From assembly GCF_003449015.1 (NCBI RefSeq), contig NZ_QRGD01000010.1, forward strand, positions 62,001-126,000: DNA of 64,000 nt, read 5' to 3'. Positions within the stretch are counted from its first letter, which is position 1. The number at the start of each line of letters is the position of its first letter. A program made the position numbers and the translations under genes. Shown one piece after another: positions 1-64,000 of the stretch. Origin of the DNA: Aureibaculum luteum (GTDB taxonomy: Bacteria; Bacteroidota; Bacteroidia; Flavobacteriales; Flavobacteriaceae). A model generated the notes under the pieces. That model ran no database searches. It was not told the origin of the DNA and saw nothing but the letters and a program-made list of their open reading frames with translations.

Positions 1-1020
1 CGTCTTTTCAATTGGTGTTTTCATTAATTTAAAATTTGATGCCTTGTCCTTATTCGTATAGATGTAAAAATAATTTTGATAATGAGAAATATGATATTCC
101 AACCCTTTTACTCTTGGCTGTACCATTTTGAATTTATCATTAGGCTTATCTGCAGACAAAACCTGATATTCAGTGGTTAATGTACTACTTGACCCAATAG
201 CTATAAATTGATTTGATTTGCTTTTAAAAACATAAGTACTGTATGTATCATCAGCTTCGAAAAATATTTCAATATCAGTTGATGCATCTGTACCTAATAC
301 ATGCTTAAAAATTCGTTCTGCTCTTAAAGTAGTTGGGTTTTTCTTCGTATAAAAAACAGTTTTATTATCGTTGGCCCAAACTGAAGAGCCAGATGTACTT
401 TCTATTTTTTCAGGATAAATTTCACCAGTCTCTAAATTTTTAAACTGTAAAACATATTGACGACGACTAATGGTGTCAACAGCAAAAGCTGCTAATTTAT
501 TATTTGGACTCACATTTAATCCGCCCAAACTATAATATTCATGACCTTCTGCAAGTTTATTAACATCAAACAACAACTCTTCTTCAGCATCTAATGTTGC
601 CTTTTTACGAGCATATATTGGGTATTGACCATCTTTAATATAACGGGTAATGTAGAAATAACCATTATCTTTATAAGGTACTGATTCGTCATCCTCTTTA
701 ATTCTAGATTTCATCTCTTGAAATAAATCATCTGTAAATTTCTCAGTATGACCCATTTTTTTATCAAAATAGTCATTTTCAGCATTTAGATAATCTAAAA
801 CCTTCTGCGTATGCTCATCAGAAGTTTTTGAATTTTTCTGCTCATCAGATAATCGCATCCAATAATAATTATCTATTCTAGTATCACCATGAGTCTCCAT
901 TTCTTTCGGAACAACATCTGCAATAGGTGGTTTTATATCTTCTGTTTGCATCTTATCTTTTTTGCATGAAGTGGCAAAAGTAAGTGAAAGTATCGTTAAA
1001 AGAAAGGCTATTTTTTTCAT
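1..1020 (-). CDS. S9A-family oligopeptidase (PtrB-like), lipoprotein, partial
   Basis: The open frame starts at the ATG complementary to 1018-1020 and runs off the left edge, so only the first 340 residues are visible. It begins with a lipoprotein signal (MKKIAFLLTILSLTFATSC), placing it in the envelope. The next part reads HGDTRIDNYYWMRL, the N-terminal hallmark of prolyl oligopeptidase/oligopeptidase B enzymes, followed by beta-propeller-like sequence. The catalytic Ser-Asp-His domain would lie in the missing C-terminal half, so activity cannot be judged here. The family cleaves short peptides, usually after Lys/Arg (oligopeptidase B) or Pro. Subfamily assignment to PtrB is by motif resemblance. 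It is transcribed divergently from the ybaB-like gene 64 bp away. Confidence 0.85.
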   Translation of the reverse strand, partial: MKKIAFLLTILSLTFATSCKKDKMQTEDIKPPIADVVPKEMETHGDTRIDNYYWMRLSDEQKNSKTSDEHTQKVLDYLNAENDYFDKKMGHTEKFTDDLFQEMKSRIKEDDESVPYKDNGYFYITRYIKDGQYPIYARKKATLDAEEELLFDVNKLAEGHEYYSLGGLNVSPNNKLAAFAVDTISRRQYVLQFKNLETGEIYPEKIESTSGSSVWANDNKTVFYTKKNPTTLRAERIFKHVLGTDASTDIEIFFEADDTYSTYVFKSKSNQFIAIGSSSTLTTEYQVLSADKPNDKFKMVQPRVKGLEYHISHYQNYFYIYTNKDKASNFKLMKTPIEKT

Positions 1021-1052
1021 TTTATGTCTTTTATTATTTTGGTCTAAATTAG

Positions 1053-1060
1053 TAAATTTG
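1053..1060 (+). promoter_or_regulatory. candidate -7 element of the ybaB-like gene
   Basis: TAAATTTG matches the Bacteroidota -7 consensus TAnnTTTG and lies 24 bp before the start codon at 1085, in the divergent gap with the peptidase gene. No convincing -33 TTTG was found at the right distance, so this is a single-box call. Confidence 0.35.
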
Positions 1061-1084
1061 CAATTAACCAGTTAAACAAAGAAT

Positions 1085-1408
1085 ATGTTTGGAGATTTAC
1101 AAGGAATGATGGGCAAACTAAAAGAAACCCAACAAAAAATTGAGGATACAAAAAAACGATTAGATACTGTTTTTGTTGAGGGCTCAGCGAAGCAAGGAAA
1201 AATTAAAATAACAGTGTCAGCCAATAGAGTGGTGAAAAATATTGCTATTGATAGTGGTCTTTTAGAGGACAAAGAAGAATTGGAAGATTATTTGATCATT
1301 GCCATGAATGATGCCTTAAAAAAAGCAAATACCATTAATGATGCAGAATTAGCTGCAGCTGCAAAAGACGGGATGCCTAATATTCCTGGTTTAGACATGT
1401 TCAAATAG
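1085..1408 (+). CDS. YbaB/EbfC family nucleoid-associated protein
   Basis: This 107-residue protein has the full YbaB/EbfC architecture: an N-terminal helix with [20 protein letters not shown], a central beta-sheet ([19 protein letters not shown]) and a C-terminal amphipathic helix. Family members form tweezer-like dimers that bind DNA and are usually linked to dnaX/recR; neither gene is next to it here. The length is normal and the start is the first ATG after the divergent promoter region. Function in nucleoid organisation is inferred from the family. It stands alone, with 231 bp to the next gene. Confidence 0.9.
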
Positions 1409-1576
1409 TCCAGAATTAGGAAATTGAGTATGGTCAATACTATTTTAGTTTCATTTTAAGTACATGATTATTTTGTAAACGAAGCAGTAAATGCAACTTT
1501 TCAAATTGGAATCTACTCAATTATTTAGATTTGATTGTTAAGCATAGGCTCTTCATGTTATATTGTTTTTTATTTT

Positions 1577-1600
1577 AATTCGGATAAATTTGTCCGAATT
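1577..1600. promoter_or_regulatory. Rrf2-type operator (24-bp near-perfect palindrome)
   Basis: The 24 bp from 1577 to 1600 read as AATTCGGATAAA joined to TTTGTCCGAATT. The two halves are reverse complements except at one symmetric position pair. The site overlaps the -33 box of the promoter before the Rrf2 gene, which is the position expected of a repressor site. I infer that the downstream Rrf2 protein binds it and represses itself. Confidence 0.75.
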
Positions 1601-1620
1601 AAAAATCTGCCGTACATTTG
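1589..1620 (+). promoter_or_regulatory. promoter of the Rrf2 gene
   Basis: A TTTG at 1589-1592 and TACATTTG at 1613-1620 match the Bacteroidota -33 (TTTG) and -7 (TAnnTTTG) elements with a 20-bp spacer. Transcription would start near 1625, 15 bp before the ATG. The -33 box is inside the palindromic operator. Confidence 0.75.
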
Positions 1621-1639
1621 CTTCAAATAAAATAACAAT

Positions 1640-2074
1640 ATGTTTTCTAAAGCCTGTGAATACGGAATTAAAGCATCAATCTACATTGCCTTACAATCGT
1701 TGCAAGACAAGCGTGTGAGCCTTAAAGAAATTGCAGAAGAAATTAATTCCCCTGTTGCCTTTACAGCTAAAATACTGCATCAATTGGCGAAAAACGATAT
1801 TTTAGATTCCGTTAAAGGTCCCGCTGGTGGTTTTCAAATTGAAAAAGATAATGTTGAGAAATTGAAATTAAGTCATGTTGTTTTTGCAATAGACGGAGAT
1901 TCCATCTATTCGGGTTGTGGTTTAGGTTTGGAAAAATGTAATGAAAAGCAACCCTGCCCTTTACACGACAAATTCGTAATAATACGTAACGAACTTAAAC
2001 AAATGCTAGAAGAAACTAGTCTGCTTGACTTAACTTCAGGTTTAGATTTAGGCATTACATTTTTAAAACGATAA
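1640..2074 (+). CDS. Rrf2-family transcriptional regulator with Fe-S cysteines
   Basis: The 144-residue protein is a standard Rrf2 winged-helix regulator: MFSKACEYGIKASIYIA at the N-terminus, a recognition region near residues 30-60, then Cys93, Cys100 and Cys106 spaced C-x6-C-x5-C, which would ligate a [2Fe-2S] or [4Fe-4S] cluster as in IscR and NsrR. The next gene encodes the RIC di-iron repair protein, so the likely signal is nitric oxide or Fe-S damage. Its own promoter carries a 24-bp palindrome, which suggests autoregulation. The exact subfamily (NsrR versus another NO-sensing Rrf2) cannot be settled from motifs alone. Confidence 0.9.
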   Translation: MFSKACEYGIKASIYIALQSLQDKRVSLKEIAEEINSPVAFTAKILHQLAKNDILDSVKGPAGGFQIEKDNVEKLKLSHVVFAIDGDSIYSGCGLGLEKCNEKQPCPLHDKFVIIRNELKQMLEETSLLDLTSGLDLGITFLKR

Positions 2075-2130
2075 AAAAAATTACATTTAATTAAGATAAA
2101 AAGGTAATAATATCATATTAAACAATAATT

Positions 2131-2850
2131 ATGGAAAAAACAATTGGTCAAATAGTAGCAGAAGATTATAGAATTGCACAAGTATTCAAAAATCATGGTA
2201 TTGACTTTTGTTGTAAAGGAGATAGAAGTGTTGAAGAAGTTGCACAAAAAAATAATGTAGATGCTTCCTTACTTTATAAAGAAATAGATGCGATTCAAAA
2301 TCAAAATACAAATGAAAGTATTGATTTTAAATCATGGTCTTTAGACTTATTGGCTGATTATATTGAGAAAAAACATCACCGTTATGTAGAAGAAAAAATA
2401 CCTGTTTTAAAACAGTACTTAACCAAATTATGTAAAGTACATGGCGGTCGCCATCCTGAGTTGTTTGAAATTACTGAACATTTTAATGCATCAGCAGGTG
2501 AATTAACCGCACATATGAAAAAGGAGGAGTTGATTCTTTTCCCTATCATCCGGAAAATGATAGACGCTAAACATAAAGGCACAGAAATGTCTAAACCTCA
2601 TTTCGGAACAGTCGAAAACCCAATAGAAATGATGATGAATGAACATGAAAATGAAGGAGACCGATTTAGAGAAATTGACCGTTTAAGCAACAGTTATACT
2701 CCGCCTGCTGATGCATGTAATACCTATCAGGTAACATTTTCCTTATTAAAAGAATTTCAAGATGATTTACATCAACATATTCATCTTGAAAATAACATAC
2801 TTTTCCCAAAAGCTATCGTATTAGAAAAAGAAATAGCCTTTCAAAACTAG
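2131..2850 (+). CDS. ric: iron-sulfur cluster repair di-iron protein (RIC/ScdA/YtfE)
   Basis: The 239-residue protein has the two RIC parts. An N-terminal DUF542 domain carries the Cys27-Cys28 pair (GIDFCCKG). A hemerythrin-like four-helix bundle carries candidate di-iron ligands: His82/83, His104/108, His128, Glu132, His172 and the H-x-H-x-H cluster at 214-218 followed by Glu220. RIC proteins restore Fe-S clusters damaged by NO or oxidants and act in the cytoplasm. The gene lies 56 bp after the Rrf2 gene in the same direction, so the two are probably co-transcribed and NO-responsive. Length is typical. Confidence 0.93.
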   Translation: MEKTIGQIVAEDYRIAQVFKNHGIDFCCKGDRSVEEVAQKNNVDASLLYKEIDAIQNQNTNESIDFKSWSLDLLADYIEKKHHRYVEEKIPVLKQYLTKLCKVHGGRHPELFEITEHFNASAGELTAHMKKEELILFPIIRKMIDAKHKGTEMSKPHFGTVENPIEMMMNEHENEGDRFREIDRLSNSYTPPADACNTYQVTFSLLKEFQDDLHQHIHLENNILFPKAIVLEKEIAFQN

Positions 2851-2896
2851 TTGAACTCTAGTTTCATTAGACTCTGTTTTATAACTATTAGAATGG

Positions 2897-2934
2897 AAGA
2901 ATCGAGATGAATGAACTCATACATCTCGATTCTT
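2897..2934. terminator. hairpin terminator after ric
   Basis: Perfect 13-bp inverted repeat AAGAATCGAGATG (2897-2909) and its complement (2922-2934), with a 12-nt loop and T-rich flank. It lies 46 bp after the ric stop, before the hemerythrin gene at 2954. Confidence 0.7.
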
Positions 2935-2953
2935 TATCTTTAATCCCATAAAT

Positions 2954-3418
2954 ATGACATCGAAAAAACCATTGAAAAGAGTAAAAGAACTACAATTTTT
3001 AAGTAGAGAGCATCATCATACGCTTTTACTATCATGGAAAATTAGAACTGGATTCCAAAAAGGTGTCAATATTTCGATAATAAAACAATATGTAGATTGG
3101 TTTTACAATCATCATATAAAACAACATTTCAACATGGAAGAACTCCATATTTTTCCCATTCTTGGTGATCAACATGAATTAGTTAAAAAAGCAATTTCAG
3201 AACACAAAAGATTAAAAATATTATTTACCACACAAGTAGATATTGAAAAGTCGCTAAGTCTGCTTGAGGAAGAACTAGAGCAGCATGTTCGATTTGAAGA
3301 ACGCATTTTATTCAAACAAATACAAGAAATAGCAACAGATCAACAACTAAAAATGATTGATGCCATCCATACCGAAGAAGTTTTTATTGATAATACCTCA
3401 AACGAATTTTGGAAATAA
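2954..3418 (+). CDS. hemerythrin-domain protein
   Basis: The 154-residue protein is a single four-helix hemerythrin-like domain with candidate metal ligands His20-22, His53/54, His58, Glu62, His84, His111 and Glu115/116. Such domains bind O2, NO or a di-iron centre. There is no signal peptide, so it is probably cytoplasmic. It follows the RIC gene by about 100 bp but is separated from it by a strong hairpin, so it may be partly independently expressed. Neighbourhood suggests a role in NO or oxygen handling; the specific function is not determined. Confidence 0.85.
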   Translation: MTSKKPLKRVKELQFLSREHHHTLLLSWKIRTGFQKGVNISIIKQYVDWFYNHHIKQHFNMEELHIFPILGDQHELVKKAISEHKRLKILFTTQVDIEKSLSLLEEELEQHVRFEERILFKQIQEIATDQQLKMIDAIHTEEVFIDNTSNEFWK

Positions 3419-3486
3419 TTAGATATATTACCAACCATTTTAAGCATACCCAACATTCCGCGATTAGATTTTTTCAATTCGACTTA

Positions 3487-5370
3487 CTAATGATATGAAG
3501 GCAAAACGCAGGCTATATTAATTTTTAAAAGCATAGTGTCTAAACCTTTTATTAAAGCTTGTTGCATAACTTTTGAATCCTCAGCATGACATTGCAAACA
3601 TGCACCTACGAGTAAAATATTTCGTTGTTCTTTTAAATTAAAAGGTCTAAAATCTGTTCGGGTAGAAACTATTTTAGCTTTAGGTTCTTTCAAAAAAGGA
3701 ATCCAAGCATCTTCTGGTAAATTATCATTTTCATTTAAGGCATATTCAGGAGTAAATTGCCAGTTTCCTGAACTATTATCGGTATTATAAACTAGCGTTC
3801 CTTTTCCATAACCAATAGCCTCAGAATTTGCATGACAAGATTTACAATCGCGGACTTTCTTTGCAATGGTATGTGGTGCATTTGGGGCATATAGCCTATG
3901 GAAAGTGTTTAAGTCATTGGTGTCTTTACTATAACTTTGGTTATCTATGGTTAACACCATTCCAGGTATAGCAGGTTCTATTTTCAAGTCATCTCCATCA
4001 AATCTCACCCCCATGGATGGTTGGCTAGTACCAAATTCAAAAACATGTTCCACCCACTGACCTATAACTTCTTTTTTTGCTAATAAATCATATCCCATTT
4101 TATCATTTTCATCAAAACTACTATGACATCCAATGCATTTAGGTGCCCATTGCGAATGACAAGTAGAGCAATTTACATTTTTGTGAGCTGCATCTCTTGA
4201 ACATATTTCAGATTGCTTTTTTATTTCATGTAGTTCTCCATCCTTTTTACTTATTAAATAGGCATTATTACCTTCCATATACGTATTCACCAAAGGATTA
4301 TTATCCTTCGCAGTTACTAAAATTTGCTTATCTGTATGTTTATAATCTCGATGCATCCACACCAATTTAGATTCTCTATCTAAATCTTTATAACTTGTTG
4401 TATTCGGTTTAGAATCAAAATGACAATCAGAACATTGTATTTTTACAGCTTTTTCTTGATGCAAATATGTTTTTCCATCTCCCATAACCTCGTGACTACT
4501 GTGACAATCTATGCATAAAAGTCCTTTAGTGTGATGTACGTCTTCACTTTTTCGGGTATAAATTCTACCGTCTTCAAAAGTTTTATACTCATCTTTGTCC
4601 GTAATATCTTTCTGTTCTAAAAGAGTTTCGTGCCAGCCTTGAAAGTTGGTAGAAATTCTACTACTTCTGCTATGGCAACCAAAACAATGCTCGTTAGTCA
4701 TAAAAATATCCGTAGAAGGATGCATTTTTGGTAAGTTCTCCTTATTTGAATTTAAATAGGTTTCTAAACTTGTTGTAGCCTCTTTAGAGTAGTTCAAATG
4801 GCAAGCATTACAACCTCCTCCTCTACTCAATTGTGTAATTTTTCCGAATTCCTTTTTAGCTGCACCTAAATGACAATTAGCACATAAATCTCTTAAATGT
4901 TTATCTGCCGCAGAGTATTCAATCTCTTTAATATGATATAAACTATCAAGCGAATCAGATTCACCAAAAATAAATTTATCTACGGCGATTAGTCCGCTAT
5001 TGGTAGTCATCAAAGAGTGATTTATTTTGTACAATTCATCTGTATGACATTTACCACATGTAGCATCTGCATCTGCTAAATTTCCGGGAATTAGCACCAT
5101 ATTCTGATGTGATTCATCTTTAGTGTTAACATTAGGATTTCCTAAATGACAACTAACACAACCTATTGATTCGGGATTATGAAATTTAGAAAATCCTTTT
5201 ACTTGAATATGACAGTTCAAGCAACTTTCCTTTGACACATTAATTGAAAAATATTCTTGATTTGAAAAATTTGTTAAATATTCAAAATCATTTACTTTTA
5301 GCAATACAAAACCAATTACCAAAAATGATAAGAGAATAATGACTGTGTATTTTTTATGAAAAGGTTTCAT
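3487..5370 (-). CDS. membrane-anchored 12-heme c-type cytochrome
   Basis: The 627-residue protein has one N-terminal membrane segment (about residues 9-27) and then a periplasmic region with twelve CxxCH heme c motifs: CLNCH, CVSCH, CGKCH, CANCH, CNACH, CFGCH, CIDCH, CSDCH, CSTCH, CIGCH, CKSCH and CLQCH. It is rich in extra histidines that could be distal heme ligands. I do not recognise a named enzyme family. It is divergent from the molybdopterin oxidoreductase operon, sharing a 184-bp control region with a Crp/Fnr-like palindrome. I infer it is the periplasmic electron partner or terminal redox enzyme of that system. An independent octaheme-type reductase-like activity is the alternative. 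Confidence 0.88.
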   Translation of the reverse strand: MKPFHKKYTVIILLSFLVIGFVLLKVNDFEYLTNFSNQEYFSINVSKESCLNCHIQVKGFSKFHNPESIGCVSCHLGNPNVNTKDESHQNMVLIPGNLADADATCGKCHTDELYKINHSLMTTNSGLIAVDKFIFGESDSLDSLYHIKEIEYSAADKHLRDLCANCHLGAAKKEFGKITQLSRGGGCNACHLNYSKEATTSLETYLNSNKENLPKMHPSTDIFMTNEHCFGCHSRSSRISTNFQGWHETLLEQKDITDKDEYKTFEDGRIYTRKSEDVHHTKGLLCIDCHSSHEVMGDGKTYLHQEKAVKIQCSDCHFDSKPNTTSYKDLDRESKLVWMHRDYKHTDKQILVTAKDNNPLVNTYMEGNNAYLISKKDGELHEIKKQSEICSRDAAHKNVNCSTCHSQWAPKCIGCHSSFDENDKMGYDLLAKKEVIGQWVEHVFEFGTSQPSMGVRFDGDDLKIEPAIPGMVLTIDNQSYSKDTNDLNTFHRLYAPNAPHTIAKKVRDCKSCHANSEAIGYGKGTLVYNTDNSSGNWQFTPEYALNENDNLPEDAWIPFLKEPKAKIVSTRTDFRPFNLKEQRNILLVGACLQCHAEDSKVMQQALIKGLDTMLLKINIACVLPSYH

Positions 5371-5438
5371 TATAAAACAAAACTACAACTATTTACCTTC
5401 AAATTATTAAAAATTAAATAAACATACATTTACCATTA

Positions 5439-5454
5439 TGTAACTTATGTTACA
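5439..5454. promoter_or_regulatory. Crp/Fnr-type palindromic operator
   Basis: TGTAAC-TTAT-GTTACA is a perfect 16-bp interrupted palindrome with the geometry of Crp/Fnr-family sites. It lies in the divergent gap, 69 bp before the 12-heme cytochrome start and 101 bp before the oxidoreductase start, and could control both. Which Crp/Fnr protein would bind is unknown. Confidence 0.6.
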
Positions 5455-5554
5455 CAATTTAAACACTTTAGATGATAAAAGTCATCTATTCTATAACTTC
5501 AGTCACTTAACTTTACCACTAATATATATAACACTAATATATTTTAAACTTAAT

Positions 5555-7798
5555 ATGAATACTTCAAGAAGAAAATTTATAAAAGTAGGTGCCCTTGGAA
5601 TAGGAAGTGCAATGGTAGCAACTTCAGCCATAAATGTCTTTGGATCTAATAAAAATGCAAATAAATTTATCGCTAAAAGTATTCCAGTAAATTTAAAAAG
5701 AACTGCTACCTATTGTGAGGTCTGTTTTTGGAAATGTGCAGCTTGGGTCCATTCTGATGGTGATAGTCATATCCAAAAAATAATTGGGAATGATGATGAC
5801 CCACATTGTAACGGACGATTATGTCCTAGAGGTACAGGTGGCGTTGGTATGTATAATGATGAAGACCGGCTTAAAACTCCTTTAATTAGAACTACTATTA
5901 ATGGAGAAGAAACCTTTAGAGAAGCCTCTTGGGATGAAGCCTTAGACTTAATCGCAAACAAATTTAAAGGCATAAAAGAAAAATACGGAGCTGAAGCTTT
6001 AGGGTTACTTAAACATGGTTGTCCAGGTTGGCATTTTGAACATTTGTTTAAATCTTATGGATCCGATACCATTGCTGAACCTGCTTTTGCACAGTGTAGA
6101 GGTCCAAGAGAAACAGCTTTTTCGTTAACCTTTGGTTCTTGGGTAGGTTCACCTGAACCAACGGATATCAGAGACACCAAATGCTTAGTGCTAATTGGTT
6201 CACATATAGGTGAAAATATGCACAACACTCAAGTTCAAGAAATGTCTGAAGCTATAGATAATGGAGCTACAATTATCACTGTTGACCCACGTTTTTCAAC
6301 TGCTGCAAGTAAATCAAAACATTGGTTAGCTATTAAGCCAGCAACTGATATTGCTTTATTACTTGCTTGGATGAATGTATTAATAGAAGAAGGACTATAT
6401 GACAAAGCTTATGTGGAAAAATACGCTTTAGGATTTGATGAGTTAAAAGAACACGTTCATCAATTTACACCCGAATGGGCATACGGTATTACCACTATAA
6501 AACCAGAAGTAATTAGAAAAACAGCTAGGGAGATGGCACATGCTGCACCTGCTGTTATTATACACCCAGGAAGACACGTAGTTTGGTATGGAGATGACAC
6601 GCAACGTGAAAGAGCCATTGCTATTTTAAATGGTTTACTCGGTTCTTGGGGGCGTAGAGGTGGATTCTATTTCAAAGAAAAAATTTCAATTCCTAATTTC
6701 CCACATCCCGCATATCCACATCCAAAATGGGATTGGAAAGACATTGGAGAGAATTATCCATTAGCTCAAATGGGGCTTACAAATGAAATCATTAGATCTT
6801 CAATACCTAGTGAAAATCCAAAATACCCAGTTAAAGCATGGATGGTAGCTGGAACAAATTTAATTAAATCTATTCCTGACACTAAACAATTAGAAGCAGC
6901 AATAGATGCATTAGAATTTATGGTAGTAATAGATACTATGCCAATGGATATTACAGGATACGCTGATGTAATACTACCTGAATGCACCTATTTAGAACGT
7001 GCTGATATTGTACGCTCAGCAACCAATAGAGAACCTTCAATTGCGGTTAGATTTCCTGCAGTAAAACCTAAATACAAAACGAAGCCTGGAGCTTGGATTG
7101 CAAGAGAAATCGGAATACGCTTAGGATTAAAAGACTATTATCAATACGATGATTTCAATGAGGTTATTGATTGGCAACTGAAAGAGTTAGGAACTTCAAG
7201 AGAAGAAATGGAAAAGATTGGCGTAAAAAAATACCCTCGTAAATCGGGGCCAATGTATTTAAATGAAGATGAAGTTCATGAATTTGGTACGGCAAGTGGT
7301 AAAATTGAATTCTATTCTCAAGAATTAAAAGATTTAGGATTTGACCCATTACCAAAATATACTCCACATCCTGAACCACCACAAGGTTTTTATCGTTTAA
7401 ATTATGGAAGATCTCCAATGCATACTTTTAGTAGAACTTCTAACAATCCTAATTTAACCGATTTAAAAGATGAAAATAACCTTTGGGTAAACCCAAAAGT
7501 TGCTAGAATTGTAGGACTAAAAACCGGACAACGCGTTTGGTTAAGTAATCAAGATGATATTATTTCAACTTTTTCCATAAAAGTAAGAATAACTGAAAGA
7601 GTACGTTGGGATTCAGTGTATTTGGTACACGGTTTTGGTAACGATAATAAAAAATTAAGTAGATCATATGGTAAAGGTATAGATGATACCCAAATGATAT
7701 CAAAAATATTTGTCGATCCGATTATGGGAGGAACAGGTATGAGAGGAAATTTTGTGAAAATACTTATTGAAAATCCACATAAAGCTATAGAAGTATGA
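5555..7798 (+). CDS. Tat-exported molybdopterin oxidoreductase, PsrA/PhsA/SoeA-like catalytic subunit
   Basis: About 747 residues from the ATG at 5555. An upstream in-frame ATG at 5447 lies inside the palindromic operator and would bury the signal peptide, so it is rejected. The N-terminus carries a twin-arginine signal (NTSRRKFIKVGA). A [4Fe-4S] site follows: Cys54, Cys57, Cys61 and Cys90 (LCPRG). Cys181 (AFAQCRGPRE) sits where polysulfide/thiosulfate reductases have the molybdenum-ligating cysteine. Family members oxidise or reduce sulfur compounds with a bis-MGD molybdenum cofactor. The next genes supply the B and C subunits, a sulfur transporter and rhodanese-like proteins, which makes a sulfur substrate likely. 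Direction and exact substrate are not known. Confidence 0.9.
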   Translation: MNTSRRKFIKVGALGIGSAMVATSAINVFGSNKNANKFIAKSIPVNLKRTATYCEVCFWKCAAWVHSDGDSHIQKIIGNDDDPHCNGRLCPRGTGGVGMYNDEDRLKTPLIRTTINGEETFREASWDEALDLIANKFKGIKEKYGAEALGLLKHGCPGWHFEHLFKSYGSDTIAEPAFAQCRGPRETAFSLTFGSWVGSPEPTDIRDTKCLVLIGSHIGENMHNTQVQEMSEAIDNGATIITVDPRFSTAASKSKHWLAIKPATDIALLLAWMNVLIEEGLYDKAYVEKYALGFDELKEHVHQFTPEWAYGITTIKPEVIRKTAREMAHAAPAVIIHPGRHVVWYGDDTQRERAIAILNGLLGSWGRRGGFYFKEKISIPNFPHPAYPHPKWDWKDIGENYPLAQMGLTNEIIRSSIPSENPKYPVKAWMVAGTNLIKSIPDTKQLEAAIDALEFMVVIDTMPMDITGYADVILPECTYLERADIVRSATNREPSIAVRFPAVKPKYKTKPGAWIAREIGIRLGLKDYYQYDDFNEVIDWQLKELGTSREEMEKIGVKKYPRKSGPMYLNEDEVHEFGTASGKIEFYSQELKDLGFDPLPKYTPHPEPPQGFYRLNYGRSPMHTFSRTSNNPNLTDLKDENNLWVNPKVARIVGLKTGQRVWLSNQDDIISTFSIKVRITERVRWDSVYLVHGFGNDNKKLSRSYGKGIDDTQMISKIFVDPIMGGTGMRGNFVKILIENPHKAIEV

Positions 7799-8328
7799 GA
7801 TATGCAATGGTAATTGACACTTTAAAGTGTGTAGGTTGCAGTGATTGTGTTGTTGCTTGTCAAACTGAAAATGATGTACCCATTGGGTATTGCAGAGATT
7901 GGATAACTGAAACAGTAAATGGCACCTACCCAAATGTTGATTTAGAATTTAAATCCGAACGCTGTAATCACTGTGACAATCCACCTTGTGTTAGATGCTG
8001 CCCAACAGGTGCTAGTCATGTTGTTGAAGGCGGTATTGTTTTGGTAACCTCAAACGAATGCATTGGCTGTGGAGCTTGTATAGAATCTTGCCCCTATGAC
8101 GCTAGGTACCAACACCCTGATGGCTATGTTGATAAATGTACTTTTTGTCATCATAGGTTAGAAAAAGGCCAACTTCCCGCCTGTGTTGAAGTATGCCCCA
8201 CAAAGTGCATGTATTTTGGCGATTTAGACAATCCGAATAGTGAAGTTTCAAAATTACTAAAAAACAGGAAACATAAAACACTTGCCCCTGAGGCAGGTAC
8301 TAAACCTCATATTTTTTATTTGATCTAA
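7795..8328 (+). CDS. four-cluster ferredoxin subunit (PsrB/PhsB-like)
   Basis: The 177-residue protein overlaps the catalytic gene by 4 bp (ATGA), indicating translational coupling. It has four cysteine groups for four [4Fe-4S] clusters: CVGCSDCVVAC near residue 12, CNHCDNPPCVRCC, CIGCGACIESC, and CTFC with a later CVEVC. It lacks its own signal peptide, as usual for B subunits that travel out with the Tat-folded A subunit. Its role is to pass electrons between the molybdenum subunit and the NrfD-type membrane subunit encoded next. Confidence 0.93.
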   Translation: MRYAMVIDTLKCVGCSDCVVACQTENDVPIGYCRDWITETVNGTYPNVDLEFKSERCNHCDNPPCVRCCPTGASHVVEGGIVLVTSNECIGCGACIESCPYDARYQHPDGYVDKCTFCHHRLEKGQLPACVEVCPTKCMYFGDLDNPNSEVSKLLKNRKHKTLAPEAGTKPHIFYLI

Positions 8329-8339
8329 CAGCCACAACT

Positions 8340-9281
8340 ATGGAAGAAGAATTATTTTCGAGCGGAAGAAACATACCTCATATAGATCCAACTCTAGAAG
8401 TTTGGCATTGGCCAATATCCATTTACCTATTTTTAGGTGGATTGGCGGCAGGCTTATTGTTCTTTGCTGGAGCTGTCACTATTTTGGACAAAGAAAAAGA
8501 GTATCCTACTGCCGTAAAATATGCCTCTATTATATCCCCTGTGGCATTAAGTTTGGGTTTACTAGCACTTGTTTATGATTTAACACATCCTCTTTACACT
8601 TGGCAACTATATACTACTATACGGTTAGAATCGCCAATGTCTTGGGGGGCATGGGTTTTGTTAATAGTTACGCCACTTTCATTTTTATGGGTAATAAGTT
8701 ACTTCTCTGAAATTTTCCCTAAATGGAAATTAAGACTAGGAATTCTTAAAAAACTGGAGTCTTTTACCAAAAAAAACAGAAAAAAAATGGCATATGCCTT
8801 GATTCCGTTATCTATAATTTTAGGCGTGTACACCGGTATATTACTTTCTGCATTTAATGCAAGACCGTTATGGAACAATGCTATTTTAGGACCACTTTTT
8901 TTAACTTCAGGATTATCTACTGGAGCGGCAACCATACTATTATTAGCCAAAACGCATAAAGAAAAAAACTTATTTAGCAGAATTGATTTAGTGTTGATTG
9001 TTATCGAACTTGGACTAATTGTTCATATGCTTATGGGAATGTATGCCGGCTCAGAAGTACAACTTGAAGCAATGCAATTATTGGTTGGCGGTGAATTCAC
9101 TTTAATGTTTTTCGGCTTTGTAATTATACTCGGATTATTAGTTCCCGCAATTTTAGAATTAACTGAAATTCTCGGTTATAAAGTACCTGTTAGTATACCT
9201 GCCATATTAATTTTAATTGGTGGATTGGTACTCAGATTTGTAATGGTTGAAGCTGGACAAATAACTCGATATTTATATTAA
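8340..9281 (+). CDS. NrfD/PsrC-family membrane subunit
   Basis: The 313-residue protein is almost all membrane helices (about eight), beginning HWPISIYLFLGGLAAGLLFFAG, shortened here to the motif YLFLGGLAAGL typical of NrfD/PsrC quinone-interacting subunits. It would anchor the A and B subunits on the periplasmic face and exchange electrons with menaquinone. It starts 11 bp after the ferredoxin gene. No heme-binding motif is visible, as expected for PsrC-type rather than cytochrome b-type subunits. Confidence 0.9.
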   Translation: MEEELFSSGRNIPHIDPTLEVWHWPISIYLFLGGLAAGLLFFAGAVTILDKEKEYPTAVKYASIISPVALSLGLLALVYDLTHPLYTWQLYTTIRLESPMSWGAWVLLIVTPLSFLWVISYFSEIFPKWKLRLGILKKLESFTKKNRKKMAYALIPLSIILGVYTGILLSAFNARPLWNNAILGPLFLTSGLSTGAATILLLAKTHKEKNLFSRIDLVLIVIELGLIVHMLMGMYAGSEVQLEAMQLLVGGEFTLMFFGFVIILGLLVPAILELTEILGYKVPVSIPAILILIGGLVLRFVMVEAGQITRYLY

Positions 9282-9292
9282 AAATCACAAAT

Positions 9293-9814
9293 ATGAAAAT
9301 TCAAAATAAACATACGTATTGGAACCCTTACTTCGGAGGTTTTTTACTAGGTCTATTAATACTTTTTACTTTTTACATTACAGGGAGAGGCCTTGGAGCA
9401 AGTGGAGCTATGAAAAGTAGTGTTGTAAGCATTGTAGATACTGTTTCACCTGAACATGCCAAAAATAATGCTTACTACAGTAAGTTTATTGAAGAAGATA
9501 AATCTTCGCTAAACAATTGGTTAGTGCTAGAAACTTTGGGCATCTTAATAGGTGCATTTGTATCTGGTGGTTTAGCTGGAAGAATTAGCTTAAAAGTACA
9601 ACACTCACCTAAAATTACAAGTAAAAGACGTTTAATTTTCGCCTTAATTGGTGGTGTGCTATTTGGGCTAGGAGCTCAAATTGCACGAGGTTGTACAAGT
9701 GGAGCTGCCCTTAGCGGTATGGCCGTATTATCAACTGGAGGTTTCGTAACCATGTTAGCCATATTCGGTACTGGTTATTTAGTTGCTTATTTTTTTAGAA
9801 AAAATTGGATTTAA
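9293..9814 (+). CDS. YeeE/YedE-family sulfur transporter, first half
   Basis: The 173-residue membrane protein has a conserved ARGCTSG motif (Cys134) of the YeeE/YedE (TsuA thiosulfate transporter) family. It is about half the length of a full TsuA, and the following gene encodes a second YeeE-like half, so the two probably form one two-subunit channel. The family passes thiosulfate or related sulfur species through conserved cysteines. It is 11 bp after the NrfD gene and belongs to the same operon. Confidence 0.85.
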   Translation: MKIQNKHTYWNPYFGGFLLGLLILFTFYITGRGLGASGAMKSSVVSIVDTVSPEHAKNNAYYSKFIEEDKSSLNNWLVLETLGILIGAFVSGGLAGRISLKVQHSPKITSKRRLIFALIGGVLFGLGAQIARGCTSGAALSGMAVLSTGGFVTMLAIFGTGYLVAYFFRKNWI

Positions 9815-9832
9815 AATATAAAACAAAAAACT

Positions 9833-10423
9833 ATGGGACCATTAATTCCTAACGATCTTATTCCTTTTGAATGGAATCTTGTAATTGCAATTATTATTGG
9901 TATTGCATTTGGCTACATTTTAGAATCCTCCGGATTTTCTTCTTCACGAAAACTAGCAGGTGTATTTTATGGTTATGATTTTGCAGTGCTAAAAGTGTTC
10001 TTTACTGCAGCATTAGTTTCTGTAATCGGTATTTTTTATATGGATTATTTAGGCTATGTTGATTTTTCAATGCTTTATGTTCACCCGTTCTACCTATGGG
10101 GAGCCTTAATTGGCGGTGCCATAATGGGTGTAGGATTTGTAGCAGGAGGCTTTTGCCCAGGAACAAGTCTATGTGCCGTTGCAATTGGTAAAATAGACGC
10201 TATGATTTATGTAATTGGTATTATGATTGGTGTGTTTATCTTTTCTGAATTTTATTCTTTTTTTGAACCCATTTACGATGGTTATTTTTACGGTAACATT
10301 ACCTTAACGGAATCTTTAAACATATCACCATATTGGTTTATCTTATTTTTTACAATTTTTGGAATAATTGCTTTTGCACTCTCAGATATGGTTAGAAAAA
10401 AAGTAAAAAAAGTATTTTATTGA
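9833..10423 (+). CDS. YeeE/YedE-related transporter, second half (DUF6691-like)
   Basis: The 196-residue membrane protein has a GGFCPGTSLC motif with Cys108 and Cys114 in a helix hairpin, matching the second YeeE/YedE repeat. It follows the first half by 18 bp. The two-gene arrangement of YeeE plus this partner is common in Bacteroidota and Proteobacteria. I infer import or export of a sulfur oxyanion or sulfane sulfur across the inner membrane for the neighbouring molybdenum enzyme. Confidence 0.83.
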   Translation: MGPLIPNDLIPFEWNLVIAIIIGIAFGYILESSGFSSSRKLAGVFYGYDFAVLKVFFTAALVSVIGIFYMDYLGYVDFSMLYVHPFYLWGALIGGAIMGVGFVAGGFCPGTSLCAVAIGKIDAMIYVIGIMIGVFIFSEFYSFFEPIYDGYFYGNITLTESLNISPYWFILFFTIFGIIAFALSDMVRKKVKKVFY

Positions 10424-10438
10424 TTAAAATTATTAATT

Positions 10439-11098
10439 ATGATTAATAGAAATTTAGTAAAGGCATTACGCTATAGATACGTTTTACTTGCCGTAGGATT
10501 AATTCTACTAGCTGGAGGTCTAGTATTGTTGCCTAAACAAGAAAAACATAAAGGAATTACATCTGCCGAATTACTCAGTAATGCTATATCTCCTGAAAGA
10601 TATATGTCTACTGATGAGATTGCACATAAAATTGTAAATCAAGATCCTTCTATTTTACTGATAGATGTTAGAGATTCTTTAAATTACCAAAAATATAGTT
10701 TACCCAATGCACTTAACATCCCTCTTCCTAAATTATTGGATGATAACTCAATGACATTTTTAAATCAAGATCAATATGAAGTTGTCTTCTTCTCAAATGA
10801 TAATTTTGATGCAGACAAAGCATGGATAATTTCCAACCGCCTTGGTTTCAAAAACATACATGTTTTAAAAGGTGGATTAAACAGTTGGTTTAAAACAATT
10901 ATAAATCCAACCATGCCTGAAGAAAACATGCCTGCAAATGCCTTTGAACAATACCGTTTTAGAAAAGCTGCAAGTATGTATTTTGGAGTAGTTTATCCTG
11001 AATCCGTGATACAACAATCTACAGAACAAAAAAAGGTTCCAAAGAAAGTAATAACAGTTAAAAAAAAGAAAAAAAGCACACCCGAAGGTGGTTGTTAA
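10439..11098 (+). CDS. membrane-anchored pseudo-rhodanese with C-terminal cysteine (A)
   Basis: The 219-residue protein has an N-terminal membrane segment (about 12-31), a rhodanese fold (ILLIDVRD at 72-79, LPNALNIP, VLKGGLNSW) and a Lys-rich tail ending PEGGC. At the catalytic-loop position, where rhodaneses have Cys (VVYCxxG), this one reads VVFFSNDN with Ser119. The last residue, Cys219, is the only cysteine in the protein. The membrane topology would put the domain in the periplasm. I infer loss of classical sulfurtransferase chemistry and a new role for the C-terminal cysteine, possibly as a sulfur carrier. It is 15 bp after the transporter gene. Confidence 0.85.
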   Translation: MINRNLVKALRYRYVLLAVGLILLAGGLVLLPKQEKHKGITSAELLSNAISPERYMSTDEIAHKIVNQDPSILLIDVRDSLNYQKYSLPNALNIPLPKLLDDNSMTFLNQDQYEVVFFSNDNFDADKAWIISNRLGFKNIHVLKGGLNSWFKTIINPTMPEENMPANAFEQYRFRKAASMYFGVVYPESVIQQSTEQKKVPKKVITVKKKKKSTPEGGC

Positions 11099-11121
11099 AA
11101 CATTGATAAAATGCTATAAGT

Positions 11122-11733
11122 ATGAAAGAATTAGAAAAAACCAAACGAATATCTATTGCGGCAGTATTTAGTATTTTATTAGTAATAATAGCCTTATTAT
11201 CGTATAAAAAACCAAAAAATCTCTACACAATCACAACTAAGACTGCCTTAGAAATGCTATTGGACAAAAATATAGCAGTCAACGTAGATATTTTAAATGA
11301 TACTACTATTGTACCCATTGACATTAGAAGCCAATATGATTATGAAAAAGGATATATTCAAAATGCTATTCACATGGAGGCAGCAGAAGTATTAAGCAAT
11401 GAGAACATTGAAATTTTAGAAAAAATTAAAGCGAATAATAAAATGGCCGTTCTTTACGGAAACAACCCTGAAGGGGTTATTGCACCTTACGCTGTATTAA
11501 TACAAATGGGATATAATAATTTAAAAATTTTAAAGGTAGAAAATAGTTATCATCAGAATCAATTAATTACCAAAAATGTTGACCTAGAAAAGTCTATAAT
11601 CGATATTCCTAAATTTATAAAAGGGTCTGCTAAAAATGCAAATATAAAACCAAAATCTAATACGCACAAAGCACCAAAAAAAGTAATAACTATTAAAAAA
11701 TCTAAAAAAAACAAACCCGAAGGTGGTTGTTAA
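11122..11733 (+). CDS. membrane-anchored pseudo-rhodanese with C-terminal cysteine (B)
   Basis: The 203-residue protein is a divergent paralogue of the previous one: membrane segment about 10-28, rhodanese-like domain (VPIDIRSQYDYEKGYIQNAIH), Lys-rich linker and the same ending PEGGC. The catalytic-loop position has Gly113 (AVLYGNNPEG) instead of Cys. Cys203, the final residue, is the only cysteine. It starts 23 bp after gene A and is the last gene of the operon. The conserved tail in two otherwise divergent proteins points to selection on the terminal cysteine. The biochemical role is not known. Confidence 0.83.
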   Translation: MKELEKTKRISIAAVFSILLVIIALLSYKKPKNLYTITTKTALEMLLDKNIAVNVDILNDTTIVPIDIRSQYDYEKGYIQNAIHMEAAEVLSNENIEILEKIKANNKMAVLYGNNPEGVIAPYAVLIQMGYNNLKILKVENSYHQNQLITKNVDLEKSIIDIPKFIKGSAKNANIKPKSNTHKAPKKVITIKKSKKNKPEGGC

Positions 11734-11783
11734 AAAGTTACAATAATGGCATTACTTTGGTCTAAAAATTATTAATCAGAAAG

Positions 11784-12470
11784 CTATTCAGCTCTGTTAT
11801 TTATAACCTCAACAATATCTATATTTTTATATTTAGGTACGAGTGCAAGATAGTCAATAGCCAACCGAGCCTTCTGCCTATCTAACCTACCTTTTAAAAA
11901 AGAACGCTGTAAAATATCTTCAATTAAAAAATCTATTGCTTTACTTTCCGGATGATATTCGTTTTTTAATGATAATTTAAATAAGCTCGCCGTTGTATTA
12001 TACCAAAAAGCTTTCCAACCACTTCTGTATTCTTTTATCAATTCAAAAGTAGTTAAACCTGTCTGCCTATGAATTAATTTTATAAGTATTCGGCCCTCTG
12101 TACGGGTCATTTTTTTTAGTTTATCCGTAAACTCTTCTTCCATAAACTTCTGCATCTTTTTAATATGCTTTCTACGTTTCGAGTTCGATTTTATTTTTTT
12201 CAATTGTTCATTGAGCTGAAGTAATCTTTCCGCTGCTAATTTTGCAAATGGATACGCATTATTTACTTTTTTCCAATACCAATAATAATAGCGTTGTTCT
12301 TTTGTTGAATTAAATTTTAATTTACTTAACACCATCACATCATCTAAAGTAAACATGATAGAGTCTCCTTCAATCAATATTTTATCATCAATTATAGTAT
12401 CTCTACTTACATTTTGAGCCGATGCTAAAAAAGTGGAACTTAAAAACAATAGGATACAAATATGTTTCAT
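11784..12470 (-). CDS. DUF4294 family envelope protein
   Basis: The 228-residue protein has an N-terminal signal peptide (MKHICILLFLSSTFLASAQ) and the Lys/Arg-rich helical DUF4294 domain, including YYYWYWKKVNNAYPFAKLA and TRTEGRILIKLIHRQTG. The family is widespread in Flavobacteriia and has no established function. It converges on the sulfur operon with a 50-bp gap and is followed on its own 5' side by a 193-bp region that also serves the M42 peptidase gene. Confidence 0.85.
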   Translation of the reverse strand: MKHICILLFLSSTFLASAQNVSRDTIIDDKILIEGDSIMFTLDDVMVLSKLKFNSTKEQRYYYWYWKKVNNAYPFAKLAAERLLQLNEQLKKIKSNSKRRKHIKKMQKFMEEEFTDKLKKMTRTEGRILIKLIHRQTGLTTFELIKEYRSGWKAFWYNTTASLFKLSLKNEYHPESKAIDFLIEDILQRSFLKGRLDRQKARLAIDYLALVPKYKNIDIVEVINNRAE

Positions 12471-12663
12471 CTAAATAAAATTTAACTAACCAATTTTAAA
12501 CCAGTTAGTATCAGTCTGTTTTAAATAAATACCCATCAAAGGCATTCATTGTGAAAATTGCAATAAAATCCTTGCAAAATTACTAGTTTCAAACGATAGG
12601 ATTTAAAATATAAACGTTAATTTTGAGATAAATTATTTAAAAAGTATAAACAAAATAACGATT

Positions 12664-13752
12664 ATGGCGAAAAAGAGTATCCTCACAAAAAACTCAATGA
12701 CTTTTTTAGAAAAGTATTTAAATAATGCAGCTCCAACAGGTTATGAATGGGATGGACAAAAAATATGGATGGAATATTTAAAGCCTTATGTTGATGAATT
12801 TATTACTGATACTTATGGTACGGCCGTTGGTGTTATCAATCCAAAAGCGAAATATAAAGTAGTTATTGAAGGACATGCCGATGAAATTTCATGGTATGTA
12901 AATTACATCTCAGACAATGGTTTAATATATGTTGTAAGAAATGGCGGATCTGACCATCAGATTGCACCGAGTAAAATTGTAAACATTCATACAAAAAAAG
13001 GTATCGTAAAAGGTGTTTTTGGATGGCCTGCAATTCATACACGAAGCAAGGCTAAAGAAGAAGCTCCTAAACCTAGTAATATTTTTATTGATTGTGGTTG
13101 TAAAACCAAAGAAGAAGTTGAAAAGCTAGGCGTACATATTGGTTGTGTAATAACATATCCTGACCAATTTCACATTCTAAATAAAGACAATTTCGTTTGT
13201 AGAGCTTTAGACAACAGAATGGGTGGATTTATGATTGCAGAAGTTGCAAGATTATTAAAAGAACATAAGAAGGAATTACCTTTTGGATTGTACATCGTAA
13301 ACTCGGTTCAAGAAGAAATTGGCTTACGTGGTGCTCAAATGATTGCCGAAAGAATTCAACCGAATGCAGCAATTGTAACTGACGTTACACATGATACTAC
13401 AACACCAATGATTGAGCAAAAAGTACAAGGTCATTGCGAAACTGGTAAAGGACCTGTAATTGCCTACGCACCTGCAGTACAGCAAAAATTACGCGATTTA
13501 ATTACAGAAACGGCTGAAAAGAACAAGATACCTTTTCAACGTGCTGCCTTATCTCGTGCTACAGGAACAGATACCGATGCTTTTGCATATAGCAATAGTG
13601 GCGTAGCTAGTGCTCTTATTTCACTACCTTTACGTTACATGCATACAACTGTTGAAATGGTTCATAGAGATGATGTTGAAAATGTCATCAAATTAATATA
13701 CGAATCGTTATTACAAATTAAAGATGGGGAAACCTTCAGTTATTTTGACTAG
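12664..13752 (+). CDS. M42-family metallopeptidase
   Basis: The 362-residue protein fits M42 aminopeptidases (FrvX/TET type): APTGYEWDG near the N-terminus, metal and catalytic motifs GHADEISW, RALDNRMGG, and VQEEIGLRGA, then DVTHDTTTP and a C-terminal HTTVEM histidine. The family builds dodecameric cytoplasmic particles that trim peptides. No signal peptide is present. It is monocistronic, ending in a strong hairpin terminator. Confidence 0.92.
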   Translation: MAKKSILTKNSMTFLEKYLNNAAPTGYEWDGQKIWMEYLKPYVDEFITDTYGTAVGVINPKAKYKVVIEGHADEISWYVNYISDNGLIYVVRNGGSDHQIAPSKIVNIHTKKGIVKGVFGWPAIHTRSKAKEEAPKPSNIFIDCGCKTKEEVEKLGVHIGCVITYPDQFHILNKDNFVCRALDNRMGGFMIAEVARLLKEHKKELPFGLYIVNSVQEEIGLRGAQMIAERIQPNAAIVTDVTHDTTTPMIEQKVQGHCETGKGPVIAYAPAVQQKLRDLITETAEKNKIPFQRAALSRATGTDTDAFAYSNSGVASALISLPLRYMHTTVEMVHRDDVENVIKLIYESLLQIKDGETFSYFD

Positions 13753-13781
13753 ATAAATCAAGCATTTAATTAACATATAAC

Positions 13782-13816
13782 AAAGGCTACATCATTATTT
13801 TTTTGATGTAGCCTTT
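13782..13816 (+). terminator. terminator after the M42 peptidase gene
   Basis: Perfect 13-bp stem AAAGGCTACATCA (13782-13794) and TGATGTAGCCTTT (13804-13816) with a T-rich 9-nt loop, 30 bp past the stop codon. Confidence 0.85.
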
Positions 13817-13837
13817 ATAGATAACACAAATAAGTAA

Positions 13838-15748
13838 ATGAAAAATTCCATTGCAGAAAGAGTTTTCGATTTTATAAAAGTATTTCCACCGTTTAGTTTA
13901 CTGAGTAATGAAAAGTTAAAAATTATTTCGGAAGAAGTTAAAATCATATACCTCGAAAAAGGGAAAACTGTTTTTAAGGAAAATGATATGTTTCACGATT
14001 GTTTTTATATCGTGAGAAATGGTGCAGTTGGGTTATTTAGAACCAAACAAAACCAAAAAGAAATGATTGATATTTGTGATGGTGGAGATATATTTGGATT
14101 AAGAGCTCTTTTAGCTCAAGAAAATTACACCCTTGAAGCTTCCGCCAATGAAGAAGCAATTATTTATGGAATTCCAATTGATGTATTTCAAAGTGCGTCT
14201 GAAAACAGTAAAAAAATAAATAAGTATTTAATTACAACATTTGCCTCAAACGCTTTTGCCCCTTATACTAGAGAACAGAGTGATGAAATTTTCGATGATT
14301 ATATACCTAAAGACAACTATGATATCGAAAACTTACAAGCCGCTAAATACACAAAAAAAACAATTTCATGTTCTCCAGAAACCTCAGTAAAAAATGCTGC
14401 AATCAAAATGAGCAAACATGGAATTGGATGTATTGTGATTGTAAATAAAGAAAACTTTCCTATTGGAATAATTACAAATAGTGATTTAAAAAATAACATA
14501 GCGACTGGAAAATTTTCCATTGATATTCCGGTTAAAGAGATTATGTCTAGTCCAGTAAAATCATGTAAAAAAAACATTACGGTTACAGAGGCACAACTTC
14601 AATTTATAAAGTTTAATATAGAACATTTGTGTGTTACCAAAGACGGTACGAATCATTCTCCTTTAATAGGTATTTTAACACATCATGATATCGTGTTATC
14701 TATTGGTAATAATCCATCAGTGTTATTAAAAGAAATAAAAAGGGCTAAAAGAACAAAAAGTTTAAGAAGTGTTAGAGGAAAAGCTCATAAGTTATTACAG
14801 TCTTATCTGGATCAAAACATACCGTTAAGACATATCGTAAAAATTATTTCTGAAATAAATGACGCAATTACATATCGCGTCATAGAAAACGCTATCATTA
14901 AAATGCACACTGCTCCACCGGTTGGATTTGCATATATGGCATTGGGTAGTCAAGGAAGAAAGGAACAATTGCTATACTCAGACCAGGATAGTGCTTTAAT
15001 TTTTGAAGATGTGCCTGAAAACCTTTCTGAAGAAACTAAAGCGTATTTTTTAAAATTATCGGGACATATTACCAAAGCATTACATAAGATTGGTTACGAA
15101 TATTGTCCTGCAGAAATGATGGCTAGTAATCCGGAATGGTGCTTATCTCGTTCGGAGTGGAAAGAACAATTTAGAAGTTGGATATTACATCCAGATGAAA
15201 AAGCCATTCTTTTGTCTTCTATATTTTTCGATTTTACTAGAATTTATGGTGATCAATCCATGATTGATGATTTATCTAATAGCATTTTCGAATCTTTAGA
15301 CCAATCATCAATGTTACTATCGTTATTAGCCAAAGACATATTGTTAAGTCCACCTCCTCTTGGTTTTTTCAAACAATTGGTTTTAGAAAAAAACGGTGAA
15401 TATGAAGATTTTTTCAATGTAAAAAGAAGGGCATTAATGCCTCTAATAGATGCCGCCCGTTTATTAATATTAACGCATAATGTGAAAGAAATTAATAATA
15501 CCGCTTTACGTTTTGAAAAGCTCAGTGAATTAGAACCTGAAAACAAAGAACTTTATGATTCGTGTTCTTACGCCTTTAAAGCCTTATTAAAATTTAAAAC
15601 TAAACAAGGATTGATTAATAATGATTCTGGTAAGTTCATTAATTTAGAAACATTAAGTAAAGATGAAAAATTAAAACTTAAACGTTGTTTTAAACCTATT
15701 AGAGAAATTCAAGAGTTGTTAAAGTTTCGTTTTAAGGTAATCAGCTGA
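13838..15748 (+). CDS. cNMP-binding/CBS/DUF294 nucleotidyltransferase-like protein
   Basis: The 636-residue cytoplasmic protein has, in order, a cyclic-nucleotide-binding domain (about 15-130), two CBS domains (about 165-290), a DUF294 nucleotidyltransferase-like domain with GSQGRKE and SDQD (about 365-385) and a DUF294 C-terminal helical domain. The G-S and D-x-D motifs are intact, so nucleotidyltransfer may be possible. The family resembles GlnD-type enzymes without the ACT domains; substrate is unknown. A DnaQ-like exonuclease gene follows by 158 bp, a pairing common in Bacteroidota. Confidence 0.88.
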   Translation: MKNSIAERVFDFIKVFPPFSLLSNEKLKIISEEVKIIYLEKGKTVFKENDMFHDCFYIVRNGAVGLFRTKQNQKEMIDICDGGDIFGLRALLAQENYTLEASANEEAIIYGIPIDVFQSASENSKKINKYLITTFASNAFAPYTREQSDEIFDDYIPKDNYDIENLQAAKYTKKTISCSPETSVKNAAIKMSKHGIGCIVIVNKENFPIGIITNSDLKNNIATGKFSIDIPVKEIMSSPVKSCKKNITVTEAQLQFIKFNIEHLCVTKDGTNHSPLIGILTHHDIVLSIGNNPSVLLKEIKRAKRTKSLRSVRGKAHKLLQSYLDQNIPLRHIVKIISEINDAITYRVIENAIIKMHTAPPVGFAYMALGSQGRKEQLLYSDQDSALIFEDVPENLSEETKAYFLKLSGHITKALHKIGYEYCPAEMMASNPEWCLSRSEWKEQFRSWILHPDEKAILLSSIFFDFTRIYGDQSMIDDLSNSIFESLDQSSMLLSLLAKDILLSPPPLGFFKQLVLEKNGEYEDFFNVKRRALMPLIDAARLLILTHNVKEINNTALRFEKLSELEPENKELYDSCSYAFKALLKFKTKQGLINNDSGKFINLETLSKDEKLKLKRCFKPIREIQELLKFRFKVIS

Positions 15749-15906
15749 TTTAAATGTTTTTTTTTCTCTAGAAAAAGGTACTATTTCATTCATTTTATCA
15801 TTTTAAATCTGTCCTATGCAATTTAAAAAAGTTCAGAACTGAGCATAAAATGATTAATTTGTACTTAAATTAAAAAAGTTCAATTCTATTCAGTTAATTT
15901 GATACA

Positions 15907-16560
15907 ATGTTTAACAATATATTTAAAAGTAAAAAAAATTATCCTGAGTTTTTTAGAACCTATTTAGATAGTTTTAAAAAAAGTAAAAATCTACCCCTAT
16001 CTGAAACTAGATTTATTGTTTTTGACACGGAAACTACAGGGTTTGATAAAAATGAGGATAGAATTCTATCTATTGGAGCTGTTTCAGTGGTAAACAATAT
16101 GATAAATGTTGTTGATAATTTTGAATTGTATATCCATCAAGAGATTTTCAAATCAGAATCTGTAAAAATCCATGGTTTATTAAAAAAAGGGAATATAGAA
16201 AAAGTTACTGAAGCAGAAGCTATAGAACTTTTTATAGAATTTATAAAAAATGATGTCTTAGTAGGGCATCATGTTGGTTTTGATATAAACATGGTTGACC
16301 AAATGCTTCTCAGAAATAACTTAGGAAAACTAAAAAATGAATGTTTAGACACAGGGCTACTTTTTAAACAATCAAAACATATTGTCTATCAACAAAATTT
16401 AAAAAATTATACATTAGATGATTTGTGTGAAGAATTAAAAATTGAAAAGGTTGATAGGCATACAGCCACAGGAGATGCCCTAATTACCGCAATCGCTTTC
16501 CAAAAAATAGTAGCGAGACTCGATAAAAAAAACAATTTAAAATTAAAAGATTTACTTTAG
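15907..16560 (+). CDS. DnaQ-like 3'-5' exonuclease (DEDDh)
   Basis: The 217-residue protein has the DEDDh motifs: FDTETTG (Asp40, Glu42), HHVGFDINM, and DRHTATGDA with the catalytic His and Asp. It resembles the epsilon proofreading subunit of DNA polymerase III or a stand-alone RNase T-like enzyme. It pairs with the DUF294 protein encoded upstream, so it may act in nucleotide or nucleic-acid turnover rather than replication. The start ATG at 15907 gives a plausible N-terminus. Confidence 0.88.
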   Translation: MFNNIFKSKKNYPEFFRTYLDSFKKSKNLPLSETRFIVFDTETTGFDKNEDRILSIGAVSVVNNMINVVDNFELYIHQEIFKSESVKIHGLLKKGNIEKVTEAEAIELFIEFIKNDVLVGHHVGFDINMVDQMLLRNNLGKLKNECLDTGLLFKQSKHIVYQQNLKNYTLDDLCEELKIEKVDRHTATGDALITAIAFQKIVARLDKKNNLKLKDLL

Positions 16561-16602
16561 TTGTTCAATTTATTGTAATTCATATCACGTAACATTTCTT
16601 AA

Positions 16603-17091
16603 ATGAATACTAATTATAAAGTTAACGTCAATAAAACCTTTGAGTTTGACATTACAAAAGCAGCTGTATTATCACTAGATGCCGTTGAAGTTGGTGAAGG
16701 TAAATACCATTTATTGCAAAACCACCAACCCTATCATATAGAAATTTTAAATTCTGATTTCAACAAGAAAAAGTATATCATAAAAGTAAATAATAACACG
16801 TTTGAATTAGATATTAATGATGATTTAGACAAGCTAATCAACGAAATGGGCTTTGCAACCAGCTCAAAAAAAACTGTAGATTCTATTAAGGCACCAATGC
16901 CAGGTTTAATTTTAGAAATAAATGTTAAAGAAGGTCAAAACGTGAAAGAAAATGATCCTTTATTAATACTCGAGGCCATGAAAATGGAAAATGTGATCAC
17001 ATCACCTCACGATGGAATAATTAAAACAATTACCGCTATTAAAGGTAATACAGTTGAAAAAGGAAGTGTTTTAATTGAGTTTGCTCCATAA
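16603..17091 (+). CDS. biotin carboxyl carrier protein of acyl-CoA carboxylase
   Basis: The 162-residue protein ends with a biotinyl domain carrying the EAMKMEN motif, where Lys127 would be biotinylated. The N-terminal half is a separate module seen in carboxylase carrier subunits of Bacteroidota. It is encoded upstream of the biotin carboxylase and carboxyltransferase genes, so the three form one acyl-CoA (probably propionyl-CoA) carboxylase. Confidence 0.9.
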   Translation: MNTNYKVNVNKTFEFDITKAAVLSLDAVEVGEGKYHLLQNHQPYHIEILNSDFNKKKYIIKVNNNTFELDINDDLDKLINEMGFATSSKKTVDSIKAPMPGLILEINVKEGQNVKENDPLLILEAMKMENVITSPHDGIIKTITAIKGNTVEKGSVLIEFAP

Positions 17092-17180
17092 AATATCTTT
17101 AACAAAGACATAATTCAAAAGCTTGTTTTCAAATCAACAAAAACTATAAAATACACAAAGGGCGATTAAAATTTATATCA

Positions 17181-18620
17181 ATGAAAAAAATACTAATAGC
17201 CAATAGAGGAGAAATTGCCATCAGAATAATGCGTACAGCAAAAAAAATGGGTATTAAAACGGTTGCCATCTATTCAACTGCTGATAGAAACGCACCTCAT
17301 GTTAAGTTTGCTGATGAAGCCATTTGTGTTGGCGAGCCACCATCCAACGAATCATATCTTCGAGGTGACAGAATTATTGAAGTTGCCAAAACAGTTAATG
17401 TAGATGCGATTCATCCCGGTTATGGTTTTTTAAGTGAAAATGCTGACTTTGCAGAATTGTGCGAAAAAAATAATATCATTTTTATCGGTCCAAAATCTAA
17501 ATCAATTAAAATGATGGGCGATAAATTAGCGGCTAAAGCTGCGGTAAAAAATTACAATATTCCGATGGTTCCAGGAATAGAAAAAGCGGTGTCTGACCTT
17601 AAAGAAGCTATTGAAATTGCCAAAAAAATTGGATTCCCAATTCTAATAAAAGCCTCTGCAGGTGGCGGTGGAAAAGGTATGCGAGTAGTTGAACACGAAG
17701 AAGAATTAGAGTCTCAAATGCATCGTGCCATTAGCGAAGCTACCTCTGCTTTTGGAAATGGTGCAGTTTTTATTGAAAAATACATCAGTTCTCCTAAACA
17801 CATAGAGATTCAAATATTAGCAGACAGTCATGGGAATATTGCCCAGATGTTTGAACGTGAATGTAGCATACAACGCCGTCATCAAAAAGTGATCGAAGAG
17901 GCTCCATCACCTGCTTTAACCCCTGAACTTCGCGAAAAAATGGGACAAGCAGCTATCAATGTCGCCAAGGCTTGTGATTATTTAGGTGCAGGTACGGTAG
18001 AATTTTTGTTAGATACCGATCATAATTTCTACTTTTTGGAAATGAATACCAGATTGCAAGTAGAGCATCCGGTAACGGAATTCATAACTGATTTAGACTT
18101 GGTCGAATTGCAAATACGTATTGCACAAGGTGAGGAATTACCTTTTAAACAAAAAGACCTTAAAATTAAGGGACATGCTATAGAATTAAGAATTTATGCA
18201 GAAGATCCTTTAACTAATTTTTTACCTAGTGTAGGTAAATTAGAGATTTACAACGAACCTGTAGGTAAAAATATTAGGGTGGATAGTGGTTTTGAGCAAG
18301 GAATGGACATCCCCATTTATTATGATCCCATGTTGGCAAAATTAATTACGTACGGAAGTACCAGAGAAGAAGCCATTGATTTAATGTTAGAAGCTATTGA
18401 AGATTATCACATTGAAGGCGTGCAAACCACACTTTCTTTCGGAAAATTTGCCTGTAAAAATGAAGCTTTCCGTACTGGAAATTATGACACACATTTTGTA
18501 GAGAAATACTATTCACCTGAGTCTCTAATGAAAAGTTTAGAAGTGGATGCTAATATTGCTGCAATAATAGCCGTTAAAAAATATTTAGAAGATCAAAAAA
18601 CATTGAGATTACCAAACTAA
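17181..18620 (+). CDS. accC: biotin carboxylase subunit
   Basis: The 479-residue protein has the complete biotin carboxylase fold: [19 protein letters not shown] at the N-terminus, the ATP-grasp glycine-rich loop [28 protein letters not shown] and a C-terminal domain. It carboxylates biotin on the carrier protein using ATP and bicarbonate. It has no carrier or transferase domain, in keeping with the three-gene set. It ends 5 bp before the carboxyltransferase gene. Whether the holoenzyme uses acetyl-CoA or propionyl-CoA is set by the transferase. Confidence 0.93.
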
Positions 18621-18625
18621 CAATT

Positions 18626-20167
18626 ATGGATCCGAAAGCAAAAAAGTTAGAAGAAAAAATCGCAAAAGCCCATTTAGGTGGTGGTCAACAAAGAATTGAC
18701 AAACAGCATCACAAGAATAAATTAACAGCCAGAGAACGCATAACCTATCTGTTAGACGAAGGCTCATTTGAAGAAATGGGTTTGCTTGTAACTCATAGAA
18801 CGACCGATTTCGACATGGAAAAACAGCAGTTTTTAGGTGATGGTGTAATAACTGGCTATGGCACAATTGAAGGACGATTAATTTACATTTTCGCTCAAGA
18901 CTTTACTGTTTTTGGAGGTTCTTTATCTGAAACACACGCCGAAAAAATATGTAAAATAATGGATGCTGCTATAAAAGTTGGCGTGCCTTGTATTGGTTTA
19001 AATGATTCTGGTGGTGCCAGAATTCAAGAAGGAGTTCGTTCATTAGGTGGTTATGCAGATATATTTTATAGAAATGTACAAGCCTCTGGTGTCATTCCTC
19101 AAATTTCTGCTATTATGGGACCATGTGCAGGGGGAGCAGTTTATTCACCCGCAATGACAGACTTCACCTTAATGGTGGAAAACACAAGTTATATGTTTGT
19201 TACCGGACCTAACGTGGTAAAAACGGTAACTAATGAAGAAGTTACGGCTGAAGAATTAGGTGGAGCAACAACTCATTCTACAAAATCTGGCGTAACGCAC
19301 ATTACCTCAGCAAATGATATTACTTGTCTTGATGATATTAAAAAACTATTGAGCTATCTACCTCAAAACAATACGAAAACCACTAAAAGATTACCTTTTA
19401 CTTTAAAAGATGAAACTAGAGAAATACTAGAAGCAATAGTGCCTGATAACGCCAATAAACCCTATGACATGCATCACGTCATTTCTGGTATAATTGATAA
19501 TGATTCCTTTTATGAAATTCATAAAGACTATGCAGAAAACATCATCGTTGGCTTTGCTCGTTTAGGCGGAAGAAGTATTGGTATTATTGCAAATCAACCT
19601 TTATTTTTAGCAGGTGTATTAGATGTAAATAGCTCTAAAAAAGCAGCACGTTTTACTCGTTTTTGCGATTGTTTTAACATTCCTTTATTGGTGCTCGTAG
19701 ACGTTCCTGGGTTTTTACCGGGTACAGACCAAGAATGGAATGGTATTATTACCAATGGTGCAAAATTATTATATGCATTAAGTGAAGCTACCGTACCTAG
19801 AGTTACGTTAATCACAAGAAAAGCTTATGGAGGAGCTTACGATGTGATGAATTCGAAACACATTGGTGCAGATATGAATTTTGCCTGGCCAAGTGCTGAA
19901 ATTGCAGTTATGGGAGCTAAAGGTGCTAGTGAAATTATTTTTAAGAAAGAAATTCACGCAGCAGAAAACCCAGCAGAAAAATTAGCTGAGAAAGAATCTG
20001 AATATGCAGAAAAGTTTGCCAATCCTTACCGAGCTGCTGAACGCGGTTTTATCGATGAAGTGATTCAACCAAAAACAACGCGTAGAAAATTACTTAAAGC
20101 ATTTAGTATGCTCGAAGATAAAGAGGTTATTAAACCAAATAGAAAGCACGGAAATATACCTTTGTAA
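18626..20167 (+). CDS. acyl-CoA carboxylase carboxyltransferase (propionyl-CoA type)
   Basis: The 513-residue subunit has crotonase-like N and C halves typical of PccB/MmdA, with [13 protein letters not shown] and the [15 protein letters not shown] region. Length and single-chain organisation fit propionyl-CoA or methylmalonyl-type transferases rather than split AccA/AccD. It transfers CO2 from carboxybiotin to acyl-CoA, leading propionate-derived carbon to methylmalonyl-CoA. A substrate of methylmalonyl-CoA decarboxylation type cannot be excluded, but the neighbouring biotin carboxylase argues for ATP-dependent carboxylation. Confidence 0.9.
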
Positions 20168-20180
20168 ATAAGTTTAAGGA

Positions 20181-20337
20181 GATCTGAAATGACTCTAATA
20201 TATTCTTTTGTCAGTTCACATGATGCTCCGTAAAAGTTTTTTTTATGAATTGAAACGTTGTGCATCGTATCGAGAAACTGTTCTCGATACACCACGCCCA
20301 AAAGCGTGGCACTCGAACTGACATAGATCTTCAGATC
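20181..20337. repeat. REP-like nested palindrome element
   Basis: The gap between the convergent carboxyltransferase and ABC-F genes holds nested inverted repeats. The outermost is GATCTGAA (20181-20188) with TTCAGATC (20330-20337). Inside it is TGTCAGTTC (20209-20217) with GAACTGACA (20315-20323). Within that are two tight hairpins: GTATCGAGAA/TTCTCGATAC (20267-20290) and CCACGC/GCGTGG (20292-20309). Elements of this look (GTCAGTTCGAGTG plus TATCGAGAAC) are dispersed in many flavobacterial genomes. It may also terminate both genes. Confidence 0.65.
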
Positions 20338-20342
20338 AAACA

Positions 20343-22259
20343 CTACCCTTCCAACACTTCATGCAAATTTTCCCAATCTTGCATTAAGGTATTTATTTTA
20401 TCTTTTTTAGCTTGATATTTTTTAAAGAAATCAGGTTGACCAGTAACTTTTTCATATTGTGCTTCATCAGCTAATTTTTTATCTATTTGAGCCACCTCTC
20501 TTTCTAAATCTGCAATTTCAGTCTCAATTTTAGATAGTTTATTTAAAGTTCTTTTTACCTCTTTCTCTTTTTCATAATCATCTTTAGAGTCATTGGCTGA
20601 AGTTTTAGCAACTTTTGCAACCTTAGTTCTCTTTTCAACTTCACGTAAATTCTCTAGGTTATGTTCCTCTAAATAATAATCAATATCACCTAAGTATTCT
20701 CTAATTTTACTGTCTTTAAACTCAAAAACTGTTTTGGTTAACCCTTGTAAGAAATCTCTATCGTGAGATACAATTATCAAGGTACCTTCAAAATTAAAAA
20801 GAGCTTGCTTCAATACATTTTTTGAAGCAATATCTAAGTGATTGGTAGGCTCATCCATCACCAATACATTAAATGGAGAAAGTAACATTTTACATAAAGC
20901 CAAACGGTTACGCTCACCCCCCGAAAGTACTTTCACTTTCTTTTCTACATCATCACCTCCAAACAAAAAACCTCCTAACATATCTCGCACTTTCACACGA
21001 TTACCATCATTAGAAGCATCTTCCATGGTTTGCAAAACTGTTTTTTCACCATCAAGATATTCCGCTTGGTTTTGAGCAAAATACCCAATCTGTACGTTAT
21101 GCCCTAATTTCAAATCGCCTTCATAAGGAATCTCACCAACAATCATCTTAGCCAAAGTAGATTTCCCTTGACCGTTTTGACCTACAAAAGCAATCTTACT
21201 ATTCCGTTCTATTAATAAATTTACATTGTTCAACACTTGGTTATCCCCATAGTTCTTAGCTACATTTTTAGCTTCAACAACTATTTTCCCTGGCTGAACA
21301 GACATTGGAAAACGTACTTTCATTACCGAATTATCATCAGCATCAACTTCAATTCGTTCAACTTTATTCAGTTTTTTAATTAAAGATTGAGCCATAGTCG
21401 CTTTACTGGCTTTTGCTCTAAACTTTTCAATGAGTTGTTCTGTACGTTGTATTTCTTTTTCTTGATTCTTTTGTGTCTGTAATTGCTTTTCTTTTAACTC
21501 TTTACGCTGCACCAAATATTTAGAATACGGATATTTATAATCATAAATCTTACCCATTGAAATTTCAATGGTACGATTGGTCACATTGTCCAAAAACATC
21601 TTATCATGCGATACTAACATAATAGCACCTGGATAACTACTTAAAAACTCTTCTAACCAAATAATAGATTCAATATCTAAGTGATTGGTAGGCTCATCCA
21701 GTAATAAGATATCATTATTTTGTAATAATAACTTCGCCAATTCAATCCGCATACGCCATCCACCAGAAAAAGTATCGGTTAACTTATTAAAATCTTCACG
21801 TTTAAAACCTAGACCTTGTAAAATTTTCTCGGTTTCTCCTTGATAATTATATCCGCCAATCAATTCAAAACGATGTGTTAAATCACTTAAATCGACCATT
21901 ATTTGATGATAACCCTCACTTTCATAATCGGTTCTTTCTACCAAAGCTACATTTACTTCTTCAAGTTTTTTTTCAACTTCTTTAATTTCAGTAAATGCCT
22001 GATATGCTTCCTCTAAGACTGATCTACCTTGTATAAAGTCAATATCCTGCTTTAGAAAACCAATCCGTAGATTCTTTTCCAACGCCAATGTGCCTTTATC
22101 AAATTCTTGTTCTTTAGAAATAATCTTCAACAGCGTAGATTTCCCTGCTCCGTTTTTACCAACTAGTCCTACTCTATCTCCACCTACTAACTTAAAAGTT
22201 ATACCTGAAAACAAATCTTCTCCTGCAAAGGAAACAGTAATATTATGTGCGTTAAGCAT
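20343..22259 (-). CDS. ABC-F family ATPase
   Basis: The 638-residue protein has two ATP-binding cassettes with Walker A GKNGAGKST and GQNGQGKST, signature SGGWRMR and SGGERNRL, and Walker B LLLDEPTNHLD and LVMDEPTNHLD. There are no membrane segments. A linker near residues 245-310 and a C-terminal coiled coil (about 560-635) match Uup/YdiF/YheS-like ABC-F proteins, which act on ribosomes. Some family members give antibiotic resistance, but nothing here identifies one. The gene is convergent with the carboxylase operon. Confidence 0.92.
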   Translation of the reverse strand: MLNAHNITVSFAGEDLFSGITFKLVGGDRVGLVGKNGAGKSTLLKIISKEQEFDKGTLALEKNLRIGFLKQDIDFIQGRSVLEEAYQAFTEIKEVEKKLEEVNVALVERTDYESEGYHQIMVDLSDLTHRFELIGGYNYQGETEKILQGLGFKREDFNKLTDTFSGGWRMRIELAKLLLQNNDILLLDEPTNHLDIESIIWLEEFLSSYPGAIMLVSHDKMFLDNVTNRTIEISMGKIYDYKYPYSKYLVQRKELKEKQLQTQKNQEKEIQRTEQLIEKFRAKASKATMAQSLIKKLNKVERIEVDADDNSVMKVRFPMSVQPGKIVVEAKNVAKNYGDNQVLNNVNLLIERNSKIAFVGQNGQGKSTLAKMIVGEIPYEGDLKLGHNVQIGYFAQNQAEYLDGEKTVLQTMEDASNDGNRVKVRDMLGGFLFGGDDVEKKVKVLSGGERNRLALCKMLLSPFNVLVMDEPTNHLDIASKNVLKQALFNFEGTLIIVSHDRDFLQGLTKTVFEFKDSKIREYLGDIDYYLEEHNLENLREVEKRTKVAKVAKTSANDSKDDYEKEKEVKRTLNKLSKIETEIADLEREVAQIDKKLADEAQYEKVTGQPDFFKKYQAKKDKINTLMQDWENLHEVLEG

Positions 22260-22327
22260 CTTTTGTTACAATTATGAATTTATATTATTTTACATTTGCA
22301 AAAGTATCATTTATTTTCACAATACAT

Positions 22328-22720
22328 ATGTTTAAAAAAGGAACAAAAATTTATAGCATTTTTAATAATAAATGTCCCAAATGTAATGAAGGTGCATTTT
22401 TTGAAGATAATAACCCTTTACATTTAAAAAAGGTACTAAAAATGAATGAGCATTGCCCAAATTGTAATTTTAAATACGAAATTGAGCCCTCTTTTTTCTT
22501 TGGTGCAATGTATGTCTCTTATGGACTTACCGTAGCGTGTGCTATCATTACTTTTATTATTCTGCACCTTACGGGTCTAGATTTAATGACTATTTTTATA
22601 ACAATTTTCGTACTACTCGTACTTTTCACGCCTTTTACCTTACGATTCGCAAGATTAATTTATGCTAATATTTTTATCCATTATGATAAAAATTATAAAA
22701 CAATAAAAAAGCCTAAGTAA
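22328..22720 (+). CDS. DUF983 family membrane protein
   Basis: About 130 residues from the ATG at 22328, which gives the usual DUF983 N-terminus (MFKKGTKIYSIFNNKCPKC). An ATG at 22274 would add 18 residues not typical of the family and lies close to the divergent gene. It has two CxxC pairs (Cys16/Cys19 and Cys43/Cys46) that may bind zinc, followed by two membrane helices after PSFFFGAMYVSYG. Function of the family is unknown. Confidence 0.85.
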   Translation: MFKKGTKIYSIFNNKCPKCNEGAFFEDNNPLHLKKVLKMNEHCPNCNFKYEIEPSFFFGAMYVSYGLTVACAIITFIILHLTGLDLMTIFITIFVLLVLFTPFTLRFARLIYANIFIHYDKNYKTIKKPK

Positions 22721-22738
22721 ATGAATACTTAGACTTTT
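22707..22738. terminator. bidirectional terminator between DUF983 and DUF1343 genes
   Basis: Inverted repeat AAAAGCCTAAGTA (22707-22719) and TACTTAGACTTTT (22726-22738) with one mismatch that is a G-U wobble in the minus-strand transcript. It overlaps the DUF983 stop codon and lies 9 bp beyond the DUF1343 stop. Confidence 0.65.
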
Positions 22739-22746
22739 AAAGACTG

Positions 22747-23931
22747 TTAATATATTTTTATAGAATTAAACTGCTGTTTATAGTTCTCTAAATTTTCGAA
22801 AGAGTTGAGAACGTCGAGTGATTCATTATTTACGACCCAATTTCTTAATTTATCAGATCCATTAATAATATCTATCGGCTTACGTGTATAGTCGTACTCG
22901 TAAGGTGGCTGTTTCCATTCAAAATCATCCCCTAAATAATGATATAGTTCTCGCATTAAGAATTGTCCAACACGCCAAGGTTGAAAGGTGTTTTTGTCAG
23001 TAATATGAATTTGAAACCCACCACAAACTTTATCCGCTTGCTTTTGAAAAGTTGGTAAAAAAGTAATAGGTCTTAAGGCAACTCCTTTTAATTTTGATTC
23101 TTTTAAACTATTTGACAAGTGATTTTTATAAAAAGAATACGGTTCAATTTTTGGATGCCCAACAATCTCCAAAGACTGCGTCGTTCCACGACCTTCACTA
23201 AGCATTGTTCCTTCAAAAAGAACTGTTGCTGGAAAAGTAAATGCACTTGTTGCACGCGGTAAATTAGGAGACGGTAAAAGCCATGGCAATTGTGTATCTT
23301 CAAAAAACATTTCTCTTTCCCAGTTATTCATTTTTATAACAGAAACATTGGCTTTCTTTTTCACCCAAAATTCCTGATGCATTAGAGCTACTTCACCAAT
23401 CGTCATTCCGTGTCTTACAGGAATTGGATGTCTACCAATGAAAGATTCATATTCCATATCTAGTATATTTCCTTCAAGATCAACCCCATTAATAGGATTG
23501 GGTCTATCTAGAATAATAATTTCGATATCTTTATCTGCACATTTTTCCAAAAGATAGGTTAAGGTATAAATGTAGGTGTACATTCTACAACCAACATCTT
23601 GTAAATCAACAAACAAATGATCAATCCCTTCTAACATTTCATCAGAAGGTATTCTCGTTTCTGAATACAATGAGTATACAGGAATATTGAAATAAGAATG
23701 AATAAAGTGATCGGTTTCAATCATATTATCTTGAACATCTGTAGAAAAACCATGCTGTGGACCAAATAATTTTATAAACCTTGAATCAAAAATTTCTTTA
23801 AAAGCAACTGCGGCTGGTGTATATTCTGAATCTATTGAAGCATTATGGCATAATAGAGCCACATTACCTTTATATTTTTGTTGAAGGGTTTTATCCTTGA
23901 TTAAAACATCAAGACCTGTTTGTACTTTCAT
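22747..23931 (-). CDS. DUF1343 protein, NamZ-like, no signal peptide
   Basis: The 394-residue protein matches DUF1343 (NamZ exo-beta-N-acetylmuramidase family): VDLQDVGCRMYTY, LDRPNPINGV, PSPNLP and EGRGTTQSLEIVG. NamZ enzymes trim MurNAc from peptidoglycan fragments. There is no signal peptide at the start (MKVQTGLDVLIKD), so this copy is probably cytoplasmic or part of recycling. Where many members have PEHG, this sequence has PQHG (LFGPQHGF). A glutamate there is thought to be catalytic in NamZ, so activity is uncertain. It is separated from the SusD gene by a hairpin. Confidence 0.85.
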   Translation of the reverse strand: MKVQTGLDVLIKDKTLQQKYKGNVALLCHNASIDSEYTPAAVAFKEIFDSRFIKLFGPQHGFSTDVQDNMIETDHFIHSYFNIPVYSLYSETRIPSDEMLEGIDHLFVDLQDVGCRMYTYIYTLTYLLEKCADKDIEIIILDRPNPINGVDLEGNILDMEYESFIGRHPIPVRHGMTIGEVALMHQEFWVKKKANVSVIKMNNWEREMFFEDTQLPWLLPSPNLPRATSAFTFPATVLFEGTMLSEGRGTTQSLEIVGHPKIEPYSFYKNHLSNSLKESKLKGVALRPITFLPTFQKQADKVCGGFQIHITDKNTFQPWRVGQFLMRELYHYLGDDFEWKQPPYEYDYTRKPIDIINGSDKLRNWVVNNESLDVLNSFENLENYKQQFNSIKIY

Positions 23932-23968
23932 TATAATTTGGGGTTAAATTTTATTTACAATTAAAAAT

Positions 23969-24010
23969 ATGCGTATTTAAAGTCATCTAAGATAATCTTT
24001 AAATACGCAT
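23969..24010 (-). terminator. terminator downstream of the SusC/SusD pair
   Basis: Perfect 14-bp inverted repeat ATGCGTATTTAAAG (23969-23982) and CTTTAAATACGCAT (23997-24010), starting 23 bp past the SusD-like stop on the minus strand. It isolates the DUF1343 gene from the SusC/SusD unit. Confidence 0.75.
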
Positions 24011-24032
24011 AAAATTTATTTAATTATTAATT

Positions 24033-25379
24033 TTAAATAGCCGGATCAGCTGGCGTATTTGGGTTATTTTCTCTTTCCGTAGTTGGATAAGGGTAAAAAT
24101 TCCTATTCCTTTCGTTAGTCGTATTTGCTGCCGTAGGAACAGCAAAATCTGGATGAAACCTTCTACTATCTTCGAATCGCATACCACTTAAAAACATCTC
24201 AATACTTCTATTTTTATAAATTTCTTCTAAAATATCCGACTGACTTGCTGTATTACCAGACCATGCTGCAAGATTTGCATTAACCCCTAAAGGATCATTG
24301 CTTTTTTGCCGTACCAAATTTAACTGGGTAACTGCATCTGTTAATAGGTTTTGACGTGCATAAGCTTCTGCCTTATTTAACATCATTTCACCTGGAAGAT
24401 AAATTGGAATAGGTGATGTACTAGACCCAAAAAACCCAAGCATCTCACTTAGTGGTTGTCCACCTGCATCAGCGTTTGCATTACCAGCATCAGCCCCCAA
24501 ATAAAAACTGGTACGACCATCATTGGCTTCTGGAATATATGCTCCTAGTAAACCGAAATTTGATTGTGGATTTAAATCAGCAGAATTTACCGTTCTATTC
24601 CAGATTGGATTTTGATTATTAGCGTCATAAACCCATATAGAACTAATAGAACTGCTTGAATTTATTACCGCATCAGCTGCAGCTATTGCTTCGGTATAGT
24701 TTCCCGCAATTAATTGATATCTTGACAAAAATGCATTCACCGTTTTTTCTAAATCCAAATCAGCCCAAAGTACAGTAGATTTAAAATCGTCTGATATTGG
24801 TGAATCTGACATGCCATCACGTGCTTCTTTTAATAAAGAAATACATTCCGCTAAAACAGAAGTTCTATCACTAAACGGAGCAGCTCCATCTGCTTGGTTG
24901 TCTATTGGAGCCTGTTCAAACATTTGAATCATATTACCTAAACACATTGCCTTAAATAAATTTCCATAAGCAATTAATCCACTTCGTGTTCCATCAGTTA
25001 ACTCAACACTACTAGTACCTTCTATTAATGATTCTGCCATACCTTTAGCCCTTAGAAGGTTCACCCACGGATTTGTAATACCTCCACTTTCTCCCGGCAA
25101 CTCTGCACCACCTTTTGCTAATTCATTAATATTTAAAAAAGTGTTCGTTACACCTAGTTCTCTGGTTGTAATTCCAGGAGCTTCAATGACCTGTCTCAAT
25201 GCGGTTGTAGAATAATATTGTCTTATCCCAATACCTAAAGCAAAAAGCCCTTCTTTAGTTCCTAATACAACCTCTTCCGTTGGATTATTTGGATTTTCAA
25301 ATTCAGTTTCGCATCCAGTAAATAAGCAACTGGTTATAAGCAAAACAACTATAAATTTATATGTATTTAAATTTTTCAT
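24033..25379 (-). CDS. SusD/RagB-family outer-membrane lipoprotein
   Basis: The 448-residue protein has a lipoprotein signal with lipidated Cys23 (CLFTGCETEF) and the SusD-like helical repeat region, with NKAEAYARQNL and the C-terminal RFEDSRRFHPDF. SusD proteins cap SusC channels and capture glycans, peptides or other nutrients at the surface. The gene lies 18 bp after susC on the same strand. No carbohydrate-active enzyme or protease gene is beside it, so the ligand cannot be named; non-glycan substrates are possible. Confidence 0.92.
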   Translation of the reverse strand: MKNLNTYKFIVVLLITSCLFTGCETEFENPNNPTEEVVLGTKEGLFALGIGIRQYYSTTALRQVIEAPGITTRELGVTNTFLNINELAKGGAELPGESGGITNPWVNLLRAKGMAESLIEGTSSVELTDGTRSGLIAYGNLFKAMCLGNMIQMFEQAPIDNQADGAAPFSDRTSVLAECISLLKEARDGMSDSPISDDFKSTVLWADLDLEKTVNAFLSRYQLIAGNYTEAIAAADAVINSSSSISSIWVYDANNQNPIWNRTVNSADLNPQSNFGLLGAYIPEANDGRTSFYLGADAGNANADAGGQPLSEMLGFFGSSTSPIPIYLPGEMMLNKAEAYARQNLLTDAVTQLNLVRQKSNDPLGVNANLAAWSGNTASQSDILEEIYKNRSIEMFLSGMRFEDSRRFHPDFAVPTAANTTNERNRNFYPYPTTERENNPNTPADPAI

Positions 25380-25397
25380 TTTTTTTTATTTTTAAAC

Positions 25398-28367
25398 TTA
25401 AAATGTTGCTGTTAAACCTAATTTAATTACTCTCGGAATTGGTGTTAATCCCATAATTCCTCCTCTAGAGCCGTTACTTTGAGCATCCATATTTACCTCA
25501 GGGTCATACCCTGAATAATTATCAAAAGACAACAAATTACGTCCAGTTAACGTAAATTTCACATTATTAACACCTTTTAAAGGATTCTTCAATGAATATG
25601 CTACCGACAATTCTCTTAATTTTATATAAGAACCATCTTCAATATAAGACTCTGCAATGCCAAATTTAGCAGCACCGGTTCCTCGTACTAATTCACCTGT
25701 CAATTCTTTACCTGTCTCAGCACCTCCACCAAAACGATAATTCATCCTAGTATCCCAACTTAATACATCTACACCTTGAACCGCATCAAACTGCATTCTA
25801 AAAGAAAAGTTTTTGTATGTAAATTCATTAATTAAAGAGGCTATAAAATCAGGATTGGGATCTCCAATAACCTTACTTAAATTCGCCCCACTTGGTTGGC
25901 CTGACGCATCTCTTTCCGCTATAGGATTTCCATTTGCATCCGTAGAACCTTTTTCTCTTTGTGGAATTCCGGCAGCTGTTAACAACAAACTTCCATCGTC
26001 ATTTCTTGCATAGTAACCTTGATAAAACACACCCAATGGTTGGCCATTCTTAGCGACTGAAAATCCAAAATTTCCAATAGCAAATTGTTCTCCTTCAATA
26101 TTATTTACTTCATTTTTATTCGTAGAAAAGGTTCCAGTAACCGACCAAGTAAAATCAGATTTTTGTACTGGAGTAGCAGTAACTAAAGCTTCAAAACCCT
26201 TATTTTTCATTGTTCCAATATTTTCAATTCTAGAACCTGCTCCTGTAGATGGAGATAATGTTCTCGCTAACAAAAGGTCTTCTATATCTTGTGAATAATA
26301 AGTAAGTTCTATACCCAATCTGTTTTTAAACAAACTCACATCAACTCCAAATTCCAATTCTGTTTGTCTTTCAGGTTTTAAATCTGGATTTCCAAGTTGA
26401 GTCGGAGCAATTAAACCAGAGCTACCATCAATACTTGTAGCAGCATAATTTGATAATCGATCAAAAGGCCCAATAGCCGTTAGATTACCAGCTTGTCCCC
26501 AAGCTGCTCTTACTTTAAAGTTGTTGACAGTACTTCCTAAGCTATTTTTCCAAAAATCTTCTTCAGATAGTAAATAGGACATACTCGCTTTTGGATACAG
26601 TTGATTTTTTTCATCAGCACCAAATACGGAAGACCCATCTAATCTTATAGCCCCAGTAACAAATAATTTATTATCAAAACCAAAAGTTTGCTGTACAAAA
26701 CCACCCCAAAATGACCTTTCACTCCTACTTTCATTAGTTGAAATAGTAGCAGCTCCGTTAGTAGTTTTCACACCTAATGCCAAACCAGTAGCTGATATTG
26801 CCCTTACATCAGTATTATCAGCTTGCCAAGAAAAACCAGCTGTTGTTGTCGACTCAAAAAGATCACTAACATCTGTTATAAAGCTTGCATTTAAATCACT
26901 ATTTATTTGCTTAGTACTTATAGTTGAAGTACTCGCTCTACCTAAAGTTACGGTATTTGTTCCGATAGGCACATAAGTTGTACCTGTTGATTCTGCATTG
27001 TCATACCCCAGCGTGTAATTAATATTTAACCCATCTACTGGTTTTAAATTAATTTGCAAATCACTAATTATCCTATTATTTTTTTGTTTAAAATCAAAAG
27101 TATCTATATACTCGAAAATATTAGGGTAAAAAGTCATGTTTGGATAATTACCATCTGCGTCTTTATTAGGATCTATTTTGTTATCCGTAAACAAAATAGT
27201 AGACAATACTCCAGCTCCATAACCCCCATTTGGCATGTCATTGCTGTTACTAGTAGAAAAGTAAGTCCCTATAGAAGCTGAAGCCCAATCATTAATTTCT
27301 TGATTAATTCTTATTCTTCCTCCTATTCTTTCATAGTCGGTACTTTTCATGATCCCCTCATTATTTAAGTAAGAAAATGAAGTGAAATAGTTTGTTTTTT
27401 CATTTCCACCTGAAACGGATACATAATTATCAGTTCCCATTGAATTTTGAAAAACCATATCTTGGTAATCGTATCTTGTTACTGGAACGGTAGTTAAATC
27501 CGTAATATCACTAGATGCCCAATCTAAAGGCACTTCGTTAAAATCACGTTTCTTTCTTAAAGAATTGCTATTTACACTTGTTGACAATGTAATTACGGGT
27601 TCACCACTTTTACCTTTTTTAGTAAAAATCTGTACAACACCATTACTTGCTCTTGAACCATAAATTGCTGCTGCAGCCGCTCCTTTTATAACTTCTATTC
27701 TATCAATATCTTGAGGACTAATATCTGACAACCTATTTTGAACAATACTCGTTACATTTAAAACATTAGTAGAATTGTTGTTAACAATAACACCATCGAT
27801 AATATAAAGAGGATCAGAACTTCCGTTTACAGTACTAGCACTTCTCAGACGTACACTGATACCTGCTGCAGGATCTCCAGAATTCTGAGATACTTGAATA
27901 CCTGCTAGTTTTCCAGAAAGTGCTCCAGTAACATCTAATGAGGCCGATTCTGCTATTTCTAAACCACTTACACTAGAAATTACGTTACCAATTTGCTTTT
28001 TAGCCGTTAACGCACCAACACCAGTTATTACAACCTCGTCCAAACCGAGAATATCTGCCCCCAAAACAGCATCAATTGTAATTTCTGTCTGTGATTCATA
28101 CGTAAATGACATTTCTTTGGTTGAAAAACCAATGGATCTAAAGACAAGTATATTGTTACCTGTCTTTACATTAGCTTCTAGGGTATAATTACCTGAGAAA
28201 TCGGTAACAGCTCCTTTGCTAGTGTTTTTAATTTGAACAGTGACTCCTGGAATTGTTTCACCAAAATCATCTGTTACTGTACCTGTAATAGTTACTGATT
28301 GTGCAACTATAAATTGCACAAAAAACAACATCAGGAATGTTGAAAATAAATACGTTTTTTTTTTCAT
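25398..28367 (-). CDS. SusC/RagA-family TonB-linked outer-membrane protein
   Basis: The 989-residue protein has a signal peptide, a CarboxypepD_reg-like beta-sandwich (VTGTVTDDFGETIPGVTV), a TonB plug with DPLYIIDGVIV and AIYGSRASNGVV, and a long C-terminal beta-barrel ending in F. It forms the TonB-powered channel partner of the adjacent SusD protein. Length is normal. The unit stands between two terminators, so SusC and SusD appear to be the whole operon, with no regulator or enzyme genes attached. Confidence 0.95.
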   Translation of the reverse strand: MKKKTYLFSTFLMLFFVQFIVAQSVTITGTVTDDFGETIPGVTVQIKNTSKGAVTDFSGNYTLEANVKTGNNILVFRSIGFSTKEMSFTYESQTEITIDAVLGADILGLDEVVITGVGALTAKKQIGNVISSVSGLEIAESASLDVTGALSGKLAGIQVSQNSGDPAAGISVRLRSASTVNGSSDPLYIIDGVIVNNNSTNVLNVTSIVQNRLSDISPQDIDRIEVIKGAAAAAIYGSRASNGVVQIFTKKGKSGEPVITLSTSVNSNSLRKKRDFNEVPLDWASSDITDLTTVPVTRYDYQDMVFQNSMGTDNYVSVSGGNEKTNYFTSFSYLNNEGIMKSTDYERIGGRIRINQEINDWASASIGTYFSTSNSNDMPNGGYGAGVLSTILFTDNKIDPNKDADGNYPNMTFYPNIFEYIDTFDFKQKNNRIISDLQINLKPVDGLNINYTLGYDNAESTGTTYVPIGTNTVTLGRASTSTISTKQINSDLNASFITDVSDLFESTTTAGFSWQADNTDVRAISATGLALGVKTTNGAATISTNESRSERSFWGGFVQQTFGFDNKLFVTGAIRLDGSSVFGADEKNQLYPKASMSYLLSEEDFWKNSLGSTVNNFKVRAAWGQAGNLTAIGPFDRLSNYAATSIDGSSGLIAPTQLGNPDLKPERQTELEFGVDVSLFKNRLGIELTYYSQDIEDLLLARTLSPSTGAGSRIENIGTMKNKGFEALVTATPVQKSDFTWSVTGTFSTNKNEVNNIEGEQFAIGNFGFSVAKNGQPLGVFYQGYYARNDDGSLLLTAAGIPQREKGSTDANGNPIAERDASGQPSGANLSKVIGDPNPDFIASLINEFTYKNFSFRMQFDAVQGVDVLSWDTRMNYRFGGGAETGKELTGELVRGTGAAKFGIAESYIEDGSYIKLRELSVAYSLKNPLKGVNNVKFTLTGRNLLSFDNYSGYDPEVNMDAQSNGSRGGIMGLTPIPRVIKLGLTATF

Positions 28368-28441
28368 TTTGAGTTAGTATTTAATATTAGTTACATCAAA
28401 TATATAAAACAATACTCGAACACCATTTATATTAACATAAA

Positions 28442-28471
28442 AAAAACCTGAGTATATTTACTCAGGTTTTT
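28442..28471 (-). terminator. terminator after the FadL-like gene
   Basis: Perfect 13-bp stem AAAAACCTGAGTA (28442-28454) and TACTCAGGTTTTT (28459-28471) with a 4-nt loop, 29 bp past the FadL-like stop and upstream of susC. It separates the two minus-strand transcription units. Confidence 0.85.
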
Positions 28472-28499
28472 AACGTATTAAAACTCTAAATTAATTCTT

Positions 28500-29858
28500 T
28501 TATAGGCCAATAACTAATGTGGCAGTTACCTTTCCATTATCAATATCTAATTCAGCTGGATTTGAAAATTGTGTAAACCCATACACACCTGTATTGGTAG
28601 ATTTTTGATATGCTAAATCTAATTTAACATTACCTCTAAAATTAAACCCAGTACCTAAAGAGAAACCTCTAACATTATCTGTATCTATAGCATCGGAATA
28701 AGGGCTTTGTTTATAAAAATAACCACCTCTTAAACTCATTATTTTACCAACACGCCACTCTCCACCTATTCTTAACTCTGAAGTATTTTGTAAATCATTT
28801 CTAAAACTCTCATTTACATCTACAAATTCATTGTTTGGTTTCAATTTCGTTTTTGAATAATTTTTAAAGGTATAATCTAAACTTATCAATCCTTCTTTTC
28901 CAAAAAGGTAAGCAATACTACCCGTTACTTTCGCTGGAGTCACTAAATCATATTCAAAAACATTTACATCAGAATACTCCCTATACAGTCTTGAATCGTT
29001 ACTTACCAGAATTTCTAAATCATCACTATACTCTTCAGTTAAATTATACCAAGTTGGAGTTTGAAAGGCAAAACCTAATCTTAACTCTTGAGTGGGTTTT
29101 GCAATAAAACCAATATTTAAACCAATACCTTGACCGTAGGTATATAACTCTTGTAACAGTGAAGCGTCCAATAAATTACCATTACCGTCATTATTTGACT
29201 CCTCAAATAGTCCATTTTGAAAATGTTCCAATTTATGAGAAACTAGCGATAGACCTATACTAAATTTATCATTGAACTCAGCTGCCATAGAAAGGGTAAA
29301 CTTTTCATTTTGCCCTGAATTACTATTTCCAAAAAATTGACCATCTACATTTTCATAATAAATATCGTTAGCTGGATTGGCATCATCATTCAAATAAGGA
29401 TCTCCGTTATATTCTGAAATAGAACTAGCTCCATTTATGTTATAACCATTTTCAAAATCTTTGACTAAGGAATAATTAAATCCAATAGCAAATTTTGACC
29501 AATTGGAGCGTCCTGATGTATCAAAAACCAATACTGCACCTGCTTGAGTCATATTAAAATAACTATCAGAATTATCAGTAGAAGTACCATAATAACTACT
29601 TAATACATCTGTATTTCTTAATCCTAAGGTAATTGATCCTTGAGACCTTGTAAAAACAGTTAAACCTGCCGGGTTAATATCTCCGGCTGACATATCACCA
29701 CCTAAACTTCCAAACGCTCCACTCATCCCATTAAACCTCGCTGTACCATTAACATCCTCATCAGAAAACATAACAGCTCCATCAAAATTACTAATTACTT
29801 GAGCGTTGATTACTAAGGAGGATAGTAATCCTCCTATTAAAAATAGAATTTTTTTCAT
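28500..29858 (-). CDS. OmpP1/FadL-family outer-membrane transporter
   Basis: The 452-residue protein has a signal peptide (MKKILFLIGGLLSSLVINAQ) and the FadL-type motif GDINPAGLTVF near residue 60, followed by beta-barrel sequence (for example LRLGFAFQTPTWY and LDYTFKNYS) that ends in a short hydrophobic strand. FadL-like proteins let long-chain fatty acids or other hydrophobic compounds across the outer membrane. It is encoded 18 bp after the Ser/Arg-repeat lipoprotein gene in the same direction. Confidence 0.82.
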   Translation of the reverse strand: MKKILFLIGGLLSSLVINAQVISNFDGAVMFSDEDVNGTARFNGMSGAFGSLGGDMSAGDINPAGLTVFTRSQGSITLGLRNTDVLSSYYGTSTDNSDSYFNMTQAGAVLVFDTSGRSNWSKFAIGFNYSLVKDFENGYNINGASSISEYNGDPYLNDDANPANDIYYENVDGQFFGNSNSGQNEKFTLSMAAEFNDKFSIGLSLVSHKLEHFQNGLFEESNNDGNGNLLDASLLQELYTYGQGIGLNIGFIAKPTQELRLGFAFQTPTWYNLTEEYSDDLEILVSNDSRLYREYSDVNVFEYDLVTPAKVTGSIAYLFGKEGLISLDYTFKNYSKTKLKPNNEFVDVNESFRNDLQNTSELRIGGEWRVGKIMSLRGGYFYKQSPYSDAIDTDNVRGFSLGTGFNFRGNVKLDLAYQKSTNTGVYGFTQFSNPAELDIDNGKVTATLVIGL

Positions 29859-29876
29859 AATAATTTTATTGATTTT

Positions 29877-31259
29877 TTATTGACGCCTTGAGCTACTTCT
29901 TGATGATGAAGATGAAGATCTAGAAGTTGAACTACTTCTGGATGCACTGCTACTTCTTGAAGGTGAACTACTTCTCGAAACACTACTACTTCGTGAAGGT
30001 GAACTACTTCTTGAAACATTAGAACTTCTTGACGGACTACTACTTCTTGTTACTCTACTCGGAGAAGAGGTTCTTGACCTTGTAACTGTTCTTGGGCTAC
30101 TTGCAGCCGTTCTATTTGTTGTACTACGACTAACCGTTCTTACCCGTCTAGGTGCTGTTACACTTCTATTAGTAGGACTTACAGTTCTTCTGTTTACTTG
30201 AGATGAACTTCTTCTAATCGTTGAACTTTGACTTCTTACTGCCGAAGATCTTGGTGTGTTTCCACGTCTAACTGTGCTAGAACGATTTGTACTTCCTGAA
30301 CTTCTTTGAACACCTGAATTGTTTCTTGGTGTAGTTGTTCTTCTAATTGTAGAGCTATTGCTTCTAGGCGAAGTAGATGTATTACGTCTTACACTAGAGT
30401 TTGTTCTAGGATTAGTAGATGTGTTTCTTCTAACCGTTGAATTACTTCTAGAATTTACTGAACTTCTTCTGCTTACCCCCTCGGTACTTCTTGTTGCCAC
30501 TGTTCTTCTTGTGGTTGCTCCATTAATACGTCTGGTTGCGTCACTAGCTACAGAAGACCTTCTACTATAAGAACTTCTATTACTTAACCTACTGGTGTTA
30601 TTAGCATATCTTCTTCCGTAAGTGTAGTTATTTCCGTAATAACGGTTTCCATAATAGGAGTTATAATACCCATTACCATAGCCATATCCATAATAAGGTC
30701 TGTACCTGTAAGGATTATAAAAAGGTGAATAAATTCCACCATAGCCATAATAAGAATTATAGTAACCTCCATAGCCACCATTACCATAGTATAAATTGTT
30801 GTAACCTCCATAATATCCTTCATTACCGAAACCATATCCGTAACCACCATAGTACCCATATCTATAAGGATTATAAAAACCATTCCATCCAAAACCAGTA
30901 TTAATGGTTACTGATACATTATCTGAATATTCCCAAGGCGAACCCCCTTCATTATAATCTCCATCCTCATAATATTCAATATCATCTTCATATCCATAAT
31001 CATCAATATCAGTAATAATGTCATCTTGCGATATTTCATCATACCTTTCTGCTTCTCTTCTAAAGTAGTCTTGATATTTATTACTTTCAGGACGAGCCTC
31101 CTCAACTACAACACGAGTTTCAGTATTACCAGTCGCATATATTCCGTCTTCATCATAAGTAGTACCTTGATAAGTACCACACGATGTTAAGCCCATTAAT
31201 ATCAATCCTGTTAAAGAAAAATACGTAACTTTTCTGCTGATGTTATTTTTTATTTTCAT
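29877..31259 (-). CDS. lipoprotein with Gly/Tyr-rich core and Ser/Arg-repeat tail
   Basis: About 460 residues from the ATG at 31259. The longer frame to 31355 adds 32 residues ahead of the signal peptide and reaches the proS promoter region, so the internal start is chosen. It has a lipoprotein signal with Cys27 (LMGLTSCGTY), an acidic stretch, a Gly/Tyr/Asn-rich segment (about 115-220) and a long C-terminal Ser/Arg-rich region ending in repeats of SPSRSSS type. I recognise no domain. The composition suggests a disordered, strongly basic surface or envelope protein. It is divergent from proS. Confidence 0.75.
   Translation of the reverse strand: MKIKNNISRKVTYFSLTGLILMGLTSCGTYQGTTYDEDGIYATGNTETRVVVEEARPESNKYQDYFRREAERYDEISQDDIITDIDDYGYEDDIEYYEDGDYNEGGSPWEYSDNVSVTINTGFGWNGFYNPYRYGYYGGYGYGFGNEGYYGGYNNLYYGNGGYGGYYNSYYGYGGIYSPFYNPYRYRPYYGYGYGNGYYNSYYGNRYYGNNYTYGRRYANNTSRLSNRSSYSRRSSVASDATRRINGATTRRTVATRSTEGVSRRSSVNSRSNSTVRRNTSTNPRTNSSVRRNTSTSPRSNSSTIRRTTTPRNNSGVQRSSGSTNRSSTVRRGNTPRSSAVRSQSSTIRRSSSQVNRRTVSPTNRSVTAPRRVRTVSRSTTNRTAASSPRTVTRSRTSSPSRVTRSSSPSRSSNVSRSSSPSRSSSVSRSSSPSRSSSASRSSSTSRSSSSSSRSSSRRQ
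29890..30060. repeat. tandem Ser/Arg-coding repeat
   Basis: Near-tandem 24-30 bp units built on the pattern CTACTTCTTGAAGGTGAA, encoding S-P-S-R-S-S-S-type repeats at the C-terminus of the lipoprotein. The units vary by point changes, and the array could expand or contract. Confidence 0.6.
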
Positions 31260-31360
31260 ATTGAGTAAATTTAATGGTATTAAATTACAAAATATATTTA
31301 GTTTTGTACTAATTAATTTTGTGTTAACTATATCACAATATTTATGCCAAAACACAATAC

Positions 31361-32836
31361 ATGAGTAAAAACTTAACGAAACGTAGCGAAGATTATTCTA
31401 AATGGTACAACGAATTAGTTGTTAAAGCTGATTTAGCGGAAATGTCTGGAGTTAGAGGATGTATGGTAATAAAACCATATGGCTATGCTATTTGGGAAAA
31501 AATGCAAGCCGAATTAGATAGAATGTTTAAAGAAACAGGCCATGAAAATGCTTATTTCCCCCTTTTTATACCTAAATCTTATTTTAGCAAAGAAGCCAGC
31601 CATGTTGATGGTTTTGCAAAAGAATGTGCCGTTGTAACACATTATAGATTAAAAAATGCAGAAGATGGCAGTGGTATTGTAGTTGACGAGGATGCTAAAC
31701 TAGAAGAGGAATTAATTGTAAGGCCTACTTCTGAAACTATTATTTGGGATACCTATAGAAAATGGGTGCAATCGTACAGAGATTTACCAATTTTAGTTAA
31801 TCAATGGGCTAATGTTGTCCGTTGGGAAATGAGAACACGTCTATTTTTACGTACATCTGAATTTTTATGGCAAGAAGGTCATACTGCACATGCTACAAAA
31901 CAAGAAGCTCTCGCCGAAGCAAAACAAATGCAAGGTGTTTATGCTGATTTTGCAGAAAACTTTATGGCAATGCCTGTTATAAAAGGCACAAAAACCGAAA
32001 GCGAACGTTTTGCTGGGGCCCTAGAAACCTATACTATAGAAGCTTTAATGCAAGATGGCAAGGCATTACAAGCTGGAACGTCTCATTTTTTAGGTCAGAA
32101 TTTTGCAAAGGCATTTGATGTTAAATTTACTTCTAAAGAAGGGAAGTTAGAATATGTGTGGGCAACTTCTTGGGGGGTATCTACTCGTTTGATGGGGGCT
32201 TTAGTAATGACACACTCTGACGATAAAGGATTGGTATTACCACCTAACTTAGCTCCAATACAAGTTGTTATAGTACCTATATACAAAGGAGAAGAACAAC
32301 TTGAGATGATTTCAGTTAAAGCTAAACAAATTATGGCTGAACTCAAGTCAAAAGGTATTTCTGTTAAATTCGATGATAGAGACACCTATAAACCAGGATG
32401 GAAATTTGCACAGTATGAATTGAAAGGAGTTCCTCTTAGAATTGCAATGGGACCAAGAGACATGGAAAATGGTACTGTGGAATTGGCCAGAAGAGATACA
32501 CTAACCAAAGAAACTGTAAATCAAGATGTTTTGGTTGCCACTATTGAAGAGTTATTGGTTAAAATTCAAGAAAGTTTATTTGATAAAGCTAAAGATTACA
32601 GAAATAGTCATATCACTGAAGTTGATAATTTTGAAGATTTTAAAACAGTATTAAATGGTAAAGGAGGTTTTATATCTGCTCATTGGGATGGGACTTCTGA
32701 GACTGAAAATAAAATAAAGGACTTAACAAAAGCTACAATTCGTTGTATTCCAAATGAATCTATCGAAGAAGAGGGAGTTTGTGTATTTAGCGGTAAGCCC
32801 TCAACAAAAAGAGTTCTTTTTGCTAAAGCCTATTAA
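31361..32836 (+). CDS. proS: proline--tRNA ligase (eukaryote/archaeal-like class)
   Basis: The 491-residue enzyme has class II synthetase motifs: [32 protein letters not shown] and the motif 2/3 regions including [15 protein letters not shown]. Length and lack of the inserted editing domain fit the archaeal/eukaryal-type ProRS that is common in Bacteroidota. It charges tRNA-Pro. The C-terminal anticodon-binding domain and a final Tyr (AKAY) match that class. The gene ends in a hairpin terminator. Confidence 0.95.
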
Positions 32837-32868
32837 TTTAAGAACTAATAAACAGAATTTATAAAACA

Positions 32869-32914
32869 ACACTGAATTTGTTAAAGTTTACTATTTGAAC
32901 CCCAAATTCAGTGT
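32869..32914 (+). terminator. terminator after proS
   Basis: Stem ACACTGAATTTG (32869-32880) and CAAATTCAGTGT (32903-32914), a perfect 12-bp match, followed by GTTTTT. Confidence 0.75.
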
Positions 32915-32961
32915 GTTTTTAATTTTTTTTCAAAAAAAATACTACTTTTTTCAAAAAGGAC

Positions 32962-32991
32962 TTGCAGAGTTCAAAAATTGTATTATTTTTG
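32962..32991 (+). promoter_or_regulatory. promoter of tRNA-Glu
   Basis: TTG at 32962-32964 and TATTTTTG at 32984-32991 match the Bacteroidota -33 and -7 elements with a 19-bp spacer, placing the transcript start a few bases further on, about 25 bp before the tRNA. Confidence 0.6.
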
Positions 32992-33021
32992 CACTCGCTT
33001 TGCAAGATAACAAAGCACAAT

Positions 33022-33093
33022 GGTCCGTTCGTCTAGGGGTTAGGACGCCAGGTTTTCATCCTGGTAACAGGGGTTCGATTCCCCTACGGACTA
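33022..33093 (+). tRNA. tRNA-Glu (anticodon TTC)
   Basis: The 72-nt sequence folds as a complete cloverleaf. The acceptor stem pairs GGTCCGT with ACGGACT (one terminal G-U), the anticodon stem CCAGG/CCTGG encloses the loop TTTTCAT with anticodon TTC, and the T arm is CAGGGGTTCGATTCCCCT-like with GTTCGAT. The discriminator is A at 33093 and CCA is not encoded. It lies between proS and rpsT. An open frame through this stretch is a coincidence. Confidence 0.97.
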
Positions 33094-33173
33094 CAAAATG
33101 TTTAATCATGGATAAAATGATTGATTAGACAACTTATCAAGTATTGATGAGATAACAATTAAAAAAAAGTCAA

Positions 33174-33425
33174 ATGGCAAATCACAAGTCAGCGTTAAAG
33201 AGAATTAGAAATAGTGAGACTAAACGCTTAAGAAATAAGTTTCAGCATAAAACCACAAGAAATGCTATAAAAGCTTTACGTGAGATTGAAAAGAAAGCTG
33301 ATGCCCAAAAGCAATTGAATTCAGTTCTTGCTATGGTAGACAAATTAGCTAAAAAGAGCATTATTCATAATAATAAAGCTGCTAATTTAAAATCTAAACT
33401 TACTAAGCACGTTGCTGCTTTATAA
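33174..33425 (+). CDS. rpsT: 30S ribosomal protein S20
   Basis: The 83-residue basic protein begins MANHKSALKRIRNSETKRLRN and is helical and Lys/Arg-rich, as for bS20, which binds 16S rRNA in the small subunit. Length is normal. It follows tRNA-Glu by 80 bp and ends in a hairpin terminator. Confidence 0.97.
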   Translation: MANHKSALKRIRNSETKRLRNKFQHKTTRNAIKALREIEKKADAQKQLNSVLAMVDKLAKKSIIHNNKAANLKSKLTKHVAAL

Positions 33426-33449
33426 TTTTCTTACAAATTAAAACACATA

Positions 33450-33478
33450 AAGACTGTCTTACTAGACGGTCTTTTTTG
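33450..33478 (+). terminator. terminator after rpsT
   Basis: Stem AAGACTGTC (33450-33458) and GACGGTCTT (33465-33473) with one G-U pair, followed by TTTT. It begins 25 bp past the rpsT stop. Confidence 0.8.
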
Positions 33479-33784
33479 TTTAAAAAGGGTTTATCTTTTT
33501 GAGATGAAGAAAATTTTTATACTCTTAATTTACATGATAACCCAACTTTCATATTAAGTATTACAAGTCACTAAATTATTTCAGAGGTCATATCGTACTT
33601 CATTCATCAATGACTTTTCTTCTTCTAATAAATTACATCTTTAGTTCGTAACACTTCTTACAATAACCTAGTTTATAATATTAAGTTCTAAAAACAGTAA
33701 AGATGTAACTGTTTTGATAATAAATAGTACATAAAAAAATAGGAGTTTTTAATTCTTAGTTGTTCTATACTAAAAGGAACAAAA
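33479..33784. other. non-coding gap before the orphan gene
   Basis: About 300 bp of AT-rich sequence with no gene, RNA fold or repeat that I can support. A short ACAGT/ACTGT inverted repeat near 33700 and a TTTTG near 33713 could belong to a promoter for the small gene at 33785, but no -7 box is convincing. Confidence 0.5.
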
Positions 33785-34084
33785 ATGGAAAAGAACAACG
33801 AAGAAGAATTAACTTATGTATTATTTGGAGCAGAAGCAATTCAAATCTATAACATATCTTTGAGCATGCTACTATCGTCTGTGCATTTAGTATACAAAGT
33901 ATGTGCATATAGCGATGTAAAGAGTTTTGTCAATGAGAGTAAAAAATGGGATGACTTTACGGAAATAACAAAAAGCGATTATATAACTCTAAAAAAAAAA
34001 TTAGTAGACAAACCTTTAAGCGATGATAATCATAGAAAGACCAAAAAAAAAGGTAAGGCTTCTTTTTTTAATTTTTTCAAATAA
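33785..34084 (+). CDS. small protein of unknown function
   Basis: The 99-residue frame starts at an ATG preceded by AAGGAAC, a plausible weak ribosome site. I recognise no family. The first half is acidic and hydrophobic (LFGAEAIQIYNISLSMLLSSVHLV, shortened here), the tail is Lys-rich and ends KGKASFFNFFK. There is no signal peptide and no clear membrane helix. It stands alone between rpsT and rodA and converges on the latter with an 8-bp gap. It could be lineage-specific. Confidence 0.55.
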   Translation: MEKNNEEELTYVLFGAEAIQIYNISLSMLLSSVHLVYKVCAYSDVKSFVNESKKWDDFTEITKSDYITLKKKLVDKPLSDDNHRKTKKKGKASFFNFFK

Positions 34085-34092
34085 ATAAACAC

Positions 34093-35370
34093 TTACCATT
34101 CATAGGTTCTATCGGCATCAAGTCGAATAAAAATAAAGAGTAAAATAGTAAATCCCCATAAAGAAGAACCTCCATAACTAAAAAACGGCAACGGAATACC
34201 AATTGTAGGAACTAGCCCTATAACCATTCCTACATTTATCATAAAGTGAAAAAAGAATATGGTTGCTATAGAATAACCAAATACCCTACTAAACTTTAGT
34301 TTTTGCCTTTCAGCTACACGTATTATTCGTAATATAAAGGCTATAAATATAATTATTACAGCACTCGTGCCAATAAACCCCCATTCCTCACCAACTGTAC
34401 TAAAAATATAATCTGTATGTTGCTCAGGCACAAAATTACCTTGAGTTCTATCTCCTTCTAAAAAACCCTTACCTGTTAAGCCCCCAGAACCAATTGTAAT
34501 CATTGATTGATTCGTATTGTACCCTATCCCTCTTGGATCAACTTCTTTACCTAAAACTATACTAAATCGATCTCTATGGCGTTGTCCAAATACATTATTA
34601 AAAATGTAATCAACACTGAACATAAATAGCCCTACAATTAGAAATAGAACAATAACCTTAGGCCACTCTCTATTTAACTGAAATTTATTTATGTTAATCA
34701 AGTATAAAATCATCAAAGTTAGCAATGAAATAATAATTATAAGGGCAGTTATAAATCCAAAGTATAGTGTAGATAAAAACAAAATCATTAACATAAAACC
34801 AATTCCTAAATAAACACCAGGAAGTCCTTCTCTGTACATTACAAAAAACAAAGTAAAATATATTATACCTGATCCTGGGTCTGGCTGTAACGCAATTAAT
34901 ACCGCTGGTATGGATAGAATTAAAAAGGCTCTAATTTGAGTTTTAAAATTACTAAGATCTCTATTCGGCTCATTTAAAAAATTAGCCAAAGCTAGTATGG
35001 TAGCCACCTTTGCAAACTCAGATGGTTGCAAACTAACCCCTCCAAAATTATACCAGGAAGTAGCTCCATTAATAGTATTCCCAAATAGGAATAAACCCGC
35101 CAAGCTCAGCATTGAAATAACATAAAAAACACCGGCAAAACGTTCGTAAAATTTGGCATCTATGGATATTATTATAACAATTAGCACGCCGCTTAAGCCA
35201 ATCCACCGCAATTGTTTTCCATATAACGTAGTAACGTCAAAAACACTTTGACTAGTATCTGTAACAGAGGCCGCATAAATATTTATCCAACCCAAAAATA
35301 CGAGCACTATAAAAAATAATACTAATACCCAGTCTACACCAGCAAATATGTTATTCTGCCTTTTCCTCAA
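34093..35370 (-). CDS. rodA: rod-shape-determining SEDS peptidoglycan polymerase
   Basis: The 425-residue protein has about ten membrane helices and SEDS-family motifs such as QPDPGSG, TGKGFLEG and the C-terminal PTIGIPLPFFSYGGSS. RodA polymerises lipid II glycan chains during side-wall growth, working with the class B PBP2 encoded immediately upstream, whose gene overlaps rodA by 20 bp. It is the last gene of the mreB-mreC-mreD-mrdA-rodA cluster on the minus strand. Confidence 0.95.
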   Translation of the reverse strand: MRKRQNNIFAGVDWVLVLFFIVLVFLGWINIYAASVTDTSQSVFDVTTLYGKQLRWIGLSGVLIVIIISIDAKFYERFAGVFYVISMLSLAGLFLFGNTINGATSWYNFGGVSLQPSEFAKVATILALANFLNEPNRDLSNFKTQIRAFLILSIPAVLIALQPDPGSGIIYFTLFFVMYREGLPGVYLGIGFMLMILFLSTLYFGFITALIIIISLLTLMILYLININKFQLNREWPKVIVLFLIVGLFMFSVDYIFNNVFGQRHRDRFSIVLGKEVDPRGIGYNTNQSMITIGSGGLTGKGFLEGDRTQGNFVPEQHTDYIFSTVGEEWGFIGTSAVIIIFIAFILRIIRVAERQKLKFSRVFGYSIATIFFFHFMINVGMVIGLVPTIGIPLPFFSYGGSSLWGFTILLFIFIRLDADRTYEW

Positions 35371-37234
35371 GTTCTTTTTTTAATTTTTCTTTAATTTCTT
35401 TTTCTAATTGTTCTGTTAAAAGTTGCTTATCATATTCTTCTCTAAGACTACCTTCAAACATCTTTTTTTCATATGCTTTAAGGCTAACTTCTCCTTTAAG
35501 ATATTTTTCAATCATCAATGATGCCATAGGCCCTGCCCACCTTGACCCCCAATAACCGTTTTCAACAAAAACGGCAATGGCTATTTTAGGATTGTCTTTT
35601 GGAGCAAAAGCTATAAAAATGGAATGATCTTGACCATGTGGGTTTTCCGCTGTACCTGTTTTTCCGCAAATTTCAATACCATCTACCTTAGAATACCTAG
35701 CCGTGCCTTTCTCAACTACGTCATACATACCCTCTACTACAGGTATAAAATACTTTGGATCAATAGTGGTCTTTTTAGGGTTAATAAACTTATCGATTTG
35801 TATCGGTTTATTATCAATTTTTTTTATGATATGAGGAGTAAAATAATAACCTCTATTTGCGACTGCGGCAGTCATATTAGCCAATTGAATTGGGGTAGTT
35901 AAAATTTCACCTTGCCCAATGGCGTTAGAAATGGTAGTTGAAGCTCCCCAATTAAAAGTAGGATAATATTTATCGTACAGTTTTTCATCAGGTACAACAC
36001 CTCTACGCCCAGTAAACAAATCATTATGTAAAAAATCACCCAATCCAAAACTCTTCACATGCTCACTCCACCTTTTCATGCCTTCTGAAGATGTAGGGTA
36101 TTTTTCAATAATTTTTTTATACGTACTCGCAAAATAGGCATTACAAGACTGATGAATCCCACTGTTTAGATCATTTACAGTTCCAGAAGAACAGTGACAT
36201 TTCATAAAACCTCTTCGTCCATAACGGTATCCATGATAACAAGTAACACGTGACTCAGGTGTAATAACCTCTTCTTGAAGTCCTATTAAAGCAGTTAATA
36301 TTTTAAAAGGAGAACCTGGAGGGTATTCAGCTAACAATGCTCTGTCAAACATAGGTTTTTCATGACTGTCACTATCTAATTTATTGTAATTCTTAGATCG
36401 TTCTCTACCTACTAAAAGATTAGGGTCATAGGTAGGTGCCGAAACTAAAGCCAAAATTTCTCCTGTTGAAGGTTCAATTGCAACAATACCACCTCTTTTA
36501 TTTGCCATAAGGTCTTCGGCATACTTTTGAAGTTTAATGTCAATGGTAATATTAACATCTTTACCTACTATTGCTAACGTATCATACTCGCCTCCTTTGT
36601 AAGGGCCAATTACTTTATTAAAACGATCTTTTTGAATAAATTTCACCCCTTTAACACCTCTTAACGCTTCCTCGTATTCTTTCTCAACACCATTCTTACC
36701 TATTAGCTCTCCTTGTTGATAGTTTTTGTTATTTAAATCAGCAGTTGTCACTTCAGATATATAACCCAACACATTAGCTGCGGACTGTATAGGATATTGT
36801 CTTAAGGATCGTTTTTGAATGTAAAAACCCTTGTATTTGTACATTTTTTCTTGTAAGTAGGCGTAATCGCCTTTTGAAAGTTGAGCTACAAATACCGATG
36901 GTAATCTAGGGGAGTGTTTTTTTGCTTTTTTATATTTTCCTACAAAGTCCTCTTTATCGATTTTTAATAATTTGCAGAACTCCAAGGTATCTAATGGCTT
37001 TACATCACGCGGTACAATCATAACATCATACGACGGTTGGTTGGCTACAATTAAAACACCGTTTCTATCATAAATAAAGCCTCTTTCGGGATAGTCGTAT
37101 TTCGGCGTTACGGCAGAATTATTAAGTGGTGAGCCCTTATACTTAGAATCTAGTACCTGAATATAGAATAACCTGATAATAAATAACAAACCCACCAATA
37201 ATATAGAAAAATATGCAATATATTTTTTCTCCAT
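35351..37234 (-). CDS. mrdA: penicillin-binding protein 2
   Basis: The 627-residue protein has an N-terminal membrane anchor, a PBP dimerisation domain (YPERGFIYDRNGVLIVANQP region) and a transpeptidase domain with the active-site triads S-P-F-K (PPGSPFK), S-C-N (HQSCNAYF) and KTG (CGKTGTAEN). It cross-links peptidoglycan in the elongasome. A Lys/Glu-rich coiled tail ends the protein and overlaps rodA. Length is typical of MrdA. Confidence 0.95.
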   Translation of the reverse strand: MEKKYIAYFSILLVGLLFIIRLFYIQVLDSKYKGSPLNNSAVTPKYDYPERGFIYDRNGVLIVANQPSYDVMIVPRDVKPLDTLEFCKLLKIDKEDFVGKYKKAKKHSPRLPSVFVAQLSKGDYAYLQEKMYKYKGFYIQKRSLRQYPIQSAANVLGYISEVTTADLNNKNYQQGELIGKNGVEKEYEEALRGVKGVKFIQKDRFNKVIGPYKGGEYDTLAIVGKDVNITIDIKLQKYAEDLMANKRGGIVAIEPSTGEILALVSAPTYDPNLLVGRERSKNYNKLDSDSHEKPMFDRALLAEYPPGSPFKILTALIGLQEEVITPESRVTCYHGYRYGRRGFMKCHCSSGTVNDLNSGIHQSCNAYFASTYKKIIEKYPTSSEGMKRWSEHVKSFGLGDFLHNDLFTGRRGVVPDEKLYDKYYPTFNWGASTTISNAIGQGEILTTPIQLANMTAAVANRGYYFTPHIIKKIDNKPIQIDKFINPKKTTIDPKYFIPVVEGMYDVVEKGTARYSKVDGIEICGKTGTAENPHGQDHSIFIAFAPKDNPKIAIAVFVENGYWGSRWAGPMASLMIEKYLKGEVSLKAYEKKMFEGSLREEYDKQLLTEQLEKEIKEKLKKELEEKAE

Positions 37235-37236
37235 TA

Positions 37237-37740
37237 CTATTTGTTTTTATTTAATAATAATAAACTAAATATTATTAAAATAATTGTAAAAATACTTGTT
37301 AAAATTGTTCTGGAAAGAATGGTTAGTATTTCTGCAAATTTAAAATATTCTAAACTAAAGAGTACTAAATGATGTGTTAAAGTTATAATGGCAATAAAGC
37401 TTAACAATTTTAAAAATGGAAGTTTAATAATTTTAAATACGGGAAAGTCTATTTCAGATTTTCTCGTTAAAGCCTTTATTAATGGCAATCTTATATATGC
37501 AATACAGACTGTTGCAGCAGCGTTGACCCCACCAGAATCTAAAAAAAAGTCAATACTCAAGCCTAAGAGGAAGCTTAAAACTAACAATAAACCTCTATCT
37601 TTTTTCAACGGAAAAACAATCACAAATAAAATATATAAAAATGGATTTATATACCCCAAAAAGTTAATGTTGTTTAGTATGATTACTTGAACAAGTATCA
37701 AAACAATAAATAATAAACTATTTTTAACTATTTCGTTCAT
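37237..37740 (-). CDS. mreD: rod-shape-determining protein MreD
   Basis: The 167-residue membrane protein has about five helices (LLFIVLILVQVIILNNI and others) and the expected position between mreC and mrdA, touching mreC by 1 bp and leaving 2 bp to mrdA. MreD is part of the elongasome; sequence is poorly conserved, so context is the main evidence. Confidence 0.88.
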   Translation of the reverse strand: MNEIVKNSLLFIVLILVQVIILNNINFLGYINPFLYILFVIVFPLKKDRGLLLVLSFLLGLSIDFFLDSGGVNAAATVCIAYIRLPLIKALTRKSEIDFPVFKIIKLPFLKLLSFIAIITLTHHLVLFSLEYFKFAEILTILSRTILTSIFTIILIIFSLLLLNKNK

Positions 37741-38564
37741 TAATCTAATCCTTGTAGTAAGTTTTCTATTTCCTCTTTATCATAACTTGTTATAATATTT
37801 ACAGGCCCAATGGCACTCATATCATTAAACAACTTGACATTAACTTCCTTATACGTATTATTCTCTTTATTAAAGTTTAAAATAGTGCCCACTGGAATTC
37901 CTTCAGGAAAAATAGTTGATTTACCTCCAGTAATAATGGTATCTCCAACTTTAATATTTGCCTGAATGGCTATATCTTTTATTTGAAGTACATTATAATC
38001 TTTTCCATTCCAAGCCAATGATCCATAATGAAAACTATTTAATAATTTCACATTGATATTGGAAGTTTCATTTAAAATAGATAAGACCGTAGTGTATTTT
38101 TTTGATGTAGAATTGGTTATTCCAATAACTCCCCTACTGTTTACGACGCCCTGATCAGGTTTAATACCCTGATCCATACCAGCATCAATCATGAGGAAAT
38201 TAAATTTTCTATTGTACTGATTTCTAATTACTTTAGCTGAAGTATAGCTGTATTTTTGAAAATATTTAACTGAATCTACAACCGTAACTAATTTTGAGGT
38301 ACTATCTCTGGGTATTTTTGACAATAGATTTTTCAATCGAACATTTTCTTCGAGAAGTTGCTCGTTATACTCTTTTAAGCTTGTATACTCTTTAAAAGAA
38401 TTAACTTTCTTGTAAACACCTCCAGTTATAGCATTCGCTGAATTTACAAATTTACTATTATGATAAGAATGACTTTGCATTGTAAATGTAAAAGCTATAA
38501 TTTCTAGCAACAAGAAGAGTAAAAAGTACTTGTTTTTTAGTATAAAACTAATTATTTGTTGCAT
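37740..38564 (-). CDS. mreC: rod-shape-determining protein MreC
   Basis: The protein starts best at the ATG complementary to 38562-38564 (MQQIISFILKNKYFLLFLLLE), giving about 274 residues. An upstream start at 38582 lies inside an inserted element and is rejected. It has one N-terminal membrane helix, a coiled coil (about 60-85) and the MreC beta-domain (GVVNSRGVIGITNSTSKKYTTV, shortened). MreC links MreB to PBP2. The start codon lies 9 bp from the MITE-like element. Confidence 0.92.
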   Translation of the reverse strand: MQQIISFILKNKYFLLFLLLEIIAFTFTMQSHSYHNSKFVNSANAITGGVYKKVNSFKEYTSLKEYNEQLLEENVRLKNLLSKIPRDSTSKLVTVVDSVKYFQKYSYTSAKVIRNQYNRKFNFLMIDAGMDQGIKPDQGVVNSRGVIGITNSTSKKYTTVLSILNETSNINVKLLNSFHYGSLAWNGKDYNVLQIKDIAIQANIKVGDTIITGGKSTIFPEGIPVGTILNFNKENNTYKEVNVKLFNDMSAIGPVNIITSYDKEEIENLLQGLD

Positions 38565-38573
38565 ATTATAACA

Positions 38574-38740
38574 TAGTGTCAAGTAAAAGCCAAAACCTAC
38601 GTATAATACAATACGTCTTTTGCACCATCCCTTTGTTAAAAAATAATTTCATAGCTAAGGCTCTGCAATAAAATTTTGCCTAGGTGCGGCATAAAACCTG
38701 CGGTTGCCATATGTGTCATTTCAGCTTTTACTTGACACTA
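38574..38740. mobile_element. MITE-like element between mreB and mreC
   Basis: A 167-bp segment bounded by perfect 17-bp inverted repeats, TAGTGTCAAGTAAAAGC (38574-38590) and its complement (38724-38740). It is flanked on both sides by the 4-bp direct repeat AACA (38570-38573 and 38741-38744), as a target duplication. It encodes no protein. Without the element and one copy of the repeat, the mreB-mreC gap would be about 12 bp, the usual operon spacing. It looks like a non-autonomous transposon derivative. Confidence 0.65.
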
Positions 38741-38747
38741 AACATTA

Positions 38748-39779
38748 CTATTTCATCAATACCATTTGGTATTTCTCTAAGTCTTTCAACGCAATACCAG
38801 TACCTCTAACTACAGCTCTCAAAGGGTCTTCTGCAACATATACAGGCAAATCTGTTTTACGTGATAGTCTTTTGTCTAAGCCTCTTAGCATAGAACCACC
38901 ACCCGCTAAATAAATACCAGTATTATAAATATCAGCTGCCAATTCTGGTGGCGTCTGAGATAAAGTTTCCATTACTGCATCTTCAATTCTAAGAATAGAT
39001 TTATCTAATGCTTTGGCAATTTCTCTATATGATATTTTTATTTGTTTTGGTTTTCCGCTCAATAAATCTCTACCCTGAACTAAAATATCTTCTGGTGGAT
39101 TATCTAATTCTTCCGTAGCAGCTCCAACAACAATTTTGATGTTTTCAGCAGTAGCTTCACCAACATACAAGTTATGTTGTGTACGCATGTAATATGCTAT
39201 ATCATTGGTAAATACATCACCCGCAACTTTTATTGATTTATCACAAACAATACCTCCTAAAGCAATTACTGCAATTTCAGTAGTACCACCACCTATATCA
39301 ATAATCATATTTCCTTTAGGCTGCATAATATCTATCCCAATACCAACTGCAGCTGCCATTGGTTCATGAATTAGATAAATATCCTTAGCATTCATATGTT
39401 CGGCTGAATCTCTAACTGCCCTCTTTTCAACTTCTGTTATACCCGATGGGATACATATTACCATGCGTAGTGATGGAGGAAAGAAAAAACGTTTTTTAAT
39501 TGAAGGAATTTGCTTTATAAATTCCTTTATCATTTGTTCTGAAGCTTCAAAATCAGCTATTACACCGTCTTTTAAGGGTCGGATAGTTTTAATATTCTCA
39601 TGCGTTTTACCTTGCATAAGATTGGCTTTTTTGCCAATAGCAATAATTTTGCCAGTAGTTCTATCCTTTGCTACAATTGACGGGCTATCAATAACCACTT
39701 TACCATTATGAATGATAAGCGTATTGGCAGTTCCTAAATCAATCGCAACATCTTCAGTCAGGAAGTCAAAAAATCCCAT
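38748..39779 (-). CDS. mreB: actin-like rod-shape protein MreB
   Basis: The 343-residue protein is full-length MreB: AIDLGTANTLI (phosphate 1), the connect and adenosine motifs including IDIGGGTTEIAVIALGG, and YLAGGGSMLRGLD near the end. It polymerises along the membrane and guides cell-wall synthesis. It is the first gene of the shape cluster on the minus strand. TAACTTTG (complement of 39820-39827), 40 bp upstream of the start, fits a -7 promoter box. Confidence 0.97.
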   Translation of the reverse strand: MGFFDFLTEDVAIDLGTANTLIIHNGKVVIDSPSIVAKDRTTGKIIAIGKKANLMQGKTHENIKTIRPLKDGVIADFEASEQMIKEFIKQIPSIKKRFFFPPSLRMVICIPSGITEVEKRAVRDSAEHMNAKDIYLIHEPMAAAVGIGIDIMQPKGNMIIDIGGGTTEIAVIALGGIVCDKSIKVAGDVFTNDIAYYMRTQHNLYVGEATAENIKIVVGAATEELDNPPEDILVQGRDLLSGKPKQIKISYREIAKALDKSILRIEDAVMETLSQTPPELAADIYNTGIYLAGGGSMLRGLDKRLSRKTDLPVYVAEDPLRAVVRGTGIALKDLEKYQMVLMK

Positions 39780-40095
39780 AGAGTTATTTAGTTTGGATTA
39801 TTTAATTTTTGCGAATTGCCAAAGTTAATAAAATTAAAGGAATGTAAACGAAAGTTCGCCCCAAATTTAAATAAAAACTTTCTTCAAAGCCTCAAAGCTT
39901 AAAACGGGGTCATAAAGGAAGGCATCTCATTTAAGTAAACCATAGATCAAATCTTAATTATTTAATTTTTAATAGAACCAAATTAACCTAGTTTATGGAA
40001 TTAAAAAACCTATTTTACTAATAATTAAAAGTTTAGTTATCAGTAAAATAGGTAATTAATCAAACCGAAAAATTCTATCAACTAAATATTTTTCG
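39780..40095. other. gap between mreB and purH
   Basis: 316 bp upstream of mreB and downstream of purH. It holds the probable mreB promoter (-7 box near 39820-39827, minus strand) and the purH terminator at 40008-40053. No gene or RNA is supported. Confidence 0.6.
40008..40053 (-). terminator. terminator after purH
   Basis: Perfect 12-bp inverted repeat ACCTATTTTACT (40008-40019) and AGTAAAATAGGT (40042-40053), about 43 bp past the purH stop on the minus strand. Confidence 0.65.
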
Positions 40096-41628
40096 TTAGT
40101 GTTTGAAATGTCTAGTTCCTGTAAATACCATCGGCATACTTTGACTATTACAATAATCTATAGATAATTTATCTTTTATTGATCCTCCTGGCTGAATAAC
40201 AGCATTTATTCCCGCATTTTTAGCAATTTCTACGCAATCAGGGAAAGGAAAAAACGCATCACTCGCCATCACAGCATTATTCAAATCAAATTCAAAATGT
40301 TTTGCTTTTACAATGGCCTGATTCAAAGCATCAACCCTAGAGGTTTGTCCTGTACCACTCGCAAAAAGCTGTTTGTTTTTCACTAAAACGATAGTATTTG
40401 ATTTGGTATGTTTACAAATTTTAGAAGCAAAAATTAAATCATCAATTTCTTGCTCAGAAGGGTTAGCAACTGTTACCACTTCTAAATCTTCAGTTGAATC
40501 TGTCTTATTATTTCTATCTTGAACTAAAACTCCATTTAAGCATGTTCTTACCGAAGTTTTAGATAGTTCTACATCTTTTAAAATAAGAAGTATTCTATTT
40601 TTTTTACCCTTTAAAATTGCTAAAGCTTCATCACTAAAAGAAGGAGCAATAACCACTTCACAAAACAAACTATGAATTTGTTCCGCTGTTGCTTTGTCTA
40701 TTTCCATATTAGCAATTAAAACTCCACCAAAAGCAGAAACAGGATCGCCAGCTAAGGCATCTCTATAAGCTTCTGAAAGGGTATCGCGTTGTGCAAAACC
40801 ACATGCATTATTATGTTTTAAAATGGCAAAAGTTGGAGCTTCATTTTTGAATTCATTCATTAAATTAACAGCTGCATCAACATCTAACAAGTTATTATAA
40901 CTCAACTCTTTTCCATGTAATTTCGTAAACATGGCATCAAAATCTCCAAAGAAAAAACCTTTTTGATGCGGGTTTTCTCCATAACGTAACACCTGACCGT
41001 TGGTTTCACTAATCTTAAGAACTACCTCTTCTTCATTTGCATTAAAATAATTAAAAATAGCAGTATCGTAATGTGAAGAAACATTAAAAGACTTACCGGC
41101 AAAGCTCTTACGTTGTTCAATCGTTGTTTCACCGTTTTGAGATGATATAATTTCTAAAAATTCATCATATTGCTCCATTGAAGAAACACAAATTACATCT
41201 TTAAAGTTCTTGGCTGCGGCTCTAATCAAAGAAATACCACCAATATCAATTTTTTCTATAATCTCTTGTTCAGGAGCTCCAGAAACAACTGTTTTTTCAA
41301 ATGGGTATAAATCTACAATTACAATATCCAATTCAGGAATTTCAAACTCTGCTAATTGAGCAACGTCACTCTCATTTTCACGTCGAGACAATATGCCTCC
41401 AAAAACTTTAGGGTGTAATGTTTTAACTCGACCACCTAAAATGGAAGGATATGAAGTCAAATCCTCTACGGGTTCAACTTGAATACCCAATTCGTTGATG
41501 AATTTCTCAGTACCGCCTGTTGAATAAATAGTTATACCTAATTCATTTAACTTCTGAACTATAGGCTCTAATCCATCTTTATGAAATACTGATATTAATG
41601 CTGATTTTGCTTTTTTTGAAGAACTCAT
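40096..41628 (-). CDS. purH: bifunctional AICAR transformylase/IMP cyclohydrolase
   Basis: The 510-residue protein has an N-terminal MGS-like IMP cyclohydrolase domain (ALISVFHKDGLEPIVQKL, STGGTEKFI, GGRVKTLHPK) and a C-terminal transformylase domain (LRYGENPHQKG, ILKHNNACGFA, VIQPGGSIKD). It catalyses the last two steps of IMP synthesis in the cytoplasm. It is followed by a terminator and is not in a pur operon here. Length is normal. Confidence 0.96.
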   Translation of the reverse strand: MSSSKKAKSALISVFHKDGLEPIVQKLNELGITIYSTGGTEKFINELGIQVEPVEDLTSYPSILGGRVKTLHPKVFGGILSRRENESDVAQLAEFEIPELDIVIVDLYPFEKTVVSGAPEQEIIEKIDIGGISLIRAAAKNFKDVICVSSMEQYDEFLEIISSQNGETTIEQRKSFAGKSFNVSSHYDTAIFNYFNANEEEVVLKISETNGQVLRYGENPHQKGFFFGDFDAMFTKLHGKELSYNNLLDVDAAVNLMNEFKNEAPTFAILKHNNACGFAQRDTLSEAYRDALAGDPVSAFGGVLIANMEIDKATAEQIHSLFCEVVIAPSFSDEALAILKGKKNRILLILKDVELSKTSVRTCLNGVLVQDRNNKTDSTEDLEVVTVANPSEQEIDDLIFASKICKHTKSNTIVLVKNKQLFASGTGQTSRVDALNQAIVKAKHFEFDLNNAVMASDAFFPFPDCVEIAKNAGINAVIQPGGSIKDKLSIDYCNSQSMPMVFTGTRHFKH

Positions 41629-41875
41629 TTTTTCCTGTTATAATTTTCCCCAAAGCTACTAAAACACAATTGCTTCTGCACCAAAAAATTTTGGTGATTT
41701 ATTAACAGGTGTTAATAGTTTTTTATGAAGTATAAAAATGCATTGATTTTGATGATTTCAAATTATAGATAAATCACTAAAAACAGAAGTCTACCAACAA
41801 AAAACATTATCAATACTGAATTAGTTCTATTGATATGAACGCCTATTCATTTTACACTCATTACATCGATAAAAC

Positions 41876-42325
41876 TTATAATTTACTTACACAGTCACAA
41901 ACAAACTCCAACAACTCCTCATCGTCTTTAGTAAACGGATTTGCAACATGCGAGTCAATATCAATTTGACCAATATTTTTACCATTTATAAAAATTGGAA
42001 TTACAATTTCTGATTTTACTTTAAATCCACAAGAGATGTAATTATCTTGTTCAGCAACATCTTGTACCACAAAGTTTTTATTGCTTACTGCAACTTGCCC
42101 ACAAATCCCTTTCCCAAAAGGAATAATGGTATGCTCCGTTGGTTCACCAGCATATTGAGCTAATTTCAATTCCTCTTTATCACCATTCTTAAAGTAGAAA
42201 CCAACCCAATCATAATAACTAATAGTTTCCTTTAAAAAATCACAAATTCTTTGTAGCTTATTTCCGTATGCTAGATTGCTATTTGAAATATCTTCAATAT
42301 TCTGTTTCAAAGTTTTTATATCCAT
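41876..42325 (-). CDS. GAF-domain protein, free methionine sulfoxide reductase-like
   Basis: About 149 residues from the ATG at 42325 (MDIKTLKQNIED). The longer start at 42352 would overlap the divergent exosortase promoter. It is a single GAF domain with DWVGFYF, PFGKGICGQ and IGQIDIDS, the pattern of fRMsr, which reduces free Met-R-sulfoxide. Of the three enzyme cysteines, those in GICG and ISCG are present, while the first (IAC in the E. coli enzyme) is replaced in GEPTEHT. Activity by the two-cysteine route is possible but not certain. Confidence 0.82.
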   Translation of the reverse strand: MDIKTLKQNIEDISNSNLAYGNKLQRICDFLKETISYYDWVGFYFKNGDKEELKLAQYAGEPTEHTIIPFGKGICGQVAVSNKNFVVQDVAEQDNYISCGFKVKSEIVIPIFINGKNIGQIDIDSHVANPFTKDDEELLEFVCDCVSKL

Positions 42326-42334
42326 AAGATTAAT

Positions 42335-42342
42335 TATATTTG
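42335..42342 (+). promoter_or_regulatory. candidate -7 element of xrtF
   Basis: TATATTTG matches TAnnTTTG and lies in the short gap between the divergent GAF and exosortase genes. A transcript starting about 5-7 bp further on would exclude the TTG at 42340 and favour the TTG at 42370 as the XrtF start. Confidence 0.5.
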
Positions 42343-42369
42343 ACTGACGCAAAAATAACCCACTTTAGT

Positions 42370-42918
42370 TTGAAAAAAAGAAAAACAATTATAAGATTTT
42401 TAATAAAGTTTTTTGTTACTTATTTTTTATTGGTAGGTATTTATTCTATTTATCTAAATCAAACGCAACAAAAAGGAGATGTTTTTTCTTGCTCACCTAT
42501 AACAAAAACGGTTGCTAAACATGCTCAACAATTTGGTGAATTTTTTGGTTACCCGGTCCATATAGAACAACATGAGTCAGAATTATCGATGAAGTTTTTT
42601 ATAGGAGATGCCTATGTTGCTAGAGTGGTAGAAGGTTGTAATGCCATAAGTGTAATCATTCTCTTCTTAACTTTTATTATAGCATTTTCAGGTAGCTTAA
42701 AAGCTACAATTATTTACGCTATTGTTGGGATTTTCTTTTTATATATAGTTAATGTAGCTCGGGTTTTTATCTTAAGTTTGTTAATGTATAAATATCCTGA
42801 GTATCAAGATATATTGCATAACCTATTGTTTCCAGCTATTATTTATGGTGCTGTATTTTTACTGTGGATCATTTGGGTAAAACGTTTTTCTTATTTAAAA
42901 AAGTCTAAGAATGAATAG
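42370..42918 (+). CDS. xrtF: exosortase family protein XrtF
   Basis: About 182 residues from a TTG at 42370 (KKRKTIIRFL follows). There is no ATG before the core of the protein, and the alternative TTG at 42340 falls in the probable promoter. The protein has about six membrane helices and the exosortase catalytic set: Cys in VVEGCNAISV, Arg in VNVARVF and His in ILHNLLFP. Exosortases cleave C-terminal sorting signals of exported proteins. The next gene is its standard partner. No protein with an obvious C-terminal sorting signal is in this window. Confidence 0.9.
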   Translation: MKKRKTIIRFLIKFFVTYFLLVGIYSIYLNQTQQKGDVFSCSPITKTVAKHAQQFGEFFGYPVHIEQHESELSMKFFIGDAYVARVVEGCNAISVIILFLTFIIAFSGSLKATIIYAIVGIFFLYIVNVARVFILSLLMYKYPEYQDILHNLLFPAIIYGAVFLLWIIWVKRFSYLKKSKNE

Positions 42919-43357
42919 AGCTGTTAAATACATTCTTGTTTTTTTACTTTTTACAATGCTCGTTTTAGTAAGAGCATTTCAAAAGCATTTGTTCTACGAC
43001 CCCTTTATTCATTATTTTGCTAGTGACTTCTTAGCCAAACCGATACCAGAATACGACACTGTTAAATTATTTACAAGTCTATTTATGAGATACCTCATAA
43101 ACACATTAATTTCTCTAGCAATTATTTATGTTATTTTTCGCAAAAAAGGATTAGTCAAATTTTCTATAAAATTTTATATAGCCGCATTTATTTTCTTAGG
43201 AACTTTTTATTTTATTCTACTTAAAATGGAAATGTTAGATGGCTATTTACTTACTTTTTATGTTAGACGGTTTTTAGTTCACCCTATTTTTGTTCTCATT
43301 CTTGTACCTGCATTTTATTATCAGCAAAAACTCGTTAGACAATCTAAAAAAATGTAA
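42911..43357 (+). CDS. exosortase F system-associated membrane protein
   Basis: The 148-residue protein overlaps xrtF by 8 bp and has four membrane helices, starting MNRAVKYILVFLLFTMLVLVR, with FYDPFIHYF near residue 30. This fits the small protein always found with XrtF. Its function is not established; the tight overlap indicates co-translation. Confidence 0.87.
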   Translation: MNRAVKYILVFLLFTMLVLVRAFQKHLFYDPFIHYFASDFLAKPIPEYDTVKLFTSLFMRYLINTLISLAIIYVIFRKKGLVKFSIKFYIAAFIFLGTFYFILLKMEMLDGYLLTFYVRRFLVHPIFVLILVPAFYYQQKLVRQSKKM

Positions 43358-43406
43358 TTTTAACGTTTAGTTTCCGACTAACAAAACTCATTAAATTTAT
43401 TCCAAA

Positions 43407-44693
43407 ATGACGGAATCAAAAGCGGTTTATATTCCTCCTTGTAAACATCCTAGAATTGTAATAATTGGTGCTGGTTTTGCCGGTATTCATTTAGCAAAAG
43501 CATTAAAAAATAAGCCCTTCCAAATAGTACTTATCGATAAAAACAACTTTCATCAATTTCAGCCTTTGTTGTATCAAGTAGCAACCAGTGGTTTGGAACC
43601 AGATTCAATTGTTTTTCCAATTCGTAAAATTTTTAGAAATTATAAGCACTTTGTTTTTAGAATGACTGATGTGCTTAACATTAATTCCAAAAATAAAAGT
43701 ATAACCACGGATATAGGGATTATAAATTACGATCATTTAGTATTAGCTTCTGGTAGTACTAATAATTTTTATGGTTTAAAAGATGTTGAATCGAATAGTA
43801 TTGGACTTAAAACCATACAAGAATCTTTAGATATTCGAAGTAATATTTTACAAAATATAGAAAAAGCAAATCAATCTAACGACGACGAAACAAGAAAGCT
43901 AAATACCGCTATTGTTATCATTGGTGCTGGTCCAGCTGGTGTAGAAACTGCAGGTGCTTTTGCCGAATTTAAAAAATTTATTTACCCTAAAGATTATCCT
44001 GAGTTACGTAATTTTCCATTGCAAATTCATGTTGTAGAGGCCGGTAAAAGAGTACTTTCTGCAATGAGTGACAAATCTTCTAAAGACTCTTTAAAAGATT
44101 TACAAAAAATGCAAGTGAATGTGCATTTAGATACGGCCATTAAATCATATGATGGTAAAACCGTTCAATTATCTTCTGGTGAAACCATACTGTCATCCAA
44201 TTTAATTTGGACTGCTGGTGTAAAAGGACAATTCCCTGACGGTATTGATTCGGAAATTATCACACCAGGTAACCGTATTGAAGTTGACTTATTTAACAAA
44301 GTTAAAGGCCATGATTCTATTTTTGCGATTGGTGATGTTGCCGCAATGCAAACGGAAGATTATCCTAGAGGGCATCCTATGGTTGCTCCTACTGCCATTC
44401 AACAAGGTCAACATTTGGCTAAGAATTTACAATTAGAAGAGGGGAATTGGAAGCCTTTCAACTATTTAGATAAAGGGTCGTTAGCTACTATCGGAAAAAG
44501 AAAAGCAGTAGCCGATTTTGGAAAATTACACTTTCGTGGAAAATTTGCTTGGTTTATATGGTCAACGGTCCATTTAATTTCTATCAGTGGATTTAAAAAT
44601 AAACTTCGTGTAGGTTTAAATTGGGTAAATAATTATGTATCCTATGATAAAGGAAATCGGTTGATTATAAGAAAGTATAAGCCGAAATCTTAA
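43407..44693 (+). CDS. ndh: type II NADH dehydrogenase (NAD(P)/FAD oxidoreductase)
   Basis: The 428-residue flavoprotein has two dinucleotide-binding folds: FAD at VIIGAGFAGIHLAKAL (about 20-35) and NADH at VIIGAGPAGVETAGAF (about 170-185), plus the DVAAMQ motif near 310 and a hydrophobic C-terminal region (AWFIWSTVHLISISGF) for membrane attachment. It fits NDH-2, which transfers electrons from NADH to menaquinone without proton pumping. Other members of the family include sulfide:quinone reductases, but the SQR-specific cysteines are not evident. Confidence 0.88.
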   Translation: MTESKAVYIPPCKHPRIVIIGAGFAGIHLAKALKNKPFQIVLIDKNNFHQFQPLLYQVATSGLEPDSIVFPIRKIFRNYKHFVFRMTDVLNINSKNKSITTDIGIINYDHLVLASGSTNNFYGLKDVESNSIGLKTIQESLDIRSNILQNIEKANQSNDDETRKLNTAIVIIGAGPAGVETAGAFAEFKKFIYPKDYPELRNFPLQIHVVEAGKRVLSAMSDKSSKDSLKDLQKMQVNVHLDTAIKSYDGKTVQLSSGETILSSNLIWTAGVKGQFPDGIDSEIITPGNRIEVDLFNKVKGHDSIFAIGDVAAMQTEDYPRGHPMVAPTAIQQGQHLAKNLQLEEGNWKPFNYLDKGSLATIGKRKAVADFGKLHFRGKFAWFIWSTVHLISISGFKNKLRVGLNWVNNYVSYDKGNRLIIRKYKPKS

Positions 44694-44876
44694 ATTCACT
44701 TTACAATTATTACAATATAAATCCGTTATTTAATATTAACATTTATTTCAAACATTAACTGTTTAGATTTTATACTTTTGCATTTCAACTGCGAAGTAAG
44801 GGCATTTGATTTAAAATGGAAAGTACCCATCTATTTGAAATATTTTAATTCATAGATTTGGTTCTAAATTACTAAA

Positions 44877-45290
44877 ATGAAGAAAAATATTCTTAAAATA
44901 TCAGCATTGTTTATGGCAGTTATTTTACTGTTTTCAACGCTTTCTTTCACCGTTCACAAACATATTTGTGCTGGTGAAGTGTCTGATATTGCACTTTTCG
45001 GAAATCTGGAGAGTTGCAACATGCATGATAACAATACAGATAATAACCTTACCTCTTTTGTAAAAGAATCCTGCTGTCAAGATAATGCTCAATTTATAAA
45101 AGGTTCAAATGCTGAATTAAAAACTTCTAAAACTTCACAGGATGATTTTACCGTTTTAACATCAGTATTTTTATATACGTACTTCAATTCTTATGAGTCA
45201 ATAGATAAGAATTCAAACGATTTTAAAGATTACTTCCCTCCTATAGTCATAAAAGACATTCCGGTACTTTACGAATCTTTCCTCATCTGA
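44877..45290 (+). CDS. HYC_CC_PP-type periplasmic protein
   Basis: The 137-residue protein has a signal peptide, then HKHICAGEVSD, CNMHD, ESCCQDN and the C-terminal DYFPPIVIKD, the order of H-x-C, CC and PP signatures of this small Bacteroidota family. Members usually precede TonB-dependent receptors and metal-binding genes, as here. The cysteine and histidine pattern suggests metal (probably copper) binding. Molecular function is unknown. Confidence 0.8.
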   Translation: MKKNILKISALFMAVILLFSTLSFTVHKHICAGEVSDIALFGNLESCNMHDNNTDNNLTSFVKESCCQDNAQFIKGSNAELKTSKTSQDDFTVLTSVFLYTYFNSYESIDKNSNDFKDYFPPIVIKDIPVLYESFLI

Positions 45291-45371
45291 TTCATTTAAT
45301 TAAACTCTTGTTTAGATGCTGTTAAACACAACATCTTTATTACAATTAATTTAATTAAATGAAAATTTCGA

Positions 45372-47615
45372 ATGAAAATTATACTTAAAATAGTATTCAT
45401 TTTAATTCCTATTATGTTGCAATCACAAACAACTATTAAAGGAATGGCAATGATAAAAAACAGCCAAGGTAAAACAGAAGGTTTACCAGGAGCAACCATT
45501 TACTGGTTAGATACCGAAATTGGTACAACTACAAATGATAAAGGATGGTTTACCTTAAAATACAAACCAGAATACACAAATCTAGTCTTTAGTTTTGTAG
45601 GTTATAAAACAGATACCGTTACCATAAACGAGCTTAAAGAAATCCATCATTTTATGATTGAAGAAAATGGGTTGGATGAAATTATAATACAAGCTGAAAA
45701 AGAAAACACTTCAGTTTCTTATTTACAATCGGCTAACATTATCACCATTAATGAAGGTGAATTACTAAAAGCAGCCTGTTGCAATTTATCAGAAAGTTTT
45801 GAAACTAACCCTTCTATCGATGTTAATTTTTCGGATGCTTTAACAGGCACAAAACAAATTAGGATGTTAGGTTTGACAAGCCCATATATTTTAATTGCTC
45901 AAGAAAATATTCCATCTGTTAGAGGAGCATCACAAGCATATGGACTAACCTTTACACCGGGAACATGGATAGAAAGTATTCAAATTACCAAAGGAGCAGG
46001 CTCTGTAGTAAATGGTTATGAAAGTATTGCTGGTCAAATAAACACTGAATTAAGAAAACCTTTGAACGACGACAAGTTATTTGTAAATGCTTATGGTTCG
46101 CTAGATGGAAGATTAGAATTGAACACTCATTTTAGTCAAAAAGTTTCTAATAAATGGAATACAAGTTTATTTGTACACGGTAACCTACGTGATAAGAAAA
46201 TGGATGTAAATGATGATAACTTTCTTGACTCACCACTCGCTAATCAGATAAATGTGATGAACCGTTGGCAATATACGGATGCTGTAAACGGCTTTGTTAG
46301 CTTTATTAATTTCAGGTATTTAAAGGACGATAAGCAAACGGGAGAAATTGATTTTATTCCAGAAATGCATAAATTAACCACTATTAAATATGGTTCAGAA
46401 ATAAACACAGAACGTTTTGATGCTTCTGCCAAGTTAGGTTATGTTTTTCCTGAAACGCCTTATAATAGTATGGGCTTTCAAGTCGCATATAGCCAACATC
46501 AACAAGATTCATATTTTGGTCTGAATCAATACAACATTAATCACAAAAGTGTTTATTCTAATTTACTATTCAGTTCAATTTTAGGAAGTACATTACATAA
46601 ATATAAAACCGGCATCAGTTTCACACACGATTCTTATGACGAATTTGTTAATACAACTGATTTTGGGAGATCTGAAAATTCTGTTGGCGGTTTTTTTGAA
46701 TATAGTTATGACAATTTAGATGACTTTAGCTTAATTGCAGGTTTACGTTTAGATGTTCACAATCTGTTGGGTACATTTATTACTCCTAGATTACATATGA
46801 GATATGCTCCATGGGAAAAAGGCGTTTTACGTTCCTCAATTGGTCGTGGTAAAAGAAGTGCTAATATTTTCGCAGAAAATCAGCAACTTTTTGGATCGTC
46901 TAGAGTCATGAGTATTTTGAATTCAAACGGTAAAATTTATGGTTTAAATCCAGAAATTGCTTGGAATTATGGAGTTAGTTTTTTACAAGGATTTAATTTA
47001 CTTGATAAAAATGGTACCATAACGGTTGACTACTACAGTACACAATTTCAAAATCAAGTAGTTGTTGATGTAGATGAAAGCCCACAAGAAGCTTTGTTTT
47101 ATAACCTTGATGGAAACTCACATGCCAATAATTTACAAATAGAATTTAATTATGAATTAGCAAAGCATTTAAATTTACGCTTAGCATATAAGTACTATGA
47201 TGTAAAAACGTATTATCTTAAAGGAAGTTTAGAAAGTCCGTTACAAGCTAAAAATAGATTTTTCGCCAATATTGGCTATGAAACCAATCTCAATGCAAAA
47301 GGTGGCAACTGGCGATTCGACTACACATTCAATTGGATTGGTCAACAAAGACTCCCTTATACTGCCAGCAACCCAGTTCAATATCAACTGGCTGAAAACT
47401 CGCCCAGTTACAGTCTAATGAATGCTCAAATAGCCAAAGTATTCTCAAAAAACTTTGAAGTCTATGTCGGTGGAGAGAATTTAGCAAATTATAAACAAGA
47501 AAATCCTATATTAGCCTCGGAAAATCCATTTGGAGCTTACTTTGACAGTAGTATTATATATGCTCCAATTTCAAGAGGAATGTATTATGCTGGATTACGT
47601 TATACTTTAAATTAA
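45372..47615 (+). CDS. TonB-dependent receptor of the metal cluster
   Basis: The 747-residue protein has a signal peptide, a short CarboxypepD_reg-like domain (GLPGATIYWLDTEIGTTTND), a plug with an unusual KAACCNLSESFETNP motif, and a 22-strand-type beta-barrel ending in LRYTLN. It lies between the HYC_CC_PP gene and an HMA gene, so the cargo is probably a metal or metal complex. The CC pair in the plug could touch the metal. The exact ion is inferred, not shown. Confidence 0.88.
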   Translation: MKIILKIVFILIPIMLQSQTTIKGMAMIKNSQGKTEGLPGATIYWLDTEIGTTTNDKGWFTLKYKPEYTNLVFSFVGYKTDTVTINELKEIHHFMIEENGLDEIIIQAEKENTSVSYLQSANIITINEGELLKAACCNLSESFETNPSIDVNFSDALTGTKQIRMLGLTSPYILIAQENIPSVRGASQAYGLTFTPGTWIESIQITKGAGSVVNGYESIAGQINTELRKPLNDDKLFVNAYGSLDGRLELNTHFSQKVSNKWNTSLFVHGNLRDKKMDVNDDNFLDSPLANQINVMNRWQYTDAVNGFVSFINFRYLKDDKQTGEIDFIPEMHKLTTIKYGSEINTERFDASAKLGYVFPETPYNSMGFQVAYSQHQQDSYFGLNQYNINHKSVYSNLLFSSILGSTLHKYKTGISFTHDSYDEFVNTTDFGRSENSVGGFFEYSYDNLDDFSLIAGLRLDVHNLLGTFITPRLHMRYAPWEKGVLRSSIGRGKRSANIFAENQQLFGSSRVMSILNSNGKIYGLNPEIAWNYGVSFLQGFNLLDKNGTITVDYYSTQFQNQVVVDVDESPQEALFYNLDGNSHANNLQIEFNYELAKHLNLRLAYKYYDVKTYYLKGSLESPLQAKNRFFANIGYETNLNAKGGNWRFDYTFNWIGQQRLPYTASNPVQYQLAENSPSYSLMNAQIAKVFSKNFEVYVGGENLANYKQENPILASENPFGAYFDSSIIYAPISRGMYYAGLRYTLN

Positions 47616-47645
47616 AAAATAAAATACTTATAAAAGAATTATAAT

Positions 47646-47990
47646 ATGAAAAAATTAATTTTAATACTGGTAGCAATAATGGCAATTTCAGTTTCAGCTG
47701 AGGCTCAATCTAAAACCTCAAAAGTAACTTTTGAAGTTGATGGGGTTTGCGAAATGTGTAAAGAACGTATTGAGAAAGCAGCAATTTTAACAAAAGGTGT
47801 TAAGTTTGCAACTTGGAACATCCAAAAAAAAGAGTTGTATTGTATTTACAACAATAAGAAAACAACACTTACAAAGATTAAACAAGCTATTGCAGATGTT
47901 GGCCATGATACAAAAGAAATAAAAGCCACAGATGAAGTTTACGACGGTATTGACGAATGTTGTAAGTACAGAACTCTAGAAACACATTAG
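47646..47990 (+). CDS. periplasmic heavy-metal-associated (HMA) domain protein
   Basis: The 114-residue protein has a signal peptide (MKKLILILVAIMAISVSAEA) and an HMA fold with metal motif GVCEMCKERI (C-x2-C). A second cluster of Cys occurs at the C-terminus (DECCKYRT). It follows the TonB receptor by 30 bp. HMA proteins ferry copper or related ions. The secreted form would work in the periplasm between receptor and inner-membrane exporters. Confidence 0.88.
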   Translation: MKKLILILVAIMAISVSAEAQSKTSKVTFEVDGVCEMCKERIEKAAILTKGVKFATWNIQKKELYCIYNNKKTTLTKIKQAIADVGHDTKEIKATDEVYDGIDECCKYRTLETH

Positions 47991-47998
47991 GCCTCACC

Positions 47999-48042
47999 CG
48001 AAACCACAAAAAAATGTAGTTTCGTCCTCTCCGAAGGAGAGG
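47999..48042. repeat. two short hairpins in the HMA-lipoprotein gap
   Basis: CGAAACCACA (47999-48008) pairs with TGTAGTTTCG (48015-48024) with one mismatch, followed by CCTCTCC-GAA-GGAGAGG (48026-48042), a perfect 7-bp stem. The CTCTCC-GAA-GGAGAG type is a dispersed palindrome in Bacteroidota genomes and may act as a processing or termination site. Confidence 0.55.
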
Positions 48043-48129
48043 TATAACCGAGGATACAATTAACTATTAGAAACGGTATTCAAAGGAAAGGTAAAAAAAG
48101 AATTATTAACTTTAACTAAAATAATAACA

Positions 48130-48438
48130 ATGAAGAAACTAATTTTAATGTTAGCCGTTGTAACGGTTGTAAGTATTGCGTTTACATCTTGTAAAAGTGA
48201 TAAAAAAGAAGATGTAAAAACGGAAGAAAAAGTTGATGTAGCTTCCAACGAAGTTTACCAATGCCCAATGAATTGTGAAGACGGTAAAAGCTATACAGAA
48301 GCTGGAAGCTGTCCTGTTTGCAATATGGCCTTAAAGTCTAAAACAGTTGACATGGATGGTGACAGCCATAAAGAACATGCTGATGAGGATGAAGATGATC
48401 ATAACGACAGTGAAGAAGATGGAGATAAGGAAGCTTAA
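48130..48438 (+). CDS. heavy-metal-binding domain lipoprotein
   Basis: The 102-residue protein has a lipoprotein signal (VVSIAFTSCKSDK) and a YHS/heavy-metal-binding motif YQCPMNCED with SCPVCNMAL, followed by an acidic His-rich tail (HKEHADEDEDDHND). Related domains are found in CusB-like proteins and P-type ATPases, and bind Cu or other ions. The acidic tail may bind more metal. It ends the metal operon at a bidirectional hairpin. Confidence 0.85.
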   Translation: MKKLILMLAVVTVVSIAFTSCKSDKKEDVKTEEKVDVASNEVYQCPMNCEDGKSYTEAGSCPVCNMALKSKTVDMDGDSHKEHADEDEDDHNDSEEDGDKEA

Positions 48439-48464
48439 AATTTAAGTATAAAGACTAAGTAAAC

Positions 48465-48495
48465 TAAAAAACGCCACAAGTTGTGGCGTTTTTTT
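48465..48495. terminator. bidirectional terminator
   Basis: AAAAAACGCCACAA-G-TTGTGGCGTTTTTT forms a strong stem with A and T tracts on the two sides, between the convergent lipoprotein (+) and triple CBM48-like (-) genes. Confidence 0.85.
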
Positions 48496-49450
48496 AGTTT
48501 ACCATTTTTACCGAATTGATATTTCCATATTCATCATGTTCCTGAACTGGATTATTTGGATCAATTACCCATTTACCGTCCACAATATATTTATAATGGT
48601 ATTTGCCGCCTTTTAGCGTTAATGTGCACTTCCAAACGCCATCATCCTCTTTTTTCATTGACACTTCTTTCTTGTTCCAATCGTTAAAAGAACCCGTTAA
48701 AAAAATATTCGTTGCGTTTTTATAACCTATTAATTCAAATGTAACTTCTTTTTTGATCGTTAAAATAGAATTGAAAGTATGGTGTTCATTATATTCTTTA
48801 TGTGCATTTTTAGGATCTTCCATCCAATTTCCATCTACAATAAATTTATATTGATAGGTATCTGGTTTTAATTGTAACGAGATTTTCCAACCACCTTTTA
48901 CTTTCTTCATTTTTAAGAGGTTCTTGTTCCATCGGTTAAAAGTGCCTGATACTATTACTTTTTCAGCATTATCATATCCTTCTAAGAAAAAGTGAACGTT
49001 ACCTTCCTCTTTAGAAGGAAACGAATGCATTGTCAAATTATAAACCTTATGCCATATATAACTCTTTTCAGATTCTGTAATATTGTAAAATGATTTATCT
49101 GGTTCCGCCCAATATTCATTATTAATTAAATATTTAAATTCCCAAAAATACTTTTCATCAAAATCTGTTATACTTTTTGTTAATTGATAGGTATAACCTC
49201 CTGTTTTTAGCATCTTCCACTCCTCTCTTGACCAATCATTAAATTGACCTGACACCGCTACTTTAAATATATCTAAATTAGAGGCATCTACACGTTTTGA
49301 AGTATTGTCTTTAGTGAATTTTTCATAATCTCTAACATCAAAATTAAAAATAACACTATCATTTTCAATGCTATATGTTGGCATATGTTGCCCTATAACA
49401 GTAGCTGAAAAGCACATGAAAATTATGATTAAGTAGTATTTAATGTTCAT
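48494..49450 (-). CDS. secreted protein with three CBM48/AMPK-like domains
   Basis: About 318 residues from the ATG at 49450 (MNIKYYLIIIFMCFSATVIGQ, a signal peptide). The longer start at 49477 would overlap the upstream gene. It has three repeats of an E-set glycogen-binding type: VSGQFNDWSREEW, VSGTFNRWNKNLL and LTGSFNDWNKKEV, each followed by YxYKYIVDGxW-type strands. These domains bind alpha-glucans in many proteins. No catalytic domain is attached. It is 1 bp after the aspartyl-protease-like gene and shares its transcript. Confidence 0.82.
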   Translation of the reverse strand: MNIKYYLIIIFMCFSATVIGQHMPTYSIENDSVIFNFDVRDYEKFTKDNTSKRVDASNLDIFKVAVSGQFNDWSREEWKMLKTGGYTYQLTKSITDFDEKYFWEFKYLINNEYWAEPDKSFYNITESEKSYIWHKVYNLTMHSFPSKEEGNVHFFLEGYDNAEKVIVSGTFNRWNKNLLKMKKVKGGWKISLQLKPDTYQYKFIVDGNWMEDPKNAHKEYNEHHTFNSILTIKKEVTFELIGYKNATNIFLTGSFNDWNKKEVSMKKEDDGVWKCTLTLKGGKYHYKYIVDGKWVIDPNNPVQEHDEYGNINSVKMVN

Positions 49451-49451
49451 T

Positions 49452-50417
49452 TTATTTATAAAAAATAGTCTTAACAAAGTACAATTGCTTCTTTTTATAA
49501 TTTAATATCATTCTACGTGTTACGATAAATTCATACCCCAAAACACCATCTAATTCAGTTCCATAAGCAACATTCATGTTTTTAAGATTGGTAACAATAG
49601 TTTTCATTGGGCCACAATAGATAGTACTTGACAATTTTACTTTATGCAATTTACCTGCCAAAACGTTCTTTTTTCGTTTACCCGCTCCGACAACAACCAT
49701 TTGCTTAGGTGTTTTAAAATTTTTCATTACTTTTTTAGAAACTGATTTATCGAGTAAATTCATTTCGGCACCAGTATCTAAACCAAATCTCAATTTTTGA
49801 TTATTCACATAAGAATCTAAAACTACGGTATGTTTTCTTAATGAGAAATTAAGGGTATCTGTTATTTTTTCTAAATAAGGTAGTTTGTCTACTTTATCAC
49901 CGTCGTAATTAATTTTAGATAAGGTAATCTGTTTTAAATAAAAATCTATAAAAATTTCATAATCTCTAAGTACATCATAACCTATAACACCAAAAAGTTG
50001 CATTTTTTTTGTTTTCTCAATATGAGATAAATCCAAGATATGAGATTTCACATTATCAATACTAAAATCTTTGACTAGTATTTTTTTCAACCATTTAATT
50101 TTCACCTCATCAATTTCACTGCTAACACCTGAGTGCATTAAGTCCGTCGGTTTGCTATTTGTACCATCAAAATGAACATTATTTAGTAATAATTTCTCGG
50201 CACCTGTATCTATAATAAAATTTCCTTTTCTATTAAATATTTCAGCTTCAATTACTATTAAACGATCATAAAGCTTAAATGGAATACGGACTGTGTTTTC
50301 TCCGATATACTCTGCCTTAGGAAATTGCAATGTAGTTGTACCTTTTTCTTTGTCATCAGCAAATAAAATTGTTGAACAACATAAAAATATACAGATACAA
50401 AGTCGAAAAGCTTTCAT
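49452..50417 (-). CDS. two-lobed retropepsin-like aspartyl protease
   Basis: The 321-residue protein has a signal peptide and two retropepsin-like lobes. Each has a catalytic-type motif (FIIDTGAEKLLL and FGLDTGAEMNLL) and a later hydrophobic GY motif (GVIGYDVL and GVLGYEF). The two DTGA motifs could form one active site in a single chain, as in pepsin-like enzymes. It would act in the periplasm or outside. The target is unknown; it is co-transcribed with the three-domain glucan-binding-like protein. Confidence 0.82.
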   Translation of the reverse strand: MKAFRLCICIFLCCSTILFADDKEKGTTTLQFPKAEYIGENTVRIPFKLYDRLIVIEAEIFNRKGNFIIDTGAEKLLLNNVHFDGTNSKPTDLMHSGVSSEIDEVKIKWLKKILVKDFSIDNVKSHILDLSHIEKTKKMQLFGVIGYDVLRDYEIFIDFYLKQITLSKINYDGDKVDKLPYLEKITDTLNFSLRKHTVVLDSYVNNQKLRFGLDTGAEMNLLDKSVSKKVMKNFKTPKQMVVVGAGKRKKNVLAGKLHKVKLSSTIYCGPMKTIVTNLKNMNVAYGTELDGVLGYEFIVTRRMILNYKKKQLYFVKTIFYK

Positions 50418-50588
50418 TGGAATATAAATTTACGTAATATAAATAAGACGCCACATTTTATATAATGTTACACTTTAACAAATTTCTAATTCTTACACAT
50501 ACATCGTAATCTATAGAATTAAGAAATATATACTGATAGTTACATAGTATTCATAAATACTACTCAATTAACATCAATAACGATGTAA

Positions 50589-50627
50589 AAAAACACCTAC
50601 AAGAAATGATATCTTGTAGGTGTTTTT
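50589..50627 (-). terminator. terminator after groEL
   Basis: Stem AAAAACACCTACAAGA (50589-50604) and TCTTGTAGGTGTTTTT (50612-50627), 16 perfect pairs, about 28 bp past the groEL stop on the minus strand. Confidence 0.85.
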
Positions 50628-50654
50628 AAAATTATTTGTGTACGAGGCTTTCGA

Positions 50655-52345
<1,691 letters not shown>

Positions 52346-52404
52346 TTACTGGAACTATATATTATTATTAATTATTTATTTTAATTGCCGCCACCAATAG
52401 GTAG

Positions 52405-52683
52405 TTATAGAATTGCGAAAATATCGCTCTCTCTCATAATTAAGTAATCACCACCATCTAATTTTAATTCTGTACCAGCATATTTACCATATAATACAGT
52501 ATCTCCAACTTTAACTGTGGTAGGTTCATCTTTAGTTCCTTTACCTACGGCTAAAACTTTACCCTGTTGTGGTTTTTCTTTAGCTGAATCTGGAATATAA
52601 AGTCCAGAAGCTGTTTTAGTTTCAGCAGCCATTGGCTCAATTACTACTCTGTCCGCAAGAGGTTTGATTTTTATTTTACTCAT
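52405..52683 (-). CDS. groS: co-chaperonin GroES
   Basis: The 92-residue protein has the GroES fold with [11 protein letters not shown] at the start, a mobile loop ([20 protein letters not shown], length-limited quote) and [14 protein letters not shown] near the end. It caps GroEL. It lies upstream of groEL with 115 bp between. Confidence 0.97.
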
Positions 52684-52813
52684 TTCTTTAAAATTTTTTA
52701 GTTAATTCAATCGAATGTTACTATGGCTAAAAATATGCCAATTATTAAAATATGACAGATAGTCATTATCCTAATATAATTGTAATCTTAAGAGGTAATA
52801 TGATTAAACAAAA

Positions 52814-52844
52814 AAATGCCAACGTGACACTTACGTTAGCATTT
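52814..52844 (-). terminator. terminator after secG
   Basis: AAATGCCAACGT (52814-52825) pairs with ACGTTAGCATTT (52833-52844); the one mismatch is a G-U wobble in the minus-strand RNA. It lies 24 bp past the secG stop. Confidence 0.7.
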
Positions 52845-52867
52845 TATATGTTAAAATTAAAAATTTC

Positions 52868-53218
52868 TTAATTTGATGTTGAATCTTGTAAAGTTGCTGG
52901 TTGCTCTACACTTACAGGAGCTGTCTGCTCAATAGGATTTCTATCATTTAAGGTTTCTTCAATTTGCGATTTAGTATCAATTGTATTTCTTGGAATAGCA
53001 AAGTTTGATAATAAAATCAATGCAAATAAAGCTATGGCCAATGTCCAAGTACTTTTATCTAAAAAGTTAGTTGTGTTTTGAACACCACCTAAAGTTTGTG
53101 TTCCTTGTCCACCTAATGAAGAAGATAACCCTCCACCTTTAGGATTTTGAACCATAATAATAAGTATTAGTAAGACTGCTACAATAACAATCAGAACTAG
53201 AAATAGTGTATAAGTCAT
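52868..53218 (-). CDS. secG: preprotein translocase subunit SecG
   Basis: The 116-residue protein has two membrane helices flanking the conserved VQNPKGGGLSSSLGGQG segment of SecG. It is part of the SecYEG translocon. The gene starts 3 bp after the TPR-like gene on the minus strand, in the conserved lptE-TPR-secG order. Confidence 0.93.
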   Translation of the reverse strand: MTYTLFLVLIVIVAVLLILIIMVQNPKGGGLSSSLGGQGTQTLGGVQNTTNFLDKSTWTLAIALFALILLSNFAIPRNTIDTKSQIEETLNDRNPIEQTAPVSVEQPATLQDSTSN

Positions 53219-53221
53219 TTT

Positions 53222-54016
53222 TTATGAATTATTTTTTTGTAAAAATTTTATTGCCTTAATTCGGTCTGCAAAGAAACTACTTTTTTCTGGATATTTCAAA
53301 CTTAATATTTTAAAAGCTTGTATCGCATTATCATACTTTTTTTGTTCGAGATATACGCGTGCTAAAGTTTCGGTCATTAAAGTACCATCTTCAACAACAC
53401 TTTCAAATGAAACGTCAATGTTTTCAACGTTTTTGATTGCTTCCATTTTAGGTTTAGTCGCAATAAATTGCTCAATAATATCGAATTTCTCTTGATTTAT
53501 GGAAACTTCTTTTGGTTTTATATCTTCAATAACTTCTTGCCTATCTATGGGTTTTATATTGGTGAGTTGCATCCATTCACCAAAAGAATGCATTTCTGAA
53601 AGGTCAAATACTAGTGGTTTACCGATATTTAATTTTTCTTCTACTTTTTCAATTACTGTCTCTTCTTCAAAAATTGTAGCAATCGGTTGATCTTGTTCTA
53701 ATTCTTCAATTATTTCAAAATCAACAACCTCATTCGTTTCTATTTTTTCTTTTTTTTTCTCAATTATATTTGAATTATCTAAGGTATCTGCAGTGATAAA
53801 ATCGAACAACACTGTTCTGTTGGTGGTATATGCTGCCGTTGATTTAAGTGCTGAATTGTATTTAAAACTATGCTGATTCTTTAAGCCTTTAAGATGGATC
53901 ATTCTTGCTGCTTGAAAATAAGGATAGTTTTCCAAAATATCTTCTATAGCATTCGTTTGCTCGATGGTTATCGATCTTTTAGTATCTAATAATGATGTAA
54001 ATTCTGAAATGTTCAT
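53222..54016 (-). CDS. TPR-like protein between lptE and secG
   Basis: The 264-residue protein has an N-terminal region with LENYPYFQAARMIHLKGL, an acidic Glu-rich middle and a C-terminal TPR-like motif (LARVYLEQKKYDNAIQAFKILS, shortened). There is no signal peptide. It is packed 1 bp from lptE and 3 bp from secG. The neighbours suggest a link to envelope assembly or secretion; the function is not known. Confidence 0.75.
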   Translation of the reverse strand: MNISEFTSLLDTKRSITIEQTNAIEDILENYPYFQAARMIHLKGLKNQHSFKYNSALKSTAAYTTNRTVLFDFITADTLDNSNIIEKKKEKIETNEVVDFEIIEELEQDQPIATIFEEETVIEKVEEKLNIGKPLVFDLSEMHSFGEWMQLTNIKPIDRQEVIEDIKPKEVSINQEKFDIIEQFIATKPKMEAIKNVENIDVSFESVVEDGTLMTETLARVYLEQKKYDNAIQAFKILSLKYPEKSSFFADRIKAIKFLQKNNS

Positions 54017-54017
54017 A

Positions 54018-54518
54018 TTACCATTTTGCTACAGAAGCGTTATAAATATCTTGAGTTAATCGTTCAAAAATTTCTTCCAAGGCTGTTTCTAACACTCCAC
54101 CTATTAGTTGTGAATTTGCATCAAAATCTGAATAAAAAGAAAATGTCTTTTCAAAATCATCTTCTTCAACTAATTTATTATAAAAGCGTACTCTTACCGC
54201 TATAGTCAATCTATTTTGTGCGGCTGCCTGATCTGCTGTTGCCGTAATAGGAATTACCTTATAATCCGTTATTTCTCCTTCAAAGTACAAATCGCCACCA
54301 GTTGTTGTTAAACTCAAATTTGTTTGACGTGTAAACAAATCACGTAAAGCATCTGTAAATTTTTGACTTAACGTTGGCTCAACAAGTATTGCATTATTAG
54401 GAAAATAATCTATCTGTATTGTTTTTGCATCACCTGTACTACCTCCGGTAAAAGAATATATACCACAACTTTGGGTGGTTAGTAATAAAAATGCGTATGC
54501 TATAATTATTTTTTTCAT
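54018..54518 (-). CDS. lptE: LPS-assembly lipoprotein LptE
   Basis: The 166-residue protein has a lipoprotein signal with Cys18 (LLLTTQSCGIYSFTG) and LptE-type beta/alpha sequence, including the FTDALRDLFTRQTNL helix. It would plug the LptD barrel for LPS export. Its neighbours (sigma-54 activator upstream; TPR protein and secG downstream) match other Flavobacteriia. Confidence 0.88.
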   Translation of the reverse strand: MKKIIIAYAFLLLTTQSCGIYSFTGGSTGDAKTIQIDYFPNNAILVEPTLSQKFTDALRDLFTRQTNLSLTTTGGDLYFEGEITDYKVIPITATADQAAAQNRLTIAVRVRFYNKLVEEDDFEKTFSFYSDFDANSQLIGGVLETALEEIFERLTQDIYNASVAKW

Positions 54519-54594
54519 TATTTTAATCTATCCTCTAAGAAACTACGGTAAATTTGATAAATACTACATTGATTATAACACCAACACCCCTTTA

Positions 54595-54610
54595 GTCCCC
54601 TCAAGGGGAC
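54595..54610. repeat. short dispersed palindrome
   Basis: GTCCCC-TCAA-GGGGAC, a perfect 6-bp stem, preceded by CCCCTTTA. Sequences of this type are dispersed in Flavobacteriia. It lies in the gap between lptE and the sigma-54 activator. Confidence 0.45.
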
Positions 54611-54708
54611 AATCTTTACGTTCAAACTTTGTATAATTCATTATAATTTGTAAATATAATAATCTCGAAACCAAAATCTAATATCTCCTATCTAAAATCT
54701 GGCATCTA

Positions 54709-55956
54709 CTACAAATCGTACTGCTTTATTTTTCTGTATAATGTTCTTTCTGAAATACCTAACTCTTTGGCTGCTAATTTTCTTTTATTCTGATTTCTAT
54801 CTAAAGACTTTTTTATCATTTCATATTCTTTATCCTGTAAAGACAAAGATTCTTCTACCGTTTCCGCATCTTGATAGTTGTCATTATATTCACGTGACTC
54901 TTCTTGATAATTATCTCTCTTTTGAGGGGATATTATTTCAACTAAATTTTCTTCATCCTCAGGTGAATCTCCATAAATTTTTTGGATAAGTCGCTGTGTA
55001 TTTTCAATATTATCATGATCAACTTTTCCGCCCTGCATCAATTCCATAGTCAACTTTTTTAAGTCCGTAATATCATTACGCATATCAAAAAGTACTTTGT
55101 ATAAAATTTCACGTTCATTGGCAAAATCACTACCCTTAGACCCTCCTTTGATTAAAGCTGGAAAATTTGAACTGTAATCGGGTAAATAACTTTTCAATGT
55201 TTGAGCTGAAATTTCTCTGCTTTGTTCTATTACTGATATCTGTTCTGTTACATTCCGCAATTGACGAATGTTACCTTTCCAAGAATAATCTTTTAAAACA
55301 ATAATAGCATCATCAGTCAACCGGATGGTGGGCATATTGTATTTTTGAGCAAAATCTGAGGCAAACTTTCTAAATAATAAATGGATATCATCTTTTCGTT
55401 TTCGTAAGGCAGGTAAATTAATATCTACGGTACTTAATCTATAGTACAAATCTTCACGAAACTTACCTTTTTGAATGCCCTCTATCATATTTAGATTAGT
55501 AGCAGCAACAATCCTTACATTGGTTTTCATCACCTGTGACGAACCTACTTTTATAAATTCACCATTCTCCAACACACGTAGTAACCGAACCTGTGTGGTA
55601 AGTGGTAACTCCCCTACCTCATCTAAAAAAATAGTACCTCCATCGGCAACTTCAAAATATCCATTTCTTGATTGTGTTGCACCCGTAAATGAGCCTTTTT
55701 CATGCCCAAACAATTCACTATCAATAGTTCCTTCAGGAATAGCACCACAGTTTACAGCGATGTATTTTGCATGTTTTCTATGGGATAACTGATGAATGAT
55801 TTTAGGTATAAATTCTTTACCCACACCACTCTCACCTGTTACTAAAACAGAAATATCCGTTGGAGCGACACGAATCGCTTTTTCTAACGCACGATTTAAG
55901 TTAATATCGTTTCCAATAATACCAAATCGCTGTTTTATGGTTTGTAAGTTTTCCAT
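54709..55956 (-). CDS. sigma-54 interaction AAA+ activator without receiver domain
   Basis: About 415 residues from the ATG at 55956 (MENLQTIKQRFGIIG); a start at 55998 would add 14 residues. It has a sigma-54 AAA+ domain with Walker A GESGVGKE, the loop GSFTGA in place of GAFTGA, and a Walker B GTIFLDEV, then a Glu-rich linker and a Fis-type HTH at the end (KLAAKELGISERTLYRKI). There is no receiver or sensor domain. Such proteins activate sigma-54 promoters. It is encoded between miaB and lptE, on the same strand. Confidence 0.9.
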   Translation of the reverse strand: MENLQTIKQRFGIIGNDINLNRALEKAIRVAPTDISVLVTGESGVGKEFIPKIIHQLSHRKHAKYIAVNCGAIPEGTIDSELFGHEKGSFTGATQSRNGYFEVADGGTIFLDEVGELPLTTQVRLLRVLENGEFIKVGSSQVMKTNVRIVAATNLNMIEGIQKGKFREDLYYRLSTVDINLPALRKRKDDIHLLFRKFASDFAQKYNMPTIRLTDDAIIVLKDYSWKGNIRQLRNVTEQISVIEQSREISAQTLKSYLPDYSSNFPALIKGGSKGSDFANEREILYKVLFDMRNDITDLKKLTMELMQGGKVDHDNIENTQRLIQKIYGDSPEDEENLVEIISPQKRDNYQEESREYNDNYQDAETVEESLSLQDKEYEMIKKSLDRNQNKRKLAAKELGISERTLYRKIKQYDL

Positions 55957-56044
55957 TATTTTCAGATACAAGACTTTTACACACAAGAAACTAGACAATA
56001 CGCGTCAAATCAAGGAAAAATCTTGAATTATAATTATTAAGCTA

Positions 56045-57499
56045 TCAATTGTTCTCTGAATACCCAACCGCAGTTCCAATTAAGGTTGCAGAGGTACAAG
56101 AATTTATTTTTACATTTACAAAATCGCCCATTTTGTAATGTTCTTTTGGAAAAACTACTATAGTATTTTGTGTGTTTCTACCTTTCCATTCATTTTCATT
56201 CTTTTTCGAAGTACCTTCAATCAACACTTCTTCTACTTTACCTACGTGTTGCTTTGTCCAATAATGCGAATGTTTTAATTGTAAAGAGATTACTTCTGCC
56301 AAACGTCTTTTTTTCACCGCTAGTGGAATGTCATCTTCAAACTTTTTAGCCGCCAGTGTACCTGGTCTTTCGGAATAGGCAAACATAAATCCGAAATCGT
56401 ATTTTACGTATTCTAATAACGATAAAGTATCTTGATGATCTTCTTCTGTCTCACCACAAAATCCAGTAATCATATCTTGCGATATTGAACAATCAGGCAA
56501 TATTCTACGAACATTATCTACCAACTCCATATATTCTTCTCTCGTATGTTGGCGATTCATTCTTTCTAATATTCTAGTACTACCAGACTGAACAGGTAAG
56601 TGAATGTATTTACAAATATTATTATGCTTCGCCATGACATGTAAGACATCTAGATGCATGTCTTGTGGATTAGATGTAGAAAACCTGAAACGTATTTTAG
56701 GAAACTCTGCAGCACATAAATCCAATAATTGAGCAAAATCAACCGCTGTACTTTGAGCAATCTCAGAAGCTTTTGAAAAGTCCTTTTTCAATCCGCCACC
56801 ATACCATAAATAGCTATCTACATTCTGACCGAGTAAGGTAACTTCTTTAAAATTCTTTTGATTTAGGTCTCTTATTTCTTCAATAATACTTTGCGGATCA
56901 CGACTACGCTCTCTTCCTCTTGTAAAAGGCACAACGCAGAAAGTACACATATTATCACACCCTCTCGTAATCGATACAAATGCAGAAACACCATTAGATT
57001 GCAACCTAACTGGCGAAACATCACCATAGGTCTCTTCCTTAGACAAAATAACATTTATAGCATCGCGTCCTGCTTCTACCTCTTCTACTAAATTAGGCAA
57101 ATCTCTATAAGCATCTGGACCAACCACTAAATCGACAATTTTTTCTTCTTCTAAAAATTTCGATTTTAAACGTTCAGCCATACAACCTAACACACCCACT
57201 TTCATGGATGGGTTTTTTGTACGCTTAACCGAGTTATAATATTGTAATCTTTTTCTTATGGTTTGCTCTGCGTTATCTCGGATAGAACAGGTGTTTACCA
57301 ACACTAAATCTGCTTCTTCTAATTTTTGTGTGGTATTAAATCCTTCCTTAACCAATATAGAAGCTACGATCTCACTGTCGCTCATGTTCATTTGACAACC
57401 GTAACTTTCTATAAATAACTTTTTGTCATTACCAGTTACCTTTTTGGCAACTAAAGATTGACCTTGTTTATTTTCTTCTATGATTTTCTCTGTATGCAT
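56045..57499 (-). CDS. miaB: tRNA-2-methylthio-N6-dimethylallyladenosine synthase
   Basis: The 484-residue radical-SAM enzyme has the UPF0004 domain with [12 protein letters not shown], then the radical-SAM cluster motif CDNMCTFC and a C-terminal TRAM domain. It methylthiolates i6A37 in tRNA. Three N-terminal cysteines for the second cluster are present (CQMN, NTCSIR, GCMAER). Length is typical. Confidence 0.96.
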
Positions 57500-57717
57500 T
57501 ATCTAAAAAATGGAATGCAAATATACAACCTATAAGATAAAATTATGCCATTTTGGCAGAAATTTAACACCCCTAAAAAACCATCAAATAAAGGATAAGT
57601 GTATTAAAAAAAATAATATTAAAAAATTCTATATACTTTTGCACTTTCAAAATAGTATTCAATTTATCAATTTTAATCAATATTGAATCTTGAAAAGTTA
57701 ACTATCAATCGACGTAT

Positions 57718-60216
57718 ATGGCAAAAAATTTAGTAATTGTTGAGTCACCTGCAAAAGCAAAAACCATTGAAAAATTTTTAGGTAAAGATTTTCAGGTTGA
57801 ATCGAGTTATGGTCATATAGCTGATTTACCTTCAAGGGAATTAGGTGTAAATGTAGAAGGAGATTTCACTCCTGAATACATTGTTTCTGATGATAAGAAG
57901 GCAGTCGTAAAAAAATTAAAAAGTCTTGCCAAAAAAGCAGATACCGTATGGTTAGCTAGTGATGAGGATCGAGAGGGTGAAGCAATTGCATGGCATTTAT
58001 TTGAGCAATTAAAATTAGATTTAGAAAATACCAAACGTATTGTTTTTCATGAGATTACAAAAACAGCTATTCTAAAAGCAGTTGAAAATCCGAGAAGTAT
58101 CAATTATAATTTAGTAAATGCACAACAAGCACGTAGGGTTTTAGATAGATTGGTAGGTTATGAACTTTCACCTGTTTTATGGCGTAAAGTAAAAGGCGGA
58201 TTATCGGCAGGTAGGGTGCAATCAGTTGCCGTACGTTTAATTGTAGAACGCGAACGTGAAATTGAAAATTTCAACCCTATTGCTTCTTATAGAATAGATG
58301 CTGAATTTAGCAATGAAGAAGGAAAGACGGTTAAAGCTAAACTCCCAAAGAATTTTGAGACAAGAGAAGCAGCTGAAAAGTTTTTAAAATCATGTACAGG
58401 TGCAGCTTTCAAAGTGGCCGATTTACAGACAAAACCAGCAAAAAAATCACCAGCAGCACCATTTACAACCTCAACTTTACAACAGGAAGCCTCACGTAAA
58501 TTATATTTTCCAGTTGCCAAAACAATGATAATGGCACAACGCTTATATGAAGCGGGACTTATAACCTATATGAGAACAGATAGTGTAAACTTATCTGAAG
58601 ATGCAAAAAAAGCAGCTGCTGAAGAAATCACATCTTCGTACGGTTCAGAATATAGTAACCCAAGAAATTTCAAGTCCAAATCTAAAAATGCTCAAGAAGC
58701 TCACGAAGCGATTCGACCTACCGATATGAGCTTACATGAGTCTTCAATCGGTAAAGATGAAGATAGATTATACAGTCTAATTTGGAAAAGAACCTTAGCC
58801 TCTCAAATGAGTGATGCTAAGCTAGAACGTACCAATGTAAAAATTAGCAACACAAAAAACAAACAAATTTTAACTGCTAACGGAGAAGTAATCACATTTG
58901 AAGGCTTTTTGAAAGTTTATTTAGAAGGTACAGATAATGAAGATGAAGAACAAGAAGGTATGTTGCCTAAACTTGCTGTAAATGAAACGTTAAAAAACAA
59001 TTACATTACGGCAACCGAACGTTATACAAGAGCTCCTGGTAGATTTACGGAAGCTTCTTTGGTAAAACAATTGGAAGAATTGGGTATTGGTCGTCCGTCA
59101 ACGTATGCACCTACTATCTCTACAATTCAACGTAGAGAATATGTAGACAAAGGCTCTATTGATGGTGTAGAACGAAAATATACGGAACTAAAACTTAAAT
59201 CTGATAAACTTACTGAAAAAGAACTTACTGAAAAAGTAGGTTCTGATAAAGGCAAGTTAGTACCAACAGATATAGGTAAAATTGTAAATGACTTTTTAGT
59301 TGAACATTTTAAAACAGTATTAGATTTCGGTTTTACAGCGAAAGTTGAAGAAGAATTTGATGATATTGCTAGAGGTAAAGAAGATTGGACCTCAATGATA
59401 AAAGATTTTTATGAAAAATTTCATCCAAGAGTTGAAGATGTTTCTGAAAATGCCGAAAGAGCTAAAGGTGAACGTTTATTAGGGATAGACCCTGAATCTG
59501 GCAAAAATGTGTATTCGCGTTTAGGTAGATTTGGTGCTATGGTTCAAATTGGTGAAGTTACAGATGAAGAAAAACCTAAGTTTGCCAGTTTACAAGTTGG
59601 TCAAACTTTAGAAACTGTAACTTATGAAGAGGCTATGGATCTTTTTAAATTACCTAAAACAATAGGTGAATATGAAGGTGAAGAGATTATTGTAAATAAT
59701 GGTAGGTTTGGACCTTATGTGAAGTTTGGAACAAAATTCATTTCTTTAGATAAAGGTGAAAACCCTATGGATGTTGATATGGACAGAGCTACTGTGCTTA
59801 TCAAGGCCAAACAAGAAGCTGATGCACCAATTGCTCATTATAAAGAATTACCTGTGCAAAAAGGTGTGGGTAGATTTGGACCCTTCATTAAATATGATGG
59901 CATGTTTATCAACGTAAACAAAAAATACGATTTTGACAACTTGACTCAAGCTAACATTGAAGAGTTGATTGAAGTTAAAATCCAAAAAGAAATAGATAAA
60001 CTAATTCACCATTGGGAAGAAGAAGGAATTAGAGTAGAAAAAGCACGATGGGGCAGGTATAATATTATTAAAGGCAAACTTAAAATTGAAATGCCTAAAA
60101 CCACTGATGCAGAAAAATTGACCTTGGAAGAGGTGCTAGAAATTATTGAAAAGAAAACTCCCAAGAAAAAACCAAGAAAAAAGGCTGCTAAAAAACCAGC
60201 TAAAAAGAAAAAATAA
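57718..60216 (+). CDS. topA: DNA topoisomerase I
   Basis: The 832-residue type IA topoisomerase has the TOPRIM domain (VIVESPAKAKTIEKFLG, DEDREGEAIAWHL), the active-site tyrosine region ITYMRTDS and the C-terminal repeat region with GRFGPYVKFG and GRFGPFIKYDG in place of zinc ribbons. A Lys-rich tail ends the protein. It relaxes negatively supercoiled DNA. TACTTTTG at 57634-57641 may be its -7 promoter element; no clear -33 box was seen. Confidence 0.96.
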   Translation: MAKNLVIVESPAKAKTIEKFLGKDFQVESSYGHIADLPSRELGVNVEGDFTPEYIVSDDKKAVVKKLKSLAKKADTVWLASDEDREGEAIAWHLFEQLKLDLENTKRIVFHEITKTAILKAVENPRSINYNLVNAQQARRVLDRLVGYELSPVLWRKVKGGLSAGRVQSVAVRLIVEREREIENFNPIASYRIDAEFSNEEGKTVKAKLPKNFETREAAEKFLKSCTGAAFKVADLQTKPAKKSPAAPFTTSTLQQEASRKLYFPVAKTMIMAQRLYEAGLITYMRTDSVNLSEDAKKAAAEEITSSYGSEYSNPRNFKSKSKNAQEAHEAIRPTDMSLHESSIGKDEDRLYSLIWKRTLASQMSDAKLERTNVKISNTKNKQILTANGEVITFEGFLKVYLEGTDNEDEEQEGMLPKLAVNETLKNNYITATERYTRAPGRFTEASLVKQLEELGIGRPSTYAPTISTIQRREYVDKGSIDGVERKYTELKLKSDKLTEKELTEKVGSDKGKLVPTDIGKIVNDFLVEHFKTVLDFGFTAKVEEEFDDIARGKEDWTSMIKDFYEKFHPRVEDVSENAERAKGERLLGIDPESGKNVYSRLGRFGAMVQIGEVTDEEKPKFASLQVGQTLETVTYEEAMDLFKLPKTIGEYEGEEIIVNNGRFGPYVKFGTKFISLDKGENPMDVDMDRATVLIKAKQEADAPIAHYKELPVQKGVGRFGPFIKYDGMFINVNKKYDFDNLTQANIEELIEVKIQKEIDKLIHHWEEEGIRVEKARWGRYNIIKGKLKIEMPKTTDAEKLTLEEVLEIIEKKTPKKKPRKKAAKKPAKKKK

Positions 60217-60230
60217 TGCTATTCTTAAAC

Positions 60231-60306
60231 TGTCATTCCGAGGCACGAGGAATCTGTTAAAAAGTAGTACTCATATTAATGAGATTCCTCGTACCTCGGA
60301 ATGACA
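60231..60306. repeat. REP-like palindrome after topA
   Basis: TGTCATTCCGAGGCACGAGG... at 60231-60255 and its complement at 60282-60306 are 25-bp arms with one mismatch and a 26-nt centre. The motif GTCATTCCGAGG...GAATCT is of a dispersed type seen in many bacteria. It lies 14 bp past the topA stop and could also terminate it. Confidence 0.7.
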
Positions 60307-60344
60307 ATAATAATCCAATAACAAATAACCATTATAACTAAACT

Positions 60345-61502
60345 ATGAGTTTTGAATTCTTAAATCCTGTTGAAGATGTTGTTGTGGCACATTCGGCTTT
60401 ATTACCTAATCAATCATTAGGTCAAAGGATTGCTATTCATTCAAAACAAAACGGAATTCCTGAATTAAAAGGTGTACATATTGCTATAATAGGTGTTGAA
60501 GAAGGAAGAAGAGCGGAAGACAATTATGGTGCGGGTAATAATTTTGGTGTCATACGAAAATACCTATATCAATTATTTCCAGGCAATTGGTTTTCTAAAA
60601 TTGTCGATTTAGGCAATATCCCTCAAGGTGAAACGGAAGAAGATTCCTATTTTGCACTTCAAGAAATAATCGTCTATTTAGTTAAACATAATATCATCCC
60701 TATAATTATAGGTGGCGGTCAAGACTTAACCTATGCCAATTATAGAGCGTATGATAAATTAGAACAAACCGTTAATCTAACGACTGTTGATACAAAGTTT
60801 GATTTAGGCACTATTGAAGAAGAAATATCTTCAACCTCTTTTTTGAGTAAAGTAATTATGGAGCAACCAAGTAATCTATTTAATTATAGTAATATTGGTT
60901 ATCAGACGTATTTTAACTCGCAAGAAGAAATTGATTTATTAGAAAAATTATACTTCGACACTTATAGATTAGGTGAAATTACCAATGATATAAAAATAGT
61001 AGAACCTGTTTTTAGAGATACGGATGTTGTAAGTATTGACATCGGTTCTGTAAGACGAGCTGAAGCACCTGCAAACAATAATGCAGTACCGAACGGATTT
61101 TATGGTGAGACTATATGTGCTATTTCCAGATATGCAGGTATCAGCGATAAAGTATCTTCTTTTGGAATTTACGAGTACAATGCTAAATTAGATGAAAAAG
61201 ACCAAACTGCACATTTAATTGCTCAAATGATATGGTATTTTATTGAAGGTTTTAATTTTAGAACCAATGAATACCCTTTTACATCAAAAAAAGATTACAC
61301 AAAATATATAGTACCTATTGAAGACACTACAATCAACTTCTTCAAAAGTAATAAAAGTGACAGATGGTGGATGGAAGTTGAACATCCAAATAATAAAACT
61401 ACAAAGCATACGTTAATACCTTGTACGTATCAAGATTATTTACGAGCAGGAAATCAAGTTATTCCAGAAAGATGGTGGAAAACTTTTAGAAAATTAAATT
61501 AG
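60345..61502 (+). CDS. arginase/formimidoylglutamase-fold protein with lost metal ligands
   Basis: The 385-residue protein aligns by eye with arginase-superfamily enzymes, including IIGGGQDLTYANY, TTVDTKFDLG and VVSIDIGSVRRAEAP. The manganese ligands are mostly absent: His of GGGHD is Gln, His of DxHxD is Lys, and the second Asp of SxDxD is Gly. It would not be expected to work as arginase or formimidoylglutamase. It is upstream of gldK by 130 bp, a position also seen in other gliding Flavobacteriia, so it may have a non-catalytic role. The C-terminal region beyond about residue 300 has no known motif. Confidence 0.85.
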   Translation: MSFEFLNPVEDVVVAHSALLPNQSLGQRIAIHSKQNGIPELKGVHIAIIGVEEGRRAEDNYGAGNNFGVIRKYLYQLFPGNWFSKIVDLGNIPQGETEEDSYFALQEIIVYLVKHNIIPIIIGGGQDLTYANYRAYDKLEQTVNLTTVDTKFDLGTIEEEISSTSFLSKVIMEQPSNLFNYSNIGYQTYFNSQEEIDLLEKLYFDTYRLGEITNDIKIVEPVFRDTDVVSIDIGSVRRAEAPANNNAVPNGFYGETICAISRYAGISDKVSSFGIYEYNAKLDEKDQTAHLIAQMIWYFIEGFNFRTNEYPFTSKKDYTKYIVPIEDTTINFFKSNKSDRWWMEVEHPNNKTTKHTLIPCTYQDYLRAGNQVIPERWWKTFRKLN

Positions 61503-61632
61503 TTATACACTAAAAATAATATTTCTGCGTTCTTAAAGTGATTCTACGAAATCAAAATTGTTTTTTATCGAAATAGTTTTAATATAACAAATAGTATTGT
61601 TCCCCTATAAAAGGGATACTAAATTTACATTT

Positions 61633-63018
61633 ATGAGAAAAGTAACCGTTTATTTTTTACTTGCTGTATTTGCTTTAGCAACCAGTTGTGGATCTAGCGA
61701 CCGAGGAGAGTTAACAGGTGTTAGGTCTAAAAAGAAATTTTTCCCTGAGAAACCATTAGGAATGACATTAATTCCAGGTGGTGCTTTTACAATGGGTAAA
61801 ACAGATGAGGATATTGCAGGTGCATTAAACACGCCATCCAGAACTGTAACTGTAAGACCATTTTATATGGACGAAACAGAAATTACAAACGCTGAATATA
61901 GAGAGTTTGTAGTATGGGTAAGAGATTCTATTGTTAGAACTCAATTAGCCATTCTTGCAGAAGAACAAGGTTTTGGTGCAGCTAGTGCCGATTTAGATGC
62001 GGGTGCATCTTCTGGTAATGAAGATGGCATTCAAAAATACAAATTTGCTGAACCCGATACGACTGCCAATGTATATTATAAATATATGATGGATAACTAC
62101 GGTAGCTTAGGTGATTTAAATTCACCAACTGAAGGTAAAGCGTTAAACTGGGAACCTGAATTGGTTTGGAATATAGCAGAATATCCTGATGCAAGTTATG
62201 CAGAAGCGATGGACAGTTTATATTTACCAATTACTGAGGTTTTTGACGGTAGAAGAATTGTTGACACTAAAAAACTATCCTACTTATACTACACTTTTGA
62301 TCCAGAAGGTGCTGCAAGAAAAAGTAGTAATAGAAAAGATTTTATCAAGAAAAATACAGTAGAAATATATCCTGATACAACGGTTTGGGTAAAAGATTTT
62401 AATTACTCTTATAACGACCCAATGCACCAAGATTACTTTTGGCATCAAGCTTACAATGACTATCCTGTAGTTGGTGTATCATGGCCACAAGCCAAAGCTT
62501 TTTGTGACTTTAGAACTCAAAAGAAAAACAGATTTTTAGCTAATAAAGGTATTGGTAAAGTTCCAAACTTTAGATTGCCAACTGAAACTGAGTGGGAATT
62601 TGCTGCTCGTGGAGGCTTAGAATATGCTAAATACCCTTGGGGTGGTCCTTATACGGAAACTGATAGAGGTTGTTTTATGGCAAACTTCAAACCACAGAGG
62701 GGAGATTATGCGGCTGATGGGGCTTTATATACCATGGAAGCAAAGTCTTTTACACCTAATGACTACGGTTTATATAACATGGCAGGTAATGTTTCAGAAT
62801 GGACTGACACTGCTTATGACCCAGCTTCTTATTACTTAGGCTCTACAATGAACCCTAATGTAAATGATAGTGGTAATCAAAGAAAAGTAATTCGTGGAGG
62901 ATCATGGAAAGATGTAGCTTATTTCTTAGAAGTAAGTACGAGAGATTATGAATATGGAGATTCTGCAAGAAGTTATGTAGGCTTTAGAACAGTACAAGAT
63001 TATATGGGTGTTAAATAA
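61633..63018 (+). CDS. gldK: gliding-motility/T9SS lipoprotein GldK
   Basis: About 461 residues from the ATG at 61633, which starts the lipoprotein signal (MRKVTVYFLLAVFALATSC, Cys19). The start at 61597 would place extra residues ahead of it. It has an FGE-sulfatase-like fold: GGAFTMGKTDED, RLPTETEWEFAARGG, MAGNVSEWTD and RGGSWKD. GldK forms the ring of the type IX secretion system with GldN at the outer membrane. The next genes are gldL and gldM. Confidence 0.95.
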   Translation: MRKVTVYFLLAVFALATSCGSSDRGELTGVRSKKKFFPEKPLGMTLIPGGAFTMGKTDEDIAGALNTPSRTVTVRPFYMDETEITNAEYREFVVWVRDSIVRTQLAILAEEQGFGAASADLDAGASSGNEDGIQKYKFAEPDTTANVYYKYMMDNYGSLGDLNSPTEGKALNWEPELVWNIAEYPDASYAEAMDSLYLPITEVFDGRRIVDTKKLSYLYYTFDPEGAARKSSNRKDFIKKNTVEIYPDTTVWVKDFNYSYNDPMHQDYFWHQAYNDYPVVGVSWPQAKAFCDFRTQKKNRFLANKGIGKVPNFRLPTETEWEFAARGGLEYAKYPWGGPYTETDRGCFMANFKPQRGDYAADGALYTMEAKSFTPNDYGLYNMAGNVSEWTDTAYDPASYYLGSTMNPNVNDSGNQRKVIRGGSWKDVAYFLEVSTRDYEYGDSARSYVGFRTVQDYMGVK

Positions 63019-63158
63019 CATTCAATAAAAGACAATTTTCAATAAAAAATTAGTAGTAATTATCATTAAGTAATAATAAATAGTAATAACAAACGTTTTA
63101 AAATAAACCAACTAGAATTAATAATTAAAATTAAAATTAACCCGAAAAAAGAAAAATT

Positions 63159-63809
63159 ATGGCAGGATCACTTAAACAGAAAAAAATCATGAACTTCGTT
63201 TATGGTATGGGAGCATCAGTAGTATTAGTAGGAGCATTATTCAAAATCTTACACTTTAGCATAGGACCTTTAACAGGTGGAGTTATGTTAACAATCGGAT
63301 TATTAACAGAAGCAGTAATTTTTGCATTCTCTGCATTTGAACCTGTTGAAGAAGACTTAGATTGGTCTCTAGTATATCCTGAATTAGCAGGAGGACAAGG
63401 ACAAGGCTTAGATAGATTGTCTGGTGATGTAGATGCTGAAAGCATGTTATCTTCAAAATTAGATACTATGTTAGCTGAAGCAAATCTTGATTCAGAAAAA
63501 ATGGATAGATTATCTACTAGTATCCAAAATTTTGCAGGTGCCGCTGAAAATATTAAGCCCGCTGCAGATTCAGTTGCTGCAACAAGCAAATATAGCGAGC
63601 AATTAACATTGGCTGCTTCTAACATGGAGTCTTTGAACAGTTTGTATAAAGTACAATATGATAGTGCATCTAGACAATCTGAATTAAGCGAAGCTGTTGC
63701 TGAAAATACAGTAAAACTTAAAGATCAAATGGAATCTTTAGCAACGAACTTATCATCATTGAATGGTGTTTATGGAGGTATGCTATCTGCTATGTCAAAT
63801 AGAAACTAA
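63159..63809 (+). CDS. gldL: T9SS inner-membrane motor protein GldL
   Basis: The 216-residue protein has two N-terminal membrane helices (about 8-50), with GMGASVVLVGALFKILH and the EAVIFAFSAFEP segment, followed by a cytoplasmic helical region (residues 70-216). GldL and GldM form the proton-driven motor of the type IX system. It lies between gldK and gldM, with 140 and 54 bp gaps. Confidence 0.95.
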   Translation: MAGSLKQKKIMNFVYGMGASVVLVGALFKILHFSIGPLTGGVMLTIGLLTEAVIFAFSAFEPVEEDLDWSLVYPELAGGQGQGLDRLSGDVDAESMLSSKLDTMLAEANLDSEKMDRLSTSIQNFAGAAENIKPAADSVAATSKYSEQLTLAASNMESLNSLYKVQYDSASRQSELSEAVAENTVKLKDQMESLATNLSSLNGVYGGMLSAMSNRN

Positions 63810-63863
63810 TTAGTAGAATAAAATAATTTAACCCAACTATTAACTAAAACTAATTAGAAAAAA

Positions 63864-64000
63864 ATGGCAGGAGGCAAACTATCACCAAGGCAGAAAATGA
63901 TTAACTTAATGTATTTGGTATTCATCGCGATGTTAGCAATGAATATGTCAAAACAAGTTTTATCTGCTTTTGGTTTCATGAACGAAAAACTGGCAGCATC
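63864..64000 (+). CDS. gldM: T9SS motor protein GldM, partial
   Basis: The gene begins with ATG at 63864 and runs off the right edge, showing 45 complete codons. The start MAGGKLSPRQKMINLMYLV followed by a membrane helix is the typical N-terminus of GldM, which spans the periplasm and couples to GldK/GldN. Confidence 0.92.
   Translation, partial: MAGGKLSPRQKMINLMYLVFIAMLAMNMSKQVLSAFGFMNEKLAA

Follow-up and report, generated by a model that had tools for sequence, protein, structure and literature searches.

Pseudo-rhodaneses with a near-invariant terminal cysteine beside split YeeE channels in Bacteroidota: candidate sulfur-carrier arms

The tail of SoxY carries the motif GGCGG, and Sud, a rhodanese serving Psr, employs the cysteine of its rhodanese site. 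SoxY is described as a periplasmic carrier with its sulfur-binding cysteine on a swinging arm (PMC11237559), and hand-over of this sulfur to the cysteines of a YeeE-like channel, SoxT, is called conceivable (PMC11582611). DsrC binds sulfur on the conserved penultimate cysteine of its flexible C-terminus (PMC3397948), PmpA and PmpB are two halves of YeeE (PMC11582611), and YeeD is a cysteine-bearing partner of YeeE that forms one protein with it in some species (PMC11073785, PMC11582611). Sud of Wolinella appears, in a title in the reference list of PMC3397948, as a periplasmic protein of polysulfide respiration.

Here we describe membrane-anchored pseudo-rhodaneses whose basic tail terminates in a cysteine and which are encoded beside a split YeeE. 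New relative to the systems above are the body of the putative carrier, a rhodanese without its own cysteine, the membrane anchor or direct channel fusion of this body, and the exchangeability of the enzymes in its operons. No description of this protein type was found in the literature searched, mostly without subscription journals, and none is contained in the portions consulted of PMC11582611, PMC11073785, PMC12998232, PMC13047784, PMC7887784, PMC11237559 and PMC3397948.

The operon of Aureibaculum luteum and its two pseudo-rhodaneses

The window analysed is a stretch of 64,000 nucleotides from Aureibaculum luteum. The genes at 5447-11733 are arranged in tandem on the plus strand with spacings of -4 to 23 bases, in the order Mo oxidoreductase, Fe-S subunit, NrfD-type subunit, Y1, Y2, A and B, and a cytochrome gene is divergent from them.

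3487..5370, minus strand: multiheme cytochrome c, ExtM-like, with 12 CXXCH motifs (250 bits, curated cutoff 800)
5447..7798, plus strand: Mo-bisPGD oxidoreductase, PsrA/PhsA-like, with the twin-arginine motif SRRKF (Pfam, NCBIfam)
7795..8328, plus strand: Fe-S subunit, PsrB/NrfC-like, with several 4Fe-4S motifs
8340..9281, plus strand: NrfD/PsrC-like membrane subunit (profile matches)
9293..9814, plus strand: Y1, a PmpA-like YeeE half with the motif GCTSG, covering positions 175-309 of the 310 of the Sulf_transp profile
9833..10423, plus strand: Y2, a PmpB-like YeeE half with the motif CPGT, covering positions 8-150 of that profile
10439..11098, plus strand: A, membrane-anchored pseudo-rhodanese of 219 aa; its sole cysteine, Cys219, is the last residue
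10793..10795, plus strand: codon of A Ser119, at the position of the rhodanese catalytic cysteine (profile alignment)
10991..11095, plus strand: tail of A, residues 185-219, Lys-rich, ending STPEGGC, predicted disordered
11122..11733, plus strand: B, second membrane-anchored pseudo-rhodanese, 203 aa; its sole cysteine, Cys203, is the last residue
11458..11460, plus strand: codon of B Gly113, at the position of the rhodanese catalytic cysteine (profile alignment)
11647..11730, plus strand: tail of B, residues 176-203, Lys-rich, ending NKPEGGC, predicted disordered

The first gene of the operon encodes a Mo oxidoreductase by Pfam, likely starting at the internal ATG at 5555; its score against the NCBIfam PhsA model NF012032, 450.4 bits, is below the curated cutoff of 694, so that an assignment to PhsA fails. 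Y1 and Y2 score 87.5 and 60 bits against YeeE/YedE (PF04143, Sulf_transp; cutoff 27) and cover different parts of the profile, with a conserved cysteine in each, which makes them YeeE halves with conserved cysteine motifs like PmpA/PmpB and likens the pair to YeeE/TsuA; the best score against the NCBIfam TsuA model was 48.4 bits (Y1), with a curated cutoff of 400. The divergent cytochrome with 12 CXXCH motifs was found in 17 of the first 21 context loci. A longer form of this cytochrome, 905-921 aa, occurs in L085, L099 and L104; the L085 protein has additional matches to models of membrane cytochrome b. Near the cytochrome gene, at 1640-3418 of the window, lie genes for a small Rrf2-like regulator (recognised by eye), a ScdA/RIC-type hemerythrin and a second hemerythrin, perhaps a nitrosative-stress cluster.

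A and B match Pfam Rhodanese (PF00581) at 50.7 and 40.9 bits, above the cutoff of 22.2, and this is their only Pfam match at E<=0.01. AlphaFold2 models built from a four-row alignment give A a helix at residues 4-29, a confident domain at about 54-181 (pLDDT about 80-90) and a tail, residues 185-219, with pLDDT below 50; B has a similar layout, with pLDDT below 50 at residues 176-197 and 199-203. The best Foldseek matches of A in the PDB are rhodaneses (3gk5, TM 0.83 by target); for B, rhodanese-fold entries such as EanB and 2hhg are among the best matches. When the proteins are aligned by profile to rhodaneses of solved structure, Ser119 of A falls in the column of the catalytic cysteine of 6mxv (YFYCGGGFRS) and Gly113 of B occupies the same column, so that neither protein has the cysteine in the active-site loop that characterises a rhodanese sulfurtransferase. 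An earlier note made from the window sequence had proposed a rhodanese fold for both proteins, a catalytic position occupied by Ser119 in A and Gly113 in B, and one cysteine per chain, placed last after a Lys-rich stretch and PEGG; the profile and structure matches, the alignment and the two ORFs, respectively, agree with it on each point.

A rhodanese fold with Gly in place of the site cysteine is also seen, by alignment, in Alr3790 (3hix), for which neither a terminal-cysteine tail nor a channel fusion was noted. With SoxY, the window proteins and their relatives share a cysteine on a Gly-rich C-terminal arm, but A and B yield no SoxY domain among their Pfam matches, have a rhodanese fold, are anchored or, in relatives, fused to the channel, and possess a basic linker and a GGC or EGC end. 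The likeness to DsrC/TusE likewise concerns a cysteine at the C-terminus, sulfur-binding on a flexible segment there and terminal on the tail here; A and B match no DsrC model of Pfam or NCBIfam at E<=0.01, and DsrC/TusE, a different protein family, have DsrEFH and DsrAB as partners. Sud carries polysulfide sulfur on a rhodanese-site cysteine that A and B lack, whereas the cysteine of the present family is on the tail. YeeD/TsuB is a soluble, cytoplasmic, TusA-like partner, in contrast to the anchored and probably periplasm-facing terminal-cysteine pseudo-rhodanese.

The terminal cysteine and the vacated site across the family

An early scan of genome contigs with A alone as the query returned one relative, in Lutibacter sp. 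B1 (L004). A search of 249 genomes of the family to which the window organism belongs identified 21, its own included, with a clear A (E<=2.3e-37), those of the remaining rows that were looked at being copies of B or different rhodaneses; with the Lutibacter locus, these genomes supplied 22 A and 22 B-position proteins. Across the phylum, the A profile (E<=1e-12) produced matches in 60 of 395 Bacteroidota genomes. These relatives, with those of the Y1 search below, led us to reject the view that the arrangement is peculiar to one operon. The remaining 60 places in the table of the A profile were read as loci (40 + 20), and then six loci with a Y1 row but none for A.

The protein set comprises 105 members from 87 loci, 86 in Bacteroidota and one on a Gemmatimonadota plasmid: ORFs from the first 61 context loci that match the A1 profile at E<1e-12 and from L129-L154 that match it at E<1e-3, to which the two window proteins and the Gemmatirosa member were added. 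L148 (G411) was dropped, as no YeeE was seen there and its rhodanese has no tail. Also outside the set are the L109 member, which has no ATG-started full ORF and ends KKKKKEGC when read in frame, and the B proteins of L036, L046, L051 and L052, which are below the cutoff; the last three of these have the tail, and that of L036 has none in frame. Gene arrangements were compared in 87 Bacteroidota loci, namely the window, L004, L034-L053, L082-L121 and L129-L154 minus L148, with L109 included and Gemmatirosa left out.

The earlier note held that its carrier idea would fail if relatives lost the terminal cysteine or retained the catalytic one. A cysteine lies within the last three residues of 103 of the 105 members, and two relatives, L097 and L098, have a cysteine in the catalytic column, which is vacant of it in the other 103 (46 Ser, 31 Gly, 24 Ala, one Asn and one Asp; Ser, Gly or Ala in 101); in L113, a cysteine stands beside the column. 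The tails end in GGC (65), EGC (20), MGC (4), GGC plus one residue (9) or GLCS (2), with DGC, FQC and RGC found once each, so that GGC with at most one trailing residue is present in 74 members; the exact GGCGG end was found in none of the 105. The two members without the terminal cysteine are B of L038, which stops before the tail, and the frame-broken A of L144, where a different frame encodes a KKKREGC end. Interrupted reading frames were also observed in B of L036, with the tail out of frame, and within the Y2 part of the ORF in L134. Among the 22 close relatives, A always has the terminal cysteine (last or second-last) and Ser-Asn at the site, and B has the tail in 20. Additional cysteines are present in 20 of 61 short members (a second one in 18, more in two). 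As a control, of 328 other ORFs of at least 250 aa in the same loci, one ends in cysteine and four have one at either of their final two positions, and none of 205 operon partners ends in cysteine. At the sequence level, the terminal cysteine on the basic tail of a vacated rhodanese is thus near-invariant.

The 30 residues before the terminal cysteine have a mean charge of +5.5 (76 proteins, range -1 to 14). The LRRRGC end of the Gemmatirosa member makes it less likely that the Lys run is an artefact of AT content. The six residues from the catalytic column have a mean charge of -1.33, with Asp or Glu in 71 of 79 sequences; in 26 C..G.. loops selected by pattern in nearby double rhodaneses, the mean is +0.19 and neither residue occurs.

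The tail is also found on other proteins. One tail, ending GGCG, is common to three proteins in L051 and in L052: A, B' and a double rhodanese, the latter two of lipoprotein type. The double rhodaneses (L051:5693-6868 and L052:6549-7727) combine it with active-type loops that keep both site cysteines. A neighbouring double rhodanese in L038 (3008-4063) ends EGGC; hence, the tail does not belong to a single operon protein. A 411-aa protein in L027 (G186) has a lipoprotein-like start, an active-type rhodanese loop, CRSGVRSG, and the end SEEGC.

Within an operon, the tails of A and B resemble each other. Identity over the last 14 residues is 0.861 within and 0.571 between operons (20 operons, permutation p=1e-5), and the match persists without the last four residues (80.5% within versus 43.8% between), whereas the proteins minus their last 25 residues are no more similar within operons than between them (0.192 versus 0.193, p=0.59). 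Because only the tails match in this way, a common partner probably recognises both, to judge from the sequences. Synonymous differences between A and B tails are common. Codons at identical tail residues agree at 0.657, compared with 0.549 expected from codon usage (12 positions), and at 0.589 versus 0.525 over 20 tail positions; this excess indicates that gene conversion may contribute to the matching. Recent conversion as the only cause was judged unlikely, and it is simpler to suppose that selection acts on the tail because a partner recognises it.

Split YeeE as the near-constant partner of three kinds of front enzyme

Y1 was detected in 66 of the 395 Bacteroidota genomes (E<=1e-8). At E<=1e-30, there are 67 Y1 places in 64 genomes, and all 67 adjoin a family member beside Y1/Y2, one of these members being the frame-broken protein of L144. 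In the raw genome table (n=395), A and Y1 occur together in 58 genomes, A only in two and Y1 only in eight (Fisher p=5e-58); when the loci were read, six of the eight proved to have a family member (L149-L154), the other two being weak Y1 rows (G368, G571). Loci were gathered by similarity to A or Y1, and such sampling favours the pattern, as it would overlook YeeE halves whose partner is very different. Among the first 61 context loci, the Y1 motif is GCTSG in 56 of 58 cases and GCMSG in the remaining two, and the Y2 motif is CPGT in all 58. A single ORF encodes Y2 together with the pseudo-rhodanese at 35 of the 87 Bacteroidota loci, comprising 34 of the 35 octaheme loci described below (in L134 the break falls within Y2) and one Mo-type locus, L099.

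The enzyme encoded in front of this pair varies. The Mo complex is followed by Y1, Y2 and A in 43 of the 87 loci (including the window, L099, L132, L144 and L149); 35 loci have instead a cytochrome of the octaheme tetrathionate-reductase family, and five have a rhodanese gene directly upstream (L106, L116, L120, L121, L145). Two further loci, L049 and L050, combine the Mo complex with A and B without a YeeE beside them, and the arrangement is seen on short or cut contigs in L043 and L082. The view of the Mo enzyme as a constant partner was accordingly rejected, 40 of the 87 loci having the octaheme cytochrome or the rhodanese in its place. The near-constant unit, at the level of gene content, is Y1, Y2 and a terminal-cysteine pseudo-rhodanese. 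The earlier note had these proteins serve both the Mo enzyme and the YeeE channel of the operon. It is supported as regards the degenerate site, the conserved terminal cysteine and the sulfur and YeeE context, and needs correcting as regards the partner, split YeeE and not the Mo enzyme being the commonest constant one.

The L088 cytochrome scores 567.7 bits against the octaheme family TIGR04315 (cutoff 375; one protein tested). Eight CXXCH motifs were present in all 14 octaheme cytochromes counted, and the other 21 octaheme loci were assigned by BLAST to L088 only. A cytochrome b gene lies beside the octaheme gene in 33 of 35 loci, none having been found in L151 and L154. The operon, seen at L088:9406-13390 and in 34 similar loci, thus consists of the octaheme cytochrome, cytochrome b561 (33/35), a YeeE half and a fusion of the other half to the pseudo-rhodanese; it occurs in many Bacteroidota, has the look of a sulfur system linked to quinol, and was not found described in the literature searched.

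Upstream genes of the rhodanese type encode two or three rhodanese domains after a hydrophobic start in L116, L120 and L121 (Pfam); in L106 the gene is a one-domain ORF, and L145 was assigned by BLAST only. A class V aminotransferase then follows in L121 (Pfam) and L116 (motif match). Rhodanese, YeeE halves, pseudo-rhodanese and class V aminotransferase in L121 (6898-10906), L116 and L128 represent a third version of the unit. A plasmid of Gemmatirosa kalamazoonensis encodes a two-domain rhodanese, homologues of Y1 and Y2, an A with Ser as the site residue, and a class V aminotransferase. A further match is on a Burkholderia plasmid. By contrast, the terminal-cysteine pseudo-rhodanese is absent from two betaproteobacterial plasmid loci with split YeeE: in the Cupriavidus locus, the neighbouring rhodanese has the site cysteine and no terminal one, and in the Sulfuricella locus, the pair has no annotated rhodanese next to it and the protein that follows lacks a cysteine end.

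The loci without YeeE bear on the alternative that the tails mainly serve the periplasmic oxidoreductase, as Sud-like feeders of the Mo or octaheme site, with the YeeE linkage secondary. L049 and L050 keep the Mo complex and both tails, and G181, one of the two genomes and 99% complete, has no Y1 match at all, so the tail has a use besides YeeE; in these loci, it probably serves the Mo enzyme, for which Sud of Wolinella, going by the title cited above, offers a precedent in polysulfide respiration. Across the family, three kinds of front enzyme interchange while Y1 and Y2 stay, and the fusion partner is Y2, which makes this alternative unlikely as a general account.

A candidate carrier arm for the YeeE channel

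The interpretation that we favour, with moderate confidence and from sequence and gene context, is that A and B are membrane-tethered, periplasm-facing sulfur-carrier arms that partner the split YeeE channel (Y1 + Y2). A periplasmic orientation is suggested by the lipoprotein-type partners sharing the tail in L051 and L052, the twin-arginine enzyme and the anchor helix. The terminal cysteine would accept sulfur, as a persulfide or as a thiosulfonate derived from thiosulfate or tetrathionate; the donor would be the periplasmic front enzyme, in the window the Psr/Phs-like Mo complex. The pseudo-rhodanese domain would serve as a docking body, the basic linker would hold the anion and swing, and the cysteine would present the sulfur to the conserved cysteines of Y1 and Y2, which would pass it inward. 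The direction of sulfur flow is the least certain step. That A and B act like a swinging-arm carrier is by inference only; given the known arms of SoxY and DsrC, the chemistry proposed would be ordinary.

A more far-reaching version, which we put forward as a tentative possibility, is that the catalytic cysteine of a rhodanese has been shifted onto a swinging basic tail, and the vacated site, whose loop is mostly acidic, has become a docking pocket in which the basic GGC tail is loaded before the arm dips into a YeeE half, often fused to it. Such a system would be a tethered carrier-channel import machine with interchangeable front enzymes.

The terminal cysteine might instead be a redox or disulfide anchor, cross-linking A, B, YeeE or the enzyme, or a sensor thiol reporting reactive sulfur. 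A lone thiol on a flexible arm would suit a reversible cross-link, and A and B, with their matching tails, could pair. We nevertheless regard this as distinctly improbable: each octaheme locus has, as seen, one terminal-cysteine pseudo-rhodanese, so that tail-to-tail pairing of paralogues is not general, and the front enzymes come from families of sulfur chemistry.

A role of the tail in binding a metal, haem or cluster, or in docking the protein to the haem enzyme, with the cysteine as a ligand or contact, is very unlikely; the front enzymes carry haem or molybdenum, and a basic tail could dock to an acidic cytochrome, but the window tails have no second cysteine and no His near the end, and the tail is retained where the front enzyme is a rhodanese. 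Equally unlikely is a terminal GGC acting as a processing or sorting signal, its cysteine removed or attached to something: the strict C-terminal position, with at most one residue after GGC in most members, would fit, but the tail ends in no hydrophobic segment, an anchor is already present at the N-terminus of A and B, the fused YeeE proteins have the same kind of end, and EGC, MGC, RGC and one-residue extensions occur.

The sulfur-carrier interpretation provides a function hypothesis for a common operon type of Bacteroidota, in which one unit is combined with three kinds of sulfur enzyme. As 35 of the 87 loci encode a single polypeptide with both the arm and half of the channel, the proposed hand-over is testable with one protein and one cysteine mutation.
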